The notes under the pieces: generated by a model | Told to the model about the DNA's origin: nothing | The model's input: only the letters and a program-made list of their open reading frames with translations | The model's database searches: none | Translations under genes and position numbers: made by a program | Assembly (NCBI RefSeq): GCF_024609325.1 | Contig: NZ_JANHMQ010000002.1 | Location: forward strand, 744,001 to 808,000 | Length of the DNA: 64,000 nt | Direction of reading: 5' to 3' | Source of the DNA: Geothrix fuzhouensis | GTDB lineage: Bacteria; Acidobacteriota; Holophagae; Holophagales; Holophagaceae | Shown here: one piece after another, positions 1-64,000 of the stretch | How the letters are laid out: each line of letters starts with the position of its first letter | Numbering within the stretch: position 1 is the first letter of the stretch

Positions 1-326
1 GGAAGGCACGGAGAAAAGATCTTTTCGCCACCGATTTCGGTGATTGCGGTGATGGCGCTCTGGAGGCTCCTCGCATGGGCCGGCCGAAGGCTGCTTCCGG
101 CCTCGCCGGAAGTCATGGGGGCGCCAGGGCCGCGCACCCCCAAGAGGGCTCGGCCCCGGCGCCCCCATGGAGCCCATGCTGCGCTGGGCAGTGCCCATCC
201 TTTTCATCACTGAAATCACCGAAATCGGTGGTAAAAAAGGCTTTTACCGGAGTTTGCCACTGCCCACACCCAGCCTCTGTGGCCCTTCTCCGTGTTTCCC
301 TCCGTGCCTCCGTGGTGGTTTTTCCT
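1..326. repeat. Outer inverted repeat with CACGGAG-type arms, enclosing the structured element
   Basis: This gene-free stretch precedes the 3' end of the pseudouridine synthase gene. The left arm (about 3-17) reads AAGGCACGGAGAAAA. The right arm (about 279-323) carries several CTCCGTG words, the complement of CACGGAG. Between the arms lies the 205-base structured element at 27-231. The left arm may continue outside the window, so its full extent is unknown. No start codon with a ribosome site and no protein-like reading frame was seen in 1-344. Confidence 0.5.
27..231. repeat. Structured intergenic element, copy 1 (terminal inverted repeats, multi-hairpin)
   Basis: The ends form a 27-base terminal inverted repeat (about 28-54 with 205-231) matching at 24 of 27 positions. 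Inside, GCATGGG (73-79) can pair with CCCATGC (173-179). Within that stem sit two hairpins: CTTCCGGC/GCCGGAAG (94-101 with 105-112, three-base loop) and a perfect 12-bp stem, 114-125 with 158-169. A second copy at 43141-43360 keeps all these parts. It could be a MITE-like element, a structured RNA or a REP-type sequence; no transposase is nearby and no target-site duplication was identified. Confidence 0.75.
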
Positions 327-344
327 TCTGGCGGAAAATCCGGA

Positions 345-1358
345 TCACAGGCTCTTGATCGCCGCGATCTCCTGCGGGTGCAGGAAACGCCAGGCTCCCG
401 GCTTCAGCATGGGATCCGACAGGGGGCCGAACTGTACGCGGCGCAGCTTGCTGACGGGGTGCCCCACGGCGGCAAACATGCGCCGGATCTGCTGGTTCTT
501 GCCTTCGGTGAGCGTGACCTTCAGCCAGGGGTTGTCGCCCTTCTCGGCGATTTCGATGTGGCAGGGCTTCAGACGACGCCCACTGAGCAGGAAGCCTTCC
601 TGGAACTCCTTAAGGAGTTCGGGGCGGGGATTGCGGTGCACCTTCACGAGGTAGACCTTGGGGATCTCGTGCTCGGGGCCCATGAGGATCTGGGCCAGGG
701 CGCCGTCATTGGTCATGAGCAGCAGGCCCTCGGAATTGAAATCAAGGCGACCCACCGGGTAGAGCCGGCCTGGGACGCCTTTGAGCAGGGCCATCACCGT
801 GGGCCGGCCCTGGTCGTCCTTCACCGTGGTGACGTAGCCCTTGGGTTTGTTCATGAGGATGTAGACCGGCGCCTCCCGTTGGATGGGGATCAGATCCACG
901 GTGATCTCGTCCCGGCGCGGGTCGGCACGGGTACCCAGCTCCGTGACGGTCTTTCCGTTCACCTGCACGCGGCCGTCGAGGATGATCTGCTCACAGGCGC
1001 GGCGGCTGTCGATGCCCGCGGCGGCGAGGATCTTCTGAAGACGGTCCTGGCCAGCCTGGGGAGGCCGGGGTGAACCACCGGCGGGGCGGGGCGCCACGGC
1101 CTTGCGCGGGGCCAGCTTGGCCGCAGGTCGGCTTTTGTCGATGGCGGGCCGGCGGGGAGCGCCGGAAGTGGGGCGGGCGGCTGTGCCGGAGGACGGGCGG
1201 GAGGGTGACGAGGACCGGGGCGCCGTGGAGGGCCGGGCCGGGCCTGCGGCCGGGCGGGCTGAAGCCGATGTCCGGGGCGCGTCGTTAGTTGGGCGGCCAG
1301 CGGCGGGCTTGCGGGTGGCGGGCGCGGTGCGGGGCCCCTTCGGGGCGGGCTTTCTCAT
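345..1358 (-). CDS. rluB: RsuA/RluB-family rRNA pseudouridine synthase with long basic N-terminal tail
   Basis: This enzyme converts uridine to pseudouridine in ribosomal RNA. Residues 1-105 are a low-complexity Pro/Ala/Arg/Ser tail. An S4 RNA-binding domain follows (about 106-152), then the RsuA/RluB catalytic domain. That domain carries GRLDFNSEG at 203-211, with the catalytic aspartate at 206, and the family motif MNKPKG near 169-174. At 337 residues it is longer than typical relatives of about 240-290, entirely because of the tail. The ATG at 1358 is the first in-frame start. It is most like the RluB branch (23S rRNA), but RsuA/RluE/RluF substrates cannot be told apart from sequence alone. 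Confidence 0.88.
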   Translation of the reverse strand: MRKPAPKGPRTAPATRKPAAGRPTNDAPRTSASARPAAGPARPSTAPRSSSPSRPSSGTAARPTSGAPRRPAIDKSRPAAKLAPRKAVAPRPAGGSPRPPQAGQDRLQKILAAAGIDSRRACEQIILDGRVQVNGKTVTELGTRADPRRDEITVDLIPIQREAPVYILMNKPKGYVTTVKDDQGRPTVMALLKGVPGRLYPVGRLDFNSEGLLLMTNDGALAQILMGPEHEIPKVYLVKVHRNPRPELLKEFQEGFLLSGRRLKPCHIEIAEKGDNPWLKVTLTEGKNQQIRRMFAAVGHPVSKLRRVQFGPLSDPMLKPGAWRFLHPQEIAAIKSL

Positions 1359-1400
1359 GACAGCTCCTTCGGCGTCTCCCGACGCGGAAAGGTAAGTCTA

Positions 1401-2435
1401 TCAGCTCTCTTCCCCGAACCAGGGATGGGCGCGGTAGTCCATCAGCAGTTCCTCGGCCACGACTTTCAGCACCACCGCCAGAGGCACGGCGAAGATGAGC
1501 CCCAGGACGCCGAACCAGAAACCGAAAGCGGTGAGGGCCAGCAGCACCTCCAGGGGGTGGAGCCGGCTGGCGCGGCCCACCCACACCGGGGTGAAGTAGA
1601 AGGCCTCAGCCTTCTGCACGGCGATGAAGACGGCGGCGATGGTCAGGAGATGTCCGCTGCGCCCCCCATCCAGATAAGCCAGCACCATCGCGGGCGGCAG
1701 GGCGGTCAGGTAGGGGGAGTAGGGCACGACATTGGAGACGCCCGCGACGAGACCCAGCAGCCAAGCATAGGGCACGCCGAGAATCGCCAGGGCGATCCCC
1801 TGAAGCAGGGCCATGGCGGCAGCCACGGCCGCCTGACCCCGGATGTATCCGCCCAGGCGCTGGTGGATGGATCCGACCATGCGATCCAGGCGTTCCCGAT
1901 GCCGCGGGGGGGCCAGGGTCTGGAGGTTGGCCACGAGCCGGGGACCCTCCAGCAGCAGGTAGTAGAGGATCAGGGGCACGAGGATGAGGGCCAGCAGATC
2001 GAGGAAGCAGCCCAGCAGGCCGCCGCCAGTGGCCTGGAGTCCGCGCAGCAGCAAGCCCGGGTCCAGGCCCGCCAGCCCCCGATCCAGGCGGGCCTGCCAG
2101 GCCGGGTGCGCCTGCAGCCAGGGCAGCAGCTTCGCATCCAGGGCCTGTTTCCAGCCAGGCAGAGAGGCGGCGAGACGCTCGCCTTGATCCGCCAGCCAGG
2201 GCACCAGGAGCAGCAGGAGACCCGCGACCGACGCCACAAAACCGCTGAGTACTGCCACCACGCTCCAGGGCCGGCCCAGGCGCCCAGCCAGACGGTCCAC
2301 CAGGGGGCCCAGCAGGTAAGCGAGGACCATGGCCAGGAAGAAGGGGGCCAGGGCTTTCCGTAGCAGCCAGAGGGCCAGCAGGGCGGTCGCTGCGGCCAGG
2401 GCGAAGCGCAGGGGTATCCGGCTCCGGCTCTCCAT
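1401..2435 (-). CDS. AI-2E/PerM-family membrane permease
   Basis: This is a multi-pass inner-membrane protein of 344 residues with the layout of the AI-2E transporter/PerM (UPF0118) family: two or three N-terminal membrane helices, a less hydrophobic central region (about 85-200) and a C-terminal block of several helices. Members have been linked to autoinducer-2 export or sodium/proton exchange, but the substrate cannot be inferred here. Its ATG overlaps the TGA of pgsA (ATGA at 2433-2436), so the two genes are translationally coupled. The 43-base gap to the pseudouridine synthase gene suggests one transcript. Confidence 0.82.
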   Translation of the reverse strand: MESRSRIPLRFALAAATALLALWLLRKALAPFFLAMVLAYLLGPLVDRLAGRLGRPWSVVAVLSGFVASVAGLLLLLVPWLADQGERLAASLPGWKQALDAKLLPWLQAHPAWQARLDRGLAGLDPGLLLRGLQATGGGLLGCFLDLLALILVPLILYYLLLEGPRLVANLQTLAPPRHRERLDRMVGSIHQRLGGYIRGQAAVAAAMALLQGIALAILGVPYAWLLGLVAGVSNVVPYSPYLTALPPAMVLAYLDGGRSGHLLTIAAVFIAVQKAEAFYFTPVWVGRASRLHPLEVLLALTAFGFWFGVLGLIFAVPLAVVLKVVAEELLMDYRAHPWFGEES

Positions 2436-3007
2436 CAGGAAGCCACAGGTGCCCGCGTCGCTCGTACGAAGTAGTGGATGCCCGAGGCCAGCACCAGCGC
2501 GCCCACCACCCAGAACATTTCCGGCAGGAACGGGTCCATCCAGGACCGGTAGCCCAGGGCGTTGAACATCAGGCAGAGGGCGACGACGACCAGTTGGGCG
2601 GCGGTGCTCAGCTTGCCCAGAAAGCTCGGGTGGAACTTGTTGTCACTGAGGCGGTCCACGGAAGCGAAGGCGTAGAAGGAGATCAGCAGATCACGCGAGA
2701 TGGCCAGAATGGCCACCCAGACGGGGATGGGGGCGGTCATGCCCTGGGTTCGCCAGGCCAAGAGGACAAAGGCCGTGGTCATCAGCAGCTTGTCCGCCGC
2801 GGGATCCAGGACGGCACCCAGGTCCGAGCCCTGGTTGAAGGCCCGGGCGATGAGTCCGTCCAGCAGATCTGTGATCCCCGCCGCCGCGAAGAGGATGAAG
2901 GCCTGCCAGTGGTGCCCGTACCAGACCGCGATGGCGAAAAAGGGAATCGCCAGGATCCGCAACAAGGTCAATGCGTTGGGCAGGGTCAGGGGGCTGGTGG
3001 CTTTCAT
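2435..3007 (-). CDS. pgsA: CDP-diacylglycerol--glycerol-3-phosphate 3-phosphatidyltransferase
   Basis: This membrane enzyme makes phosphatidylglycerol phosphate, the committed step to phosphatidylglycerol and cardiolipin. The complete CDP-alcohol phosphotransferase signature is present: Asp50, Gly51, Ala54, Arg55, Gly64, Asp68 and Asp72. At 190 residues with several hydrophobic helices it has the usual length. It is the first gene of a minus-strand run with the permease and pseudouridine synthase genes and is divergent from feoA. Related CDP-alcohol transferases share the signature, but length and N-terminus fit PgsA best. Confidence 0.88.
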   Translation of the reverse strand: MKATSPLTLPNALTLLRILAIPFFAIAVWYGHHWQAFILFAAAGITDLLDGLIARAFNQGSDLGAVLDPAADKLLMTTAFVLLAWRTQGMTAPIPVWVAILAISRDLLISFYAFASVDRLSDNKFHPSFLGKLSTAAQLVVVALCLMFNALGYRSWMDPFLPEMFWVVGALVLASGIHYFVRATRAPVAS

Positions 3008-3050
3008 TGCGATCTAGTTTAGACGGAGATCACATCCTTTGACTTGGACC

Positions 3051-3078
3051 TTGTAGCACTCTGAGGCTGGGCTAAACT
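3051..3078 (+). promoter_or_regulatory. Possible promoter for the feo operon
   Basis: In the 90-base divergent region between pgsA and feoA, TTGTAG (3051-3056) and TAAACT (3073-3078) are 16 bases apart and resemble -35 and -10 boxes. A GGAG ribosome site follows at 3086-3089 before the ATG at 3098. No clear Fur-box palindrome was recognised, so iron control is expected from the family only. Confidence 0.3.
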
Positions 3079-3097
3079 GGATCACGGAGTTGAGATT

Positions 3098-3343
3098 ATG
3101 ACTCAAAATCTATTAATCCCTCTGAGTGACCTTCAGCCGGGGGACCAGGGGGAGGTGGTCCAGGTGAAGGCCCAGGGTCCTATCCGTCAGCGCCTGTTAG
3201 AGATGGGCTTCATCCGGGGGGTGCGGCTGCGGGTGGAGAAACTCGCCCCCCTGGGTGATCCCATGGAACTCGTGATCAAGGGGTACCACCTCTCGCTGCG
3301 GCGGGACGAGAGCTCCTGCATCCTCGTGCACCGGGTGGCCTGA
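3098..3343 (+). CDS. feoA: Ferrous iron transport protein A
   Basis: This is a small cytoplasmic SH3-like protein (81 residues) that accompanies the FeoB iron transporter. The core G(Q)VVQVK...RLLEMGFIRG pattern (about residues 20-42) is typical of FeoA, as is the closing region with LSLRRDE. The gene starts the operon with GGAG eleven bases upstream of the ATG. Its TGA overlaps the ATG of feoB. FeoA is thought to modulate FeoB activity; its exact role is unsettled in the family. Confidence 0.92.
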   Translation: MTQNLLIPLSDLQPGDQGEVVQVKAQGPIRQRLLEMGFIRGVRLRVEKLAPLGDPMELVIKGYHLSLRRDESSCILVHRVA

Positions 3344-5514
3344 TGTCCCTCACCATCGCCCTCGCAGGGAATCCCAACTGCGGGAAGACGACGCTGTTCA
3401 ATGCCCTCACCGGGGCGCGCCACCATGTGGGCAACTGGCCCGGCGTTACGGTGGAGCGTCGCAGTGGGACCTTCGAGCAGGAAGGCTCGACCCTGGAGGT
3501 GGTGGACCTCCCAGGCACCTATTCCCTGGCGGCCCGCAGTGAGGATGAACGGGTCGCCGCCAAGTTCCTGGCCTCCCCCGAGGTGGATCTGGTCCTGAAC
3601 GTGCTCGACGCTTCGAACCTGGAGCGCAATCTCTACCTCAGCACCCAGCTGCTGGAGCTGGGCAAGCCCGTCGCGTTCGTCCTGAACATGGTGGACGACG
3701 CGGAGAACCGTGGTGTCCACATCGACCTGGCGGCCCTGGAGACCTTGCTGGGCGGCCCCGTGATTCCCACCGTGGGCAACCGTGAGCAGGGCATCCCCGA
3801 GCTCAAAGCCCTCCTGGCGGCCATGGCCCGGGGTGAAACCAGCCGTTGCCGCCGCATCACCGTGGACTACGGCCACGATATCGAAGGTGAGCTGGCCAAG
3901 CTTGAAACCGAGATCGGCCGGGACGAGCAGCTCGAAGCGTCCATGCCTCCGCGCTGGCTGGCCCTCCAGCTGCTGGAGAACAACGCGGATGCCAAGCGCC
4001 TTGTAACTGAGAGCCACGCCAGTGAGGCCATTGGCCAGCAACTAACGAAGAGCTTCGCGTTCCTCGAGCCCCATCTGGGCGCCGATGGAGCCACGCTGAT
4101 CGCTGAACGCCGCTATGGCTTCGCCCACGGTCTGGTGAAGGAAGTGGCCTCGGCCGCGGATGATCGCCGGACGCCCACGTCCCGGCTCGATGCGGTGCTC
4201 ACCAACCGGTGGCTGGGTATTCCGATCTTCGTGGGCATCCTGGCCCTGGTGTACTCCCTGTCTTTCATCCTGGGGAAGATTCCCCAGGACTGGATTGCGG
4301 AGGGCTTCAAGGCCTTGTCGGGATTCGCCGAGGCGCGGCTGCCCGCCGGCGAGCTCACCAGCCTGCTGGTGGACGGCGTCATCCCGGGCGTGAGCGCAGT
4401 GATCGTCTTCGTGCCCGTGATCATGATCCTCATGGGCTGCATCGCCTTCCTGGAGGACACGGGCTACATGGCCCGGGCGGCCTTCATCATGGACCGGCTC
4501 ATGCACGTCATGGGCCTGCATGGGAAGAGCTTCATCCCCCTCATCATGGGCAGCGGCTGCAACGTGCCCGCCATCCAGGCCGCCCGCACCATCGAAAGCC
4601 CCCAGGACCGGCTCATCACGATCCTCGTCACGCCGCTGGTGAGCTGCTCGGCGCGGCTGCAGGTCTACATCGTCATCGCCGGGACCTTCTTTACGCCCTT
4701 CAAGGCCGCGCTGGCCATCATCGGCATGCACTTCCTGGGTCTGGGCTTGGCGGTGCTCATGGGCCGGATGCTCCGCAGCGCCCTCTTCCACGGTCCCAGC
4801 TCCCCCTTCGTGATGGAACTGCCGCCCTACCGGCTGCCGGTCCTGAGGGCAACGGCCATCCATATGTGGGAGAAGGGTTCCATCTTCCTCACCCGCGCCG
4901 GCACCACCATCTTCGCGGGTGCCACGCTGATCTGGTTTCTTTCCCGCTATCCGGGCATCGCCAACCGGGAATGGACGGCCCAGTACCAGGATCAGCGTCT
5001 GGCCGTGCAGGCCCTGAAGCTACCTGCCACTGAGACGGAGGACCGGCTGAAGGCCCTCCAGCTGGCCCACGAAAGCCACATCGTGAACACAAGTCTGGCG
5101 GCGCGGCTCGGCCAGAAGGCGTCGCCCCTCCTCCAGCCCATCCTGGACCCCGACCACAAGCGACCGGAGGCCTGGAAGGATGTCATCGCCCTCACGGCGG
5201 GCTTTGTCGCCAAGGAGATCGTGGTCTCCACCATGGCCGTCATTCATCAGGCCAGTGATGAGCCCAAGGTGGGCGAGCGCCTCAGCCCGCTCCAGGTGGC
5301 GCTGCGCGACAACTCGGGCCTGAGCCCCCTCACGGCTCTGGCCTTCATGGTCTTCACCCTGATCTACACGCCCTGCCTGGGCACCATCGCCATGATCCGC
5401 CGCGAGGCGGGGAGCTGGGGCTGGGCCGGGTTCACGGTCGCCTACGGCCTGGTCCTGGGTTGGGGCTTGGCCTGGGTCACCGTGGTGGCCGGCCGCTGGA
5501 TGGGGTTCGTATGA
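3343..5514 (+). CDS. feoB: Ferrous iron transporter B (GTPase-coupled)
   Basis: FeoB is the inner-membrane Fe(II) uptake protein. The N-terminal G domain shows GNPNCGKTT (residues 8-16, P-loop), DLPGTYSL (G3) and NMVD (G4). The membrane domain begins near residue 290 and contains the two Gate regions typical of the family, including GSGCNVPAI and CSARLQVY. At 723 residues the length is normal. Translation is coupled to feoA upstream and to the small Cys-rich gene downstream by ATGA overlaps at both ends. Confidence 0.96.
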   Translation: MSLTIALAGNPNCGKTTLFNALTGARHHVGNWPGVTVERRSGTFEQEGSTLEVVDLPGTYSLAARSEDERVAAKFLASPEVDLVLNVLDASNLERNLYLSTQLLELGKPVAFVLNMVDDAENRGVHIDLAALETLLGGPVIPTVGNREQGIPELKALLAAMARGETSRCRRITVDYGHDIEGELAKLETEIGRDEQLEASMPPRWLALQLLENNADAKRLVTESHASEAIGQQLTKSFAFLEPHLGADGATLIAERRYGFAHGLVKEVASAADDRRTPTSRLDAVLTNRWLGIPIFVGILALVYSLSFILGKIPQDWIAEGFKALSGFAEARLPAGELTSLLVDGVIPGVSAVIVFVPVIMILMGCIAFLEDTGYMARAAFIMDRLMHVMGLHGKSFIPLIMGSGCNVPAIQAARTIESPQDRLITILVTPLVSCSARLQVYIVIAGTFFTPFKAALAIIGMHFLGLGLAVLMGRMLRSALFHGPSSPFVMELPPYRLPVLRATAIHMWEKGSIFLTRAGTTIFAGATLIWFLSRYPGIANREWTAQYQDQRLAVQALKLPATETEDRLKALQLAHESHIVNTSLAARLGQKASPLLQPILDPDHKRPEAWKDVIALTAGFVAKEIVVSTMAVIHQASDEPKVGERLSPLQVALRDNSGLSPLTALAFMVFTLIYTPCLGTIAMIRREAGSWGWAGFTVAYGLVLGWGLAWVTVVAGRWMGFV

Positions 5515-5690
5515 GTCTCCAGCTCCTTGCCGCCGCCGCCATGGCGGGTGCCTCAGCCCTCTGGTTCCTGTGGGGCATCATCGAGGATTTCAAGGAAAAG
5601 GACGGCTGCGCCTCGGGTTGTGGCACCTGTTCGAAGCGGTGCCCTTTTCAGGCTCCGGTCCGTCCGTCCTCCAGCCATCCCCGCGCCTGA
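5511..5690 (+). CDS. Small FeoB-associated Cys-rich membrane protein
   Basis: This 59-residue protein has one N-terminal membrane helix (about 3-24) followed by a short tail with four cysteines in CASGCGTCSKRC (residues 33-44). Such FeoB-associated Cys-rich proteins are common at the end of feo operons, and FeoC-like iron-sulfur or metal-binding roles have been proposed. Its ATG overlaps the feoB stop. The last 12 or so residues are Pro/Ser-rich and look unstructured. The assignment rests on position, size and the Cys cluster. Confidence 0.75.
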   Translation: MSLQLLAAAAMAGASALWFLWGIIEDFKEKDGCASGCGTCSKRCPFQAPVRPSSSHPRA

Positions 5691-5864
5691 GCCCATCCCC
5701 AGACCCCGAACTCCCAGCCAGGGTTGACAGCTAACCGGGATCGGGAGGACAGTGCTGCGCACGTGCGGTCCATTCCGGGTCCCTCCGGTGTTTCCGTCTG
5801 CCACGCCCTGGAGGGCTGCCCCATTTGCGGATGCACCGTCCGTGTGGCCCAGCCGGAGGTGCCC

Positions 5865-6341
5865 ATGATCAAGCCGATTTCCTTCAGGCTCAACGGGAAA
5901 CGCGTGAACCTGACCACGGACGATGAACGGAGGCTCCTGTGGGTGCTGCGTTCCGACTTGGCGCTCACGGGCACCAAGTTCGGCTGTGGTGAGTCCCTGT
6001 GCGGGGCCTGTACGGTGCTCCTGGATGGGGAGGCCGTGCATGCCTGCTCGGTTTCCCTCAAGGCCGTGGCCGGGAAACAGGTGACCACCATCGAAGGCTT
6101 GGCGAAGAACGGCCGCCTCCACGCGCTGCAGCAGGCCTTCCTCGACCACCATGCCTTCCAGTGCGGGTTCTGCACGTCCGGCATGATCCTGAGCGCCTAC
6201 GCACTGCTGCTAAAGAAACCGCGACCCTCCCGCGACCAGATCCGCCAGCACCTGGAAGGGAATCTCTGCCGCTGCGGTTCCCATGTCCGCATCCTGGATG
6301 CCATCGAGGCTGTGGCGTCCCGAAAGGCAGGTGTGGCATGA
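5865..6341 (+). CDS. (2Fe-2S) subunit of a molybdenum hydroxylase (IorA-like)
   Basis: This is the small electron-transfer subunit of a xanthine-dehydrogenase-family enzyme, 158 residues long. A plant-type [2Fe-2S] domain uses Cys41, Cys46, Cys49 and Cys61. An all-helical [2Fe-2S] domain uses Cys100, Cys103, Cys135 and Cys137. The ATG at 5865 is chosen because GGAGGT precedes it and the protein then aligns with the family start; an upstream in-frame extension has no ribosome site. Its stop overlaps the start of the large subunit gene. No FAD subunit gene is present, as in isoquinoline 1-oxidoreductase types. Confidence 0.88.
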   Translation: MIKPISFRLNGKRVNLTTDDERRLLWVLRSDLALTGTKFGCGESLCGACTVLLDGEAVHACSVSLKAVAGKQVTTIEGLAKNGRLHALQQAFLDHHAFQCGFCTSGMILSAYALLLKKPRPSRDQIRQHLEGNLCRCGSHVRILDAIEAVASRKAGVA

Positions 6342-8443
6342 AGCGCCGCGACTTCCTCCTGGCCACCGGCGCCGCGGGCCTGGTGCTCTGGTTCCCGCTT
6401 GAAGGATCCCTCCAGGCGCAGGAGACGGAACAGACCGCCGCCCGGCCGGGCTATCCCAAGGACTTCAACGCCTACCTCAGGATCGGTCCCGATGACCGCG
6501 TCACCTGCCTGGTGGGCAAAGTGGAGCTGGGCCAGGGGGCCATGACGGCCCTGGCCATGCTTCTCGCCGAGGAACTGGATGTGGCGTTGGACCAGGTGGA
6601 CATGGTCATGGGTGATACGGACCTCTGCCCCTGGGACATGGGCACCTTCGGTTCCTTGAGCATCTGGCAGTTCGGTCCCGTCCTGCGTGGCGCCGCGGCC
6701 GAAGCCCGGGCCGTGCTGCTCCAGATGGCGGGCGAGAAGTGGTCGGTGCCGGCGGAGCGTCTGCAGGTGAAGGATGGGGTCATCTCGGTGCTCGGCGAGC
6801 CCAGGCTGCAGGTGAGCTACGGGCAGCTCGTCCAGGGGCGGCGGATCGAGCGCCACCTGGAGAAGGTGACCGTGAAGCCAGTTTCCGCCTTCCGTCTCGT
6901 CGGCAAGTCGGCGGCGCGCAAAGACGCCCTGGAGAAGGTGACCGGCCGGGCGAAGTACGCCGCGGACACCGGCCTCCCTGGCACCTTGCACGCGTGTGTC
7001 CTGCGGCCGCCGGTTCATGGCGCGAAGCTGCAGCGGGTGGACACGGGCGCCGCCGAGCGGATGCCTGGCGTCCGCATCGTGCGGGACGGCGACCTGCTCG
7101 CCGTGCTCCACGAGCGCCCTGACATGGCCACCCAGGCTCGGCAAGCCATCAAGGCCGACTTCAGCCATCCCGAGGCGGGCCCTGATGACACCAGCATCTT
7201 CGACCACCTGCTGAAGACAGCGCCTCCGGCCCAGCTGGTGCACGAGGCTGGCGATCTGCGGGCGGGAGAACGTCAGGCCACCCGGACGCTCGAAGCCACC
7301 TACCTAAACAGCTACGTGGCCCATGCCCCCATCGAGACCCACTCGGCCGTGGCGCAGGTCGTCGATGGGAAGGCCACGGTCTGGGCCAGTACTCAGGCGC
7401 CGTTCATCGTGCGGACCGAGGTGGCCCGGGCCCTCGGCCTCCCCACGCAGAAGGTGCGGGTGATCACGCCCTTCGTCGGCGGTGGTTTCGGAGGCAAGAG
7501 CTCCGGCCCCCAGGCCGTGGAAGCAGCCCGGCTCGCGCGGGCGGCCGGGGTGCCTGTGCAGGTGGTGTGGGACCGCGCCGAGGAGTTCTTCCACGACACC
7601 TTCCGCCCCGCCGCCGTCGTCAAGCTCCTTGCGGGTCTCTCCGCCTCCGGGAAGATCACCTTCTGGGACGGCCAGGTGGTGGGGGCCGGCGAGCGGGAGG
7701 CCAAGCCCTTCTATGCCATCCCGCACCAGCGAACCACTTCCGCGGGCAGCTGGCAGGGCGGAAACCCTCCGGGCATGCACCCCTTCGGGGTCGGACCCTG
7801 GCGGGCCCCGTCCGCCAACACCAACGGCTTTGCGCGGGAGTCGCACATCGATGCGCTGGCCACGCTGGCAGGCCGGGATCCCCTCGCCTTCAGGCTGGAC
7901 AACCTCGCGGATCCCCGGATGGCCCACGTGCTGAACCAGGTCGCCGAACGGTTCCGCTGGGTGCCCAAGCCAGCACCCAGCGGCCGCGGCGTGGGCCTCG
8001 CCTGCGCGGTCTACCGCGGTACCTATGTGGCCGCCATGGCCGAGGTGGCCGTGGACAAGACCACCGGCCAGGTGCAGGTGAAGCGGGTGGTCATGGCACA
8101 GGACATGGGAGTTGTGGTGAACCCCGATGGGGCCCTCCAGCAGCTGGAGGGTTGCATCACCATGGGCCTGGGCTACGCGCTTTCAGAGGAGGTCCGGTTC
8201 AAGGGCGGGGATGTGCTGCAGAAGAACTTCGACACCTACGGAATCCCGCGTTTTTCCTGGCTCCCGAAGATTGAGACGATCCTCATCCACAACCCGGACG
8301 TCCCGGCCCAGGGCGGTGGCGAGCCAGCCATCACCGTCATGGGCGCCCTCCTGGCCAATGCCATCCATGACGCCATCGGAGTGAGGCTGTTCCAGCTCCC
8401 CATGACACCGGATCGGATCAAGGCTGCCCTGACCCACATTTGA
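6338..8443 (+). CDS. Molybdopterin-binding large subunit of an aldehyde/isoquinoline oxidoreductase
   Basis: This catalytic subunit (701 residues) belongs to the xanthine dehydrogenase/IorB family and hydroxylates an aldehyde or N-heterocycle. It starts with MKRRDFLLATGAAG, a twin-Arg-like leader, so the complex is probably exported through Tat with the small subunit riding along. Molybdenum-site motifs are visible: VGGGFGGKSS near residue 385 and GGGEPAIT near the C-terminus with the likely catalytic Glu. The ATG at 6338 overlaps the stop of the iron-sulfur subunit gene. The true substrate cannot be read from the sequence. No molybdenum cofactor genes lie nearby. Confidence 0.87.
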   Translation: MKRRDFLLATGAAGLVLWFPLEGSLQAQETEQTAARPGYPKDFNAYLRIGPDDRVTCLVGKVELGQGAMTALAMLLAEELDVALDQVDMVMGDTDLCPWDMGTFGSLSIWQFGPVLRGAAAEARAVLLQMAGEKWSVPAERLQVKDGVISVLGEPRLQVSYGQLVQGRRIERHLEKVTVKPVSAFRLVGKSAARKDALEKVTGRAKYAADTGLPGTLHACVLRPPVHGAKLQRVDTGAAERMPGVRIVRDGDLLAVLHERPDMATQARQAIKADFSHPEAGPDDTSIFDHLLKTAPPAQLVHEAGDLRAGERQATRTLEATYLNSYVAHAPIETHSAVAQVVDGKATVWASTQAPFIVRTEVARALGLPTQKVRVITPFVGGGFGGKSSGPQAVEAARLARAAGVPVQVVWDRAEEFFHDTFRPAAVVKLLAGLSASGKITFWDGQVVGAGEREAKPFYAIPHQRTTSAGSWQGGNPPGMHPFGVGPWRAPSANTNGFARESHIDALATLAGRDPLAFRLDNLADPRMAHVLNQVAERFRWVPKPAPSGRGVGLACAVYRGTYVAAMAEVAVDKTTGQVQVKRVVMAQDMGVVVNPDGALQQLEGCITMGLGYALSEEVRFKGGDVLQKNFDTYGIPRFSWLPKIETILIHNPDVPAQGGGEPAITVMGALLANAIHDAIGVRLFQLPMTPDRIKAALTHI

Positions 8444-8472
8444 CACGGCGCGACCGTCGACCCCTGTCGTTC

Positions 8473-9345
8473 CTACAGCCCCCGCGCCCACTCCGGCCGC
8501 AGCTGGGTTCGGCCTGCGAGCGCCGCGTCGATGGCAGCCAGAATGGCGTCCCGGTCGCGGGGCAGCCGCCCGCCGATGGGCAGGTAATTGGAGGCGTGGT
8601 TGGAGCGGAAAATGGCGCCGCGGGGGTGGGCTTCCTCGACGAACCAGAGCAACTCGGTCAGCAGCCCCCGGACATCCGGCAGCTCGAAACGACCCTGCTC
8701 GGCCAGCCGGGCGATGGGCGTGCGGGGAACCACCGTCAGCGTCAGCGTGGAGAGGAAGCGCGGATCCATTGCCGTGGCGAGCTGGCCGGAAGCCCGTGCA
8801 TGGATTTCGCTGCGCTCGCGGCCGCCGGCGCCCAGCAGGAAGATTAGCGATTGCTCCATCCCAGCCTCTCGGGCCTTGCGCGCCGCTTCGATGTGCTCCG
8901 CCGCCGTGGCCCCCTTCGCAAGGCGGTGGAGGGTCACGTCATCGCCCGATTCTGGCCCGATGTAGAGGAGTGCGAGTCCGAGCTCCCGGAGCCGCTTCAA
9001 ATCGCCAGCTGATTTCGCCAGGAGGTTGCGCGCCGTCGCGTAGGTGCTGACGCGCCGTAAGCGGGGGAAGGCCGCGGCCAGGGCGACCAGGATGGGCTCC
9101 CACATGCCGAGCTCCATGCCCAGCGGATCACCGTCGGCCACGAAGACGTGCCGCACCTCCTCCGCGTAGCGGGCGCCAGCCTCGGCGATGTCTGCCAGGA
9201 CCTCCTCCAGGGGGCGCACCCGATAGCGCTTGTCCCGGTACATGGCGCAGTAGTTACAGGCGTTCCACGAACACCCGAGGGTGGCCTGCAGGATGAACGA
9301 ATCCGCCTCGCTGGGCGGGCGGAAGAGGGGTTCGTCGTAGCGCAT
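8473..9345 (-). CDS. Radical SAM protein of unknown substrate
   Basis: The protein has 290 residues from the chosen start. A cluster motif Cys25-x4-Cys30-x2-Cys33 followed by AMY binds the radical-SAM [4Fe-4S] cluster. GDPLGME and GPESGDD are SAM-barrel motifs. I chose the ATG at 9345 because GGGAG lies eight bases upstream and the protein then begins MRYDEPLFRPPSEAD, as in this family. An ATG at 9390 without a ribosome site is the alternative. The gene is divergent from nfeD. The family is widespread and its reaction is not established. Confidence 0.85.
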   Translation of the reverse strand: MRYDEPLFRPPSEADSFILQATLGCSWNACNYCAMYRDKRYRVRPLEEVLADIAEAGARYAEEVRHVFVADGDPLGMELGMWEPILVALAAAFPRLRRVSTYATARNLLAKSAGDLKRLRELGLALLYIGPESGDDVTLHRLAKGATAAEHIEAARKAREAGMEQSLIFLLGAGGRERSEIHARASGQLATAMDPRFLSTLTLTVVPRTPIARLAEQGRFELPDVRGLLTELLWFVEEAHPRGAIFRSNHASNYLPIGGRLPRDRDAILAAIDAALAGRTQLRPEWARGL

Positions 9346-9460
9346 GAGCCATTCTCCCGCATCCCTGGGAATCAGGGGTTGAAGGGGCATGAGGCGCAGG
9401 GTGGTGCGCGAGGCAGGATACTCCTCCCTGGTAGACTGATCGCGTTCCCGCGAGGTCTCC

Positions 9461-10831
9461 ATGCGAGCAGGTCGCGGAAGGATCCGGTCGGTCGAATCTT
9501 CAGCACCGTTGAGGTGTTCAGCCTGGCGTTTCCTTTTCGCGACCCTGGCTACCCTGATGGCTCTGATCACCATGGTGGCGTGGGGATCCCAGGCCGCTGA
9601 GCGGACGGTGGGTGTCGCCCGGGTCCAGGGGACCATCGGTCCGGCGACGGCAGGCTACCTCGCGCGGGCCATCGGGGAGGCCGCGGGCCAGAAGGCCGAG
9701 TGCCTGATCATCGAACTCGACACGCCGGGCGGACTCCTCGACTCCACGAAAGAGATCATCCAGAGCTTCCTCCGGTCGCCCGTTCCCATCGTCGTGTACG
9801 TGTCGCCCCAGGGAGCCTGGGCCGGCAGCGCGGGGTGCTTCATCACGATGGCCGCCGACGTGGCGGTGATGGCGCCCTCCACCAGCATCGGGGCGGCGCA
9901 CCCGGTCGGGATCGGCTCTGGCGGCGAAAAACAGGATGAGGTGATGAAGCAGAAGCTGGAGAATTTCGCCTCCAGCTACCTCGAGGCCATCGCCGGGAAG
10001 CGGCATCGCAACATCGAGTGGGCCAGGGCCTCGGTGCGCGAAAGCGCCTCCATCACCGCTGACAAAGCCCTCCAGTTGAACGTGGTGGACCTCATCGCCA
10101 ATGATCGGTCCGACCTGCTAAAACAGCTCCAGGGCAGGGAGGTCGGTGAGCGGCGCCTGGAGACCGCGGGGGCCGCCATTCTCGAGATCCCGATGTCGGC
10201 GAGGGAGAAGGCATTCCAGGCCATCGCGCATCCCCAGGTGATGCTGATCCTGATGCTGGTCGTGGTGTACGGGATCATCGGGGAGCTCACCAGCCCCGGG
10301 GCCATCCTGCCGGGTGTGGTGGGCGTGATCGCCCTGCTGTTGCTGCTGTACCTCTCCTCGGTGCTGCCGATGAATGTCACCGGGCTGGCGCTGATCGCCG
10401 TGGGGATCCTGCTGTTCACCATCGACGCGTTCGCCCCAACGCACGGTGTGCTCACGGTCGGCGGCGTCATCGCCTTCTTCCTCGGCCTGGTCATGCTCTT
10501 CGATCGGGGTGAGCCCTTCCTGCGCCTGTCGCTGATATGGATGGTGCCGGCTACCGTCGTCACGGCCCTGTTCTTCATCTTTGTGGCCGGGGCAGGCATC
10601 CGCGCCCAGCGGCTTCCCGCCAGGGCCGGCGCCGAGACGATGCTGGGCCGGGTCGTCCCGGCCGTGGAACCGATCGATCCCACCGGCGGGAAGGTATTCA
10701 TCGAGGGCGAGTACTGGAATGCCATCAGTGCGGAGGCCATCGCGGCCGGCCAGGCAGTCGAGATCGTCGCCCTGAACGGGTTGACCTTGACGGTGAAACC
10801 GATGGGGACTTCCAAGGAGGAGCAACCATGA
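9461..10831 (+). CDS. nfeD: NfeD-family membrane-bound serine protease
   Basis: This is the long (456 residue) NfeD type: a signal/anchor helix (about 22-40), a ClpP-like protease domain (about 48-240), a block of membrane helices (about 258-385) and a small C-terminal OB-fold domain (about 390-450). The likely nucleophile is Ser123 in AGSAG, and ELDTPGG at 85-91 is the matching substrate-cleft motif. Relatives cleave stomatin-like partners. Here the next gene encodes exactly such a partner, joined by an ATGA overlap. The ATG at 9461 has GCGAGGT six bases upstream. Confidence 0.9.
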   Translation: MRAGRGRIRSVESSAPLRCSAWRFLFATLATLMALITMVAWGSQAAERTVGVARVQGTIGPATAGYLARAIGEAAGQKAECLIIELDTPGGLLDSTKEIIQSFLRSPVPIVVYVSPQGAWAGSAGCFITMAADVAVMAPSTSIGAAHPVGIGSGGEKQDEVMKQKLENFASSYLEAIAGKRHRNIEWARASVRESASITADKALQLNVVDLIANDRSDLLKQLQGREVGERRLETAGAAILEIPMSAREKAFQAIAHPQVMLILMLVVVYGIIGELTSPGAILPGVVGVIALLLLLYLSSVLPMNVTGLALIAVGILLFTIDAFAPTHGVLTVGGVIAFFLGLVMLFDRGEPFLRLSLIWMVPATVVTALFFIFVAGAGIRAQRLPARAGAETMLGRVVPAVEPIDPTGGKVFIEGEYWNAISAEAIAAGQAVEIVALNGLTLTVKPMGTSKEEQP

Positions 10832-11592
10832 ACGAATTCCTGTTGTACCTGGGCCCCTGGATCGCCGTGCTCCTGGCGCTGGGACTGATCGTCCTGCCCC
10901 AGGCGGCGCGCATCCTGCGTGAGTACGAACGGGGCGTGATCTTCCGCTGGGGCAAGCTCAAGGGCGCCAAGGGGCCGGGTCTGATCTTCCTGATCCCCTT
11001 CATCGACCGCATGGTGCGGATGGACCTGCGCGTGGTGACCATCGACGTGCCCAAGCAGGAGGTCATGACCCGCGACAACGTCCCGGCGACGGTGGATGCC
11101 GTGGTCTATTTCCGGGTGGTGGATCCGGAGTCGGCGGTGGTCAAGGTGGAGAACTTCCTCAAGGCCTCCTCCCTGATCGCGCAAACCACCTTGCGGAAGG
11201 TGCTTGGCCAGTCGGAACTGGATGAGCTGCTGGCCCATCGCGAAAAGATCAATGTCCAGCTGCAGGAGATCATCGACCGCCAGACCGCGCCATGGGGCGT
11301 GAAGGTGAGCACCGTGGAGGTGCGCGACGTGGTGCTGCCCGATGGCATGAAACGCGCCATGGCCAAGCAGGCCGAAGCTGAGCGCGAACGGCGCGCCAAG
11401 GTCGTCAACGCCGAGGGGGAATTCCAGGCCGCGGAGAAGATGGTGCAGGCCGCCGCCATGATGGCGGAGCAGCCCATCTCGCTTCAGCTGCGCTTCCTCC
11501 AGACCATGGTGGAGATCTCCAGCGAGCACAACACCACCAGCTTCATCCCACTGCCGAGTGAGCTCTTCCGGCCTTTCATTCAGAAAGGTTAG
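10828..11592 (+). CDS. Slipin/stomatin-like SPFH-domain protein
   Basis: This membrane-anchored SPFH (band 7) protein has 254 residues. One N-terminal membrane helix (about 5-25) is followed by the REYERGVIFRWGK motif and the SPFH domain, then a helical region rich in Ala/Glu (about 170-215). Such proteins oligomerise into membrane microdomains and are substrates or scaffolds for the NfeD protease encoded just upstream. The ATG at 10828 overlaps the nfeD stop and has AAGGAGG nearby. It is QmcA/slipin-like; paralogue-level naming is not possible here. Confidence 0.92.
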   Translation: MNEFLLYLGPWIAVLLALGLIVLPQAARILREYERGVIFRWGKLKGAKGPGLIFLIPFIDRMVRMDLRVVTIDVPKQEVMTRDNVPATVDAVVYFRVVDPESAVVKVENFLKASSLIAQTTLRKVLGQSELDELLAHREKINVQLQEIIDRQTAPWGVKVSTVEVRDVVLPDGMKRAMAKQAEAERERRAKVVNAEGEFQAAEKMVQAAAMMAEQPISLQLRFLQTMVEISSEHNTTSFIPLPSELFRPFIQKG

Positions 11593-11970
11593 GGCGGAGC
11601 CGGCTTTGCGAAGCCATCGCTGGATCCGGCTTGCCCAGAGGTCCCGATACGGAGTTGCGTTCAGAGATAAAGATCACCGCCAAGGTTACCAAGTCAAGCA
11701 GCTAATATTTATTATTTCAATTATTTAGGCTCATTCAACACGCTCCGAGCCATGGCTGCGATTCACGCAGGCCCAGCGCACGGGCTGCCTCTGCCATCAA
11801 GCGAGATTAGGGGATTCTCTACATCAAGGTCGGTAGCTTGGGTGGCTTCGAAAGAGCCCATGAACCTTCCGGCCTGGCGCTATGCTGGCCATTCCGCCAA
11901 AGGAACCCTCATGAATTCCGATCCCTGCGCAGGTGCTTTTCCATCTCCCGCTGGCCTCAAGCGGTAGTCC
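11593..11970. other. Gene-free region with an A/T-rich patch
   Basis: This stretch of nearly 380 bases separates the slipin gene from the deacetylase gene. It holds a short hairpin just after the slipin stop (GGCTT/AAGCC with a TGCG loop) and an unusually A/T-rich patch at about 11701-11731. That patch is the best candidate for the promoter region of the deacetylase-symporter operon. No credible reading frame, repeat or RNA gene was seen. Confidence 0.4.
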
Positions 11971-14490
11971 ATGCGGACCCTGTACCGGATCCTCGTCTTC
12001 GTTCTAGGGGCCACGTTGGTGGCGTGCCTCCAGGCCCAGGTCCCGGTGCGGGACGCTGCGGAGCTGCAGAAACAGCTCGACCGGCTCCAGACCGTGGGCA
12101 GTGTCCTGTATATCGCCGCCCACCCCGATGACGAGAACACCGCCGTGCTCGCCACCCTCTCCCGGGGCCGCAACCTTCGTACGGCCTACCTTGCCATCAC
12201 CCGAGGAGGCGGCGGCCAGAACCTCATCGGCCACGAACTGGGCGATAGCCTCGCGGCCATCCGGACCCAGGAACTGCTGGCCGCGCGGCGGATCGATGGT
12301 GCCGAGCAGTTCTTCACGTCGGCGGTGGATTTCGGGTTTTCCAAGACGGCGGAAGAGTCCCTTCGGATCTGGGGCCACGACCGGGTCCTCGCTGAGGTGG
12401 TGCGGACCATCCGTGTCTTCCAGCCGGATGTCATCCTCACCCGGTTCCCGCCGGACGCGAGGGCAGGGCACGGCCACCACATCGCCTCCGCCATGCTGGC
12501 CATCGAAGCCTTCAAAGCCGCGGCAGACCCGGCCCGCTTCCCTGAGCAGCTCAAGGCTGGTCTCCGGCCCTGGCAGGCCACGCGGCTGCTGTGGAACCAC
12601 TTCCGTTTCACGGAGGATGCGCCCAAGCCCCCCGCCGGAAGCCTCACGCTGGACGTGGGCGCCTTCGATCCGCTGCTCGGCCGTTCCTACGGTGAACTCG
12701 CCGCCGAAAGCCGCAGCCAGCATCGCAGCCAGGGGTTCGGCGTGCTGGCTCAGCGGGGCCAGCGGGAGGAAAGCTTCGAGCTGCTACAAGGCCGGCCCGC
12801 GAAAAGTGATCTCTTCGACGGAGTTGATCTCACCTGGTCCCGCTTTCCCGGTACCGGTGGCCTTGCGGCGCTCCTGCGCGAGGCCCGACAAGGCTTCCGC
12901 CCCGAACAGCCTGCTCGCATCCTGCCGCAGCTCGTGCGGGCGCTGACGGAGCTGCGAGGCCTGCCCGCCGAGATCCGAACCAAGCCCATCGTCCAGGCCA
13001 AGGCCGCGGAATTGGGCGAGGCGATACGTTCCGCCGCCGGTCTCTGGGTGGAAGCCATCGCCGATCGGCAGCGCGTGGCGCCTGGCGACCCCCTCACTGT
13101 GAACGTCGCGGTGCTGGCCCGCGAAGGCGGCCCGCTGGTGCTGGATACCCTCGCCCTGGAGTCGCATCGGCCCGAAGGAGCCCGCGTACTGCAGACGCGC
13201 AAACCCGGGAAACCCCTGCCTGACAATGCACCTGAGAAGGAAGTGTTCACCTTCACCCTGCCCATGAATACACCGCTCAGCCAACCCCATTGGCTGGGGG
13301 GCCCGGGCGCCGAAGCCTGGGCGGGCCGGCCCGAATCCCCTGCGCCATTCCGCCTCAGGGCCCACCTGAGGCTGCCGGAAGGCACCTTCGACGTCGTCGT
13401 GCCAGTACAATTCCGGTTCCGCGATCCGGTCCTGGGCGAGCGGTACCAGCCCCTGGCCGTGGTGCCCGCCGCCCTGGTCAACCTCGCAGAACCGGTGCAG
13501 ATGTTTGAAGCGCCCACGGCGAAGGAGGTGCGCCTCAAGGTGCTGGCCGGCGGGGCATCCATCGCGGGACGGCTGCGGTTGAAGGTGCCTGAAGGGTGGC
13601 AGGTGGAGCCTGCCGAACAACCCTTCACGCTGACCCACGCCGGGGAGGCGCGCGAATTGGCCTTCCGCCTCACGCCGCCTGCGGCGGTGGCCTCCGGGGA
13701 ACTGCGCGCTGAGGTGGACACCGGGGTGGGCTTTTTCCCCGCGCACAGCCTCGTGACCGTTGACTATCCGCACATCCCCCTGCAGACGCTCCTGCCCGAA
13801 GCGAAGGCGCGCCTGGAGCGCTTCGACCTGAAGCACGATGGCCGCCGCATCGGCTACGTCATGGGGGCGGGCGATGACATCCCCCAGGCCCTGCGCCGGA
13901 TCGGCTACGAGGTGGAGCTCCTGTCGGACGAAGCGCTGGCCCGGGAGGACCTCGCCCGCTTCGACGCCATCGTGCTGGGTATCCGCGCCTTCAACACTCG
14001 TCCGGCCCTGCAGACCCTCAAGGAGCGCCTCCACGCCTACGTCGCCGCAGGCGGCACCGAGGTGGTGCTCTACACCGTGAACGTCGGCTTCCCGGGCATC
14101 AATGCCGCCATGGTCACGGAAGCCATCGGCCCCTATCCCTTCAAAGTGGGAAGGAAGCGCGTCACCGTCGAGACCGTGCCGGTGCGCCTCCTCCAACCCG
14201 GCCACCCCGTGTTCCACTGGCCCAACGAGATCACCGCCAAGGATTTCGACGGCTGGGTGCAGGAACGGAGCCTCTACCACGCCGAAGGCTGGGATGCCCG
14301 CTACACGGCCCTGCTGGGCATGGCCGACCCGGGCGAACACGAGGATGGCGGCGCCCTGATCGTGACCAAGTACGGGAAAGGCCACTACGTGTACACGGGC
14401 CTTTCCTTCTTCCGCCAGCTGCCGGATGGGGTGCCCGGGGCCACCCGACTCTTCGCCAACCTGCTGGCCCTGGGGCATGCCCATGACTGA
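11971..14490 (+). CDS. Secreted PIG-L/LmbE-type deacetylase with C-terminal glutaminase-like domain
   Basis: The 839-residue protein has a signal peptide (about 1-23) and an LmbE-fold N-acetyl hydrolase domain (about 42-260). Its zinc motif AHPDDE is at 50-55, with a further GHGHH motif near 168. Family members deacetylate N-acetylglucosamine-containing conjugates. A middle region of beta-rich modules (about 350-600) precedes a C-terminal ThuA/GATase1-like fold (about 625-835). It is the first gene of a tightly overlapped trio with a 38-residue membrane peptide and a sodium symporter. That context suggests breakdown of an amino-sugar compound outside the cytoplasm followed by uptake. Confidence 0.85.
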   Translation: MRTLYRILVFVLGATLVACLQAQVPVRDAAELQKQLDRLQTVGSVLYIAAHPDDENTAVLATLSRGRNLRTAYLAITRGGGGQNLIGHELGDSLAAIRTQELLAARRIDGAEQFFTSAVDFGFSKTAEESLRIWGHDRVLAEVVRTIRVFQPDVILTRFPPDARAGHGHHIASAMLAIEAFKAAADPARFPEQLKAGLRPWQATRLLWNHFRFTEDAPKPPAGSLTLDVGAFDPLLGRSYGELAAESRSQHRSQGFGVLAQRGQREESFELLQGRPAKSDLFDGVDLTWSRFPGTGGLAALLREARQGFRPEQPARILPQLVRALTELRGLPAEIRTKPIVQAKAAELGEAIRSAAGLWVEAIADRQRVAPGDPLTVNVAVLAREGGPLVLDTLALESHRPEGARVLQTRKPGKPLPDNAPEKEVFTFTLPMNTPLSQPHWLGGPGAEAWAGRPESPAPFRLRAHLRLPEGTFDVVVPVQFRFRDPVLGERYQPLAVVPAALVNLAEPVQMFEAPTAKEVRLKVLAGGASIAGRLRLKVPEGWQVEPAEQPFTLTHAGEARELAFRLTPPAAVASGELRAEVDTGVGFFPAHSLVTVDYPHIPLQTLLPEAKARLERFDLKHDGRRIGYVMGAGDDIPQALRRIGYEVELLSDEALAREDLARFDAIVLGIRAFNTRPALQTLKERLHAYVAAGGTEVVLYTVNVGFPGINAAMVTEAIGPYPFKVGRKRVTVETVPVRLLQPGHPVFHWPNEITAKDFDGWVQERSLYHAEGWDARYTALLGMADPGEHEDGGALIVTKYGKGHYVYTGLSFFRQLPDGVPGATRLFANLLALGHAHD

Positions 14491-14599
14491 GGGAGCCCCG
14501 CCCATCCTCGGGAGCTGGAAGCGCCTCTACCTGCTCGTGCTGGGCGAACTGCTGCTCTGCGTGCTGGGCTTCCGCTTGTTTTCCTGGTTCTTCTCATGA
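14483..14599 (+). CDS. 38-residue membrane peptide between deacetylase and symporter
   Basis: A very short reading frame begins at an ATG inside the end of the deacetylase gene and stops inside the symporter start codon (ATGA at 14596-14599). The peptide has a polar start (MTEGAPPILGSWKR) and one hydrophobic helix (about residues 15-37) ending in SWFFS. Overlaps at both ends make translational coupling likely. It may be a small accessory subunit of the symporter, as seen in some other SSS systems, but no family match could be tested. The main alternative is a chance open frame linking the two genes. Confidence 0.6.
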   Translation: MTEGAPPILGSWKRLYLLVLGELLLCVLGFRLFSWFFS

Positions 14600-16296
14600 G
14601 CCGGATCGACTGGATCGTGCTCGGCGGCGCGCTGCTGTTCGTGGTCCTCTGGGGCCTCTACAAGGGGCGTGGTGCCACCACCGGTGAGGGCTACATCGGC
14701 GGCGGCCGCGATCATCGCTGGTGGCTGATCGGCCTGTCCATCATCGCCACACAGATGAGCGCGATCACCTTCCTCTCCACCCCAGGCCTGGCCTACGTGG
14801 ATGGCATGCGCTTCGTGCAGTTCTACTTCGGCCTGCCTCTCGCGGCCATTGCGCTTTCCATCACGGTCATTCCGCTCTACCACCGCCTGAAGGTGTCCAC
14901 GGCCTACGAGATACTGGAGAACCGCTTCGATCTGAAGACCCGGCTGCTCGCCGCGAGCCTCTTCCTCATCCAACGCAGCCTCGCCGTGGGCATCACCATT
15001 TTCGCACCCGCCCTCGTCCTGTCGGTGCTGCTGGGCTGGAGCATCCACGCCAACATCCTCCTGGTCGGGGTGCTGGTCATGACCTACACCGTGGTGGGCG
15101 GCACCCGGGCGGTGGCCTGGGCCCATACGTCGCAGATGGTGATCATCGCCTTCGGGATGATTCTCGCGGGGGTGATGACCGCGCACCGGCTGCCGGCCCA
15201 CGTGAGCCTCAGCGATGCCCTGCATGTGGCGGGCGGGCTGGGGCGCCTGAATGCCATCGACCTCAAGTTCGACCTCAATAACCGCTACAACCTATGGTCC
15301 GGGCTGATTGGCGGGTTCTTCCTCATGCTGTCCTATTTCGGCACGGACCAGTCCCAGGTGCAGCGCTACCTGGCGGGGAGTTCCGTCACCCAGAGCCGGC
15401 TCGGCCTCCTGCTGAACGGCATGGTCAAGGTGCCCCTGCAGTTCCTCATCCTGCTGCTCGGCGTGCTGGTGTTCGCCTTCTACCAGTTCAACGCGCCGCC
15501 GCTCTTCTTCAACCCGGGTCCTGTGAAACAGGTCATGGCGGGTCCGGATGGGCCCGCCTACCGGGCCACTGAGGCCGAGTACGCGAAGGCACGGGAGGTC
15601 CAGCGCCAACGGGCCGAAGCCTTCGTGGCGGCCCGCCACGGTGGGGAGGCGGGGCTGGTCGCCGCCGCCAAGCAGCAGCTCCAGCAGGCCCAGGCGGAAA
15701 GTGAATCGGTGCGGCAGAAGGGCCTGGCGATCATCGAGAAGGCCAATCCGGGCACCCATCCCAGCGACGTCAACTACATCTTCCTCGCCTACGTGCTGAG
15801 CAGCCTGCCCGCGGGGCTGGTGGGCCTCGTGCTCGCCGCCGTGTTCTCGGGCTCCATGTCTTCCATGTCCGGGGAGATCAGCGCCCTGGGGGCGACCACG
15901 GTGGTGGATCTGTGGCGGCGCCTCATCGGGGGCAGCCGGGGCGTGCGCGAGGTCTGGGTGGGGCGCATCGCCACCTTCGCCTGGGGCTGCTTCGCCATGG
16001 CCTTCGCGGAGTACGCGGCCCGCCTGGGCTCCCTCATCGAGGCCGTGAACATCCTCGGGTCCCTGTTCTACGGCACCATCCTCGGCATCTTCATCACGGC
16101 GTTCTACGTCAAGCGCGCCAGGGGTGGCACGGCCTTCTACGCCGCCCTCGTCGCGGAAGTCGGCGTGTTCGCCTGCTTCAAGTTCACCAGCATCTCCTTC
16201 CTCTGGTACAACGTCATCGGTTGCCTCGCGGTGGTTGGCCTGGCTTGGGCTTTCAGCCTGTTCCGCACGCCGGACGCCCTTCCCCAATCGAGCTGA
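14596..16296 (+). CDS. Sodium:solute symporter (SSS family)
   Basis: This inner-membrane sodium-coupled transporter has 566 residues and about 13 predicted helices in the LeuT-fold SSS arrangement. YLAGSS and GSMSSMSGE are typical SSS segments. A hydrophilic, Ala/Gln/Glu-rich stretch of about 90 residues (300-387) interrupts the membrane region and probably forms a coiled-coil loop. The gene is coupled to the preceding micropeptide gene. A sugar, sialic-acid-like compound or amino-sugar product of the upstream deacetylase is a reasonable guess for the solute, but the sequence does not decide it. Confidence 0.88.
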   Translation: MSRIDWIVLGGALLFVVLWGLYKGRGATTGEGYIGGGRDHRWWLIGLSIIATQMSAITFLSTPGLAYVDGMRFVQFYFGLPLAAIALSITVIPLYHRLKVSTAYEILENRFDLKTRLLAASLFLIQRSLAVGITIFAPALVLSVLLGWSIHANILLVGVLVMTYTVVGGTRAVAWAHTSQMVIIAFGMILAGVMTAHRLPAHVSLSDALHVAGGLGRLNAIDLKFDLNNRYNLWSGLIGGFFLMLSYFGTDQSQVQRYLAGSSVTQSRLGLLLNGMVKVPLQFLILLLGVLVFAFYQFNAPPLFFNPGPVKQVMAGPDGPAYRATEAEYAKAREVQRQRAEAFVAARHGGEAGLVAAAKQQLQQAQAESESVRQKGLAIIEKANPGTHPSDVNYIFLAYVLSSLPAGLVGLVLAAVFSGSMSSMSGEISALGATTVVDLWRRLIGGSRGVREVWVGRIATFAWGCFAMAFAEYAARLGSLIEAVNILGSLFYGTILGIFITAFYVKRARGGTAFYAALVAEVGVFACFKFTSISFLWYNVIGCLAVVGLAWAFSLFRTPDALPQSS

Positions 16297-16376
16297 CCCA
16301 GCTTGGCGCCAGGGCTTCGCGCCGAACATCAGCCCACCCAGCGCGCTGCCCTGGTTGCCCCTGCAATCGCCGGCCC

Positions 16377-17042
16377 CTAAACGACGGGCAGAATCAACTC
16401 CGGCCCATCGTTGTGGACATTGCCTACGGCCTGGCCCACCGGATGGGCGCGCATCAGGTCGCTGGGGTAGGGCACCAGCAGCGGCTGCAGCTCGCGCACC
16501 TGAGCGGCCGGGTCCAGCCAGGCTTTCCACTGGGTTTTGGGGAGGATGGCCGGCATCCGGCCATGAATCGCGGCCATGAGGTCGTTGGGCGGGATCGTGA
16601 TGATGCAGGCGCTGATCATCACCTCGCCATTCGGTCCCTGCCAATCCTCCATCAGCCCGGCGAAGGCAAACAGGTCATTGTCCTTGGGGTAGATGTAGAA
16701 CGGTTGTTTCACCTTGCCCTCGGTCCTCCATTCATAGAAACCCGAGGCCGGGACGAGGCACCGCTTGCGGCGGAAGGCGCCCCGGAAGGTGGGCTTCACG
16801 GCCAGGGTCTCTGCGCGCGCATTGAATGGCTTCGGGCTGGTGTTGGGATCCTTGCTCCAGCCTGGAATGAGGCCCCAGTGGGCGACATCGGCCACCAGGT
16901 GATCCCGCTCGGGACGCACGATGACGATGTGTTGGCCCGGTGCGATGTTGTAGCCCTTCACGATGGTGAAACCAGGGGGGACCAGCGCGAAGGCCTCGGC
17001 CAAGGATTTGGCGTCGAAGGTGAAGGTGTAGCGGCCGCACAT
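16377..17042 (-). CDS. yedK: SRAP-domain protein (YedK/HMCES-type abasic-site crosslinker)
   Basis: SRAP proteins shield abasic sites in single-stranded DNA by forming a DNA-protein crosslink through Cys2. The ATG at 17042 gives MCGRYTF, placing the cysteine at position 2 as the chemistry requires; an ATG nine bases upstream would not. Other active-site residues are visible: Asn in NARAET, Glu in FYEW and His in IHGRMPAIL. The protein has 221 residues, normal for the family. Old names such as SOS response-associated peptidase reflect autocatalytic Met removal. No LexA box was recognised. Confidence 0.93.
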   Translation of the reverse strand: MCGRYTFTFDAKSLAEAFALVPPGFTIVKGYNIAPGQHIVIVRPERDHLVADVAHWGLIPGWSKDPNTSPKPFNARAETLAVKPTFRGAFRRKRCLVPASGFYEWRTEGKVKQPFYIYPKDNDLFAFAGLMEDWQGPNGEVMISACIITIPPNDLMAAIHGRMPAILPKTQWKAWLDPAAQVRELQPLLVPYPSDLMRAHPVGQAVGNVHNDGPELILPVV

Positions 17043-17121
17043 GGATGGCATGATGCCCGGACTGGCGAAATCCTGCTCGCGCTGGGGCCCTGGGTGGGGA
17101 GCCTGGTCCAGGCAGGCTCGA

Positions 17122-17868
17122 TCAGCAGCCCCGCCGCCGCGCCTCCGATACCAGGTGGAGGCCCAGGTCCACGGGATCTCCGGCGATCAGCGGCAGGCCT
17201 GCGACAAAGCCCGGGCGGCCCACGCGGTCGTCCAGCGGGGCCTGCGGGCAGAGCTTCTGGAACCGCGCCGCCAGCAGAAGGAGGTTCGCCAAGGTAGCCG
17301 GCGCCATCTCCGCGCCCAGGCACTGGTAGCTCATGCGGTGCTCATAGATCATCAGATCCGGAGCGCCGTCACTGCGTTGCACGAGAAGGAAGGGCTCTTT
17401 GGCATGGGTGGTGCGCTCCTTCGTTTCCGTCACCTTCTTCGTCAGCATCATGCCGCCGCTGAGCACCGCCCGGCCCAGGTTCAGCTCACGCTTCGTCGTC
17501 TTTTCCACTTCGGTGGACGTGTGGGTGCGGGCGCCGCGTTGCAGCAGTCGCACGGCCGCGAACGGGCAGGTGTGCACGGCGCCCTGGCTGTCCTGGGCCA
17601 GGAACCCATCCGCCGTCCAGGAGAGCCCCCGAACCAGGATGCGGCGGGCATCGGTGGGCACCTGTGCGGGATCCGAAGACCAGGCCAGGAAGCCCTCCGC
17701 GGTGAGGGCCGTGACCAGGGCGTCAGGCTCCGCCGCCGCGCGCACGAGGATGCGCGGGAAGGTCCCTGCGAGCAGGCGTGCCGCGTCGGACGGCGCTAGG
17801 CCCGCGAGCTGGGCCGCGCGGGCGATGGCGGAGGGATGGTCCGGAAGGCGGCCGAGGGTGATGAACAT
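17122..17868 (-). CDS. Conserved-looking protein of unknown function
   Basis: This 248-residue soluble protein has no motif I recognise. The N-terminal 60 residues contain a helical AGLAPSDAARLLAG segment resembling small ribosomal-L7/L12-like helper domains seen in other uncharacterised proteins. The centre is rich in Thr/Lys/Glu (about 150-180). The ATG at 17868 is preferred over a GTG at 17961 because the extra residues look like translated spacer. Neither start has a good ribosome site. It lies 79 bases upstream of the SRAP gene on the same strand. Confidence 0.6.
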   Translation of the reverse strand: MFITLGRLPDHPSAIARAAQLAGLAPSDAARLLAGTFPRILVRAAAEPDALVTALTAEGFLAWSSDPAQVPTDARRILVRGLSWTADGFLAQDSQGAVHTCPFAAVRLLQRGARTHTSTEVEKTTKRELNLGRAVLSGGMMLTKKVTETKERTTHAKEPFLLVQRSDGAPDLMIYEHRMSYQCLGAEMAPATLANLLLLAARFQKLCPQAPLDDRVGRPGFVAGLPLIAGDPVDLGLHLVSEARRRGC

Positions 17869-18076
17869 GGGTGAGGTGGCGGAGGAGGCGAAGACGGATT
17901 CGGCATGGGCCTGGGCAAGTTTCCGGAGTGATCCGGCACTCGGTTCGGGTCGACCTGGCACGGAGAGTCTACCGGGATGCGTTCAACAGACCGGCTCTTC
18001 CCAGTTTCCTGAACGCTTCGGCGCACTCTGGTCCCGCTAACGAGTATCCTGACTGCACTTCCTTGAAGGAGGAACC

Positions 18077-18688
18077 ATGGGACTGGGTGGCAAGATTGCC
18101 TTGGGGTGCGGCGGGCTGGTGGTGCTGCTGCTGGTGGTGCTGGGCCTGGGGGCGGTGGGAGCCTACAACGGCCTGAACAGCCTCAGCCAGGCCGTGGACG
18201 CTCAGTGGGGGCAGGTGGAGAACGTCTACCAGCGGCGGTCCGACTTGGTCCCGAACCTGGTGGAAACAGTGAAGGGTGCCGCGGCGTTCGAGAAGGACAC
18301 GTTCCAGGCGGTCACCGAGGCCCGGGCCAAGGTAGGCCAGGTTTCCACCGGCGGCAAGGTGCCAGATACCCCTGAGGCCATGGCCAATTTCCAGAAGGCC
18401 CAGGAAGGCCTGGGCTCGGCGCTGTCCCGGCTGCTCGTGGTGGTGGAGAAATATCCCGACCTCAAGGCCACCCAGAATTTCCGGGACTTGCAGGCCCAGC
18501 TGGAAGGCACGGAGAACCGCATCGCCGTGGAGCGCATGCGGTTCAACCAGGCGGCGCAAGCCTTCAACACCCGGCGCAACAGTTTCCCCACAGTCATGGT
18601 GGCGGGGTTCTTCGGCGACCGGTTCCGGGAACGGGCCTACTTCAAGGCCCAAGCCGGGGCTGACGTGGCGCCTAAAGTCGCCTTCTAG
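18077..18688 (+). CDS. lemA: LemA-family membrane protein
   Basis: The 203-residue LemA protein has one N-terminal membrane helix (about 8-30) and a helical bundle facing the periplasm. Typical motifs are GAYNGLN, WGQVENVYQRRSDLVPNLV and RFNQAAQAFNTRRNSFP. A strong AAGGAGG precedes the ATG. It leads a three-gene set with two TPM-domain proteins, an arrangement common in many bacteria. The function of LemA is not settled; links to envelope maintenance have been suggested. Confidence 0.93.
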   Translation: MGLGGKIALGCGGLVVLLLVVLGLGAVGAYNGLNSLSQAVDAQWGQVENVYQRRSDLVPNLVETVKGAAAFEKDTFQAVTEARAKVGQVSTGGKVPDTPEAMANFQKAQEGLGSALSRLLVVVEKYPDLKATQNFRDLQAQLEGTENRIAVERMRFNQAAQAFNTRRNSFPTVMVAGFFGDRFRERAYFKAQAGADVAPKVAF

Positions 18689-18700
18689 CCACCCGCTCCC

Positions 18701-19432
18701 ATGCGGCGAATTCTTGTCCTGATCGGTTTGCTCGCGGGCCTCTGGGGTGGGGTGTGCCTGAGGGCCCAGGCCGTTCCGCCACCCGCACCTGTGCGTTGGG
18801 TGACGGACGGATCGAACCTGCTCTCCCCGGCCATGCGGGAGGGTCTGGACCAGCGCCTCAAGGCCTACCAGGCGAGCACCGGGCACCAGGTGCTGGTGTG
18901 GATCGGCGGCACCACCGGGGGGGATCCCCTGGAGGACTGGACGGTGAGGGCCTTCGCCGCCTGGAAGGTGGGCCGCCAGGGACTGGACGATGGCCTGGTC
19001 CTTTTCGTATTCACCGGGGACCAGAAGGTCCGCATCGAAGTGGGCTATGGCCTGGAGGGGCAGGTGCCCGACATCCTGGCCTCGCAGATCATCCGGGAGA
19101 CGGTCCTGCCGCGCCTCAAGGACGGAGACGCCGATGGGGCCCTGAGCGAAGGTGTGGACCGCATCCTGAAGGTGGTCGGCGGGGATGCCTCGGCCCGGGA
19201 ACCCCAGGACCAGGGCCGACGGGGCGGCCCACCCATCGGACTCGGCGGATGGATCCTCATCGGCGTGCTGGGCTTGGCTTTCCTGGTACTGGCCGTCACG
19301 CATCCAGGCATGGCCATCTGGCTTCTGTTCAACATCCTTTCCGGGGGGCGGGGCAGCGGCGGCGGTGGCGATGGCGGCTGGTCCGGAGGCGGCGGCCGTT
19401 CCGGCGGCGGCGGAGCCTCGGGGTCATGGTGA
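18701..19432 (+). CDS. TPM-domain (YgcG-type) membrane protein with Gly/Ser-rich tail
   Basis: This 243-residue protein has a signal peptide (about 1-26), a periplasmic TPM domain (about 30-160), a membrane helix near 183-210 and a tail rich in glycine, serine and tryptophan. The domain carries the family features WVTDGSNLLSP and VGYGLEGQ. Such YgcG/TPM proteins are usually encoded beside LemA, as here, with a 12-base gap. The domain may act in thylakoid- or envelope-membrane upkeep; the biochemical activity is debated. The GGGG tail is typical. Confidence 0.87.
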   Translation: MRRILVLIGLLAGLWGGVCLRAQAVPPPAPVRWVTDGSNLLSPAMREGLDQRLKAYQASTGHQVLVWIGGTTGGDPLEDWTVRAFAAWKVGRQGLDDGLVLFVFTGDQKVRIEVGYGLEGQVPDILASQIIRETVLPRLKDGDADGALSEGVDRILKVVGGDASAREPQDQGRRGGPPIGLGGWILIGVLGLAFLVLAVTHPGMAIWLLFNILSGGRGSGGGGDGGWSGGGGRSGGGGASGSW

Positions 19433-19448
19433 GAGACGGAGGGTCCCC

Positions 19449-19895
19449 ATGGTGGGTATGAGCCGCAGAAGTCTGAGGAAGTGCGTGGATCAGGCGCAGG
19501 TTGTAGCGGCCATCCGGGCGGCGGAACAGGTCACCTCGGGGGAGATCCGGGTTTCGGTGGCGCCCTTTTTCTGGGGGAATGTCGAAAAGACGGCGGGCAA
19601 GGCCTTCCGCCGCCTCGGCATGGCGTACACCGCCGACCGCAATGCGGTGCTCATCTTCCTGGTGCCCAGTCGCCGGCGCTTCGCCATCCTGGGCGACACC
19701 GGCATCCACGAAAAGGTCGGCCAGGCCTTCTGGAACGAGGTGTCGACCTGCCTTTCCTCCCATTTCCGCCGGGGGGCGTTCACCGAGGGCCTGGTGGAAG
19801 GCATCCGCATGGTGGGAGACAGCCTGGCCACCCACTTCCCCTCCGCCGGAGCCGCGGACCGCAACGAGTTGTCGGATGGGGTCGATTTCCAGTGA
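19449..19895 (+). CDS. Second TPM-domain protein, without signal peptide or tail
   Basis: This 148-residue protein is a bare TPM domain, related to the gene before it but lacking the leader and Gly-rich tail. Visible pieces are EQVTSGEIRVSVAPFF and FAILGDTGIHEKVG. GGAGGG sits a few bases before the ATG at 19449; a second ATG at 19458 is an alternative start. It completes a lemA-TPM-TPM operon. Family relatives often have a membrane anchor, which is absent here, so it may act in the cytoplasm or with its neighbours. Confidence 0.82.
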   Translation: MVGMSRRSLRKCVDQAQVVAAIRAAEQVTSGEIRVSVAPFFWGNVEKTAGKAFRRLGMAYTADRNAVLIFLVPSRRRFAILGDTGIHEKVGQAFWNEVSTCLSSHFRRGAFTEGLVEGIRMVGDSLATHFPSAGAADRNELSDGVDFQ

Positions 19896-20052
19896 GGCGT
19901 CCTGAAATGAGTGCCCTGCCGCACTTGGCACGAACGGGAATCGCAAAACCACCGCGTTCTTGGACTGGCTCTGGGGAAGAGCGGCACCCTGGCTCCTTGA
20001 CCGTGGCGTACCGGCCATGGGGCCGATAACCCGAAGCTCGGAAAGTTCGGCC

Positions 20053-22053
20053 TCACCGTTCTCCGCGTTGAACTGGCCCTGCTGATCGGTCCCCGGGCTC
20101 GCTCTGGACTTCTCCATGGGCGGTGCAATAGTCCGTCGGCTCGGTGCCGGAGATGAAAAACTCATCCAGCTTCTGGGGACATTCATCCCGGGCCAGGAGG
20201 CCTGTGGTGGGGTCGATGCGGCAGGTCACGACGGTCTCCGGCTGGGGGAAATCCACCTCGGGCCGCGAGGCGACGACCTTGCTCATGAATCGTTCCCAGA
20301 TCGGGGCTGCGACCGCTCCCCCGGTGAACCCTTTCCCGCCGGACTTGGGCTGGTCGTGCCCGATCCAGATGCCCGTCACCAGGTTCGGGGTATAGCCGAC
20401 GAACCAGGCGTCCACGTAGTTGTCCGTGGTGCCTGTCTTTCCGGCGGAGGAGTGGGCCTGGCTGAAGGATCGAAGGGATTTGGCGGTGCCGTAGGTCAGG
20501 ACATCCTTCAGCATCTGCGTGGTGATGAAGGAGGCCGCTGGCGACAGCACCTGGGAAACGACCGGTGGGTTCTCGATCCAGGTCTGGTGCTTGCGGTCAT
20601 AGATCCGGAGGATGGTCCGGGCTTCGGCCTTCATGCCCCCATTGGCCAGGGGGGTGTACGCCTGCACCAGGTCCTTCAGGGTGACTTCGTCCGTGCCCAG
20701 GGCCAGCGAGAGGCCATTCTGGGCGTGCAGCGGGAGGCCCGCCTTCCCGGCAAGATCCACGAAGGCCGGCACTCCGACGGCCTCCAGCACCTTGACCGTG
20801 ATGATGTTGTCGGAGTGGGCCAAGGCCTGCCTTAGGGAGAGCTCACCAAAGTGTTCGTGGCCATAGTTCTGGGGTTTCCAGACCCGGCCGTTCCCGGCGT
20901 CGTAGGCCACGGGTTCATCGCTCCAGAGGCTGGCGGTCGTGAGGCCCTTCTCCAGGGCTGCCGCATAGATGAGGGGCTTGATCGCCGAGCCAGGCTGGCG
21001 CCTGGAAAGGAAGGCCCGGTTGAGGGCGTTCTGGACCCCATCCATATCCCCAACAGCAGCCAGGACGTCGCCCGTGGCGGGATCCATGCACACCAGGGCG
21101 CCCTGCAGCCCAGGGGCGAGGCGCTTGACGCCCTCCCGCAGGGTCCGTTCAGCCTGGTGTTGCAGGTCCAGATCGAGGGCGGCGATCACCTCCAAGCCCC
21201 CCTGCTCAACGGCATCGGCCCCCAGGCGTCCGACCAGCTGCGCCCGGATCTGGGCCAGGTACTGCGGGGCCTGCCCCAGGGGACGCGTGGCGGCGCCGTG
21301 GGCCTGGAGCGCCCGCCTCCGCTGGTGCGAGATGAGCCGGAGATCCTCCATGCGCTTGAGGACGATGTCCCTCCGCCCCGCCACCTCCACCGGCTTGCCG
21401 AAGGGGTTGTAGCGGCCTGGGTTCTTCGGCACGCCCGCCAGGAGAATGCATTCGCCCTCGGTCAGTTCCTCCGGGCTCTTGTCGAAATAGAGGCGGGCCG
21501 CCTGGGCAATGCCCAGGGCGCCATTCCCGAAATAGATCTCGTTGAAATACATCTCCAGGATCTGGGGTTTGGTGTACCGCTTCTCGAACGCCAGGGCCAG
21601 CTTGGCTTCCTCGAGTTTCCGGTCCAGGGTCCGGGCCGAGCTCAGGTATTTGTTCTTGATCAGCTGCTGGGTGATGGTCGAGCCGCCTTCGGCCATCTTC
21701 CCTTTGAGCACATCCTTGACCGCGGCCCGGGCGATGCTCCGGTAATCGATGCCGCCGTGCTCGTAGAATCTGGCATCTTCCACGGCCAACAACGCCTGCT
21801 GAAGGAAGCTGGGGATCCGTTCAAGAGGTACCCAGTAGCGATTTTGGGGCGGAATGCGGCCCACGTACCGGCCGTGGCTATCGAGCACCGTGACGGAGCT
21901 GATCCCAGCCGGCAGCGGGGGACAGGTCGCGATGATGCTCTGGGCCTGCTGGCCCCAGGCGGCCAGGCCCTGGACCAGGCCCAGCATCAGGAGCGCCAGA
22001 CGACGCCAGCGGCCACCGCGGGGTTGTTGCAAGTGGGTCAAGGTCAGAGCCAT
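20053..22053 (-). CDS. mrcA: Penicillin-binding protein 1A, bifunctional glycosyltransferase/transpeptidase
   Basis: This class A PBP polymerises and crosslinks peptidoglycan outside the inner membrane. It has 666 residues with an N-terminal membrane anchor (about 15-37). The GT51 domain shows VEDARFYEHGG and GSTITQQLIKN. The transpeptidase domain shows SAIK (SxxK), SDN (SxN) and KTGTT. The ATG at 22053 is preferred because GAAGGA precedes it. It is divergent from an AsmA-like/GT51 fusion gene, so two glycosyltransferase genes share this 226-base region. Confidence 0.93.
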   Translation of the reverse strand: MALTLTHLQQPRGGRWRRLALLMLGLVQGLAAWGQQAQSIIATCPPLPAGISSVTVLDSHGRYVGRIPPQNRYWVPLERIPSFLQQALLAVEDARFYEHGGIDYRSIARAAVKDVLKGKMAEGGSTITQQLIKNKYLSSARTLDRKLEEAKLALAFEKRYTKPQILEMYFNEIYFGNGALGIAQAARLYFDKSPEELTEGECILLAGVPKNPGRYNPFGKPVEVAGRRDIVLKRMEDLRLISHQRRRALQAHGAATRPLGQAPQYLAQIRAQLVGRLGADAVEQGGLEVIAALDLDLQHQAERTLREGVKRLAPGLQGALVCMDPATGDVLAAVGDMDGVQNALNRAFLSRRQPGSAIKPLIYAAALEKGLTTASLWSDEPVAYDAGNGRVWKPQNYGHEHFGELSLRQALAHSDNIITVKVLEAVGVPAFVDLAGKAGLPLHAQNGLSLALGTDEVTLKDLVQAYTPLANGGMKAEARTILRIYDRKHQTWIENPPVVSQVLSPAASFITTQMLKDVLTYGTAKSLRSFSQAHSSAGKTGTTDNYVDAWFVGYTPNLVTGIWIGHDQPKSGGKGFTGGAVAAPIWERFMSKVVASRPEVDFPQPETVVTCRIDPTTGLLARDECPQKLDEFFISGTEPTDYCTAHGEVQSEPGDRSAGPVQRGER

Positions 22054-22279
22054 TCCTTCATCCGATCTATGCGCATCCTCACCTGCGTTCGCACGTGGTC
22101 GAACCACGTGGGTCATCACCGGCGGGTTGACGCCTCGAACAGTATGGTCGGAAAGGGAGGATGGCTCGATTGCCGGCCTTGGTCGCGCCAGGAGGTGGCA
22201 CGGCCAAACCTGAGGATCAAACTGTGACCTTCGATAGCTTTGGCGCCATGATGGGCGGGGGCCCCTCCCGCGCCCTGGT

Positions 22280-24316
22280 GTGTCATCTTCCCTGGTCTCT
22301 CAACCGCAGAATCCCGTGCCTCACGCCCCTTCCACCCAGTTGCCCCGGCTTCAGCCTGAAGGTCGTCTGCCGCTGCTACCGGCGGGCACCCGGACCCGCG
22401 GCCAGGGGCGGTGGATTGTGCTCGGCGCGGCCCTGGTCCTGGGAGCCTTCCTTTACCTTGGCGCCCTGGCCCTGCTCCGTTCTGCACCCGCCCGACGCGC
22501 GCTCCGCGAACGCGCCGTCGCCGAACTCGCCGCCCGGTTCCCAGGCGCGCGCCTCGAGGGAACGGTCAGCGTTGATGCGGCGTTCCGGCCTGTGATGGGA
22601 CCGCTCGTGCTCGGCCCACCTGGTGACAGAACCCCGCTCCTCGTGGTCGACCGAGTCACCGTTCAACCGCGTCTGTGGCGCCTCGTCGGTGGTCATCTGG
22701 AAGTCGGGACGGTCACCCTGCAAGGCGTGCATATCCAGGCGGGTTGGCAGGGGAAGCGCTTCGCGAACCTCGCACGCGCCCTCCGCCCTGACCAGATGGG
22801 GACGATCAGTTCGGGGTCGGGACGCAACGCGGCTGCGCCGCCGGTGGTCGCCTTCTCCGGGCTGGAGGTGCGGTTCGAGGGCTCGCCATCCGGGCGACCG
22901 TCCGTGGTACTCGGTCCGATGGGCGGACACATTCACCTCGATCGTCTGGGGGAACGCACCCATGCCTCGATCGCGACCGTGGGGCCAGGGCGCGCGGAGG
23001 GTGCGATCGAGGCCACCTGGGGCGGTGGCCCTGGCGCACTGCAGGTCCGGCTCCAGGGGCTGGGCGCTGAGGCGCTCCCAGAAAGCCTGCGGGCGATCCT
23101 TCCCTTTGAGATCCGAGCCGGCATGGTCGACCTCTCGTTCGAGGCGCCGCACCTTGGGGCGCTCTCCCAGGGCGAGGGTCAGCTCACGCTCGCCACGCGC
23201 AACCTCACGGTTTTCGCGAGGCGGCTCGCTCCCGAGCCGGTGGGCCCGCTCTCGCTACACGTCGCGGGTCGCCTGCGCTGGGACGCTGGGGCGCGGACTG
23301 CGGCTCTGATGGAGGCAACGGTGGCCCTGGACGACGCGGGCCGGGCCGCGCTGAAGGTCGCGCTCTCGGTCGCAGCGCACCCAGAGCCTCACTTCGAGCT
23401 CGCCCTTCGTGCGACCTCGGTGGACTGGACGGCCCTCGCCGCAGCACTCCCCCCGACGCTCGGACCACCTCGCGGAGCCCCGGGGCTCACGGGCATCCTC
23501 GCCGGCGCTCTCACCGTCGCCAGTCCGCTTCGCCAGTCGGCCGAATGGCGGATCAAGGGAGAAGTGGATCTGAGCCACCTTGCGCCAGCGCAGGCCAAGG
23601 GTGGATCTGATCTGGCGGGCCCCTTTGTGTACGAGGCGCATCTCACGCGTGGCGGTACGCGACAGGTGACCATCGGCCCGGAGAACCCCGCGTTCGTGCC
23701 GCTGGGCGAGCTTCCGACCCACCTCGTGCGCGCGGTGCTCGAAAGCGAGGATGCCGGCTTCTACGGGCACCAGGGGTTCGACCTGGCGGAAGTCCAGGAG
23801 GCCCTGTCCAACGGGGGCCGACTGCGCGGCGCCTCCACCCTCACCCAGCAGCTCGCGAAGAACCTCTTCCTGTCTCGCGACCGCACGCTCTCGCGCAAGG
23901 TTCGCGAGGCACTGGCAACCATCGCGCTCGAGGTGGCAGTGGGGAAACGCCGGATCCTCGAGGTGTATCTCAACCTGGCAGAGTGGGGTGACGGTGTGAA
24001 CGGGATCGGCGAGGCCGCCCAGCACTGGTTCGGCAAGGATGCACGCACCCTGAGCCCCAAGGAGGCTGCCCTGCTCGCAACCGTGATCCCGAACCCGGTG
24101 CGCTATGAAATGTACCGCCGGCGAGGCGCACTCACACCCGCCTGGGAAGCGCGAGTGGACGACCTGCTCGCCAAGCTCCACGCCACCGGCGTGCTCGACG
24201 ACGAAGGACTGCGCGATGCGGAGGCGGAGACCCTCACCTTCACCGCGAACCCGCGATCTGAACATGCCCGAACTCACATGCGTCTAAAACGAGTGGTTCC
24301 GGTAAGCCTCCTTTGA
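22280..24316 (+). CDS. AsmA-like domain fused to a monofunctional GT51 peptidoglycan transglycosylase
   Basis: The 678-residue protein has a membrane helix (about 44-66), a long beta-rich region resembling AsmA-type proteins (about 75-450) and a C-terminal GT51 domain (about 470-630). The GT51 motifs are complete: ESEDAGFYGHQG, GASTLTQQLAKN, LSRKVREA and RILEVYLNLAEWG. No transpeptidase domain follows. The start is uncertain: GTG at 22280 opens the frame, with another GTG at 22316. Leucine codons favour CTC over CTG compared with PBP1A next door, hinting at acquisition from elsewhere. Confidence 0.8.
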   Translation: MSSSLVSQPQNPVPHAPSTQLPRLQPEGRLPLLPAGTRTRGQGRWIVLGAALVLGAFLYLGALALLRSAPARRALRERAVAELAARFPGARLEGTVSVDAAFRPVMGPLVLGPPGDRTPLLVVDRVTVQPRLWRLVGGHLEVGTVTLQGVHIQAGWQGKRFANLARALRPDQMGTISSGSGRNAAAPPVVAFSGLEVRFEGSPSGRPSVVLGPMGGHIHLDRLGERTHASIATVGPGRAEGAIEATWGGGPGALQVRLQGLGAEALPESLRAILPFEIRAGMVDLSFEAPHLGALSQGEGQLTLATRNLTVFARRLAPEPVGPLSLHVAGRLRWDAGARTAALMEATVALDDAGRAALKVALSVAAHPEPHFELALRATSVDWTALAAALPPTLGPPRGAPGLTGILAGALTVASPLRQSAEWRIKGEVDLSHLAPAQAKGGSDLAGPFVYEAHLTRGGTRQVTIGPENPAFVPLGELPTHLVRAVLESEDAGFYGHQGFDLAEVQEALSNGGRLRGASTLTQQLAKNLFLSRDRTLSRKVREALATIALEVAVGKRRILEVYLNLAEWGDGVNGIGEAAQHWFGKDARTLSPKEAALLATVIPNPVRYEMYRRRGALTPAWEARVDDLLAKLHATGVLDDEGLRDAEAETLTFTANPRSEHARTHMRLKRVVPVSLL

Positions 24317-24476
24317 GGTCTGGGTGCGATGAGCCTGCGCAGAAGCTGCACCTTTTCGACAGCGTGACGAGGCCAGCCATGGCGACCGTGCGGAATCAAC
24401 CCCGGTAGACTTGTCCAGGTTCATTCATGCGGGCTCTTACCCCGCGGGTATCATGCCGCAGGTTCGCTTCCCATGG

Positions 24477-25643
24477 TCACCCTTTGACGCAAAGAACCTG
24501 CTTCAGGCTGTGGACCGTCTCGACGAGGTCGGCCTGGTTGGCCATGACCTCATCGATGTCCTTGTAGGCACCTGGGATCTCGTCGATCACGCCAGGATCC
24601 TTCCGGCACTCCACGCCATAGGTCTGGGAGGACAGATCCTGCACGGAGAACCTGCGCTTGGCCTCGTGACGGCTCATGCGCCGCCCAGCTCCGTGAGCGG
24701 CGGAGCAGAAGGAGTCCGGGTTGCCGAGGCCCCGGACGATGTAGCTCTTGGCGCCCATGGATCCAGGAATGATGCCCATCTCACCCTTCTCGGCCCGGAT
24801 GGCACCCTTGCGGGTCACCATCACCTTCTCCCCGTAATGGATCTCCTCTGACACGTAGTTGTGATGGCAGAGGATGGGGCTCTCGAAGGACACGCCAGGG
24901 AAGGCTGCCTTCATGACCCAGGTGAGCTCATTGAGCATGGCCTGGCGATTGGCGAAGGCATAAGTCTGGGCCCACATCAGGTCCCGGCGGTAGGCGGCCA
25001 TGTCGGGGGTTCCCGCGAGGAAGACGGCCAGATCCTTGTCCGGGAGATGGGCATTGTGGGCCAGCTTTTTCGCACGGTTGATGTGGATCTCGGCGAGGAC
25101 TTTGCCAATGTTGCGGGAGCCAGAGTGGAGCATGAGCCACACCCGATGTGCCTCATCCAGGCAGACCTCGATGAAGTGGTTGCCGCCGCCCAGGGTGCCG
25201 CACTGGGCCATAGCCTTGTTCCGGAGATCCTGCACCTGAGGCACCAGATCACCGAAGCCACGCCAGAGGTCCAAATGCTCAACGCCACGAAGCACGGACC
25301 TGTGCTGATTGAAGCCGACCGGGATGGAGGCTTCGATGTCGCTCCGGAGGCCGATGAGGCTGTCCGGCAGATCCTCAGCCAGGAGGCTTGTCCGCACCGC
25401 GGCCATGCCGCAACCGATGTCCACACCCACGGCCGCCGGGGACACAGCCTGCTTCATGGCAATGACACTGCCCACGGTGGCGCCTTTCCCGAAGTGGACA
25501 TCGGGCATGACGGCCACATGGTGGAAGACCCAGGGGAGGGCGGCCACCTGCTTGAGCTGGTCAAGCGCCTGACCTTCCACTTCGTTGACCGGAGCCCACA
25601 GGTGGATGGTGGCCACAGCCCCTTTGAGGGTGGCGAGGCACAT
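24477..25643 (-). CDS. rtcB: RtcB-family RNA ligase
   Basis: RtcB joins RNA ends bearing 2',3'-cyclic phosphate or 3'-phosphate to 5'-OH using GTP and manganese. The 388-residue protein keeps the metal and guanylation motifs: VGVDIGCGM, GGGNHFIE, LHSGSRNIG and SAAHGAGRRMS, whose His carries GMP. GGAAGG lies before the ATG. No RtcA cyclase, RtcR regulator or archease gene is adjacent. It stands alone and divergent from an alpha/beta hydrolase gene. A role in tRNA or rRNA repair is expected from the family. Confidence 0.92.
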   Translation of the reverse strand: MCLATLKGAVATIHLWAPVNEVEGQALDQLKQVAALPWVFHHVAVMPDVHFGKGATVGSVIAMKQAVSPAAVGVDIGCGMAAVRTSLLAEDLPDSLIGLRSDIEASIPVGFNQHRSVLRGVEHLDLWRGFGDLVPQVQDLRNKAMAQCGTLGGGNHFIEVCLDEAHRVWLMLHSGSRNIGKVLAEIHINRAKKLAHNAHLPDKDLAVFLAGTPDMAAYRRDLMWAQTYAFANRQAMLNELTWVMKAAFPGVSFESPILCHHNYVSEEIHYGEKVMVTRKGAIRAEKGEMGIIPGSMGAKSYIVRGLGNPDSFCSAAHGAGRRMSRHEAKRRFSVQDLSSQTYGVECRKDPGVIDEIPGAYKDIDEVMANQADLVETVHSLKQVLCVKG

Positions 25644-25912
25644 GGCCCTTCCTTTCAGGTCTAAACGATTGATTCGATTGGGTTGGACTTCATGGTGGCG
25701 CCCTGCACATCCTCCACCTCGACCTCACGTCCAGGTTCGGTGAGAGCTAGGCTGCAGGCAAGCGGCCAGAAGCAGGACATCCACGCCTTCATGGCCGTGT
25801 GCCAGGCGTTGGGGCGCCCGCTCTGAGGCAACCATTCACCATCCCTGGGAAAGCTCTGATTCCTGGGTGGTCCGCAGCGAACGGCTCTAGGCCCTGCGCT
25901 ACCATTGGCGCC

Positions 25913-27049
25913 ATGCGCCCCCGCTCGAACCGACGCCGACGATGGTTCTGGATCCTGACCCTGATTTTGGGCGCCTTGGGCCTCTTGGCGGGCACCTTCG
26001 GATGTCTGGCCGGTCCCGGCCTGCGTTGGGTGGCGAGCCTGAGCCGCGCGGCCGACGGGCAGAATCCGGGGAGCTGCGTGGTGGAAGAGCGCTCGATCCC
26101 CGCAGGCGGCAGGCTCCTCGCCCTTCGCCTGTACCGCCCCATGGGGGCCGTGGAGAGGGTCCTCGTACTGGTGCACGGCATCCACGGCACCGGGTACGAC
26201 GAGACCCGGCTGGTCCGAAGCGCGCGGTTCATGGCGGGCCAGGGGATTCTCGTGGCGACGCCTGAGATCCCGGATTTGAAAGCCTATGACCTCACCGCTC
26301 GAACCCTCGACGACATCGAAGCCACGACCCGCTCTGTCCTTGAGGATCCTTTGCTGCGCGCCGAGGTCCCCCGGCACAGACCCATCCTATGCGGCATCAG
26401 CTTCGCCGGGGGACTTTGCCTGTCCGTGGCGACTCGGCCCTCGCTCCGGGCGCGTCTGGCCTGCGTCTTCTCCATCGGGGGACACGGGGACCTGGACCGG
26501 GTGATGGGATACCTCTCCACGGGGGAACTTCCGGAGGGAGGAGGCCACCTCCTCCCGCACCCCTACGGACAGGCCGTGCTCCTGCGGCTCTACGCCGGCC
26601 AGCTGGTCCCGCCGGAGCAGAGGGAGGCGCTGCGTGCCTCCTTGCTGATCTTCCTCCAGGAGCCCCATGGGGCCTTCGCAGATTCCGTAGCCTCCCTTCC
26701 CCGAGAATCCCGGCGGATTGCCGAACTCTGCCTGAAATGGGATGCCAAGGGCGTCTGCGACCTACTTAGACCCCTTGTGGGGCGCATCCATGCAGATCCC
26801 TTGCTCTCACCCCTGCGTGGCCCCGTGCCGGAATGCCCCGTCTTCCTCCTGCACGGCAGCGCGGACGACCTGATCCCGCCCTCGGAAACGCGCGCCTTGG
26901 CGCGCTGGGCCGGAGCATCCACAGAAACCCATGTACTGGTCTCGGACCTAGTTCGGCATGTGGAGTTTACAGAGCGTGAATCCGGGCGGTTCCAGCCGCT
27001 GGAGGTCTATCGCCTGGGCCGCTTCCTGACCCGCCTTCTGCGCTGCTGA
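25913..27049 (+). CDS. Membrane-anchored alpha/beta hydrolase
   Basis: This 378-residue protein has an Arg-rich start, one membrane helix (about 10-35) and an alpha/beta-hydrolase domain outside the membrane. LVHGIHG forms the oxyanion region, CGISFAGG contains the nucleophile-elbow serine, and HGSADDLIPP and RHVEF supply the acid and base positions. The substrate cannot be inferred. The ATG at 25913 is chosen because the residues before it look like spacer; no good ribosome site is visible. The spacer upstream (25740-25812) contains a possible coding relic on the same strand. Confidence 0.8.
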   Translation: MRPRSNRRRRWFWILTLILGALGLLAGTFGCLAGPGLRWVASLSRAADGQNPGSCVVEERSIPAGGRLLALRLYRPMGAVERVLVLVHGIHGTGYDETRLVRSARFMAGQGILVATPEIPDLKAYDLTARTLDDIEATTRSVLEDPLLRAEVPRHRPILCGISFAGGLCLSVATRPSLRARLACVFSIGGHGDLDRVMGYLSTGELPEGGGHLLPHPYGQAVLLRLYAGQLVPPEQREALRASLLIFLQEPHGAFADSVASLPRESRRIAELCLKWDAKGVCDLLRPLVGRIHADPLLSPLRGPVPECPVFLLHGSADDLIPPSETRALARWAGASTETHVLVSDLVRHVEFTERESGRFQPLEVYRLGRFLTRLLRC

Positions 27050-27204
27050 AGGCGTCGTTCACATCACGCGCGGACCAGCGGCCAGGATGTGAACCATGCG
27101 CGGTGAGAGCGATTCGGGCACGAACTCTCCGATCCTTAACCCAAGGCTCTTTCTGGTGCCCAAAACCCTCTGAGAAGCCCGTAGATGCTGGATTTTCAGC
27201 GGCC

Positions 27205-27250
27205 ACAAGTGGCCCACATAACCCGAAATGCAGGACGTTCAAATCCTGCT
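27205..27250 (+). other. tRNA-like relic (anticodon and T-arm fragment)
   Basis: On the plus strand CATAACCCGAA is followed by GCAGG, three extra bases, TTCAAATCCTGC. These words match the anticodon-to-T-arm part of the tRNA-fMet gene that lies about 100 bases away on the other strand, where GCAGG runs directly into TTCAAATCCTGC. No acceptor stem, D-arm or CCA end can be made, so it is not a working tRNA. It may be an old attachment-site remnant. Confidence 0.4.
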
Positions 27251-27292
27251 CAGTCGGGTCTCAGCTTAGGGGCTGGCGACTTCTCGTAACCT

Positions 27293-27321
27293 AAACAAAA
27301 GGGCCGACTTAAAGTCGGCCC
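27293..27321 (-). terminator. Rho-independent terminator of tRNA-fMet
   Basis: Read on the minus strand, a perfect 9-bp stem GGGCCGACT/AGTCGGCCC with a TTA loop is followed by TTTTGTTT. It begins eight bases after the 3' end of the tRNA, exactly where a terminator is expected. Confidence 0.9.
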
Positions 27322-27328
27322 TCTTCGT

Positions 27329-27405
<77 letters not shown>

Positions 27406-27497
27406 GTAGAACTTGATTGTAGCAGGGATCTGGGCAGTAGCAAGGACGCAGGCTGGGCGAGTGTTGGTATGCTCGACGGACGCTCTTGGAGGATCCG

Positions 27498-29444
27498 ATG
27501 GGACGCCGCATGGTGGCTGCGCTGGTGCTGTTCGCGGCCATGGGACTGGGCGCGGCGCCCCGAACCTGGACGCCGGATAAGTGGTTCGACAAGCCGAAAT
27601 CGCCACGGATCGCCAACTACCGGATCGAGGCAACCCTCGACTTCGAGCATAAGACGCTGGAGGCGACAGAGACCCTGTCCTGGCGCAACACGGGCACGGC
27701 CGCCACGCAGGAACTCCCGCTCCACTTGTATCTCAATGCCTTCAAGGGTCCCCAGAGCCTCTTCGTGAAAGAGAGCGGCGGACGCCTGCGGACGGACCAC
27801 ATGGACCGGCCTTCGGAGGCCTCCTCCTGGGGCTACTGCCGCTTGCTCAGTGCCCAGTTGGAAGGCCGGGACCTGCAAGGTCACGCCGGCGAGGACGAAA
27901 CGGTCTATTGGCTGAAGCTGCCGCGACCGGTGACGCCGGGCGAGACCATCCAGGTGGAGATCGCCTGGGAGAATCGTTATCCGAAAGTCTTCGCGCGCAG
28001 CGGATGGGCGGAGGATTTCCTCATGTCGGGGCAGTGGTTCCCCAAGGTGGGGGTATACCAGGGTGATCGTTGGAACTGCCACGCCTACCACGCGAATACG
28101 GAGTTCTTTGCGGATTTCGGCGTCTACGACGTGGCGCTGTCCCTGCCGAACGCGCTGGGTCTGGCCCACACGGGGACGCAGACCAACTTCATCAATGAAG
28201 TCGAAACGGATCCCAAGCGGCCCCTAAATGTGATCTGGCGCCTGCACGCAGAGGACGTCCACGACTTCGCCTGGGCGGTGATGCCGCGCGAGAGCTGGCG
28301 CAAGCCCACCATGATCGAGTACCGCGGGGTGCAGGTCTTCTACTTCATCAATGATCGCAACAGGGGCAGCTTCCAGCGCCAGCGGCGCGCGGTGGAGAAT
28401 GCCCTGCGTTGGAGCGAGGAATGGTATTTCAAATACCCGTATCCCACGCTCATGGTCATCGATACACCGAAGGAGGCCCGGGGGGCCGACGGCATGGAAT
28501 ACCCGACGCTGATCACGGCCAGTTCGGTGGCCTTCGATCCCTTGCCGCAGCGCTTCGAGCCGGAGGTCGTGACCATGCATGAGTACGGCCACCAGTTCTT
28601 CTACGGCATGCTGGCCAGCAACGAATTCGAGGAACCCTGGCTGGACGAGGGCTTCACCAGCTGGTTCACCCACAAGGCCATGGAGCGCACCTACCACACC
28701 CTGCTGGGCGGCCGGCGCTTCCAGGTACCCACGGACTTCCTCGAGTGGGCCGGCTACTGGTCCCTGCCTTCCGCCGATCCGCTCACCCGGTTCGGGTTCT
28801 TGACGGTGGACCTGCAAAGCTACTTCGTCACTGCCTACGGCAAGCCCACCCTGGTCCTGAATCAGCTCGAGGCCATGCTGGGCCGGCCGGTGATGGAACA
28901 GATCCTCCGGGCCTACACCCAGGAGATGGCCTTCCATCACCCGACCCGGCAGGACTTCAAGCGGATCGCCGAGCGGGTGTCGGGCCGCGATTTGTCGGCC
29001 TTCTGGCGGGATTTCGTGGAGGGCACGGAGGTCCTCGACTATGCCATCCGGGGCGTGAAGACCCGGGAGGTCACCCAGGGCGGCTGGCTGTTCTCAGACA
29101 AAGCACCGGTCTTCGCGGCCCCGCAGCCCGCGGCGCCGGGCCGGGTGGGGTCCATCACCCTGGAGCGGAAGGGCGGTCTGAAGGTGCCCATCACGCTCTG
29201 GGTGCGCCTGGAGAACAAGGACGAGCAGCGGCTCGTGTGGGATGGGCAGGACCGCTGGATCACCTACGACTTCGACTCCCCCGTCGCCGCGGCGGTGCTG
29301 GACCCTGACGGCAACTACCCCATGCTGAAGGACCGACTCCACGCCAGCTACACGCCGAAGCCCATCAAGCGGGGCTTCTACTACTGGTCCCAGATGGTCT
29401 GGGGCGCCGTGGCCGGGTGGCTGCAGGGGTGCGGGATCGGCTGA
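27498..29444 (+). CDS. M1-family metallopeptidase (secreted aminopeptidase)
   Basis: This zinc peptidase has 648 residues and a signal peptide (about 1-22). The zinc motif HEYGH is at 361-365, with the third ligand Glu384 in WLDEGF, the expected 19 residues after the second His. The usual GxMEN exopeptidase motif is replaced by GADGMEYP, as in several bacterial M1 branches. GGAGGA lies five bases before the ATG at 27498. It probably removes N-terminal residues from peptides in the periplasm. A hairpin repeat separates it from the convergent gene downstream. Confidence 0.9.
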   Translation: MGRRMVAALVLFAAMGLGAAPRTWTPDKWFDKPKSPRIANYRIEATLDFEHKTLEATETLSWRNTGTAATQELPLHLYLNAFKGPQSLFVKESGGRLRTDHMDRPSEASSWGYCRLLSAQLEGRDLQGHAGEDETVYWLKLPRPVTPGETIQVEIAWENRYPKVFARSGWAEDFLMSGQWFPKVGVYQGDRWNCHAYHANTEFFADFGVYDVALSLPNALGLAHTGTQTNFINEVETDPKRPLNVIWRLHAEDVHDFAWAVMPRESWRKPTMIEYRGVQVFYFINDRNRGSFQRQRRAVENALRWSEEWYFKYPYPTLMVIDTPKEARGADGMEYPTLITASSVAFDPLPQRFEPEVVTMHEYGHQFFYGMLASNEFEEPWLDEGFTSWFTHKAMERTYHTLLGGRRFQVPTDFLEWAGYWSLPSADPLTRFGFLTVDLQSYFVTAYGKPTLVLNQLEAMLGRPVMEQILRAYTQEMAFHHPTRQDFKRIAERVSGRDLSAFWRDFVEGTEVLDYAIRGVKTREVTQGGWLFSDKAPVFAAPQPAAPGRVGSITLERKGGLKVPITLWVRLENKDEQRLVWDGQDRWITYDFDSPVAAAVLDPDGNYPMLKDRLHASYTPKPIKRGFYYWSQMVWGAVAGWLQGCGIG

Positions 29445-29493
29445 TCCGTCCAGGCTTCGATTCACCCAGGAATTCCGGGGCCAGAATAGCGAA

Positions 29494-29650
29494 GCACACA
29501 GGTCATAGGATTCCGCAGAGGACGCAGAGAAGGGCTGCGGCGTGGTTCCACCGCAAGGGCCCGCCAATTCTCTACGACTCTCTACGACCAGCACTCTGCT
29601 CTGTGCCTTCTGTGGTGCTCTGCGTCTTCTGTGTTCCTGCTGTTCCTGAA
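29494..29650. repeat. Word-tiled inverted repeat, CGCAGAG type
   Basis: Between the convergent M1 peptidase gene and the next gene, a left arm with CCGCAGAGGACGCAGAGAAG (from 29513) faces a right arm (about 29593-29634) rich in CTCTGCGTCTTCTGTG. Arms are built from repeated CGCAGAG-like words, so the pairing is imperfect but extended. The position suits a transcript end. Confidence 0.65.
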
Positions 29651-29663
29651 ATCTCTGGAGAGC

Positions 29664-30626
29664 CTAAGGTTTCTGCGGCGCCGCGTCCCCCATGCGGACG
29701 GTCTTGATGTTCCCCAGGCCGTCCAACTCGACGAGGATGGGGAACCAGGCCATGCCAAGTTGCTCGAAGGCCGCGCGGCTCGGGATGTAGTAGGCAGTCC
29801 GGCTTGCGGCCTGGAGGCGGGCGGACAGGGCCTGGGCTTCGGCCAACAGGCCCCCGGGAAGGCTCGCGCTGCGGTCGTCCCGCCCCGCATCGAGACTGGG
29901 GATGATCCAGGCCACGTCGGCTGGAAGCTCCGGCAGGGTTGCATCGCTGGCAGGGAGGATCCAGAGCCGGCGGGCGCCCAGTTGATCCAGCCGCGAATCC
30001 TGGTAGTTCTGCCCAGGTAGGTTCCAGAGGCGCAGGATCGGTGACGGTCCACCCAGCAGGCCGAAGAGCCGCTGGAACTGGGAGATGACGGGATTGGCCG
30101 ACTCATCCGCCCGGACCTTGAGCGAGGCGAACCTGGTCTCGTCCTGCTCCGCCAGGGCCCAGCACAGGGCATGGCGCAGGGCATAGCCGCGGATGAGTCC
30201 CGGCCCCTTCCCGAGGAGGCGATCCTCCCAGGCTCGCCGCAACGCGGGGGTGAAGTGGCCTTCGCGAACCTGGATCTGCCCCCACCGCCACAGGGCCAGG
30301 GCAGTGCCCGGCTCGTGGAGGGGCAGCGCGACGAGGCGCGGAGCCAGGCGGGCTCTGGGAGCCTTCATCAGGGCCCGCAGGGCTTCCGCCTCCCGGTGGG
30401 CGGCCCCCGGCGGAAAGGGATCGGCCGGTAATTCCTGCTGCGGATCAAACGTGGCGGCTGCCTGGAGCCACCGGTAGGCCTTGGCGCCAGGACCTTTGGG
30501 CGCCTCGGGCAGGGAGCGGCCCCAGTCATAGGCCTCCAGCAGCCGATCCTGCAGTTCGGCGGCCGTGGGCGGAGCGAGTCGGACCTCTGCGGGTGGCGTG
30601 GGCGGCGGAGCGGTCAATAGCGGCAT
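29664..30626 (-). CDS. Protein of unknown function with thioredoxin-like C-terminal stretch
   Basis: The 320-residue protein is Pro/Leu/Ala/Arg-rich with no signal peptide I can see. Residues 1-180 look helical, like degenerate helical repeats. The last 110 residues contain GARRLWILPASD and a closing AWFPILVELDGLGNIKTVRM pattern, which resembles the end of a thioredoxin fold but has no CxxC. The ATG at 30626 follows AAGGAAG. The function is unknown. It is convergent with the M1 peptidase gene and divergent from pyrF. Confidence 0.68.
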   Translation of the reverse strand: MPLLTAPPPTPPAEVRLAPPTAAELQDRLLEAYDWGRSLPEAPKGPGAKAYRWLQAAATFDPQQELPADPFPPGAAHREAEALRALMKAPRARLAPRLVALPLHEPGTALALWRWGQIQVREGHFTPALRRAWEDRLLGKGPGLIRGYALRHALCWALAEQDETRFASLKVRADESANPVISQFQRLFGLLGGPSPILRLWNLPGQNYQDSRLDQLGARRLWILPASDATLPELPADVAWIIPSLDAGRDDRSASLPGGLLAEAQALSARLQAASRTAYYIPSRAAFEQLGMAWFPILVELDGLGNIKTVRMGDAAPQKP

Positions 30627-30675
30627 GGGGCTTCCTTAGTGGCAGAATGATTCTCCGCATCATACGGGAGTCGCC

Positions 30676-31401
30676 TTGAGCCCAACCCCTTCAAATCTCA
30701 CACCCCGGGAGCGCCTCGTGGTGGCCCTGGACCTGCCCTCGGCCCAGGAAGCCCTGGCCATGGCTGGGCGGCTGGCGGGCCGGGTTGGGATGCTGAAGGT
30801 GGGGCTGGAACTGTTCTGCGCCGAGGGGCCGGCCTTTGTCCGTGAGCTCCAGAAGCAGGTGCCGGTCTTCCTGGATCTGAAGCTCCATGACATTCCGACC
30901 ACGGTCCGCCGGGCCCTGGAGGCTGTCCTGAAGCTGGATCCGCGCCTGGTCAACGTCCACGTGCAAGGTGGGCCCGCCATGCTGGAGGCGGCCGTGGAGG
31001 CTGTGCGCGCCCATCGCGCTGCGGGCGGCCGGACGGAACTGTTGGGCGTGACCGTGCTGACCAGCCTGGATCGCGAGGCCATGGCCGCCCTGGGGCACGC
31101 GGGTCGGGCTGAGGACTTGGCCCTGGCCTACGCGAAGCTGGCCCGCCAGGCCGGCTGTGACGGTGTGGTGTGCTCGGCCTGGGAGGCCGCGACCATCCGG
31201 GAAGCCTGCGGCGAAGGGTTCCACTGCCTCACGCCGGGCATCCGCCCCGCCGGGGCCGCCCTCCAGGACCAGGCCCGAGTCATGACGCCCGCCCAGGCCT
31301 TGAAGCAGGGCTCGACGTGGCTGGTGGTGGGACGGCCCATCACCCACGCGGCGGACCCCGCTACCGCGGCGGAAGCCATCGTGGCCGAGATGGAAGCCTG
31401 A
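30676..31401 (+). CDS. pyrF: Orotidine 5'-phosphate decarboxylase
   Basis: PyrF makes UMP, the last step of pyrimidine synthesis. The 241-residue protein has the catalytic DLKLHD motif at 67-72, with Lys69 and Asp72, and the phosphate-binding TPGIRPAGA near residue 190. The start is a TTG with CGGGAG five bases upstream; there is no suitable ATG. The stop overlaps the start of a small membrane protein gene, which in turn overlaps pnuC, forming a tight three-gene operon. Confidence 0.95.
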   Translation: MSPTPSNLTPRERLVVALDLPSAQEALAMAGRLAGRVGMLKVGLELFCAEGPAFVRELQKQVPVFLDLKLHDIPTTVRRALEAVLKLDPRLVNVHVQGGPAMLEAAVEAVRAHRAAGGRTELLGVTVLTSLDREAMAALGHAGRAEDLALAYAKLARQAGCDGVVCSAWEAATIREACGEGFHCLTPGIRPAGAALQDQARVMTPAQALKQGSTWLVVGRPITHAADPATAAEAIVAEMEA

Positions 31402-31943
31402 TGTCGGTTGGCTCGCCCCTTGTCTTCCGGCCCTCCTTCGCCCAACGGGCCATGGCTGTCCTGCTCTTCGCGGGGTCCTGGATGGTGGGCGTCCGCGCCT
31501 TGGCGCAGATCATGGAACGCCTGCCCGTCCTGCGCGCCTCCATGAAGGTGGCCGAAGCCGCCAGTGAGCCGACCTGGTCCTTCTGGGTCGCCCTGGTGGC
31601 GGCCGTCGGCGCCGTGGTGGTGGGCAGCTTCCTCCTCCTGGCCACCCTTCTGGGTCTGCTCCTGGTGGAGGGTTCGCAGGTGCTGGTGGACGAGCTGGGG
31701 CTCGCCGTGGAGCACAACGCCCTGCCCGCGCCCCTGGCCCGCAAGCTGGGCGCCGGGCGCCTGCCCTGGAAGCGGATCACCCGCCTCGAACACTCCGGCC
31801 CGTTCTTCGTGCTGCGGGGCGGCGGTGAGCCGGAGCATCACGGGCCGAAGGATCCCACCCTCCGCTTCCTCATGGTGGATGAGCTGGAGCGGCTGGTGTT
31901 CACGATCCTGGAGCGCAGTCCGAATCTGAAGCACGAGGAGTGA
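31401..31943 (+). CDS. Membrane protein of unknown function between pyrF and pnuC
   Basis: The 180-residue protein has two hydrophobic helices (about 15-33 and 58-88) separated by a short loop. A C-terminal cytoplasmic-type region with DELGLAVEHNAL and WKRITRLEHSG resembles a PH-like or bPH2-type small domain. It overlaps its neighbours by ATGA on both sides. Nothing shows a role in nucleotide metabolism; the link to pyrF and pnuC is positional only. Confidence 0.75.
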   Translation: MSVGSPLVFRPSFAQRAMAVLLFAGSWMVGVRALAQIMERLPVLRASMKVAEAASEPTWSFWVALVAAVGAVVVGSFLLLATLLGLLLVEGSQVLVDELGLAVEHNALPAPLARKLGAGRLPWKRITRLEHSGPFFVLRGGGEPEHHGPKDPTLRFLMVDELERLVFTILERSPNLKHEE

Positions 31944-32551
31944 TGCCCTCACTCATGGAAGTCTCCGGGTTCGTCACGGGCGCCGCCTGCGTGGGCCTGC
32001 TGGTGCGCCAGAACATCTGGAACTGGCCGCTCGGCATCGCCAACAACCTGGTGTTCATCGTGCTGTTCTACCGGACGGGCCTCTACGCCGACGTCGGCCT
32101 GCAGGGGTTCTACATCGCCATCTCCGTCTACGGCTGGTGGAGCTGGCTGCACGGGGGCCGGGATCACGGCGCCCTGGAGGTCAGCCGGGTGAGGACCGCC
32201 ATGGCCGGCCTCCTGGCACTGGCGGTGGCGGCGGCCACTGGTCTGCTGGCCTGGCTGCTGCGCCACTACACGAACAGCACGGTGCCGGTGCTGGATTCGC
32301 TCATCACGGCCCTCAGTCTCGTGGCCCAGTTCATGATGACCCGCAAGTGGGTCGAGAACTGGCTGGTCTGGATCCTGGCCAACTCCCTGTCGGTGGGCCT
32401 GCTGATCTACAAGGGGCTCTACGTCACCAGTGGCCTCTACCTGGTCTACCAGGTGCTCTGCATCCTCGGCTGGGTGGCCTGGCGGCGGGCGCTCCGGGAC
32501 GGCCAGGCCATGCCGGGTCTGCAGGATGGCGTCACATCTTCGGCCGGCTGA
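31943..32551 (+). CDS. pnuC: PnuC-type vitamin B3 precursor transporter
   Basis: PnuC proteins facilitate uptake of nicotinamide riboside for NAD synthesis. The 202-residue protein has about seven membrane helices and family motifs NIWNWPLGIANN and YGWWSW. The ATG at 31943 overlaps the stop of the preceding gene; a GTG three bases earlier is less likely. The last 20 bases overlap the 3' end of the convergent radical SAM gene. Related Pnu proteins carry thiamine or riboflavin, so the vitamin is not certain. No NadR or NRK gene is adjacent. Confidence 0.87.
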   Translation: MPSLMEVSGFVTGAACVGLLVRQNIWNWPLGIANNLVFIVLFYRTGLYADVGLQGFYIAISVYGWWSWLHGGRDHGALEVSRVRTAMAGLLALAVAAATGLLAWLLRHYTNSTVPVLDSLITALSLVAQFMMTRKWVENWLVWILANSLSVGLLIYKGLYVTSGLYLVYQVLCILGWVAWRRALRDGQAMPGLQDGVTSSAG

Positions 32552-34187
32552 GGTAGGCCTCGGCGCCCTTCATCTCCGCCGTGGGGCCGTGGGCGGGTTT
32601 CTTCACCCGGGCCTTGCGCTGCTGCAGGCCCCAGAGGGTGGCCAGTTCCGTGGCCTCAGGATTGCCGGGGGCGAGGGCCAGCACCTCGGCCAGATCAGCC
32701 CGGGCCGGGCCCAGCCGGCCCAGCTTCTCCCGTAGCAGGGCCCGCTTCATGAAGCCCCAGGGGTTGGCCGGTTCCTTCGCGATGATCTCGGAGTACTCGG
32801 CCTCGGCCTCGGTGAGGCGGCCCTCCTCCTCGGCAGCCTCGCCGCAGAGCAGGTTAGTGACGGCGCAGAAGCCCAGCCAGGCCTTCTGTTCGGCGAACTC
32901 GGCGGGCGTGAACCGCGACTTTGCCCGAGCCTGCTGGGCGACGTGGTCGATGTGGCGCAGGGCCTTCTCCGTGTGCGCGTCCACCCGGGCGAAGATCTCG
33001 GCATCGCCGCTGGCGCGGTAGAAGTCCTTCTGGATGCGGCCTTCGGCGCGGTACTGGTCGAACATGCGGGTGCCCGGATACAGCGCCAGGGGACTGATCT
33101 GGCAGTCCTGGGGCCGGGTATCGCGGACGAAGGCGGCGGTCTCCTCCACGTCCGCCCAGGTCTCGCCGGGGATGCCGGTGATGAGGTAGATGCCCAGGTT
33201 CATGCCCACCTTGCGCACCTGGCCCAGGGCGCGGCGGGCGTGGCGAAGGTTGGTGCCCTTGTCCAGCAGCTGCAGCACGCGCTCGCTGCCGTGCTCCACG
33301 CCGAACTGCATGAACTCGCAGCCCGCGCGCTTCATGGCCACCAGGCGGTCCTCGTCCACCAGGTTCACCCGGCTCTGGCAGTTCCACAGGGGGTGCAGGC
33401 CGCTCTCCTGAATGCCCTGCATCAGCGTCAGCACCCGGTCCCGGTTGGCCGTGAAAGTGTCATCCCGGAAGCTGAAGTAGGTGAGGCCGTGCCGCTCGCG
33501 CAGCAGCCGCATCTCGCGAAGCACCGAGGGGGCGCTGCGGAAGCGGATGGAGGCGCCCCAGAACTCCGGTGTGTTGCAGAAGTTGCAGGTGGCCGGGCAG
33601 CCCCGGCTGGTGCTGAGGTAGGCCAGCTGACCCACGTCGTTCAGGAAGTCCGCCTCCAGGTGCTCGGCGGGAATGCCAATGGCGTCCAGATCCTCCAGCG
33701 GTGGCTGGGGCAGGGTGCGGCCGTCGCGCAGGATGAGGCCCGGCGTGCGCTTCCACAGGTCCGAGCCGGGCGCGGTCTGGAGGCGCTCCGCGATGCCCAG
33801 CAGCACGGCCTCGCCCTCGCCTTGCACGATGGCGTCCAGGGCCGGGCAGTCCTCGAAGACCTCCTCGGCCAGGTGCGTGGGGTGCGGCCCGCCCGCCAGG
33901 AGGACGGCATCAGGGCAGGCCTCGCGGGCCCAGGCCAGCAGCTCGTAGGAGCGCTTCCGGTTGAAGGTGAACATGGAGACGCCCACCACCGACGGGTTCT
34001 GGGCCCTCAGGTAGGCCAGGACCTCCTTCCGCCCCTTGCCGCTCAGGTTTGCCACCCGGCAGGGCAGGTCCCGGGCCTTGAGCATGGCCTGGAGGTAGCC
34101 CAGTCCGATGGGGAGGAAGGTCATCCACTCGTCCCCGAAGCCGCTGCGGGGGGCGCTGTAGGTGAGCAGGGTGCGGGGAGAGGTCAT
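32532..34187 (-). CDS. B12-binding-domain radical SAM protein with TPR-like tail
   Basis: The 551-residue protein has an N-terminal cobalamin-binding-like domain (about 5-140). A radical SAM domain (about 185-400) follows, with the cluster motif Cys197-x3-Cys201-x2-Cys204. The C-terminal part (about 440-520) looks like TPR repeats, with LTEAEAEYSEII and PARADLAEVL. There is no obvious DxHxxG cobalamin motif in the N-domain, so B12 may not be bound in the classical way. Related proteins act in methylation or ring rearrangement of specialised compounds. The substrate is unknown. Confidence 0.85.
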   Translation of the reverse strand: MTSPRTLLTYSAPRSGFGDEWMTFLPIGLGYLQAMLKARDLPCRVANLSGKGRKEVLAYLRAQNPSVVGVSMFTFNRKRSYELLAWAREACPDAVLLAGGPHPTHLAEEVFEDCPALDAIVQGEGEAVLLGIAERLQTAPGSDLWKRTPGLILRDGRTLPQPPLEDLDAIGIPAEHLEADFLNDVGQLAYLSTSRGCPATCNFCNTPEFWGASIRFRSAPSVLREMRLLRERHGLTYFSFRDDTFTANRDRVLTLMQGIQESGLHPLWNCQSRVNLVDEDRLVAMKRAGCEFMQFGVEHGSERVLQLLDKGTNLRHARRALGQVRKVGMNLGIYLITGIPGETWADVEETAAFVRDTRPQDCQISPLALYPGTRMFDQYRAEGRIQKDFYRASGDAEIFARVDAHTEKALRHIDHVAQQARAKSRFTPAEFAEQKAWLGFCAVTNLLCGEAAEEEGRLTEAEAEYSEIIAKEPANPWGFMKRALLREKLGRLGPARADLAEVLALAPGNPEATELATLWGLQQRKARVKKPAHGPTAEMKGAEAYLSRPKM

Positions 34188-34315
34188 GGGCTCCGATGGC
34201 GTGACTTTCCAGTGTACGGAAAGGGATTCCCGAGGGAAGCGGACATTCCCTGTACGGATGTCAAGCCTCGTCCAGAAACCCCGGAGCCGCTAGAATCAAG
34301 GCTTCCGGAGCCTCC

Positions 34316-36628
<2,313 letters not shown>

Positions 36629-36675
36629 CAGGCGGGATTTGCCCGGAAATTCTGAGGATCTTCCCCGAGGGTTTT

Positions 36676-37215
36676 ATGCGTCTGCCGGTCCTGCTCCTCC
36701 TGGCTTCATCCCTCGTCGCCGCCGGCGTCGCCCAGAAATCCGGGAAACCACGGCCGTCGGCGGTGGGCGCCGAGGCTTCCCGGCTGGAGTCGGAAGCGAA
36801 ACGCGCCAGGGCTTCCGCCGACCGGCTGAAGGCGGGCGCGGCCCGGGCGGAAACGCAGGCGAAGACCGCCGCGGCCAAAGCCAAGGAGGCGGAAACCCGC
36901 GCGGCTGACCTTCAGATCCGGGCTTCGGAAGCCCGCGCCAAGGCCGCCGAGGCCGAGGCGAAGGCCGCCTCCAATAAGGCCAGCGAGGCCCGCGTGAAGG
37001 CCCGCGAGGCTCAGCAACGGGTGGCCAGTCTCAAGGGCGCCAAGGCCAAGCCGGCCAAGTCCGGCAAACCGGGCGCCAAGCCGGAGGCCGAGCCTTCCCC
37101 CAAGGCCGAGCCGAGCCCGAAAGCCAAGGCGGAACCGACTTCGAAAGCTAAGGTTGACGCCGCCTCCAAACCCGAACCGGCCCCGAAGCCAGAGCCGGAA
37201 AACGTCCCCAAATAG
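36676..37215 (+). CDS. Secreted Ala/Lys/Glu-rich helical protein
   Basis: The 179-residue protein has a signal peptide (about 1-19) and then a long helical region (about 30-130) dominated by Ala, Lys, Arg and Glu with AKAAEAEAKAA-type steps. A Pro/Lys/Glu-rich tail with repeated KAEPSPKAE-like units follows. It has no catalytic motif. The ATG at 36676 gives a proper signal peptide. It is the first of three Ala/Lys-rich secreted proteins in this neighbourhood and starts 47 bases after the purL stop. It may be a periplasmic or cell-wall-binding coiled coil; the function is unknown. Confidence 0.7.
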   Translation: MRLPVLLLLASSLVAAGVAQKSGKPRPSAVGAEASRLESEAKRARASADRLKAGAARAETQAKTAAAKAKEAETRAADLQIRASEARAKAAEAEAKAASNKASEARVKAREAQQRVASLKGAKAKPAKSGKPGAKPEAEPSPKAEPSPKAKAEPTSKAKVDAASKPEPAPKPEPENVPK

Positions 37216-37230
37216 CGTTCGTCTGGGGAT

Positions 37231-37419
37231 TCAGATCCCCATGGCGGCCGGGGCCTTGATCTTGGCGAGGATGCCGTACATCAGGTTCTGATCCACCTTC
37301 AGGCCAGCCTTGAAGGCGGCGTGGTCCGTGTGGTTGATCTCCCGCTGGATCTCTTCGAGGCTGCGATCCAGGAGCCGCATGAGGAGATCGGTTTCCTTGG
37401 TGTCCAGGTAGAGTTCCAT
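37231..37419 (-). CDS. Small acidic protein of unknown function (62 residues)
   Basis: This short protein (MELYLDTKETDLLMRLLDRS start) is predicted to be helical, with DLLMRLLDRSLEEIQREI as an amphipathic helix. A strong GGAGGG sits before the ATG, which supports real translation. Codon use matches the surrounding genes. No family could be assigned. It is convergent with the Ala/Lys-rich secreted protein gene. Confidence 0.72.
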   Translation of the reverse strand: MELYLDTKETDLLMRLLDRSLEEIQREINHTDHAAFKAGLKVDQNLMYGILAKIKAPAAMGI

Positions 37420-37518
37420 GGGTCCCTCCTACCCGCGCGACCACCGTACCAGGCCGCGTTCGCAGCCAATATCAGGTCCCGGCGGCCTTCACGCCAGTCT
37501 CGTCGCCTTCCTGGCGGA

Positions 37519-37710
37519 TCAGCGCCCTCCCAGGAGCCTTGCCGGCAGCAGGAACAACCCCTTCACGATCCCGAAAGCCCCCTCCACCGCGAAGCCGAGG
37601 AGCCGAAAGGGCAGGAGCAGCAGCCAGATCAGCGGGTATAGGAGCAGGGCCAAGATCGCCACGGGCCAACAGATCAGCAGCAGGATCAGCCAGAGCAGGA
37701 ACGCAGCCAT
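37519..37710 (-). CDS. Small double-helix membrane protein (63 residues)
   Basis: The peptide is almost entirely hydrophobic (LLWLILLLICWPVAILAL near the start) and could form two membrane helices with a short basic or Pro-containing turn. A second hydrophobic segment ends in LPARLLGGR. TCGGAGG lies about eight bases before the ATG at 37710. It precedes the 62-residue protein gene on the same strand by about 100 bases, so the two may be cotranscribed. No function is known. Confidence 0.65.
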   Translation of the reverse strand: MAAFLLWLILLLICWPVAILALLLYPLIWLLLLPFRLLGFAVEGAFGIVKGLFLLPARLLGGR

Positions 37711-37836
37711 GAAAGCCTCCGATGGTCCAGGATCGGCCTCTGGCGGCCAAGGCGCAGGTTCAGATCGGCGAATGTGCCGCGGGGGCCGGTGGTCGACAGG
37801 AGGTAAGATCCTTTCCATCACCTCCAAGGAATCCGC

Positions 37837-39447
37837 ATGCCACACCGAGACGATCCCATGACGTTCGACCGCCGGGCCTTCCTGGCTGCGGGGCTGGCCA
37901 CGAGCGCGGCGGCGCTGGTGGGGGGCGATCTGAAGACGGCTCCCGCGACCAAGGGGCTGGTTCTGGAAGAGGCCACGGTGGACGGCTTGCAGGCCGGCAT
38001 GACGGCGGGCCAGTGGACCTCGGCTGATCTGGTGCGGCGGTACCACACACGTATCAAGGCTGTGGATCAGGCTGGCCCCAGATTGAACGCGGTGATCGAG
38101 CTAAACCCGGAGGCCATGGCCGTCGCGAAGTCTCTCGATGCCGAACGGAAGGCTGGGAAAGTGCGCGGACCGCTCCATGGCATTCCCGTGCTCATCAAGG
38201 ACAACATCGATACCGCGGACCGCATGAAAACCACCGCGGGCTCCCTGGCCCTGGCCGGCGCCCCGGCTCCCAGCGAGGACGCCTTCGTGGTGAAGCAGTT
38301 GCGCGCGGCCGGGGCCGTCATTTTGGGCAAGACGAACCTCAGCGAATGGGCCAACTTCCGATCCACCCGCAGCAGCAGCGGTTGGAGCGGGCGCGGCGGG
38401 CAGACCCGCAATCCCTACGCCCTGGACCGCACCCCCAGCGGCTCCAGCTCCGGTTCGGGCGTCGCTGCCGCCGCCAGCCTCTGTGCCGTCGCGGTGGGCA
38501 CCGAGACCGATGGTTCCATCGTGAGTCCCAGCAACGCCAACGGCCTGGTGGGCCTGAAACCCACCGTGGGCCTGGTGAGCCGCAGTGGCATCATCCCCAT
38601 TTCCGCCACCCAGGACACCGCCGGCCCCATGGCGCGGACGGTGCGGGACGCGGCCCTCCTGCTGACCGCTCTCGCCGGCGCCGATCCCAAGGACGCCGCC
38701 ACCGGCGATCCCGCCGCCCGCCGCGAGAAGGACTACACCCAGTTCCTGGTCGCCGACGGCCTCAAGGGGGCACGGCTGGCGGTGGTCAAGAATCTCCTGG
38801 GCGTCCATGCCCACGTGGATGCCATCATCCGTCCCGCCCTGGAACAGCTCAAAGCCGCCGGCGCCGTGCTGGTGGAAGTGGAACTGAAGTCCGCCGCCTA
38901 TGACGATGCCGAATTCGAGGTGCTGCTCTACGAGTTCAAGGCGGGTCTCAACGCCTACCTGGGGAATCGGGGCGGCGCCGTGACGGATCTCACGAGCCTC
39001 ATGGCCTTCGACGAGCGTGAAAAGGCCCGGGAGATGCCCTTCTTTGGTCAGGAGATCCTCGTTCAGGCCCAGGCCAAGGGGCCGCTGACGGAGGCCGCCT
39101 ACCGGAAGGCCCTGGATGCGTGCGCCCAGGCCCGGAAGGACATCCTGGGTCTGCTGGAGAAGCACGCTGCCCAGGCCATCGTGGCGCCCACGGGCGGCCC
39201 GGCCTGGCTGATCGACCACCTCAACGGGGATAGCTCCGGCCTCAGCTTCTCCAGCCCCGCCGCGGTGGCGGGCTGCCCGCACATCACCGTGCCTGCGGGG
39301 TTTGCCGCCGGCCTGCCGGTGGGGCTCTCTTTTGTGGGCGCGCCTTGGCAGGAGGGCACCCTCTTGAAGCTGGCCTATGCCTACGAACAGACCTCTAAGG
39401 CCCGCCGTCCGCCCCGTTTTGCCCCTTCTTGCCGTCTCACACGTTGA
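37837..39447 (+). CDS. Exported amidase (amidase-signature family)
   Basis: The 536-residue protein hydrolyses an amide or amide-like bond with a Ser-cisSer-Lys triad: Lys in VLIKDNID, the bridging Ser in GSSSGSG, and the nucleophile in the TETDGSIVSP segment. A twin-Arg-type leader (DRRAFLAAGLATSAAAL, about 10-26) suggests Tat export. The ATG at 37837 follows AAGGA; a second ATG at 37858 is possible and gives a more typical Tat start. Substrate specificity is unknown. It resembles the branch annotated as glutamyl-tRNA amidotransferase subunit A-like, but export argues against a GatA role. Confidence 0.87.
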   Translation: MPHRDDPMTFDRRAFLAAGLATSAAALVGGDLKTAPATKGLVLEEATVDGLQAGMTAGQWTSADLVRRYHTRIKAVDQAGPRLNAVIELNPEAMAVAKSLDAERKAGKVRGPLHGIPVLIKDNIDTADRMKTTAGSLALAGAPAPSEDAFVVKQLRAAGAVILGKTNLSEWANFRSTRSSSGWSGRGGQTRNPYALDRTPSGSSSGSGVAAAASLCAVAVGTETDGSIVSPSNANGLVGLKPTVGLVSRSGIIPISATQDTAGPMARTVRDAALLLTALAGADPKDAATGDPAARREKDYTQFLVADGLKGARLAVVKNLLGVHAHVDAIIRPALEQLKAAGAVLVEVELKSAAYDDAEFEVLLYEFKAGLNAYLGNRGGAVTDLTSLMAFDEREKAREMPFFGQEILVQAQAKGPLTEAAYRKALDACAQARKDILGLLEKHAAQAIVAPTGGPAWLIDHLNGDSSGLSFSSPAAVAGCPHITVPAGFAAGLPVGLSFVGAPWQEGTLLKLAYAYEQTSKARRPPRFAPSCRLTR

Positions 39448-39496
39448 CAGCGAGGGACCCGCAGCCCACCCTTGGTCACCCTTTCAAGGAGAACTC

Positions 39497-40093
39497 ATGA
39501 ACCGCGCTCTGCTCGCCCTCCTGTTGGCGGCCTCCATGGTGGCCGTGGCCCAGGAACCCAAGACTACGCCTGCCGCTCCCAAGACCGCCGCCGAACTGAA
39601 AGCGGAGAAGAAGGCTGAGAAGAAGGCCAAGAAAGCGGAAGCGGAGAAGAAGGCGGCCGAGGCGAAGACTGCTGTCGCGAAGCCTGCCGCACCCAAGACC
39701 GCCGCTGAACTGAAAGCGGAGAAGAAAGCCGAAAAGAAGGCTGAGAAGGACGCCAAGAAGGCGGAAGCGGAGAAGAAGGCCGCGGAGGCCAAGGCTGCTC
39801 TCGCGAAGCCTGCTCCCGCACCTGCTGCGAAGCCCATCCCTGTGCCGGCTGCGGCTCCGAAGCCTGCTCCTGCACCCGCGCCAGCCGCCGCTGCGGCCGC
39901 GGCTGCCAAGACCGCTCCGGCCAGGACTGCGGCGACCTCTTCCGCCATCATCGCCAACAAGGACTCCAAGATCTACCACCGGGCCGACTGCAAACTCGCC
40001 TCGAAGATGAAGGACTCGAACCGGGTTTCCTTCGCCTCCGCCGCCGAGGCCGACAAGGCTGGCTACAAGGCCTGCAAGGTGTGCAAGCCCTGA
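39497..40093 (+). CDS. Secreted Lys/Ala repeat protein ending in an Ada-type Cys domain
   Basis: The 198-residue protein has a signal peptide (about 1-19) and two near-identical repeats beginning APKTAAELKAEKKAEKKA (about 27-62 and 69-108). A Pro/Ala linker follows (about 109-145). The C-terminal module (about 150-198), with YHRADC (Cys165) and ACKVCKP (Cys193, Cys196), matches the N-terminal metal-binding domain of Ada-type DNA repair proteins. AAGGAGA precedes the ATG. Lysine-rich repeats may bind anionic surfaces such as cell wall, LPS or DNA. Confidence 0.78.
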   Translation: MNRALLALLLAASMVAVAQEPKTTPAAPKTAAELKAEKKAEKKAKKAEAEKKAAEAKTAVAKPAAPKTAAELKAEKKAEKKAEKDAKKAEAEKKAAEAKAALAKPAPAPAAKPIPVPAAAPKPAPAPAPAAAAAAAAKTAPARTAATSSAIIANKDSKIYHRADCKLASKMKDSNRVSFASAAEADKAGYKACKVCKP

Positions 40094-40132
40094 TGGGCAG
40101 TCCTCAGTTCTCACGTTCCAGGGGAGGTTCCA

Positions 40133-40489
40133 ATGAAAGTGGTTCTGTGCTTGATGCTGGGTACTTCGCTAGCGCTCGTGGCGCAGGTTCCCAGCAAAGA
40201 TGAGCTGAAGGGCGCCGCGAATGCAGCGGTGGACAAGGGCCAAACCAAGGCGGACACCAAGGCTGATGAAGCCAAGGCGAAGGCTGACAAAAAGGCCGTG
40301 GACGCCAAGGCCAAGGCGGATGCCAAGGCCGGGTCGGTTCCCGTGGCCGGTGAACACGTGAAGGCCGCCACCGCCAAGGGTGAGGGTGCCGCAAAGACCG
40401 GCACCGACAAGGCCAAGGCCAAGTCAAGGAAGGGCACCACCAAAGGCGCCCAGAAGGCCAAGACCGTGACTGAAAAGGTCGCCAAGTAG
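40133..40489 (+). CDS. Secreted Lys/Ala-rich protein, third of the set
   Basis: The 118-residue protein has a signal peptide (about 1-18) and a mature part of almost only Ala, Lys, Asp, Thr and Gly with AKAKADKKA-type steps, predicted to be helical and highly basic. It lacks the Cys module of the preceding gene. A GGGGAGG ribosome site is present. It lies 39 bases downstream and ends just before a strong terminator, so the two genes are probably one transcript. The function is unknown. Confidence 0.72.
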   Translation: MKVVLCLMLGTSLALVAQVPSKDELKGAANAAVDKGQTKADTKADEAKAKADKKAVDAKAKADAKAGSVPVAGEHVKAATAKGEGAAKTGTDKAKAKSRKGTTKGAQKAKTVTEKVAK

Positions 40490-40501
40490 ACTTTGGTCCA
40501 A

Positions 40502-40543
40502 GCTGAGAAAAAAGGGCGCCATCCGGCGCCCTTTTTTCTCAGC
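40502..40543. terminator. Bidirectional Rho-independent terminator
   Basis: A perfect 19-bp inverted repeat (40502-40520 with 40525-40543) has the four-base loop ATCC. It carries an A-run on the left arm and a T-run on the right. It lies between the convergent Lys/Ala-rich gene and the araC-type gene and can end transcription from both sides. Confidence 0.95.
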
Positions 40544-40555
40544 AGAGGCTTTGCC

Positions 40556-41413
40556 TCACTTCTTGGGGAACTGCCGGTCGTAGGCTTCCTGGGCGTACTC
40601 GCTGGGGGGGACCCCGAAGCGGCGCTTGAAGGCACGGGTGAAGGCGCTGGCGTCATAGAAGCCGAGGATCTTCGCCACGTCGCTGGGGCGCTCGCCGTTG
40701 GCCAGCAGGGTGACGGCACGCTGGAGGCGCCGCTCGATGAGGTACTGGTGCGGCGTGGTGCTGGTGGCCTCGCGGAAGAGGCGGATGAAGTGGTCCGGGG
40801 TGCAACGGGCCATGGTGGCCAGCTCGGGCACGCTGTTCTTGGCGCCGATCTGGACTTCCATGTGATCCAGCACCAGCTGCAGGGTCGAACGGTTCAGGCG
40901 GTAGGGGAAGCGGCCCCGATCCTCCTTCTCTGTCAGGCGCGAAAGCTCGGCCCCCAGCAGGATGAGGAAGAGCTCCCGAGTCATGAGCTGCACGCCGTCG
41001 GGATTGGCCAGCTCCTGGGAGAAGATGCTGAACAGTTGCTTGAGGCTGAGGCTGCGCAGCACGGCGAAGCTGGATTCCTGCCACTTCCGCGGCGGATTCT
41101 GGAGCGCGGACAGCAGCGGCTCAGGGAAGGGGCCTTCCATGAACAACGCCGTGAAACCGAAGGGCGCGTTCGCATGGTGGCGCTTCAGGGTGTGCCCGAA
41201 GCCCGGCAGCAGCAGGGCCAGGTCGCCGGAGCGGATCACGCCCTCTTCGCGGTCCTCGCTGGTGCAGACGCGCACCGCATGTGTGGGCTGGAGCAGCGTC
41301 CAGGCATCCCGCGCGGGCAGCAGCTTCGTGGGGACCGGGTCCCGTTTGAGCACTGCCAGCCGAAGGGGGCCGCTGGTGTAGGTTTGGAGGTTCTTGGCTT
41401 CAGGTTCGCTCAT
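40556..41413 (-). CDS. AraC-family transcriptional regulator
   Basis: The 285-residue protein has an N-terminal cupin-like sensing region (about 20-150) and a C-terminal double helix-turn-helix DNA-binding domain (about 185-282). The second helix pair contains RPSDVAKILGFYDASAFTRAFKRRFG, the classic AraC signature. The ligand is unknown. Its promoter region (41414-41536) is A/T-rich and holds three evenly spaced GGAAA/TTTT words that could be its own operator. It is convergent with the Lys/Ala-rich secreted protein genes and upstream of no obvious target. Confidence 0.9.
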   Translation of the reverse strand: MSEPEAKNLQTYTSGPLRLAVLKRDPVPTKLLPARDAWTLLQPTHAVRVCTSEDREEGVIRSGDLALLLPGFGHTLKRHHANAPFGFTALFMEGPFPEPLLSALQNPPRKWQESSFAVLRSLSLKQLFSIFSQELANPDGVQLMTRELFLILLGAELSRLTEKEDRGRFPYRLNRSTLQLVLDHMEVQIGAKNSVPELATMARCTPDHFIRLFREATSTTPHQYLIERRLQRAVTLLANGERPSDVAKILGFYDASAFTRAFKRRFGVPPSEYAQEAYDRQFPKK

Positions 41414-41463
41414 GGCTCAGGAATAAACAGGCATGCCCATCGGGGCTATCCGGAAGGATGACA

Positions 41464-41518
41464 GGAAAACTTTTTGCAAGATGGGAAATTTTCACAAGCC
41501 TGGGCAGAAATTTTTTCC
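41464..41518. promoter_or_regulatory. Three phased GGAAA-TTTT words upstream of the araC-type gene
   Basis: GGAAAACTTTTT (41464-41475), GGAAATTTTC (41484-41493) and AGAAATTTTTTCC (41506-41518) lie 20 and 22 bases apart, two helical turns each. They are in the 123-base spacer before the araC-type start codon. Direct repeats at this spacing are typical of AraC binding sites; phased A/T runs could also bend DNA. Confidence 0.4.
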
Positions 41519-41536
41519 AGGGGTGGGAAACCCACG

Positions 41537-42234
<698 letters not shown>

Positions 42235-42235
<1 letters not shown>

Positions 42236-42471
42236 CACAACACCTCGATGGAGGCCTTCTCCATCACGGGATTGACCAGCAGCTTGTCGCACATGGCCTG
42301 GGCCTTGGCCTTCACCTCAGCCGGATCGGTGCCCGGGATGTCCATCTCGATGAGCCGGCCGATACGGACGTGTTCCACCTCGAAGGCGAAGCCGTGCAGT
42401 CCTTGTTCCACCGCTTTGCCCTGGGGATCCAGGATCCCCGGCTTCAACTGCACCGACACGCGCACCTTCAT
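42235..42471 (-). CDS. purS: Phosphoribosylformylglycinamidine synthase subunit PurS
   Basis: PurS is the 78-residue bridging subunit that holds PurQ on PurL and forms the ammonia channel. The start MKVRVSVQLKPGILDPQG and the LIEMDI segment are characteristic. It overlaps purQ by an ATGA at 42233-42236, the standard purSQ arrangement. GGAG-type bases precede the ATG. No purine riboswitch was recognised upstream. Confidence 0.94.
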
Positions 42472-42547
42472 GGAGCCCTCCGCCCCCCCAGTGTACCTGA
42501 GCGGCCCGGTGCCTGGCGGGTGAAGGGCGGCCAGAGAACCCCCAGAA

Positions 42548-42952
42548 TCAGGCCTTGTTCCGCGTCGGCGGACGTTCGGCGGCAGTCTTCGACTTTCGGT
42601 CCACCCCATCCCAGCGGTGGGCCTCCAGGTCCAGGTTGCCAAGATCATCCACCACGATGCCTTCGTCCCGCAGGCGGCCGATCTGCTCAAAGGCGCCCCA
42701 CCAGCGGCCCCGGCTGGGCACATAACCGCGGGTGTTCACCACGCGGTGCCAGGGCACGTCCGTGCCTTCGGGCAGGCCCGACAGCACCATGCCCACCTGG
42801 CGCGGGCGCTGGGGGAAACCCGCCAGCAAGGCCACCTGGCCGTAGGAGGCCAGACTGCCCTCCGGGATCCGCGCCACCACAGCCAGCACCGCCGCACGGA
42901 AATCCCGGGGCGGGGCCGAGGGCTCGATGCGTCTGGGGGACTTCGCAGCCAT
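42548..42952 (-). CDS. atl: Alkyltransferase-like protein (ATL), Trp in place of the active-site Cys
   Basis: The 134-residue protein has the methylguanine methyltransferase fold, but the catalytic PCHR motif reads PWHRV (67-71). The cysteine is replaced by tryptophan, as in E. coli YbaZ/Atl. Tyr37 in SYGQVA and Arg51 in PRQVG, which flips the base, are kept. ATL proteins bind bulky O6-alkylguanine and hand it to nucleotide excision repair instead of repairing it. The ATG at 42952 follows GGAG. The C-terminal tail (about 115-134) is Lys/Arg-rich. Confidence 0.9.
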   Translation of the reverse strand: MAAKSPRRIEPSAPPRDFRAAVLAVVARIPEGSLASYGQVALLAGFPQRPRQVGMVLSGLPEGTDVPWHRVVNTRGYVPSRGRWWGAFEQIGRLRDEGIVVDDLGNLDLEAHRWDGVDRKSKTAAERPPTRNKA

Positions 42953-42980
42953 TCGAAGGCTCCAAGGAAGGAAACGACTC

Positions 42981-43140
42981 ACGCAGAGGGTCGCAGAGGA
43001 AACGGAGGTTCGTGAAGGAAAGAGAAAGAGGTTCATCGCGTCCTTCCGGAGAAGGGTGAGCGTGGTTCACGGCAAGGTGGCCGCCGTCCCGGAAGCAACC
43101 ACTACCCCTCACCCTTCCGTCAAAGAACAAGATGTTTTTC
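42981..43140. other. Gene-free spacer with CGCAGAG words, flanking the structured element
   Basis: Together with 43361-43479 this fills the longest gene-free stretch (42953-43479) around copy 2 of the structured element. ACGCAGAGGGTCGCAGAGG (about 42981-42999) is tiled like the arms of the other inverted repeats. A weak partner, CCTCTGCAATCTCCGCGAGG, lies at about 43438-43457, so the structured element may again be nested in an outer inverted repeat. No protein-like frame is present. Confidence 0.4.
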
Positions 43141-43360
43141 GCCACCGATTACAGTGATTCCGCTGATGGCACCTCGGATGTTTCTCGCATGGGCCGGCCG
43201 AAGGCCGCTTCCGGCTCCGCCGGAAGTCATTGGGGGGCGCCAGGGTCGCGCATCCCCAGGAGGACACGCCCCTGACGCCCCCCATGGAGCCCATGCTGCC
43301 TCGGGACAGGGCCCATCTTTTTCATCACTCTTTTATCACTGCAATCACTGAAATCGGTGG
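43141..43360. repeat. Structured intergenic element, copy 2
   Basis: This copy aligns along its whole length with 27-231. Its terminal inverted repeats read CCACCGATTACAGTGATT and, on the other strand at the far end, CCACCGATTTCAGTGATT. It keeps GCATGGG/CCCATGC (43187-43193 with 43290-43296) and CTTCCGGC/GCCGGAAG with a different loop. In the third hairpin GGGGGGCG (43232-43239) pairs with CGCCCCCC (43276-43283). That stem has six G-C pairs where copy 1 has five, changed on both arms together. Confidence 0.75.
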
Positions 43361-43479
43361 CAATGACAGTCGGTTCATCACGCCAATTCGCCAAGAGCCA
43401 GAAAAGACCGCACGGCTTTTCTCGGCGTACCCCTATTCCCTCTGCAATCTCCGCGAGGGTTTCCGCTCCGGAGTTCGCT

Positions 43480-43842
43480 TCAGGCCTGAACGCCGGGGCG
43501 CTGGTCGGCGGGCACGCGGGAGCGGAAGCCGCCTTCATAGCTGTGCCAGTGGTCGAGGGATTCCTCGGGATAGGCCCAGCACCAGTAGCCATCGCCGGAA
43601 TCGAAATCCACGAGCCAGAGGCCCTTCACGTCGGCTTCCAGATCTTGCATGCTCTGCTGCCAGATCTCGACCAGCGTCTGCAGCCGATCGCGGAGGTTCT
43701 CGGCTCGGGCCTCGTCCTTGGCGTCCTCCGCGTGGGTGAGCTCCTCGGCGAGGCTCGCGGCAAGTGTGTAGACAGGTTCCGTCACGGCCCTCACCTGCGG
43801 CATCAGGGCCCGGGCTTCGTCGAGGGTGAAAATGCGGCCCAT
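43480..43842 (-). CDS. DUF2203-family protein
   Basis: The 120-residue protein matches the DUF2203 pattern: FTLDEARALMPQVRAVT at the N-terminus, a central helix pair, and the closing block with DFDSGDGYWCWAYPEE and W-H-Y-GG-R-P ordering. The family has no established function. The ATG at 43842 follows GGAGG. It is divergent from the lpxB operon with only 28 bases between the two starts, so a shared promoter region is likely. Confidence 0.85.
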   Translation of the reverse strand: MGRIFTLDEARALMPQVRAVTEPVYTLAASLAEELTHAEDAKDEARAENLRDRLQTLVEIWQQSMQDLEADVKGLWLVDFDSGDGYWCWAYPEESLDHWHSYEGGFRSRVPADQRPGVQA

Positions 43843-43870
43843 GGCGCCTCCATTGCTCCATGATAAGCCG

Positions 43871-44563
43871 ATGCGGTTCGTGCCCCAGATACCATCCAGT
43901 TTTGCCCCCGAATCCTGGCTCCCCTTCGCCCCCCTGGTGTTGCGGTGGGACGGCCAGCTGCACCCGGACTGGTCCCCCGCCGTCCGCCGGGGGCTGGCGG
44001 TCCATGCCATTCACCTGCCGGGCCAGGCTCCCGTGGCGGAGGCCCTGGCGGCCCTCCAGGCCACCCTGGGCCCGGATTTCCTCGTCCTGCCTGCCGCGCG
44101 CCCGGAGAATCGCGAGGCGGGCTTCCGCCTCCTGGGCCACCTGGAAACCTTGCTGGAGGCCACCAGCGGCCGGGGTGTGAAGCTGGCCCTGCGGATCGAA
44201 GGCGGGGCCGAGGCCGACGTGGTGGAGCTGCTCCGGCAGGCCCGGGCCGAAGCCGTGGGGTTCTGCTGGCACCCGGGCACCGCCGACGCCGAACTGCTCG
44301 CGGATCGTCTCTGGTGCGGCGTCTGCGCGCCAGGCTCTGATCTGCGCCCGCTCCAGAGGCTCGGCTACCGCTGGGACATGGCGCTGCCTGCCGAGGATCC
44401 TGCCACCTTCCGTGTTCAGGCCGCCGCGCTGGAAGCCGCCCATCCGCCGGTGCTCTTCCCCGCCGAGATGCCCGCCACCGCCCTGGGTCGCCCGGTGGTG
44501 CCCGATGACAGCGTGGTGTTTGGCAGGCACCTTTTAGCCGACGAGCCGCGAGACCCTTCATGA
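43871..44563 (+). CDS. Protein of unknown function encoded with lpxB
   Basis: The 230-residue protein has alternating strand-helix character (LVLRWDG, FLVLPAARP, KLALRIEGG, GFCWHPG) that suggests a TIM-barrel or similar alpha/beta fold. I recognise no catalytic motif. The ATG at 43871 is preferred over earlier in-frame starts that would run into the divergent gene. Its stop overlaps the lpxB start, so the two are translated together. A role in lipid A or sugar metabolism is only suggested by this coupling. It is not LpxI, whose motifs are absent. Confidence 0.7.
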   Translation: MRFVPQIPSSFAPESWLPFAPLVLRWDGQLHPDWSPAVRRGLAVHAIHLPGQAPVAEALAALQATLGPDFLVLPAARPENREAGFRLLGHLETLLEATSGRGVKLALRIEGGAEADVVELLRQARAEAVGFCWHPGTADAELLADRLWCGVCAPGSDLRPLQRLGYRWDMALPAEDPATFRVQAAALEAAHPPVLFPAEMPATALGRPVVPDDSVVFGRHLLADEPRDPS

Positions 44564-45705
44564 TCCAGTCCCTGCTTGTCATTGCCGGCGAAGATTCGGG
44601 CGATTTGCACGGCGCCGAGCTCCTGAGAGAGCTCAAAGCCCGCCGGCCCGACCTGCGGATCATCGGCGTGGGCGGCCCGCGCATGACGCCCTTCCTGGAC
44701 CGGAAGCTGGCGGACGTGAAGGATCTGGCCGTGGTGGGCTTCGTGGAGGTCATCAAGCACCTGCCGCGCCTCAACCGCCTCTTCCAGCAGATCCTGGCCG
44801 CCGCGCAGGAGGAGCACATCGCCGGCGCCCTGCTCATCGACTACCCGGGTTTCAACCTGCGCCTGGCCAGGGCCCTGCGGAAGCGGATGCCGGCTGTGTC
44901 GCTGCACCAGTATGTATGCCCCCAGGTGTGGGCCTGGAAGAAGGGGCGCATCCCCGAGCTGGGCACGGTGCTGAATACCCTCTATTGCCTCTTCGACTTT
45001 GAACCAGAGCTGTTCCGCGGCTACCCCGTGGATGCCCGCTTCGTGGGCCATCCCCTGGTGGAGGTGGTGAAGCCCGAGTGCGACCGCGCCACCTTCTTCG
45101 CAGAGACGGGCCTCGATCCTGCGCGGCCCTTGGTGGCCCTGCTGCCGGGCAGCCGCAAGGGCGAGATCGAGCGGCTGCTGCCGCCCATGGCCGAACTGGC
45201 CCGGCGCTGGCGCACGGCCCGGCCCGAGGTGCAGTGGGTCCTGCCCGTGGCGCCCACGCTGGAGCCCGCCTTCGTGCGCGCCCACCTGGGCCCAACGCAG
45301 GATCTGGCCCCAGTGACGCTGGTGCAGGACCGCCCGTACGCCGCCCGCGCCCACGCGGACGCGGCCCTGGTGGCCTCGGGCACCGCCACCCTGGAGACCG
45401 CCCTGCTGGGCACCCCCTTCGCCATCGCCTACAAGCTGAACGCCCTCACCTATCAAATGGCCAAGCGCTTCGTGAAAGTCCCCCACTTCGGCCTCGCCAA
45501 CGTCGTGGCTCACCGCGAAGTGGCCCCCGAGCTGCTGCAGGGCGAGGTCAACCCCGAGCGGCTGGGCGTGGAACTGACGCGGCTGCTGGAGCCCGACACC
45601 GCCCGCCGCATCCGTGCCGAGCTGGGGGAGGTGCGTGGCCACCTAGGTGAACCCGGCGCCGCTGGCCGGGTGGCCGAGGATCTGCTCCACAAGCTGGGCG
45701 TGTGA
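44560..45705 (+). CDS. lpxB: Lipid-A-disaccharide synthase
   Basis: LpxB joins UDP-2,3-diacylglucosamine and lipid X to make the lipid A disaccharide at the inner membrane. The 381-residue GT-B protein has AGEDSGDLHGA at 7-17, QYVCPQVWAWK near 120, LLPGSRKGEI near 195, and SGTATLETALLGTP near 270, all LpxB signatures. The ATG at 44560 overlaps the previous stop. Its presence shows an outer membrane with lipid A. Other lpx genes are not in the window. Confidence 0.95.
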   Translation: MIQSLLVIAGEDSGDLHGAELLRELKARRPDLRIIGVGGPRMTPFLDRKLADVKDLAVVGFVEVIKHLPRLNRLFQQILAAAQEEHIAGALLIDYPGFNLRLARALRKRMPAVSLHQYVCPQVWAWKKGRIPELGTVLNTLYCLFDFEPELFRGYPVDARFVGHPLVEVVKPECDRATFFAETGLDPARPLVALLPGSRKGEIERLLPPMAELARRWRTARPEVQWVLPVAPTLEPAFVRAHLGPTQDLAPVTLVQDRPYAARAHADAALVASGTATLETALLGTPFAIAYKLNALTYQMAKRFVKVPHFGLANVVAHREVAPELLQGEVNPERLGVELTRLLEPDTARRIRAELGEVRGHLGEPGAAGRVAEDLLHKLGV

Positions 45706-45722
45706 CCGCAAACGAAAGAACG

Positions 45723-45795
45723 GGCCACGAGGAACACTAAGGGCACAAGAAAGAAGGATTTTCTCTGTGGGCTTTGTGTTCTTCGTGGCTGGTTT
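45723..45795. repeat. Word-tiled inverted repeat, CCACGAGGAACAC type
   Basis: Just after lpxB, GCCACGAGGAACAC (45724-45737) faces GTGTTCTTCGTGGC (45776-45789), which pairs with one mismatch. Inner words GGGCACAAGAAAG and CTGTGGGCTTTG extend the stem. Similar elements are known as false short proteins in many genomes. Confidence 0.7.
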
Positions 45796-45950
45796 TCTCT
45801 GAGCCTGGCCCCTCCCGTTCGACCTGCGTTTCATACCGATCAGAAGAGAACCGACCCGGCGATCCGCTATGGGAGTATGGTTCTCCGAACTCTCACAGAC
45901 GGCAGGCTCATGGCGGGTTGGCCGTCTGGTACAAAGTTAGGAGCCACACC

Positions 45951-46385
45951 ATGTATCAACACCACTTTCGAGCGGCAATGGCATCTCTAATCCTGGTCTC
46001 TGCCTTTGCTTGTGCTCCCGCTGTTCTTACCCAATCGTATCCACGCGGATTAGATATTTCAGGAGAACTCATCACATATGGTGAGCCTGAAATCACCTTG
46101 GTTAGCCTAAGCGTTAAGCGCCAAGACAAGGCCCCTTCGTGGAATGCTGAATTCGAAGATGGTACAAGGGCGGAAATCATTGCTGAAGACATTCCAGGCT
46201 TGACCATTCTGAAATGGAAGGTCGATAAGGAACGCATGACGACCCTCACAAAAGTCCCTTACAAACTCCGAGTCGCGAACGGGAGTGCCACATTCGACAC
46301 GACCGTTTCATTCAGTTCTGCCGGTAGAGACTTCTCGGGTCAAACACTGTTAAAAGTGGTCACGCAGCTAGTTATTAGCCATTGA
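45951..46385 (+). CDS. Putative lipoprotein of unknown function (lower-GC pair, first gene)
   Basis: The 144-residue protein has a signal peptide with a possible lipobox around Cys20 (SAFACAP), so lipid anchoring in the envelope is likely. The mature part is beta-strand-like. TTAGGAG precedes the ATG. Base composition is clearly lower in GC than the neighbouring genes and uses codons such as TTA and AGA that are rare elsewhere in the window, which suggests recent acquisition. The CAPAVLT segment recurs as CAPAILT in the next gene. Confidence 0.68.
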   Translation: MYQHHFRAAMASLILVSAFACAPAVLTQSYPRGLDISGELITYGEPEITLVSLSVKRQDKAPSWNAEFEDGTRAEIIAEDIPGLTILKWKVDKERMTTLTKVPYKLRVANGSATFDTTVSFSSAGRDFSGQTLLKVVTQLVISH

Positions 46386-46561
46386 AAGCTCCTAATCTCT
46401 CGCTTAATTCGAACCCCGCCTGCATGGCCTTTCGTGCTTTCGCAACATCTCGCTTCCTCGGCTCAACTAATCGCCTCGGCGCAGGCGGGGCCGGTTTGTT
46501 TTACTCGCCTGGCGCTCTCACTCAGTCCCCATTCAAGGGGCCATACCGGAAAGGACTGCTC

Positions 46562-47035
46562 ATGAGTCTCCGAGGTGCCACTTCAGTCTGCCTTGGGTTG
46601 CTGTCGCTTACAGGCTGCGCGCCAGCCATCCTGACGGTTGCGAATATGACCATTCCGAGGAGCCTCTATTTCCACCCGGTTAAAGGCCCAATCCTCGATC
46701 AATATCCCAACACTGTGGTTGCTGGGTCCGCCAGTGGGCTTACGTCTGGTTCAATTTCCATGAAATTACCCACCGGTGAATCCTGCAAAGGCGAGTGGAG
46801 CCCTGTCCCCCAAACGCAATCTGAAACGGGCCTCTCCAGTGACTGGGATCTCATCTACGGGCAGGGCTATTTCCTGAAAAACATCCAGGGATCGAGAAAC
46901 CGAGTGAAGGCCAAGCTGGTTGGAGACAAGGGCTCTGAAATTCTGGCTGAGTTCTACCGGCATTCCGAACACGAAGCCACTTTGCAAGGTGTGGCCAAGG
47001 ACTCCGCTGGGAATGTATACAAAATTACGAATTGA
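46562..47035 (+). CDS. Putative lipoprotein of unknown function (lower-GC pair, second gene)
   Basis: The 157-residue protein has a clear lipobox, LTGC at about 16-19, after a short signal peptide. The mature region contains Gly/Ser-rich strands and GSISMKLPTGESCKGEW, a pattern seen in small lipoproteins that bind or display ligands. AAAGGA lies before the ATG at 46562. Composition is again lower in GC than the surroundings. It follows its partner gene by about 175 bases that contain an inverted repeat, so the two may be separate transcripts. Confidence 0.7.
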   Translation: MSLRGATSVCLGLLSLTGCAPAILTVANMTIPRSLYFHPVKGPILDQYPNTVVAGSASGLTSGSISMKLPTGESCKGEWSPVPQTQSETGLSSDWDLIYGQGYFLKNIQGSRNRVKAKLVGDKGSEILAEFYRHSEHEATLQGVAKDSAGNVYKITN

Positions 47036-47062
47036 GCCCGATCCTTCACTCGATTCGGGCTC
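47034..47062 (+). terminator. Stem-loop after the second lipoprotein gene
   Basis: GAGCCCGA (47034-47041) pairs perfectly with TCGGGCTC (47055-47062) and overlaps the stop codon of the lipoprotein gene. No T-run follows, so it is at most a weak intrinsic terminator. Confidence 0.5.
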
Positions 47063-47174
47063 ATCCTGCACGGCCTACCACGCTGTGCGCTTCCCCCTGT
47101 TTCCACTGCCGCACTGAGCCCTGACCCAATCTTCCACGCCCCCATGATCGGGGCCTACCCAAGAGGGGGTCTCC

Positions 47175-47780
47175 ATGACTTCCACACGACTTCTGCTGGC
47201 CGCGGGGCTTTCGACGTTGGGGCTCCTGGGCCAGGCCCCGGCCGCCTCCAAGCCCGAGGGGGCTTCCGCCGCCACCGCCCAGGCTCCGCAGGGGCTGCGC
47301 TCCGCCGAGGCGCTCGAGGCCCGGATCGGCCAGCCGGTGGCCGACGTCCAGTTCGCGGACCTGGAAGGGAAGGCGTGGTCTCTGTCGGCCCTGCGGGGGA
47401 AGGTGGTCTACCTCAACGTCTGGTTCACAGGGTGCCCGCCCTGCGTGAAGGAGATCCCGGACCTCAACGCCCTCCACGCCCGGTTCGGATCCCATCCGGA
47501 CCTGGTCATGCTGGCCCTCACCTACGACGACGAGTCGAAGGTCCGGGAATTCCTGAAAACCCGGCCCTTCCAGTTCCCGGTGGCCTGCATCCCGTTCGCG
47601 GCACTCAAACAGCTGGCCATGTCGGGGTCCAGCGTGGTGTTCCCGACGCACCTGATCCTCGACCGCCAGGGAAACCTCGCCGTGGCCAGCACCGGCGGGA
47701 GCGAGCAGATCAGCCGGAACCTGGCCTTCTCCCTCGGCCAGGTGCTCGGAGCGCCGGCAAGCCCTTCGGCCGGGCGCTGA
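47175..47780 (+). CDS. Thioredoxin-like TlpA/redoxin-family protein
   Basis: The 201-residue protein has a signal peptide (about 1-23) and a TlpA/AhpC-like thioredoxin fold with CPPC at 87-90 in NVWFTGCPPCVKE. It is expected to work in the periplasm as a disulfide reductase, for example in cytochrome or copper-site maturation. The strong GAGGGGG ribosome site precedes the ATG. It heads a plus-strand stretch before a reductase-like gene 90 bases downstream; no functional link is evident. Confidence 0.87.
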   Translation: MTSTRLLLAAGLSTLGLLGQAPAASKPEGASAATAQAPQGLRSAEALEARIGQPVADVQFADLEGKAWSLSALRGKVVYLNVWFTGCPPCVKEIPDLNALHARFGSHPDLVMLALTYDDESKVREFLKTRPFQFPVACIPFAALKQLAMSGSSVVFPTHLILDRQGNLAVASTGGSEQISRNLAFSLGQVLGAPASPSAGR

Positions 47781-47870
47781 GGTCCTGATCCGAGCGCTGG
47801 GAGGCAACTGGCCGCAGGCAAATCCGGTCACTTTTACCCATCCCGTGCCACCCAAAGGTGAGGGGGACCG

Positions 47871-48395
47871 ATGACGGTATCCGTCTTTGTGGGGGCGAGC
47901 GTGGATGGGTTCATCGCGCGCCTGAATGACGACCTGGACTGGCTGCCGGAGGGAGGTGGGGAGCCGCATGGGTACGACGAGTTCCTCGCGGGGGTCGATG
48001 CCCTGGTCATCGGCCGCAAGACCTTCAAGAAGGTGCTCACGTTCGATCCCTGGCCATACGGCGCCAAGCGGGTGGTGGTGCTGAGCGGCCGCCCGCTCCA
48101 GCTGCCGAGCGCCATCGGCAGCAATGTCGAGCAGATGGCCGGCTCGCCGGCGGAGATCGTGGCCCGGCTGGCGGCGAGCGGCGCCGCGAATCTCTACGTG
48201 GATGGCGGCATCACCATCCAGCGGTTCTTGCGGGCGGGGCTGGTGGACCGCCTCATCATCACCCGGGTTCCGGTGCTGATCGGCGAGGGCATCCCGCTGT
48301 TCAGCACCCTGCCTCGCGATGTGAGCCTGCGTCACGTCGCCACCCGGTCCTTCCCGAGCGGGCTGGTCCAGAGCGAGTACGAGATACTCCACTGA
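47871..48395 (+). CDS. Dihydrofolate reductase-family protein (RibD C-terminal-like)
   Basis: The 174-residue protein belongs to the RibD C-terminal/DHFR-like fold family that includes the YwjB/YyaP group. Recognisable parts are SVDGFIARLNDDLDWL near the start, VIGRKTF, and LYVDGGITIQRFL near residue 110. It probably reduces a pteridine- or flavin-like substrate with NADPH. It is not a canonical FolA: length and motifs differ. GAGGGGG lies before the ATG. Confidence 0.85.
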   Translation: MTVSVFVGASVDGFIARLNDDLDWLPEGGGEPHGYDEFLAGVDALVIGRKTFKKVLTFDPWPYGAKRVVVLSGRPLQLPSAIGSNVEQMAGSPAEIVARLAASGAANLYVDGGITIQRFLRAGLVDRLIITRVPVLIGEGIPLFSTLPRDVSLRHVATRSFPSGLVQSEYEILH

Positions 48396-48427
48396 CCGGG
48401 TGGCTCCGTCCCATCTGATGACCGGCC

Positions 48428-48880
48428 CTAGTGGCCCGCCGGCTTGTTGTCGTACTTGCCCGACTGCTCGACGTAGACCACGGCTCCGTCCGGCTGGCTG
48501 TTGGAGTGGGGGTGGTTCGCCGGGATGAAGACGTACGAGCCGGGCCCATAGGGCTGCTCGTGGTCGGGGTCGCTTCCGTAACGGAAGGTGCCCGACACCA
48601 CGACGAGCCTCAGGGCGCTGGAGTGGGCGTGGACGCCGCTCTTGCTGGCCACGGGGAACTTGACGAAGCCGTGCCAGGCCCCCTTGGCGTGGTGGCCCTC
48701 GACATCGGCCACCATCACGCCGACGCCCTTGGCCGCCAGGTCCTCCCAGGAAAGCTGGTCGGCGGCGAGGGCGACGGCCTTGCCGGGGGTTTCCCCGGCG
48801 TGGGCGCTGGGCGCGAGGGCCAGGGCCCCGGCGAGCAAGGCCGAGGGAAGCACGAAAAGCCTTGAAGGTGATATCCGCAT
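48428..48880 (-). CDS. Secreted cupin-domain protein
   Basis: The 150-residue protein has a signal peptide (about 1-29) and one cupin barrel. Metal-ligand positions include HAHSS in the first motif and PANHPH in the second. Residues such as GSYVFIPANHPH resemble the DUF4437-type secreted cupins. The function is unknown; such proteins may bind a metal and a small organic ligand. GGAGGAGG precedes the ATG at 48880. It is convergent with the reductase-family gene. Confidence 0.82.
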   Translation of the reverse strand: MRISPSRLFVLPSALLAGALALAPSAHAGETPGKAVALAADQLSWEDLAAKGVGVMVADVEGHHAKGAWHGFVKFPVASKSGVHAHSSALRLVVVSGTFRYGSDPDHEQPYGPGSYVFIPANHPHSNSQPDGAVVYVEQSGKYDNKPAGH

Positions 48881-49065
48881 TGCCTCCTCCTTGTAGAAAG
48901 CCCGCATTGGGCTGTAAGACGATAGCCACTGGCCACGCCTGTCGCAACAAACAGTTCACCGGGGGGGCATGGGCCGCTTTCCGGCCCGGCGCAGGGTATT
49001 GTCAGAACCCCTAAACCCTTCCCGGGCTTGGAGCATCCTAAAGGTGGATGTGCGCGGAGGTGCCC

Positions 49066-49581
49066 ATGCTTCCCAGTCTGCTGATGCTTCCCATGGCGGT
49101 CCTCCAGGCCCCGGCGCCCCTGCCGGTGGTGGAGGCCAAGGACCTTCCCAAGGCCCCGCGGGGTCCCATGACCCCCCATCGCCCGGATCCCGGCGGCGAG
49201 GCCAGCCTCCTGGGCGAGTCCCGGCGAGGGGCCCGGAAAGGCCCGTCCATCCCGGCCCTCCAGCTTCCGGCGGGCAGCGTCCGGGTGACGGACAAGGTCC
49301 CCGACCTGAGCGGGTGGCGGGCCTTCGCCATCGAGGTGCCGGCGGGCGGCAAGGTGAAGGTGCAGGTGGTGGAGGGTCGGAAAGCTTGGTTCCGAGTGCT
49401 GGGCGTGAACGCCTGGGGGCAGGATGAGCCCGGGCTGCTCCAGAACCGAATCCCCACCGGCGAACCCCAGGCCACCTACGAGAACGTGAGCAAGGAAACG
49501 CGCACCGTCTACTTCATCGTGGACACCCTCGACGCCAACATGGTCGGCGAGCCATATACCATCGACGTCATCCGCGACTAG
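49066..49581 (+). CDS. Secreted protein of unknown function, beta-rich C-terminal domain
   Basis: The 171-residue protein has a signal peptide (about 1-18), a Pro/Arg/Gly-rich linker (about 25-60) and a C-terminal strand-rich region (about 75-171) with GWRAFAIEVPAGGKVKVQV and the closing GEPYTIDVIRD. That region resembles bacterial pre-peptidase C-terminal domains, which help secretion or substrate binding, but the match is by eye only. The ATG at 49066 follows GGAGGT. Confidence 0.65.
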   Translation: MLPSLLMLPMAVLQAPAPLPVVEAKDLPKAPRGPMTPHRPDPGGEASLLGESRRGARKGPSIPALQLPAGSVRVTDKVPDLSGWRAFAIEVPAGGKVKVQVVEGRKAWFRVLGVNAWGQDEPGLLQNRIPTGEPQATYENVSKETRTVYFIVDTLDANMVGEPYTIDVIRD

Positions 49582-49792
49582 CAGCATTCTAACCTCGGGC
49601 TCATGGACTTGACCGGACTGTGGCGGCCGGGCAGAGTCAAAAGAAACCATTGGTTCGATTGATCCGGCAGGACTTCCTGTGGAGCCGTCCGGTTCGTTCA
49701 ACTGTCTGCCTAATGCACCGTCTGGGTGCAGAGGGCTCCTCGGACGCCCGGACGCTTGTGCGCCCCGGCCCGGTCAAATTACAGGTGCGAGC

Positions 49793-50527
49793 ATGGGAAT
49801 CAATCTGCAGCGGATGCTAAGGGTCCTCGTGCCGCTGATTTGCGCGGGCATTCATGCCCAGGCTGGGGAGTGGGAACTGGGCGCTTCCTTCGCGGTTGGG
49901 CCGAAATCGAATTCGAGCATCAGCAACAACGGCAACTTTCCCTCGATGCCCTACACGATAGTCACCAGCCGGTTCTCGGGCTCCTGGAACCAGGGCGGTG
50001 TGCATGTGGGCTATCAGGTGGTCCATCGTGGCCCCTGGGGACTGTGGCTCCAAGGCCAGTATTCCGAGGGGTTGTCCCACCCCTCGCTCTACCATTCCGG
50101 CGATAACTACGCAGTTGGTTCCACCCTCCGCGAGACCTTCAATGGCTCGGCGGATTACAAATCCATGCTTCTGGGGCTGACCGTGACCCGGCAGCTTTCC
50201 GCCGGTGAGATCGGCCTGAGCGTGGGTTCGCGTTCCCATGACATGACTATTAGCGGGCGGCGCCAGACTCAGGTGGATGGCACCTTCACCTACGACCAGT
50301 ATTCCGTCAGCCATAGCTATCGGGACGTGCTCGTCGCCCTCAGCTTCACGGTGACCCAGGACCAGGGGAGCTTCCGCTCTTTCCAGAAAATCTCCCTGGG
50401 AACGGGCTTCGGTTCGTCGATTCCAACCGTGAACCCGGGTCCCAGCGATTGGCGGATGAGCGAAGCCTACCTTGCCCAGGTCCGACCGAGTCGGGACATC
50501 CGGCTCACGCTAGGGGTGCGGCTTTAG
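49793..50527 (+). CDS. Probable outer-membrane beta-barrel protein
   Basis: The 244-residue protein has a signal peptide (about 1-22) followed by many short amphipathic strands and Gly/Ser/Asn-rich turns. It ends RLTLGVRL, consistent with an outer-membrane barrel terminus. It has no enzyme motif. The ATG at 49793 is chosen because a signal peptide follows; the ribosome site is weak. The last four bases overlap the end of the convergent gene. It could be a porin-like or OmpW-like protein; the family is not determined. Confidence 0.7.
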   Translation: MGINLQRMLRVLVPLICAGIHAQAGEWELGASFAVGPKSNSSISNNGNFPSMPYTIVTSRFSGSWNQGGVHVGYQVVHRGPWGLWLQGQYSEGLSHPSLYHSGDNYAVGSTLRETFNGSADYKSMLLGLTVTRQLSAGEIGLSVGSRSHDMTISGRRQTQVDGTFTYDQYSVSHSYRDVLVALSFTVTQDQGSFRSFQKISLGTGFGSSIPTVNPGPSDWRMSEAYLAQVRPSRDIRLTLGVRL

Positions 50528-51735
50528 AACGTTCCTGAGGCTGTAGCCACCTCGGGGATTCCCGGCAGCTTCTGGAGCCTGAGGGGCAGCGCGTCGCTGA
50601 AAGCTTTCTTCAGAGGGGCGGGGGCGTGGCTCCAGGCCTTCAGGGCGGCGGCGCGCGTGGGGTAGGCGCCGTAGCAGGCCTGCCACCAGCGGAAGCCGTC
50701 CGCGCGTACGTAGGGCAATACCAGCACCTCCGGCGCCTGGGCTCCCGCGGCGCGGGCCACCACTTTCAGGCCATCCGCGCGGCCGGACACCACCAGACGC
50801 AGGGTCCAGGATCCTTCGGGGGCAGCGGCCCGCAGGGCGGCACCGCGGTGCAGGGCCTCCTTCAGGTCCATGCGTTCCAGAGGCTTCGCAGCCTCCTCGG
50901 GATCGACCAGATCCTTTTCCGTGAGTACCCGGCGGGGCGCCTCGACCTGGATTTCGACGCTGCGTGAGGAACCACCCAGGAGGTCGCTGACGCTCAGGGT
51001 GTAGACCGTGGTCTTGTCTGGCACCACGGCGATGCTGGACTGGCCGTCCAGTTCCAGACCGCCGGGCTCCAGCCGGACCTTGGCATCACCCTGGCATATC
51101 CACTTCAGGTCCACCTGCTCGCCAGGCTTTACCACCGTGCGATTGGCCTCGAAGCTGCAAACGCTGACCGTGGGGGTCTTGGTGGCCTTGGCCAGGGCCT
51201 GGTGTCCGAGCACGGCGACTTCGACCGTGCGGCTCTGGCCACCGGCGGCGTTGTTGGCGGTGATGGTGTAGCGTGTGTTTTCGAGGGGCGTGACGGTGAC
51301 TTCACTCTTGCCGTCCAGTTCGAGGCCGCCCGGCTCCAGGCGCACCTTGGCGCTGCCCGCGCATTCCCACTTCAGGACGACCGGTTCGCCGGGGAGCACA
51401 GCCTTGGCGCTGGCATCGAACGCGCAGATGCGGGCGGCCTCGCCCAGGGGCATCCCGGGCGTCACGCGCACCTCCGCGTGGCCGAGTTCCTTGCCGCCAG
51501 ACCCCGCGTCGAAGAGGCTGTACCTCGTCGTATAGGCGGGTCGCACCGTTACCTGGGACCGCCCTGGCAGGATCATGCCGCCGGGTTCCAGGCGCACCTG
51601 TGTCGCCTGGGGGCAGGCCCAGGCCAGCAGCACCGAGTCGCCCGGGCGGATTTCGCGAGGCTCGGCGGTTACGGTGCAGGGCGGCTGGGCCTGAAGAAAC
51701 CCGAGGGCCACCGTCATCCAGAGGGCTGTGCGCAT
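50524..51735 (-). CDS. Secreted protein with three Ig-like repeats and a SPOR-like C-terminus
   Basis: The 403-residue protein has a signal peptide (about 1-17) and three tandem repeats of about 85-90 residues (about 20-93, 104-175 and 193-264). Each has cysteines 21 positions apart (20/41, 104/125, 193/214) and a near-identical KVRLEPGGLELDG core; the first repeat is the most diverged. The last 100 residues, with WTLRLVVSGRADG and WWQACYGAYPTRAAALKA, resemble a SPOR domain, which binds denuded glycan strands at septa. This suggests a cell-division or wall-binding envelope protein. Confidence 0.72.
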   Translation of the reverse strand: MRTALWMTVALGFLQAQPPCTVTAEPREIRPGDSVLLAWACPQATQVRLEPGGMILPGRSQVTVRPAYTTRYSLFDAGSGGKELGHAEVRVTPGMPLGEAARICAFDASAKAVLPGEPVVLKWECAGSAKVRLEPGGLELDGKSEVTVTPLENTRYTITANNAAGGQSRTVEVAVLGHQALAKATKTPTVSVCSFEANRTVVKPGEQVDLKWICQGDAKVRLEPGGLELDGQSSIAVVPDKTTVYTLSVSDLLGGSSRSVEIQVEAPRRVLTEKDLVDPEEAAKPLERMDLKEALHRGAALRAAAPEGSWTLRLVVSGRADGLKVVARAAGAQAPEVLVLPYVRADGFRWWQACYGAYPTRAAALKAWSHAPAPLKKAFSDALPLRLQKLPGIPEVATASGTF

Positions 51736-51803
51736 CAGGGGAGTTTAGTGCACCCGACCCCCCGGCGCCCTGGCGTTTTGTCAGACGTCACCGGTTCCGG
51801 TAC

Positions 51804-52364
51804 CTACATCCGCAGGCTGGTTTCCGCAGCCACGCCCGGATCCTCCAGCAGGGTCTCGAGCTGGAGCAGGTACCACCCGATGGCGGCCAGCAAGGCCGGA
51901 TCAGCCAGGCGCCGGTGGGGCTGGGAGATGTCCACCAGGGCGAGGGGGGTGTCGACCGGGGCCGACCGGCTGGTGCCGTCCGGGTTCACGGTGAGCTGGA
52001 CCAGCGGCAGGCCGTCCGCGTCCAGGAACGCCGCGCCGGGGTGGATGCCTCCGATGGGGACCCAGTCGAAGGTCTCGTCACCCTGGAAGACCAGCTTCCC
52101 GTTTCCCACCAGGTGGGGATGGAACATGGCCAGGTCCGTCTTGGAGCCTGCCTGGCGGAGGGTGACGGAACTGGCCGGGAAGCGGCTGTGCTTGAGGGTC
52201 CAGGCTCCGCCGGAGGTTTCCACCCTGGCCAGGGTGGGATCCTCGGGAAGGAAGGTGAGGGTGGCGGCGGTTCCCCCCTTGGACTCCAGGCTGAAGGTGG
52301 GACCGGCCCCGCCGGTCTTCTTCCAGGCGAGAGAGGCGGATGCGAGGTTGATGAGCGCTGGCAT
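51804..52364 (-). CDS. Protein of unknown function near tonB-exbD
   Basis: The 186-residue protein has no signal peptide and no motif I recognise. It appears strand-rich, with FSLESKGGTAATLTF and WTLKHSRFPASSVTL, as in small beta-sandwich or jelly-roll proteins. An AAAGGGGG site precedes the ATG at 52364. It lies 143 bases downstream of tonB on the same strand. Codon use is typical of the window. Function unknown. Confidence 0.62.
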   Translation of the reverse strand: MPALINLASASLAWKKTGGAGPTFSLESKGGTAATLTFLPEDPTLARVETSGGAWTLKHSRFPASSVTLRQAGSKTDLAMFHPHLVGNGKLVFQGDETFDWVPIGGIHPGAAFLDADGLPLVQLTVNPDGTSRSAPVDTPLALVDISQPHRRLADPALLAAIGWYLLQLETLLEDPGVAAETSLRM

Positions 52365-52507
52365 AAATCCCCCTTTCTGGGGCGCTGGTGCGCACACCCC
52401 AAAGGTAGGCCTGGAACGGCCTCCTGGAGGGCCGGGGGAGGAACAGGGGAGGGGGGACTCCGACCGACCCGCCTCCGATAGGGCCGGCAGTTGGCCGGGG
52501 TTCCTGG

Positions 52508-53323
52508 TCAGTTCCCCAGGTACGTGAACCAGAACCGAACACCCAGATACGAGCCGTCATAGCCCTCGGGCAGACGCTGGAGGGGGGCGGCACGCAAGAC
52601 GGCCATGCGCGCGCTCTCATCCATGGCGGCGTTGCCACTGGGGATCTCCACGCGCACGCGATCGAGGCTGCCGTCCCGGGCGATGCGGAAGTAGATCTGC
52701 ACGCGGCCCTGGGTGCTGGAGACCCGGTTCCAGTTGGAGGTGATGCGGGCCTGGACCTGCTGCAGGTACCACACAAAGGGGAAGTTGCCGTCAACACCTC
52801 CCACGAGGCCCACACCGCCCTGGACGCCCGAGGTTGGGTTCAGGCCTGGAATCCCGCTGCCTGCTCCGAAGGCCGCGCCATTGCCCGAGCCCACGGCACC
52901 CGCCACGGGATTGGCCGTGGCGGTCTTGCCCTTGGCGGCGGTGGTGCCCGTGCCGGTGCTGGCGGCATCCTTGCTGTCCCCCTTGGCGGCGGACTTGGTG
53001 GTTTTCATGGCGAAGGGATCCGGGGCCGTGGCGGACGGAGAGGTGTCGCGGACGGGTGCCACCTCCTCCACGCGCCTCAGGCGCTCGCCGGTCTTGCCCA
53101 CTTCCATGGCCTCGGCGCCACCGGATTGGCCGCCCATGGCCGCGGGCAGGTTCACCCACGTGATCTTGACGTCCTCGGCCTTTTCCGCGCCGCCGCCCTT
53201 GTGCCAGAAAAAGGCCACGCCGACGGCGAGGTGGAGGGCCAGGCTCAGGGCCAGTCCGGGCCCCCAGCGGAGCTCGCCCAGGTGGGCGCGGGTGCGAAGG
53301 TAGGCCTGGAGGTCCTGGCTCAT
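52508..53323 (-). CDS. tonB: TonB-family protein (energy transducer or TolA-like)
   Basis: The 271-residue protein has one N-terminal membrane helix (about 24-42), an Ala/Thr/Gly/Lys-rich periplasmic stretch (about 60-170) and a C-terminal TonB/TolA domain (about 175-271). That domain has SNWNRVSSTQGRVQIYFRI and the late PSGNAAMDESARMAVLRAAP. The linker is not strongly Pro-rich, so a TolA role is also possible. Its ATG overlaps the exbD stop. No ExbB/TolQ gene is in the cluster. Confidence 0.85.
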   Translation of the reverse strand: MSQDLQAYLRTRAHLGELRWGPGLALSLALHLAVGVAFFWHKGGGAEKAEDVKITWVNLPAAMGGQSGGAEAMEVGKTGERLRRVEEVAPVRDTSPSATAPDPFAMKTTKSAAKGDSKDAASTGTGTTAAKGKTATANPVAGAVGSGNGAAFGAGSGIPGLNPTSGVQGGVGLVGGVDGNFPFVWYLQQVQARITSNWNRVSSTQGRVQIYFRIARDGSLDRVRVEIPSGNAAMDESARMAVLRAAPLQRLPEGYDGSYLGVRFWFTYLGN

Positions 53324-53763
53324 TTCGCTTCGGTGGCTGACGCGGCGTTGGGGGCGGCGATGGGCGCGGCGGCGGTGACGAAGCCCACCTGGGTGAAGCC
53401 CGCCTCCCGGATGGCATCCACCACCTGAATGACGCGGCCATAGGGCACGTTGTGGTCAGCGCGCACAAGCACGGGCCGCTTGCCGCCGCTCTGGGCCTTG
53501 GCCTTCAGCTGGTTCGCGAGGACCGGCAGAGCCAGGAAGGTCTTGTCGAACTGCAGGCGGCCGTCGAAGGTGATGGACACTGTGAGGGCCTCGCTCTCCA
53601 GGTTCCTGCCCGTGCGGCTCTCCGGCAGCTTCACGTCCACGCCCGTCATCATCATGGGGGCCGCGATCATGAAGATGATCAGCAGCACCAGCATCACGTC
53701 GATGAGCGGCGTCATGTTGATGTCGGCCATGGCGCCGCGCCTGCTGCCTGGAGTGAATGACAC
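53320..53763 (-). CDS. exbD: ExbD/TolR-family biopolymer transport protein
   Basis: The 147-residue protein has one membrane helix (about 23-43) preceded by MADINMTPLID, with the proton-path Asp22, then a periplasmic domain (about 50-135). It normally works with ExbB (or TolQ) to drive TonB (or TolA). The start is GTG with GAGGT about eight bases upstream. It overlaps the tonB-type gene by ATGA. ExbB is missing from the neighbourhood and must be encoded elsewhere if the system works. Confidence 0.9.
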   Translation of the reverse strand: MSFTPGSRRGAMADINMTPLIDVMLVLLIIFMIAAPMMMTGVDVKLPESRTGRNLESEALTVSITFDGRLQFDKTFLALPVLANQLKAKAQSGGKRPVLVRADHNVPYGRVIQVVDAIREAGFTQVGFVTAAAPIAAPNAASATEAK

Positions 53764-53800
53764 GGGGACCTCGCTCGGGGAGGTTCCAGTTTAGCGCGGC

Positions 53801-54655
53801 CTAGACCGCCACCGGGGTCACGGCGTACCTCCCCTTTGCATCGCGGCTCACGGTGCCTGCCGGGATCTCGGGGTCGTGTTCAAAGACGAGGATGGTATCG
53901 GTGCCCGAGACTTCGGCGAGGAGCTTCTGGCGCTCGTCCACGCAGGTGACGACATCGAGGTCGTAGCCCATGACCCAGGCGGGCTGGATGTGGCGGGCGG
54001 TGGGGATGAGATCGGCCAGGTACACCAGGCGCTTGCCGCCGCCTTCGACGACGACGTTCTGGAGGCCCTCGATGTGGCCCGGGGCGGGCCGCACGGAGAT
54101 GCCGGGCAGGAGCTCCGCGATGCCATTCACCGTGTCGAGAATGCCCGCGGCTTCCAAGGGTTCCCAGTTCTGGGGCAGGTAGCTGGCCTTCACGCGCAGA
54201 TGCGGATGCTTGGCATCGGCGAGATCTTTGGCCTGGACCACGTAGCGGGCGTTGGGGAAGCTGGGCACTGGCTGGCCGTCCGCGCCGAGACGTGTGCTGC
54301 CGCCCGCGTGGTCGAAGTGCAGGTGGGTGAGGATGCAGAGGGTGATGTCCCCGGGCTTCACGCCATGGCGGGCGAGGTTGGCGTCCAGCACGCCGCGGCC
54401 CTCGAACTTGAAGCGGGTCATGAAGTCGTCGCTCTCCTTGTCACCGTTGCCGTTGTCCACGAGGATGACGTGCTGCTTCCCGTCCACCTCGCCGCGGATC
54501 AGCAGGCAGTTGGTGGCCATGAGGATCTGGTTCTCATCGTCGGCGGGGTAGATCTTGTTCCACACCACTTTCGGCACCGTGCCGAACATGGCGCCGCCAT
54601 CCAGTCGGAAGGTGCCGCCGCTGACGATTTGGACATCCCAGGGACCGAACTGCAT
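53801..54655 (-). CDS. Metallo-beta-lactamase-fold hydrolase
   Basis: The 284-residue protein has the metal motif HLHFDHAGG near residue 112, PGHIEG near 200, an Asp in LADLIP and a later His in EHDPEI, consistent with a two-metal site. The PGHIEG segment has Ile where many relatives have Thr. It lacks a signal peptide. Related enzymes hydrolyse lactones, thioesters or phosphodiesters; the substrate is unknown. GGAG precedes the ATG. It sits upstream of exbD on the same strand. Confidence 0.87.
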   Translation of the reverse strand: MQFGPWDVQIVSGGTFRLDGGAMFGTVPKVVWNKIYPADDENQILMATNCLLIRGEVDGKQHVILVDNGNGDKESDDFMTRFKFEGRGVLDANLARHGVKPGDITLCILTHLHFDHAGGSTRLGADGQPVPSFPNARYVVQAKDLADAKHPHLRVKASYLPQNWEPLEAAGILDTVNGIAELLPGISVRPAPGHIEGLQNVVVEGGGKRLVYLADLIPTARHIQPAWVMGYDLDVVTCVDERQKLLAEVSGTDTILVFEHDPEIPAGTVSRDAKGRYAVTPVAV

Positions 54656-54702
54656 GAGCGCTCCTGTGCTTGGTCAATTCAGGAAAAGAAACTGAAAGTA
54701 TT

Positions 54703-54778
54703 AACCGCAGATGACGCAGATTTCGCAGATGAAAACAAAGAAGTGGTATCTGCGGCCATCTGCGACATCTGCGGTTTC
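54703..54778. repeat. Word-tiled inverted repeat, CGCAGAT type
   Basis: The left arm contains three CGCAGAT words about ten bases apart (54706, 54715 and 54724 onward) and the right arm three ATCTGCG words (54748-54774). The arms pair imperfectly around a short A-rich loop. It lies between the metallo-hydrolase start and the 3' end of the E1 gene. Confidence 0.75.
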
Positions 54779-54791
54779 AAATTCAAATATT

Positions 54792-56852
54792 CTAAAACGC
54801 GAGGACCTTCCGCGCAGCCGCCAGCACCTTGTCGGCGTTGGGGAGGATGGCGCGTTCGAGGATGCGGTTGAAGCCCACGGGCGTGAACTCGGAACCGACG
54901 CGCTCCACCGGGGCGTCCAGCCAGACGAAGCACTCGGAGGCGCAGATGGCCGCCAGCTCGCCGCCGAAGCCGCCGAAGACCTTGTCCTCGTGGGCGATGA
55001 GCACGCGGTGGGTCTTCTTGACGGACTTGAGGATGGCGGGCGTGTCCAGGGGGCTGAGGCTGCGGAGGTCGATCACCTCGGCGGATTTGCCTTCCTTCTC
55101 CAGCTTCGCCGCGGCCTCCAGGGCGAAATGGACGGGCGTGCCGTAGGCCAGGATGGTGAGGTCGGTGCCAGGCCGGCGGACCCGGGCCTTGCCGAAGGGT
55201 ACGGCGAAGTCCGGCGGCACGACGGCGTGGGCCATCTTCGCGTTGTAGAGGAATTTCGGTTCCAGGTAGAGGGTGGTCCCGCGGCTGCGCAGGGCCGTCC
55301 GCAGGAGGCCCGCGGCGTCATCGGCGAAGGCGGGCACCACCACGCGGATGCCGGGCAGGGTGGTGAGCCAGCCTTCGACATTCTGCGAGTGGTAGAGGCC
55401 GCCCCCGATGTAGCCGCCGGAGGCGAGGCGGATGGTGATGTTGGGGCAGAACTGGCCGTTGCTGCGCCAGTAGTCGTGGCTGCATTCGACGATCTGCTCG
55501 GCGGCGGGCCAGATGTAGTCGGCGAACTCGGCGCCTTCCACCACCACGCGGATCTTGTCATCGAGGCGGGAGAAACCATTGGCGGTACCGACGATGAAGT
55601 CCTCGGCGATGGGGGCGTTGAAGACGCGTTTCTCGCCGAACTCCTGCTGCAGGCCCTTGGAGACGTTGAAGATTCCGCCCTTCTCCTTGTTGGCCATGTC
55701 CTGGCCCCAGATGAAGGTGTCAGGGTTGAGGCGGAACTCCTCCTTGAGGGTCTGGTTCAAGGCCGTGATCACGCTGACGGGGGTGCCTTCGGCCTGGTGT
55801 GTGCCGTCCGGGAACTGCGCGGAGGCCCAGCCTTCGGGAATGACGAAATCGTAGATGGTGGCGGGATCCGGGTTGGGGGCGGCCATGGCCTTGTCGTGAG
55901 CCGCCAGGTAGCGGGCCTGGTTCTCCGTCTCGATGGCCTTGAGCTCGTCCTCGGTGAGGCCATGCGCCAGGCAGTAGGCGCGGAACTTGGGCAGGGGATC
56001 CTTGGCCTTGGCCTCGGCCCGCTCGGCGTCGTCGCGGTAGAGCTCGTGGCGATCGGAGTTGGAGTGGCTGCCGAGGCGCACGCAGGTGGCGTACACCATG
56101 GCCGGGCCCTGGCCGGTGCGGATGTAAGCCAGGGCCTCCGCCATGGCGCGCCTGGAATCCTGGAGGTCGAGGCCGTCGCACTTGATGATCTTCAGGTTCG
56201 AGTAGCCGCTGAAGTTGTCGCAGAGGAACTCGTTGGCGCTCTGATCGCGCTTGGGCACGGAGATGCCGTAGCCGTTGTCCTGGACAATGAAGATCACGGG
56301 GAGCTTTTCGCGGTCCGCGCCGTTGATGCTCTCGGAGCAGTAACCTTCGGATAGTGACGACTCGCCCTGGCTGCAGAACACGACACTGTCGCGCTGGTAG
56401 TATTTCACGGCGCGAGCCAAGCCTACGGCGTGCTGGGTGTGATTGCCCGTGAGGCTGGACACGTTCTGGATGCCGATGGACGGCTTCGCGAAGTGGTTGC
56501 TCATGTGGCGCCCCCCGCTGGCGGGATCCGTGGCCTTGGAGATGCCGTTGAGGATGAGCTCCTCGGGCGTGATTCCGGCGGCGAGGCAGGTCATCATGTC
56601 GCGGTAGTACGGGAACAGGAAATCCTGCCCGGCCCGGAAGGCCAGACCTGCTGCCAGCTGGATGCCATCGTGACCCGCGCAGGGGGCGTGGTACGACCAG
56701 CCGATGGCCTGCTTGAGGTAGTTGGGCGCCTTGTCATCGAGCAGGCGTCCGAGCTGCATCAGTTCATACCAGTGGCAGAGCTCTTCATGGCTGGGGGCGG
56801 TCTGTCCATCCAGCGCGTTCAGGGCCGCTTTCACCAGGGTCGGGGTTTCCAA
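54792..56852 (-). CDS. Fused E1 alpha/beta subunit of a 2-oxoacid dehydrogenase
   Basis: This thiamine-diphosphate enzyme decarboxylates a branched-chain 2-oxoacid or pyruvate as the E1 part of a dehydrogenase complex. The alpha-type region (about 1-330) has the cofactor site CSQGESSLSEGY...QDNGYGIS near 180-210. The beta-type region (about 365-686) ends in the standard transketolase C-domain. The 686-residue fused form is a known variant. The start is TTG after a strong GGAGGTGG. E2 and E3 genes are not in the window. Confidence 0.88.
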   Translation of the reverse strand: METPTLVKAALNALDGQTAPSHEELCHWYELMQLGRLLDDKAPNYLKQAIGWSYHAPCAGHDGIQLAAGLAFRAGQDFLFPYYRDMMTCLAAGITPEELILNGISKATDPASGGRHMSNHFAKPSIGIQNVSSLTGNHTQHAVGLARAVKYYQRDSVVFCSQGESSLSEGYCSESINGADREKLPVIFIVQDNGYGISVPKRDQSANEFLCDNFSGYSNLKIIKCDGLDLQDSRRAMAEALAYIRTGQGPAMVYATCVRLGSHSNSDRHELYRDDAERAEAKAKDPLPKFRAYCLAHGLTEDELKAIETENQARYLAAHDKAMAAPNPDPATIYDFVIPEGWASAQFPDGTHQAEGTPVSVITALNQTLKEEFRLNPDTFIWGQDMANKEKGGIFNVSKGLQQEFGEKRVFNAPIAEDFIVGTANGFSRLDDKIRVVVEGAEFADYIWPAAEQIVECSHDYWRSNGQFCPNITIRLASGGYIGGGLYHSQNVEGWLTTLPGIRVVVPAFADDAAGLLRTALRSRGTTLYLEPKFLYNAKMAHAVVPPDFAVPFGKARVRRPGTDLTILAYGTPVHFALEAAAKLEKEGKSAEVIDLRSLSPLDTPAILKSVKKTHRVLIAHEDKVFGGFGGELAAICASECFVWLDAPVERVGSEFTPVGFNRILERAILPNADKVLAAARKVLAF

Positions 56853-56945
56853 CTTCCACCTCCACGAGGCCGGGTTCCACCGGCTGTACCAGAGCCCTTC
56901 ATCTTCCCATGGACCCGCCTGGTGGGCCAGCTCACAGGCCTCGGA

Positions 56946-57947
56946 TCATTTCCGATGATGGATCCAAACCAGGGCTGAACCTTCGCGATTGGCCTCAGTA
57001 AAGGCGTTCGCGACGCGCGTCAAAGCTGACTTCAAGGTCATGTCGTCCTCGCCGGGGAACCACAGGGTGGCGCCGGTGGGATGGTCTCCCACGATCCCGC
57101 GAAGCCGCGTGATCAGGACTTCTGCGCCTTCTTCGCTGGTGTGGGGCATGATCAGCAGGTACTGATCCGCCGACAACTCGATGAGCAGGTCCTCGCCGCG
57201 CAGACGGGCGGCGGCAGCAGCCAGGCGGCCTCGGGTGCCCGTGATGAGGGGCTGGGACCAGAGGGCCAAGGCGATGGGTTCTTTGCGCCGGCGCGCCATG
57301 AACAGCGAAGCGCGGAGCCAGATGTCGAGGTAGCGCCGATTGGGCAGGCCGGAGCGGGCGCTCTGGAGGGCGCTGTCTTCCACGATCGCGCCGCTGAGTT
57401 CCAAGGCGTCGAGGGCTCCGTGGAGTTCCTGCTTCATGTTCTCGGATTCAAGGGTTCGCGCCATCAGATGGCCCATCGCGCGGATGAGCTCGGTCTCACC
57501 GCGGTCGAAGGGTTTGGGGGCGCGGTGCTGCACGCACAGGGTTCCCACCACGTTCTCGCGCTCCTTCAGGGCCACGCCGGAGTAGGCCCGGATGCCAAGT
57601 TCCTTGAAGCCGGAACTCTTCCGCCAGCGCGACTCGAGGGAGGCGTCCCGGATGGTGAGGGGACGATCCGGATGGGCCATCACCCAAGGGCAGAACCCCT
57701 TCTCCGGCGCCTCGAACACACCCTCCATGTCGGCGCCCTCCGCCACGGCCCACCAGAAGACTTCGTAGCCCAGCCCCGTGACCCGGGTGAGCAAGGCGCG
57801 GTCCACGCCGAGACGGTCCACCAGCAGGGCGAGGCCGTGTTCGAAGAGCCGGGCCGGATCCGTCCGGCTGGCATTGAGCAGATCCGCCAGCGCGGCCAGG
57901 TGATCTCCCTTGGCGCTGCGACGCTTGACCGCCTTTCCAGGGCTCAC
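56946..57947 (-). CDS. GAF-domain protein with a degenerate GGDEF domain
   Basis: The 333-residue protein has a GAF domain (about 20-170), with FCPWVMAHPDRPLTIRD and VGTLCVQHR. A C-terminal region (about 195-330) is laid out like a diguanylate cyclase, with LPNRRYLDIWL. The catalytic GGDEF position reads SADQY, so it should not make cyclic di-GMP; it may bind a nucleotide or act by protein contact. The GTG start has GGAG seven bases upstream. It is a stand-alone gene 93 bases from the E1 gene. Confidence 0.8.
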   Translation of the reverse strand: MSPGKAVKRRSAKGDHLAALADLLNASRTDPARLFEHGLALLVDRLGVDRALLTRVTGLGYEVFWWAVAEGADMEGVFEAPEKGFCPWVMAHPDRPLTIRDASLESRWRKSSGFKELGIRAYSGVALKERENVVGTLCVQHRAPKPFDRGETELIRAMGHLMARTLESENMKQELHGALDALELSGAIVEDSALQSARSGLPNRRYLDIWLRASLFMARRRKEPIALALWSQPLITGTRGRLAAAAARLRGEDLLIELSADQYLLIMPHTSEEGAEVLITRLRGIVGDHPTGATLWFPGEDDMTLKSALTRVANAFTEANREGSALVWIHHRK

Positions 57948-58017
57948 GCTTGTCTCCAGAAGGTGTCCCTAGGTTGCCGGCTTTTTGCCATAGTGCAAGA
58001 GGCAGGAGCGAACGGAT

Positions 58018-58056
58018 TTACCAGCTCACCACGCGGAGGCTCGGGCTGATCTCCAC
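58018..58056 (-). pseudogene. Twelve-codon echo of the nfu 3' end
   Basis: On the minus strand these bases read VEISPSLRVVSW followed by a stop, closely matching the last residues of the NFU protein (EEVSPSIRVVSW, stop) encoded about 70 bases away. Most codon differences are silent or conservative, so it looks like the surviving end of a second, diverged nfu copy. The match ends abruptly at its upstream side. Confidence 0.55.
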
Positions 58057-58123
58057 TCGGCACGGCCTGCGGCCGTGACCGAGGTGCCGTATAGGGGATG
58101 GGGCCAGTCCTCTCACGGGCATT

Positions 58124-58669
58124 TCACCAACTCACAACGCGAATGCTGGGACTCACTTCCTCCTGCAGCAACCCCTCGATGTAGCGCAGGGTGCCGCTGG
58201 TGGAGGAGGGACAGGAGCCACAGGCGCCGTGGTAGCTGATCTGGAGGGTCTGGCCGTCGAAGGAGATGACCTCCAGGCCGCCGCCGTCCCCGGCCAGACC
58301 TGGGCGGATCCGGGTGTCCAGTAGCTGGTTGATGCGCTCCAGGGTGGCGTCGGCGTCGCCGCCGGGCGTCAGACCAGCGGCATCACCCGTGTCGTTCTCC
58401 GGCAGCTTCAGATCCTCGATGGATTCGCAGATGGGGTCGATGAGGTCGGTCCATTCGGCCGACGGCTCTTTGTTCACCGTCACGAAGCGGTCCATGTAGA
58501 ACACGGAGGTCACCTTGCCCAGGGCGAACAGCGCCGAGCCGAGCGGATCCCCCACCGCCGCGCCGAAATCCTTGAAGGACCGGGAGCCGGCCTTGAGGAT
58601 CGCCGGATGCACCAGGAACTTCAGGGCGTCCGGATTGGGGGTGGGTTCGATGTTGATGACCTTGGGCAT
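58124..58669 (-). CDS. NFU-type iron-sulfur cluster carrier protein
   Basis: The 181-residue protein has an N-terminal Nfu_N domain (about 1-90), starting MPKVINIEPTPNPDALKFL, and a C-terminal NifU-like domain (about 100-175). Its CGSC motif, in GACGSCPSS near residue 155, binds or transfers a [4Fe-4S] cluster to client enzymes. Likely clients in this window include the radical SAM proteins and the molybdenum hydroxylase. The ATG at 58669 follows GGGAG. The last 12 codons are echoed by a relic at 58018-58056. Confidence 0.92.
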   Translation of the reverse strand: MPKVINIEPTPNPDALKFLVHPAILKAGSRSFKDFGAAVGDPLGSALFALGKVTSVFYMDRFVTVNKEPSAEWTDLIDPICESIEDLKLPENDTGDAAGLTPGGDADATLERINQLLDTRIRPGLAGDGGGLEVISFDGQTLQISYHGACGSCPSSTSGTLRYIEGLLQEEVSPSIRVVSW

Positions 58670-58729
58670 GGAAGGCTCCCAGCAAAGTTTACCAAATCTG
58701 TCAGGATTTTCGATACGTATCCTTAGGTC

Positions 58730-59398
58730 ATGACCCGACCCAAAGCCCTTCTCAGCTGGTCCAGCGGCAAAGACGCCGCCTGGGCCCTGCATATCCTTCA
58801 GCAATCGGAAGACGTGGAGGTGGTGGGCCTGCTGACCACCACGAACGCCGCCTTTGAACGGGTGGCCATGCATGGGGTCCGGGAGGCCCTGCTGGAAGCC
58901 CAGGCCGAGGCCGCGGGCCTGCCGCTCTGGAAGGTGCCCTTGCCGTGGCCTTGCCCGAACGAGGCCTACGAGGCGCTCATGGCCCAGGCCTGCGCCCGGG
59001 CCGTGGCGGACGGGATCGAGGTCATGGCCTTCGGCGACCTGTTTCTGGAGGACGTGCGGGAATACCGCATCCAGAAGCTGGCAGGCACGGGCCTGAAGCC
59101 CCGCTTCCCCATCTGGAACTCGGACACCGCCTCGCTCGCCCGCAGCATGCTGGCTGCAGGCCTGAAGGCCACCCTGACCTGCGTGGACCCCCGGGCTCTG
59201 GCTGCGTCCTTCGCCGGCCGGGACTTCGACGCCCAGCTGCTGGCGGATCTGCCGGCTGGAGTGGATCCCTGCGGCGAGCGGGGCGAGTTCCACAGCTTCG
59301 CTTGGGATGGGCCCATGTTCCAACATCCTGTGCCGGTCCAGCGCGGCGACGTCGTGGAACGGGACGGCTTCATCTTCGCGGATCTGGTGCCGGCATGA
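58730..59398 (+). CDS. Dph6-type ATP-dependent ligase
   Basis: The 222-residue protein has the adenine-nucleotide alpha-hydrolase fold: SWSSGKD at 9-15 as the pyrophosphate loop, and the C-terminal block GERGEFHSFAWDGPMF, typical of diphthine-ammonia-ligase-like proteins. Bacteria lack diphthamide, so the bacterial role is unknown; it is likely an ATP-using amide or thio-transfer enzyme. Its stop overlaps the start of the downstream SDR protein gene. Confidence 0.87.
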   Translation: MTRPKALLSWSSGKDAAWALHILQQSEDVEVVGLLTTTNAAFERVAMHGVREALLEAQAEAAGLPLWKVPLPWPCPNEAYEALMAQACARAVADGIEVMAFGDLFLEDVREYRIQKLAGTGLKPRFPIWNSDTASLARSMLAAGLKATLTCVDPRALAASFAGRDFDAQLLADLPAGVDPCGERGEFHSFAWDGPMFQHPVPVQRGDVVERDGFIFADLVPA

Positions 59399-60870
59399 GC
59401 GCTTCCCAGGCCACCGGCGCCAGCCTGATGGACCCCGGCAAACCGCTCATCCTGGTGACTGGGGCCACGGGCTATATCGGGGGGCGCCTGGTGCCCCGGC
59501 TGCTTGCCGCTGGCCACCGCGTCCGTTGCATGGCGCGCAATCCCGACCGCCTGGCCGGCCGCTCCTGGCCAGGGGTGGAGGCCGTGAAGGGCGACGTGGG
59601 AGACCCGGCTTCGCTGGAGGCGGCCCTGAAGGGCGTGACACAGGCCTACTACCTGGTCCACGCCATGGGTGAGGACCGGCCGGATTTCCGGGGACGGGAC
59701 CTGGGTCATGCCCTCATCTTTGCCGCGGCCTGCGCCAAGGCGGGTGTGCAACGGATCATCTACCTGGGGGGGCTGGGGGATCCCACGCACCACCGCAGCG
59801 AGCATCTGGCCAGCCGCCAGGAAGTGGGGGCTGCCCTGGGGTCGACGGGGGTGCCAGTGCTGGAGTTCCGGGCAGCCGTGATCGTCGGCAGCGGCAGCGC
59901 CAGCTTCGAAATGATCCGTCACCTCACCGAACGTCTGCCCATCATGATCACCCCGCGCTGGGTGAACACACGGTGCCAGCCCATCGGCGTGCGCAACGTG
60001 CTGGGTTACCTCATCGAAGCTCTGGAACACCCGGAGATCACGGGCATCTTCGAGATCGGCGGCCGGGACATCCTCGACTACCGGCGGATGATGCTGGGCT
60101 ATGCCGAGGCGCGAGGTCTGCGCCGCATCATCGTGCCCATGCATGTCCCGCTCCCGATCCTTTCGGTGCTCTGGGTGGATCTCGTCACGCCCATCCCCCT
60201 GGAACTGGCCAAGCCCCTGATCGAGGGGATGACCACCGAGGTGGTGGTCCAGGACCCTAGGGCTCTGGAAGTCTTCCGGGTGCGTCCCATGGCCTACAAG
60301 GAGGCCTTGGCCCTGGCCTTGCAGCGCCTGGACGAGGATGCCGTGGAAACCACCTGGGCCACGAGCCTTTCGCGCGAACAGGAGGAGCAGGTCCTCGGTT
60401 CCCACGAGGGCATGTTCCTGGAACGCCACCACCGGCACGTCAAGGCCCCGCCACACGTGGTGTTCGACACTTTCTGCGCCCTGGGCGGGGAAAACGGCTG
60501 GCCCGCCGGCAATTGGCTGTGGCAGATCCGGGGCCTTTTGGATCGCCTCCTCGGGGGCATGGGCATGCGCCGCGGGCGGCGTCATCCACGGCAGCTCCGC
60601 GTGGGCGATCCCGTGGACTTCTGGCGCGTGGAGGCCGTCGAGGATGACCGCCTCCTGCGCCTGCGGTCTGAGATGAAGCTGGACGGCCATGCCTGGCTCC
60701 AGTTCACGGTGCGACCGGAAGGGGCGGGCTCGCGCCTGGAACAGATGGCCTTCTTCGAGCCTCATGGTGTGCTGGGCCTTATCTATTGGTACGCGATGCT
60801 CCCGTTCCACCTGTTTGTCTTTCCCGGCATGATCCGGGCGCTCAAAAAACGGGCCGAGGCGGGCAGGTGA
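59395..60870 (+). CDS. SDR-family NAD(P)-binding protein with C-terminal SRPBCC-like domain
   Basis: The 491-residue protein has an N-terminal NmrA/extended-SDR domain with GATGYIG at 23-29 and a C-terminal region (about 340-491) resembling a DUF2867/polyketide-cyclase-like helix-grip fold, with RHVKAPPHVVFDTF and DPVDFWRVEAVE. The ATG at 59395 overlaps the stop of the Dph6-like gene, so the two are coupled. Such fusions are annotated as membrane-associated oxidoreductases; the reaction is unknown. The last 40 residues include a hydrophobic stretch. Confidence 0.85.
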   Translation: MSASQATGASLMDPGKPLILVTGATGYIGGRLVPRLLAAGHRVRCMARNPDRLAGRSWPGVEAVKGDVGDPASLEAALKGVTQAYYLVHAMGEDRPDFRGRDLGHALIFAAACAKAGVQRIIYLGGLGDPTHHRSEHLASRQEVGAALGSTGVPVLEFRAAVIVGSGSASFEMIRHLTERLPIMITPRWVNTRCQPIGVRNVLGYLIEALEHPEITGIFEIGGRDILDYRRMMLGYAEARGLRRIIVPMHVPLPILSVLWVDLVTPIPLELAKPLIEGMTTEVVVQDPRALEVFRVRPMAYKEALALALQRLDEDAVETTWATSLSREQEEQVLGSHEGMFLERHHRHVKAPPHVVFDTFCALGGENGWPAGNWLWQIRGLLDRLLGGMGMRRGRRHPRQLRVGDPVDFWRVEAVEDDRLLRLRSEMKLDGHAWLQFTVRPEGAGSRLEQMAFFEPHGVLGLIYWYAMLPFHLFVFPGMIRALKKRAEAGR

Positions 60871-60897
60871 TTTTTATCAGGATTCAAAGAGCAAAGC

Positions 60898-61058
60898 GCT
60901 GGTCACAGAAGTCACGGAAGAGAGCAGGAATGCACGGAAAAGGGCATGGGCGGCCGCTCCGAAAGGGCGGGCTGCACCCCGGAGGGCACTGGCGCAGCGT
61001 GGAGCACGAACCCTTCCGTGTCCTCCCTTCCATTCCGTGCCTTCCGTGACCAGCAAGG
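60898..61058. repeat. Word-tiled inverted repeat, CACGGAA type
   Basis: The left arm (about 60898-60942) with GCTGGTCAC, TCACGGAAG and GCACGGAAAAGGG faces a right arm (about 61008-61058) with CCCTTCCGTG, ATTCCGTGCCTTCCGTG and GACCAGC. The GC-rich centre begins GCATGGGCGGCCG, similar to the start of the inner part of the structured element. It lies between the SDR and inositol monophosphatase genes. Confidence 0.7.
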
Positions 61059-61109
61059 CTTTTGGATGGTTGCAGGAATCCATAAGACAATCGAACCGGG
61101 GTGGTGACC

Positions 61110-61886
61110 ATGTACGACGCGCAACGCGATGCCTGCTTGGCCGCGGCCCAGGCTGGAGGGAAGGTGCTCCTTGGGTTTTTCCGGAAGCTCGATCCCGCCA
61201 CCATCACCGAAAAGACCAAGAACGATGTGGTGAGCGAAGCGGATCGCGCCGCCGAAGCGGCCATCCAGGCCGAGCTGGACTTCCGTTTCCCGCAATACGG
61301 TTTCATGGGGGAGGAGGGCGGAGCTTCCGGAGACATCGAGCGCCGCTGGATTGTCGATCCTCTGGACGGCACCCTGAACTTCGTCCAGGGCTTCCCTCAC
61401 TGGTGCGTGTCCGTGGCCTTGTGGGATGCCGAGGGCCCGGTGGTGGGCTGCGTGTTGGATCCCCTGCGGGAGGACTGTTTCCTGGCCGTGCGGGGCATGG
61501 GCGCCACCTGGAACGGCCAGCCCATGCACGTATCGCAGCAGGCGGGTCTGGACGGCGCCTTCCTGGCCACGGGTTTCGCCTTCCAGCTGGGCGAGCGCTG
61601 GCCGGCCTTCAACGCCGCCCTGGGCCGCGTCTTTCCGAGGGCCAAGGGCATCCGCCGCGCCGGCAGCGCCGCCCTGGATTTGGCCCATGTGGCCTGCGGC
61701 ATCTTCGACGGCTACTTCGAGCTGGGCCTCAAGCCCTGGGACATCGCCGCCGGCGCCCTGCTGGTGCAGGAGGCTGGCGGCGTGATCACTGACTGGGAAG
61801 GTGGGCAGACCTGGTTCCAGAGCGGGAGCCTGGTGACGGGAACACCATGCGTGGCGAAGGACCTGCTGGAAACACTGAAGGGTTGA
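61110..61886 (+). CDS. suhB: Inositol monophosphatase family protein
   Basis: The 258-residue protein is a magnesium-dependent, lithium-sensitive-type sugar/inositol phosphatase. Metal-binding motifs are GEEGG (68-70 region) and DPLDGTLNF (83-91), and a late WDIAAGALLVQEAGG matches the family. The ATG at 61110 is preferred over in-frame GTG codons at 61101 and 61104. It might hydrolyse inositol, histidinol or related phosphates; SuhB-like RNA roles exist in some relatives. An inverted repeat follows its stop. Confidence 0.9.
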   Translation: MYDAQRDACLAAAQAGGKVLLGFFRKLDPATITEKTKNDVVSEADRAAEAAIQAELDFRFPQYGFMGEEGGASGDIERRWIVDPLDGTLNFVQGFPHWCVSVALWDAEGPVVGCVLDPLREDCFLAVRGMGATWNGQPMHVSQQAGLDGAFLATGFAFQLGERWPAFNAALGRVFPRAKGIRRAGSAALDLAHVACGIFDGYFELGLKPWDIAAGALLVQEAGGVITDWEGGQTWFQSGSLVTGTPCVAKDLLETLKG

Positions 61887-61909
61887 ACGGCGTCATGGAA
61901 AGGCGTGAC

Positions 61910-62009
61910 GTAAGCGGAGAAAGACTGAAGAACGGAGGAAAGCGGAGGAACAGCTATCCAGAAATCTTTTCTCCGCTTTCCTCAGCCGCTCCGCGATCCT
62001 CCGCTTATG
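61910..62009. repeat. Word-tiled inverted repeat, AAGCGGAG type
   Basis: TAAGCGGAG (61911-61919) and GGAAAGCGGAGG (about 61937-61948) in the left arm face CTCCGCTTTCC and CCTCCGCTTA (about 61970-62007) in the right arm, with further CGGAG/CTCCG words between. It lies between two convergent genes, where a terminator would be expected. Confidence 0.75.
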
Positions 62010-62035
62010 GACGCTTTGGTTTCTGAAAATGATCG

Positions 62036-62872
62036 CTAATCAACTCGTTTGGCACTGATCACGACGATGATTCCGCGGCCTTTCACGACCGAGGTGCCGA
62101 CCACCACCTTTTCGCCTTCCTTCAAATTGATGTCAGAACCCATTCGAGCCAATTCCAGGCTTTCAGCGCCGCGCCGCTCCCGGAGCAGGAAATAGAATTT
62201 CCGGAGGAAGTAGCGCCCCGGTTTTGCGGCTTCAGACTCCAGACTCATGACCCGGTCGGATTCCCAATCCGCGAACAGCAGAGGAGAACCCGTGGCTTCC
62301 CCAGGCGTCAGGGCGTTGCCTTCGAGTTGTCCGCGACCGTAGGTGGCCTGGTTACCGTTCACGCCGACCCGCTGGACGAAGCTGGCGGCCAACGCGTAGC
62401 CGCGGTAGGTGAGGGTATTCATGAGCTGCTTCACGACCACTTGGAGATCCGCCGGCAGCCCCGCCTCGGGAACCGGCCCCTTGGACGCGAAGAGCACGTG
62501 GAGGGTCAGTTCCACATCAGCGGCCTTCTGTGCGGTCGAGGGCACATCCAGCCGCTTGATCGCCTCTTCGATGGCCGCGAGGTTTTCGGGGAAATCCCGG
62601 ACGCTGACGGTATTGAGGCCACCCATTTCGGTGGAGTTGAGCAGGGCCCCCCGCGTTCCGCTGCCTAGAGCGCGAAGGGAGTTGACCAGCCAGAGTGGGC
62701 TGCAGTGCTGAACCACGAAGACCTTGCTCTTCATGGCGCGGAGCATGGCGGGATCGGGATCGGGTTCAGGGGCCTTGGGCTGGGCGGCGGCAGGCGGCGT
62801 GGCGGTCTGGGCCAAGGCGGGGGGGGCCGTGCCGATCAGGGTGGCGAGGGCGAGGGCGAGGCGAACGCTCAT
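62036..62872 (-). CDS. Secreted protein with a secretin N-domain-like region
   Basis: The 278-residue protein has a signal peptide (about 1-21). Residues 45-110, with KVFVVQHCSPLWLVNSLRA and the later NTVSVRDFPENLAAIEEAI, follow the N1-type repeat of type II/III secretins (a strand, a helix, then IEEAIKRLDVP). The secretin pore domain itself is absent. The C-terminal part is strand-rich. Its ATG overlaps the stop of the anti-sigma gene, so it belongs to the ECF operon. It may be a substrate or partner of an envelope machine; the function is unknown. Confidence 0.75.
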   Translation of the reverse strand: MSVRLALALATLIGTAPPALAQTATPPAAAQPKAPEPDPDPAMLRAMKSKVFVVQHCSPLWLVNSLRALGSGTRGALLNSTEMGGLNTVSVRDFPENLAAIEEAIKRLDVPSTAQKAADVELTLHVLFASKGPVPEAGLPADLQVVVKQLMNTLTYRGYALAASFVQRVGVNGNQATYGRGQLEGNALTPGEATGSPLLFADWESDRVMSLESEAAKPGRYFLRKFYFLLRERRGAESLELARMGSDINLKEGEKVVVGTSVVKGRGIIVVISAKRVD

Positions 62873-63450
62873 GGTTTCTCCGTGGATGATTCGGTTTCAG
62901 GAAGGGGCTTGGCCTGGGCCAGCCAGATGATGCGGATGGTGGGGTCGGCGGTCTGGAATTCGATGCGGGTGGGGCCTGTGGGGGTGGTTGGAGGTTCCGC
63001 GCGGGCCGGGGCTGGCGCGACACGGGCGAAGGCCGGGTGGGGCAGGGGCGGGGCGGGTTTCGGGTCCTGGGGAGCGGGCGCGGGCACCGCGGGTCCGGTC
63101 ACGGGAACGGGGGTCGCCGGCCGGGGTTGGTGCAGGGCCCAGGTGAGGCTGGCCAGGAGCAATGCCGCCGCGGCGGCCAGGAGGGAGGGGCGCATCCGCG
63201 GGGAGCGTGGCCGCGGGCGGGATTCGACCACCACCCGATCCATCACCGCGCGCCGGAGCCGCGCGTGGTCGGCGGCCCCGAAGGGCGACGCCATGGCCTC
63301 CTGCGTCCAGGCCTGGCTGGCCCGCAGGTCTTCGGATGCCGCGCGGCAGGTGGGGCATCCCTCCATGTGGCGGTCGACGGCGGCCATCTCCGCCGCCTCC
63401 AGGTCGCCCCCGACCCAGAGGGGTAGCTGGTCGAGGACATGGGTGGTCAT
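62869..63450 (-). CDS. Anti-sigma factor with N-terminal zinc finger
   Basis: The 193-residue protein has an anti-sigma zinc-finger domain (about 1-55), with HMEGCPTC at the metal site, a Pro/Arg-rich linker, one membrane helix (about 88-107) and a Pro/Ala-rich periplasmic part. It should hold the partner sigma factor at the membrane until a signal releases it. The ATG at 63450 overlaps the sigma gene stop, and its own stop overlaps the next start, so the three genes are translated together. Confidence 0.9.
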   Translation of the reverse strand: MTTHVLDQLPLWVGGDLEAAEMAAVDRHMEGCPTCRAASEDLRASQAWTQEAMASPFGAADHARLRRAVMDRVVVESRPRPRSPRMRPSLLAAAAALLLASLTWALHQPRPATPVPVTGPAVPAPAPQDPKPAPPLPHPAFARVAPAPARAEPPTTPTGPTRIEFQTADPTIRIIWLAQAKPLPETESSTEKP

Positions 63451-64000
63451 GGACGTCCTCCGGGTGTGGGTTTCATTCGCCGGGCACAGAAGGCCTGCAC
63501 CTTGGCGCGGGCCGAGGCGGCCTGGGAACGAACGGTGACGGGGCGGACCCCCAGGATGCGGGCCGCTTCTTCCGTGGAGAGGCCTTCCAGGTCGCGCAGC
63601 ACGAGAGCCGCGCGTTCGGCCGGGGGAAGCGCGGCCACGGCCTGCCGGACCAGGGTGCGGCGTTGGTGGAACAGAACGGCCTCCTCAGCGCCCATGGGCA
63701 CGGCATCCCCCTCAAGCGTTTCCAGGGACTCCACTGGCGCGGGCGCGGGGCCCCGCTTCCGGGCGAGGTCACAGCAGACGTTCACAGCGATGCGGATCAG
63801 CCAGGCCTCGAAGCGCTCGCCCAGCCGGAAGGAATTCAGGGACCGGAACACGCGCAGGTAGGTCTCCTGGGCGGCATCCTCGGCCAGGTGCCGGTCCCCG
63901 AGCATCCGCCAGGCCAGGGCCAGGATCCGGCCTTCTGTGCGGGCCATCAGGTCCTCGAACGCCTCGACTTCGCCCGAGCGGATGCGCCGGACCAAGTGCT
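63447..64000 (-). CDS. ECF RNA polymerase sigma factor, 5' end outside the window
   Basis: The visible part (about 184 residues) covers the sigma-2 region, with EDAAQETYLRVFRSL, and the sigma-4 region, with LPPAERAALVLRDLEGLSTEEAARILG. The frame is open to the window edge (a TTG at 63995 is only the first possible start inside), so the true N-terminus probably lies beyond. It heads the sigma/anti-sigma/secreted-protein operon. Target promoters cannot be identified from this window. Confidence 0.9.
   Translation of the reverse strand, partial: HLVRRIRSGEVEAFEDLMARTEGRILALAWRMLGDRHLAEDAAQETYLRVFRSLNSFRLGERFEAWLIRIAVNVCCDLARKRGPAPAPVESLETLEGDAVPMGAEEAVLFHQRRTLVRQAVAALPPAERAALVLRDLEGLSTEEAARILGVRPVTVRSQAASARAKVQAFCARRMKPTPGGRP

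Follow-up and report, generated by a model that had tools for sequence, protein, structure and literature searches.

A 64,000-nucleotide stretch of the Geothrix fuzhouensis genome (hereafter the window) carries two copies of a structured intergenic element, which comparison with related genomes places in a genuine many-copy palindrome family of the genus Geothrix, one that is apparently mobile. The core of the element is modular, being set within inverted repeats of differing 9–10 bp words, and the protein-coding members of the same class of palindromes carry one gene, GxxExxY (PF13366/TIGR04256), whose product has a predicted PD-(D/E)XK nuclease fold. On balance, we regard the element as probably a non-autonomous mobile DNA palindrome of this GxxExxY-associated class, with arms made of inverted short tandem words, and we extend the same qualified confidence to the mode of movement proposed below.

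Structure and copies of the element

The preliminary description, made from the window alone, had reported two copies of a structured element with near-identical terminal inverted repeats. Both copies are present and extend a few bases beyond the limits first given on both sides (Table 1), and 25 of 27 bases pair in the copy 1 repeat, compared to the 24 first counted. With its outer ends included, the inverted repeat of copy 1 spans 41 nt (14–54/205–245) with 83% match, and an alignment of copies 1 and 2 is identical in 179 of 228 columns. Each copy begins with an A/T-rich end AAAAGNCTTTT and a terminal repeat of ~9-bp words GCCACCGATTTCAGTGATTGCGGTGAT; the core follows, set off by a spacer on either side, and the copy closes with the inverted terminal repeat and the mirrored end. 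The core has a three-way-junction-like fold, in which the stem GCATGGGC/GCCCATGC (73–80/172–179 in copy 1) encloses a GGCC-type short hairpin, an 8-bp hairpin CTTCCGGC/GCCGGAAG (94–101/105–112), and a long hairpin CATGGGGG...CCCCCATG (114–135/148–169). The inner stem enclosing hairpins, the hairpin that keeps its eight pairs while its loop alone varies (CTC in copy 1, TCC in copy 2), and the change from five to six G-C pairs made on both arms of the long hairpin together (GGGGG/CCCCC in copy 1 vs GGGGGG/CCCCCC in copy 2) were all confirmed as first described. When the cores were folded as single-stranded DNA, all four strands gave z values of −6.2 to −7.9, with 0 of 200 dinucleotide shuffles as low. 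Full copies carry GCCACC...GGTGGC ends and are 185–291 bp in length (median 210).

Table 1 Features of the two element copies and of the palindromes around them (window positions)
Feature	Position	Strand	Remarks
Copy 1 of element	14..245	+	~210 bp between the terminal inverted repeat ends, 232 bp including AAAAGNCTTTT ends
Copy 1 left terminal inverted repeat	28..54	+	~9 bp words CACCGATTT CGGTGATTG CGGTGATGG; 25/27 paired
Copy 1 right terminal inverted repeat	205..231	+	Pairs with 28..54
Copy 1 core	73..179	+	Closing stem 73-80/172-179; encloses hairpins 81-93, 94-112, 114-169
Copy 2 of element	43141..43361	+	
Copy 2 left terminal inverted repeat	43141..43167	+	23/27 paired
Copy 2 right terminal inverted repeat	43335..43361	+	Pairs with 43141..43167
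Copy 2 core	43187..43296	+	
Outer word palindrome of copy 1, left arm	1..16	+	Part inside window; arm begins ~14 bases before window; local score 33
Outer word palindrome of copy 1, right arm	286..317	+	Words CACGGAGG
Older word palindrome around copy 2, left arm	42972..43023	+	Same place in G008 without element
Older word palindrome around copy 2, right arm	43433..43466	+	Same place in G008 without element

In the G. fuzhouensis assembly (97% complete, 6 contigs; genome-wide counts are from search tools), blastn returned some 30 copies, partial ones included, and in all of them the orientation of the core relative to the ends is constant. A search with R1, a covariance model based on 45 cores, returned 33 core copies, so that the element is not a product of chance. 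R1 cores were present in 30 of the 41 sampled Geothrix genomes and in 0 of the 109 sampled Acidobacteriota outside Geothrix. A search of plasmid sequences for the element gave no match, and a terminal-repeat 17-mer found 11 scattered matches in viral contigs, a number that could be due to chance. The earlier statement that no known family fits this layout agrees with an Rfam 15 search of the window, in which one tRNA and nothing else scored above the gathering score.

Some copies form same-orientation runs (C1:1430469-1433102 and C5:193362-208963), with spacings of 0.4–2 kb within the clusters. Two contigs end inside element copies (G000:C4:218356-218455 and G000:C5:208888-208963), and the element thus probably breaks the assembly. 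Three copies (L002, L003, and L005) have flanks in common past the element limits (CCCTTCCGTCAAAGAACAAGATCTTTTC ... TTCATCACRCCAT), indicating that the element is also carried inside a larger repeat.

Empty sites and nested palindromes

The genes on either side of copy 1, named by inspection of the DNA, are short-chain-dehydrogenase-like and RsuA-like. The gap between this gene pair is ~330 bp in the window and at most ~20 bp in the Geothrix genomes G007, G015, G042, G018, G006, and G041, and in G008 the site holds a different word palindrome. The site of copy 2 is empty in G015, G007, G041, G018, and G042 and is taken up by other word palindromes in G008 and G009. Since related species do not have the two insertions at the same sites, the DNA appears to move.

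The palindrome found at the copy 2 site in G008 matches, in an alignment with L199, the outer arms around copy 2, with the element missing. Outer arms are also found around copy 1, with a local score of 33 compared to 23 for the best of 500 shuffles. The presence of outer arms at both sites indicates that both window copies are nested in older palindromes, and this nesting, like the tie to GxxExxY genes described below, goes beyond what the preliminary description contained. Among 67 distinct cores with flanks, 53 lay inside inverted repeats scoring above every shuffle. The arm sequences vary around the core and consist mostly of tandem words (CACCGAT, CGCAGATG, CACAGAG, CACGGAG, CGCCAAGA, and others), and because differing arms surround one core, the core can be said to ride in several kinds of word palindrome.

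Other palindromes were observed elsewhere in the window. The word palindrome at 54703–54776, AACCGCAGATGACGCAGAT / ATCTGCGACATCTGCGGTT, has no gene and belongs to the class that forms the arms around GxxExxY genes, and that at 61911–62007 is made of GCGGAGGAAA words, a word type that also flanks the GxxExxY gene at C1:1469654-1470001 of G. fuzhouensis. The region 60898–61054 consists of a CACGGAA inverted word repeat around ~110 bp with GC-rich inverted repeats and may represent a related element whose core is different.

GxxExxY genes within inverted word repeats

The G. fuzhouensis genome has six GxxExxY (PF13366) genes, all six inside inverted word repeats. One of these, at C5:195806-196171, is bracketed by two copies of the element; its product is a member of the GxxExxY family (PF13366/TIGR04256, E 6.7e-38), which is named for a motif. 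Across 41 Geothrix genomes, close relatives of this protein (83–84% identity) occur only in G006, G009, and G042, the next full-length match being at 68%. In each of these three genomes the gene lies between two cores, within ~250 bp, and the closest GxxExxY subtype is thus bracketed by the element in 4 of the 4 genomes that carry it. The composite of element, GxxExxY gene, and element lies on opposite sides of one conserved gene region in G. fuzhouensis (L085) and in Geothrix sp. SG200 (L087, G006:C6), a placement which suggests that its three parts changed position together, by movement or by rearrangement.

The number of cores rises with the number of GxxExxY genes when phylogeny is ignored (rho 0.65, p = 0.0005, n = 25 near-complete genomes). 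In G008, G043, and G047, cores are abundant and the GxxExxY proteins are distant from the element's own type, which counts against GxxExxY as the mover. In addition, while 15 of 23 Geothrix GxxExxY loci score at least 30, the other 8 have no clear inverted repeat by the score used, which also counts against the model.

More than 500 GxxExxY loci were found when 84,980 species genomes were scanned; 80 of these loci were kept, and 68 of the 80 had usable flanks. These 68 come from Acidobacteriota, Planctomycetota, Deltaproteobacteria, Cyanobacteria, Chloroflexi, an archaeal bin, and others, in a sample that was recruited with one Geothrix protein and over-represents relatives of that query. The inverted-repeat score across the gene had a median of 46.5 at these loci, compared to 24 when flanks were mispaired and 19 when windows were shifted within the same loci, and of the 259 shifted windows none was above threshold; part of this score reflects shared word usage instead of pairing within an element, as the arms of different elements are alike. 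For ordinary genes of the window, the median was 19, and 3 of 48 reached 26. The literature searched, with preprints and most subscription journals outside its scope, held two papers that mention the GxxExxY family but no description of its mobility, of the word repeats, or of the Geothrix repeats, and the pattern of GxxExxY genes in many phyla lying between inverted repeats of 10-base words was not found there.

The S23 four-helix genes (PF05635), a family present in 74 of 149 genomes of the phylum, are also situated within inverted word repeats, as 22 of 26 score at least 26. The two families differ in word length: the period was 9–10 bp in 42 of the 43 GxxExxY arms with a clear period vs 7, 8, or 14 bp in 20 of 21 S23 arms. 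The S23 loci of Acidobacteriota (L283–L312) have mostly 7–8 bp words such as GGCAGTN, GGGATAG, and TAGGCAT, in a system parallel to that of GxxExxY. The latter words agree with the tandem heptamers (GACAGAT) ahead of the open-reading frame in the S23 intervening sequence of Coxiella burnetii (PMC4990558). For GxxExxY, similarity between proteins was correlated with similarity between words, both in the multi-phylum set (Mantel r 0.34, p = 0.001, n = 42) and among Geothrix loci (Mantel r 0.31, p = 0.004, n = 19).

A homologue of the bracketed protein (L087, 121 aa) was modelled with a mean pLDDT of 95. Foldseek placed lambda-type exonucleases, SSO0001, and archaeal Hjc resolvases among the top matches, and realignment of the model gave the best score for SSO0001 (Z 10.3), with Hjc at Z 7.4. 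A profile search of solved structures returned nothing significant. Residues D67, E77, K79, and Q91 are invariant among 56 sequences, and this is the pattern of an active PD-(D/E)XK nuclease, an activity that is predicted for the protein. Hjc cuts four-way junctions, and its size matches that of the GxxExxY protein. The PD-(D/E)XK fold is common to GxxExxY, Cas4/RecB, lambda exonuclease, and Hjc; however, identities are 12–22%, Z scores are moderate, and a fold alone shows no function.

Proposed movement of the palindromes and competing explanations

In the working that we propose, the GxxExxY protein would bind the word arrays, or the cruciform formed by them, and nick there, and host replication or repair would then copy the palindrome to new intergenic sites, often in the middle of an older word palindrome. 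During a hairpin or cruciform stage, one arm could be corrected from the other, so that the arms would stay complementary even as they diverge in sequence. Palindromes that carry no gene, the window copies among them, would depend on protein acting in trans. Recognition, cutting, and copying are inferred, as are the cruciform and arm-correction stages and the role of GxxExxY as the enzyme that moves the element.

The main rival to this explanation casts the GxxExxY and S23 genes as passengers. The palindromes would then be made and spread by the host, through template switching at quasipalindromes or hairpin replication, or by another enzyme, and genes caught between two palindromes would travel along. 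Two unrelated gene families occupy such repeats, and since S23 genes, without a nuclease fold, are found in word repeats as well, the gene could be a passenger. Consistent with this, most copies are gene-free, no target duplication was seen, and simple gene-free word hairpins occupy the same two sites in other species. Against it, word length is specific to each gene family, word sequence tracks protein sequence, and the nuclease residues are invariant, none of which would be required of a passenger. The word length and the protein–word correlation oppose the passenger explanation without settling the question, and we consider it rather unlikely.

We also weighed whether the element is an ordinary MITE, derived by deletion from an insertion sequence and having CGCCACCGATTTCAGTGATT ends recognised by a DDE transposase. 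Like MITEs, the element is short and non-coding, has long terminal inverted repeats, high copy number, and intergenic sites, and is present in some species and absent from the same sites in others. The target-site mapping proposed in the preliminary description was carried out on 36 full copies, but flanking direct repeats measured 3.97 bp, compared to 3.99 bp when flanks were mispaired, and no duplication was visible. Terminal-repeat matches in the 97% complete, 6-contig assembly included no insertion sequence with the same ends; they were full, partial, or core-deleted copies, and one lone match that was read out was core-deleted as well. Furthermore, the terminal sequences around the one core are variable and in several cases unrelated, which one sequence-specific transposase would not explain. 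A MITE origin is accordingly improbable.

The preliminary description had argued from the paired length change that folding is under selection, whether as RNA or as a DNA cruciform. In the 45-core alignment, 94.4% of cells are paired, and in 24 of 40 pairs both partners have changed. The alignment has a covariation score of 0.259, compared to 0.106 after shuffling (0 of 500 shuffles reached 0.259) and no more than 0.065 with partners slid. The covariation is therefore strong, and with the further copies found here and in relatives, it passes the refutation test set in the preliminary description, which asked for more copies and for covariation in their stems. Selection on folding is not its only possible cause, because the same pattern would arise in hairpin DNA if one arm were corrected from the other. 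An RNA made from one strand should tolerate G-U but not A.C. The core alignment contains 45 G.T and 50 A.C mismatches (p = 0.68), and these equal counts show no RNA polarity and favour a DNA palindrome, with the caveat that neutral decay of dead copies also equalises the counts, so that the RNA reading is lowered only. The DNA side of the choice first left open thus gains, and the data favour complementarity upheld by cruciform selection or by one-arm-from-other correction. A structured RNA, acting as a regulator, an attenuator, or a small RNA, that had been duplicated to new sites and whose stems were under selection at the RNA level would account for the strong covariation and the stable folds; however, double transversions (64 cells) and double transitions (68 cells) are equally common, neither strand folds better than the other, the two examined sites are empty in other species, and Rfam gave no match for the element, making this explanation very improbable. 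Strong covariation in a repeat can arise from DNA-level palindrome upkeep, which is a warning for RNA discovery pipelines.

An identity as attC-like cassette recombination sites of an integron-type system was considered for the clusters, whose close spacing and single orientation would suit it, and was dropped on the end sequence, the ends in alignment being GCCACCGAT...ATCGGTGGC and not RYYYAAC...GTTRRRY; as many copies are also single, and two of these, the window copies, have empty sites in relatives, we give it a negligible chance.

The best reading of the palindromes that we propose to be GxxExxY-associated is that they are REPtron-like in layout with a non-homologous nuclease. As in the REP-BIME systems with RAYT (TnpA-REP, PF01797), a small single-gene nuclease lies between palindromes, and many gene-free intergenic copies of the palindrome exist. 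Unlike in those systems, PF01797 gave no match in the G. fuzhouensis genome, while control genomes including E. coli were matched, and the partner is of the PD-(D/E)XK fold and not HUH/Y1. The Geothrix element, at 185–291 bp with a covarying multi-hairpin core, also differs from REPs of 20–40 bp, and its full copies end in GCCACC...GGTGGC instead of the REP tags GTAG or CGTC (PMC3733652). The S23 intervening sequences of 23S rRNA, as in C. burnetii (PMC4990558), resemble the GxxExxY palindromes in having a small open-reading frame in a short inverted-repeat element with tandem words before it; however, they encode a four-helix bundle, not a nuclease, and are sited in rRNA, and PF05635 gave no match in the G. 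fuzhouensis genome, an absence that rests on one model as the controls were also blank.

A wider proposal, which we make tentatively and at somewhat less than even odds, is that the GxxExxY (9–10 bp) and, separately, the S23 (7–8 bp) word palindromes represent a new class of mobile element in many phyla. The ends of such elements would be recognised by periodicity and self-complementarity over fixed sequence, a small PD-(D/E)XK protein of the cruciform-cutting type would drive movement, and the 210-bp element of Geothrix would be a non-autonomous branch with its own conserved three-way-junction core. GxxExxY and S23 are widespread families whose function is not known, and since each is tied to inverted word arrays with a period of its own, that function is directly testable. 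If each protein does bind and cut its own word arrays, the known mobile elements would come to include one that has a single gene and no DDE, HUH, serine, or tyrosine recombinase, and much of the palindromic DNA between the genes of environmental bacteria would gain an origin.

Follow-up and report, generated by a model that had tools for sequence, protein, structure and literature searches.

A conserved one-helix membrane peptide encoded next to a bacterial sodium:solute symporter, a probable accessory subunit of the transporter

Introduction

The 64,000-nucleotide stretch of Geothrix fuzhouensis DNA analysed here (the window) contains, between the gene of a PIG-L-type deacetylase and that of a sodium:solute symporter (SSS), a short open reading frame for a predicted membrane peptide that overlaps both of its neighbours. 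This raises the question of whether so small a frame is a gene at all and, if so, which of the two neighbours its product works with. An SSS transporter is generally regarded as a machine made of one protein; if several bacterial phyla share a conserved partner, what such helices do could be tested in simple cells. The gene is real, evolves under purifying selection and is both co-inherited and co-located with the symporter; the role proposed below for its product is that of a transporter subunit.

The locus and its neighbours

The features of the locus are collected in Table 1. The peptide frame runs from the ATG at 14483 to the TGA at 14597-14599 and encodes 38 residues (MTEGAPPILGSWKRLYLLVLGELLLCVLGFRLFSWFFS), which confirms the coordinates of an earlier note on this DNA, according to which the frame starts inside the end of the deacetylase gene and its stop overlaps the symporter start. 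The frame stays open 5' of 14483, where further in-frame ATGs occur at 14477 and 14426, so that initiation at 14483 is not proved; sequence conservation sets in near this position, which is retained as the candidate start codon. The single hydrophobic helix described in the same note is also borne out: the top 19-residue hydropathy window (LYLLVLGELLLCVLGFRLF) has a mean of 2.14, and the helix columns are conserved among relatives.

Table 1. Features of the peptide locus (positions in the window)
Feature	Position	Strand	Basis or remark
PIG-L-type deacetylase/amidase, 839 aa	11971..14490	+	PF02585, 59.9 bits vs cut-off 28.2
Gene of the 38-aa single-pass membrane protein (stop included)	14483..14599	+	ORF; frame kept at 21/21 orthologous loci read; pN/pS 0.43
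Overlap of peptide start and PIG-L gene end	14483..14490	+	8 nt, different frame
Predicted Trp12-Phe37 helix, stripe W12, Y16, V19, L23, V27, F30, S34, F37	14516..14593	+	Alignment and hydropathy
ATGA, peptide stop overlapping symporter start (ATG 14596)	14596..14599	+	4 nt
Sodium:solute symporter (SSS), 566 aa, proposed partner	14596..16296	+	PF00474, TIGR00813

The downstream gene product exceeds the cut-offs of both PF00474 (E 9.3e-35, 120.7 bits against a cut-off of 22.8) and TIGR00813 (203.5 bits against 184). Moreover, a structural model of a relative (locus L065) matches the structures of SiaT, SMCT1, NIS and SGLT and has the LeuT-type SSS fold (Z 41.4 over 464 residues, rmsd 2.3, against SiaT 5nva); these matches span model residues 65-634, that is, the symporter part, with the peptide outside. 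The upstream PIG-L protein carries a signal peptide with a possible lipobox (by eye). Its best NCBIfam neighbour is Mca, and it lies below the equivalog cut-offs of both Mca (TIGR03446, 54.9 vs 277.15 bits) and BshB (TIGR04001, 20.5 vs 182.5).

Further out, the window holds an ORF pair upstream of the cassette (9461-11592), resembling by eye an NfeD-type membrane protease and a slipin/stomatin (SPFH)-like protein, and, directly after the symporter on the minus strand (16377-17051), an ORF of SRAP/HMCES type, also by eye.

Evidence for a gene

The sample used for orthologues comprised 60 genomes, the window's own included, 22 of which have a symporter orthologue (at least 54% identity). The DNA upstream of it was read at 21 of these 22 loci, own locus included, G012 being left out because the gene is split between contigs. 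The peptide frame is intact at all 21 (window's own counted), so the frame with its conserved helix recurs between orthologous genes, as the earlier note had proposed to check, and the stops or frameshifts by which it would have been discredited are absent. Stop and start overlap throughout, as GTGA in 14 loci, ATGA in six and CTGA in one (L020).

Substitutions follow the reading frame as well. Across 20 distinct own-genus sequences (L020 left out), pN/pS for the final 33 codons is 0.43 in the peptide frame vs 0.85 and 2.24 in the shifted frames, and variable columns number 21, 13 and 31 of 33 at codon positions 1, 2 and 3. The first 100 codons of the symporter are under tighter constraint (pN/pS 0.16). 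The frame thus behaves as coding DNA under purifying selection.

Judged on these data and on the recurrence of frame, helix and overlap across phyla, the earlier note was right to call the small protein real, and the 38-residue peptide is, as far as sequences can tell, the product of a genuine gene.

The helix and its conserved face

An alignment of 97 peptide rows was prepared, covering 96 of the 100 loci L061-L160 (L069, L117, L138 and L139 fell out), and its columns were mapped onto the window's residues by eye. Trp and Tyr are each present in 97/97 rows, figures to be read with the fact that selection of the rows by profile score biases them towards the motif. Along the helix, conservation is highest in the columns W, Y, V, L, I, F, T and F, which follow one another at spacings of 4, 3, 4, 4, 3, 4 and 3, corresponding to one helix face; the periodicity power at 100 degrees was matched by only 3 of 5000 permutations. 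In a diverged Acidobacteriota set the W...Y pair is kept in 27/53 peptides and W is absent at its place in the other 26. A helix that packs on a protein would be expected to carry such a stripe.

When the L065 locus was modelled with the peptide stop read through (pLDDT 87.6, pTM 0.89, linker of low confidence), the peptide formed a helix at residues 25-50 (block pLDDT means 88-94); this predicted helix, confident as it is, stands alone and is no evidence of docking. The flank charges summed over 100 peptides (K+R 185 and D+E 107 on the N side, K+R 76 and D+E 32 on the C side) point weakly to an N-in topology, a hint that is given no weight here.

Distribution across phyla

A scan of GTDB genomes gave at least 589 relatives of the symporter, of which the best 80 were kept (47-87% identity). 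Among the matches listed, the nearest named relatives are Holophagaceae and Geothrix MAGs (84-87%), and the 80 span Bacteroidota groups, Ignavibacteria, Calditrichota, myxobacteria, Acidobacteria and others. A profile made from 19 Acidobacteriota peptides alone finds the peptide at E<=1e-3 in 69 of these 80 loci (best 80 of at least 589), and its top match lies ahead of the symporter in 77 of them. An iterated profile finds it at 80/80 (weakest E 0.006), a count that is circular, most of the rows having helped to build the profile. The association of this peptide family with one and the same sodium symporter thus extends over several bacterial phyla.

The junction of the two genes is largely preserved over this distance, with a 4-nt stop/start overlap at 60/80 loci (55 ATGA, 3 GTGA and 2 TTGA). 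The genes are separated by 116 nt in L087 and by 193 nt in L097, and in L085 the peptide gene lies 3.7 kb upstream of the symporter, adjoining PIG-L. Shine-Dalgarno motifs were considered as support for coupling and set aside as uninformative (only 3/60 before the peptide and 1/60 before the symporter).

Within the Acidobacteriota (396 genomes) the symporter occurs at E<=1e-100 in 150 places of 148 genomes, and 57 of the 60 strongest peptide matches fall at most 400 nt upstream of it. A listed match to the peptide profile lies within that distance at 73 of the 150 places: 59 at E<=1e-3, 10 between 1e-3 and 0.057, and four weaker ones chosen by us for their adjacency. For the other 77 places, 75 upstream stretches were taken (only 97 nt in L229), the two at contig ends being left out. 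A profile built without these 75 stretches scores at least 5 beside the symporter in 53 of them, elsewhere on the same strand in one and on the reverse strand in none. The remaining 22 consist of L229, L234 (symporter match truncated, peptide match further upstream), ten places where only a short hydrophobic frame of low score is seen, and ten lacking any candidate in the 900 nt upstream (L161, L162, L163, L165, L166, L173, L190, L206, L217 and L218, belonging to genomes G367, G335, G327, G382, G215 twice, G243, G142, G168 and G206).

Approximately 10 of the 150 symporter places therefore have no adjoining peptide, two of them with both neighbours intact. Genomes G335 and G327 carry PIG-L, bshC, bshB1, bshA and the symporter in one operon in which no peptide was detected; in G367 (L151) and G382 the peptide follows PIG-L, and the symporter is found 3.6-3.7 kb further on or on another contig.

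G215 has three symporter paralogs, of which a single one has a peptide candidate; of the other two, one (at 70258) directly follows a bshC gene (C3:68653-70221).

The partner of the peptide

In the own genus, symporter and PIG-L are present in the same 21 of 37 genomes, the cassette being all-or-none. The own-genus genomes of the phylum sample have the peptide whenever they have the symporter (14/14, E<=2.1e-17), and the 12 without symporter show no peptide match at E<=0.05. Because gain and loss of the cassette include PIG-L, the genus alone cannot tell which neighbour is the partner.

Other lineages are more informative. No PIG-L was found by tblastn (1e-4) in the stretch read, up to 5 kb on each side (shorter in L096, L097 and L103), at 16 of the 80 GTDB loci (best 80 of at least 589), and the peptide is kept at all 16. 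Furthermore, 19 Acidobacteriota genomes were selected by eye in which PIG-L follows the symporter at a distance of 18-330 nt (between matched ends), and in all 19 a peptide candidate precedes the symporter, 15 being recognised by the independent profile (scores 14.4-26.4) and four by E values of 0.015-0.057. Finally, two genomes with a strong PIG-L match (E<1e-200) and no symporter at 1e-100 (G079 and G193) gave no peptide match at E<=1. On balance, gene order and co-occurrence indicate that the peptide's partner is probably the symporter rather than the deacetylase. The coupling to the deacetylase put forward in the earlier note is incidental: where PIG-L is missing from the neighbourhood or lies downstream, the peptide remains beside the symporter.

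Acidobacteriota family f22 (e.g. G151, G263 and G390) shows the order peptide - symporter - PIG-L, not PIG-L - peptide - symporter. A fusion of peptide and deacetylase, hinted at by peptide matches inside open frames of 930-1161 aa (L141, L142, L144 and L145), was ruled out, as PIG-L matches in another frame and the long frame is merely open GC-rich DNA.

Proposed role and alternative explanations

The peptide is proposed to be a single-pass inner-membrane accessory subunit of the symporter encoded downstream, similar to MAP17, a reading to which we assign a probability of about 0.7 and in which contact, coupling and effect would be as follows. The peptide would be translated immediately before the symporter and, at the shared stop/start present in most relatives, the same ribosome would re-initiate, delivering the peptide in matched amounts next to the transporter as it is being made. 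With one face, the peptide's helix would then pack against the symporter and aid the latter's folding, stability or work, as MAP17 does for SGLT2. The earlier note had spoken of a small subunit possibly needed for symporter assembly: a subunit is indeed the best-supported reading, but "needed" is unproved, because some relatives, a minority, have the symporter and no detectable peptide.

Several other explanations have to be weighed against this one. Long open frames are common in this GC-rich DNA, and the peptide frame itself is open well upstream of its start, so that it might be a chance frame and no gene; this has virtually no probability left, being contradicted by the 21/21 intact loci, the cross-phylum profile matches, pN/pS, the profile scores concentrated beside the symporter and the helix stripe. 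The peptide could otherwise serve the PIG-L deacetylase, as its partner or its anchor in the membrane; it often directly follows PIG-L and in L085, L151 and G382 adjoins it with the symporter elsewhere. The peptide's persistence at the 16 loci where the stretch read contains no PIG-L, its place upstream of the symporter in the 19 genomes with a downstream PIG-L, its apparent lack in G079 and G193, and the occurrence of PIG-L without peptide in G335 and G327 make this improbable.

The two alternatives that keep the symporter as the partner are closer to the proposed role. The 4-nt overlap at 60/80 loci would also suit a translational-coupling leader, whose translation feeds ribosomes to the symporter start while the peptide itself matters little. 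A leader of this type would, however, hardly account for conserved amino acids (Trp and Tyr in 97/97 rows, the helix-face stripe, pN/pS 0.43), conserved also where the overlap is missing and the gap is 116 nt (L087), 193 nt (L097) or 3.6-3.7 kb (L085 and L151), and it is considered quite unlikely. Somewhat more weight is due to a peptide that binds the symporter as a regulator (an inhibitor, specificity switch or turnover adaptor, cf. SgrT, AcrZ and MgtR) and not as an assembly subunit: proteins as small as this one are regulators of several transporters, according to extracts of a review (PMC10710835), and some relatives manage without the peptide. The fixed stop/start coupling would nevertheless suggest a constant partner instead of a separately controlled switch, and the regulator is regarded as unlikely.

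A possible link with bacillithiol

In some lineages PIG-L, peptide and symporter are found together with the bacillithiol genes bshA, bshB1 and bshC, in the same operon or close by. The order in L085 (54-6695) is PIG-L, peptide, bshC, bshB1, bshA, symporter, with the bsh genes over their NCBIfam cut-offs; L151 repeats it, and so do L244 and L245, where both flanking proteins are present and the peptide was undetected. A search with queries from L085 only found bsh genes at 13 of the 100 loci L061-L160, some of them myxobacterial; none is found in the window. Outside the own family, BshC was counted in 120/127 genomes with the symporter vs 118 of about 230 others, a comparison made with no correction for phylogeny and after 31 weak own-family matches had been dropped. 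Extracts of one paper report bacillithiol genes in Acidobacteria and Bacteroidetes (PMC6282198), and extracts of another state that conjugate amidases release cysteine from such thiols (PMC6336425).

The window's genome encodes BshA and BshB1 over the cut-off. A weak BshC match (46 bits) lies just upstream of a clear BshB1 in this genome (G000:C1:697259-698493, locus L242). The weak match recurs in 29 of 37 genus genomes, which suggests a strongly diverged BshC. Within the genus it does not track the cassette, being found in 18 of the 21 genomes with it and 11 of the 16 without.

The gene neighbourhood in other lineages suggests that the transporter may serve bacillithiol metabolism, for which the operons make it a candidate transporter. 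A more specific and tentative scenario is that the peptide is an ancient one-helix subunit of a sodium-driven importer for bacillithiol turnover: a secreted Mca-like PIG-L amidase would cleave bacillithiol, or conjugates of it, on the outer side of the inner membrane, and symporter and peptide together would take up the product. The genus-level BshC result lowers the probability of this scenario, which we hold to be doubtful. If true, it would provide a bacterial counterpart of SGLT2-MAP17 and, within the literature searched, the first proposed bacillithiol-linked importer; neither peptide nor symporter as parts of the bacillithiol pathway, nor bacillithiol transport, was found among the literature matches listed.

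Comparison with known systems

Small membrane proteins encoded beside SSS genes are known in prokaryotes, mostly as two-helix families: DUF4212 (sodium-substrate symporter small subunit), YhdT/DUF997 with PanF, and DUF3311 with MctP; NCBI's 'symporter small accessory protein' is another SSS-adjacent small protein. None of these families was returned for nine peptide members in Pfam/NCBIfam searches at E<=10, in which the HMMER filters drop most matches above about 0.1, and no Pfam or NCBIfam model matches the peptide over its cut-off. The matches that did appear, to DUF6480 (3/9 members, best E 0.0085), DUF2976 (2/9, best 0.0043) and TIGR03745 (2/9, best 0.01), are far below the cut-offs and were taken as chance helix matches. 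A plasmid search for an annotated copy gave no match at 1e-60, and no description of the peptide family was found among the matches listed in the full-text literature, a scope outside which subscription papers and preprints lie.

Modulators of the AcrZ, MgtS, SgrT and MntS type are mostly not co-translated with their targets. In the extracts of the review already cited they resemble the peptide in having about 50 aa or less and acting on a transporter, and differ from it in that their targets are RND, PiT, PTS, P-type or Mn transporters; the same extracts list small proteins for several transporter families and none of this kind for SSS (PMC10710835).

The closest parallel is with the SGLTs. 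MAP17 (PDZK1IP1) is a single-pass protein and, to our knowledge, the sole one-helix partner of an SSS transporter. It is described, in extracts of one paper, as an essential auxiliary component of SGLT2, bound at its periphery on M13 (PMC9616851). Both systems pair a small one-helix protein with an SSS/SLC5 transporter (SGLT2 or SGLT1 in the case of MAP17), whereas only the bacterial peptide has a gene overlapping that of its partner. The peptide profile gave no match at E<=10 among PDB chains and so no sign of homology with MAP17, although peptides of one helix may diverge so far that such a search misses them; the parallel would be a functional one. In the alignments to SGLT2 chains the modelled bacterial symporter reaches only about residue 571, the MAP17-binding C-terminal helix having no counterpart there. 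A one-helix accessory protein of a transporter is a known kind of protein; the family, its host transporter group and the bacillithiol neighbourhood appear new, and the peptide would be the subunit to co-express before this group of transporters is studied.
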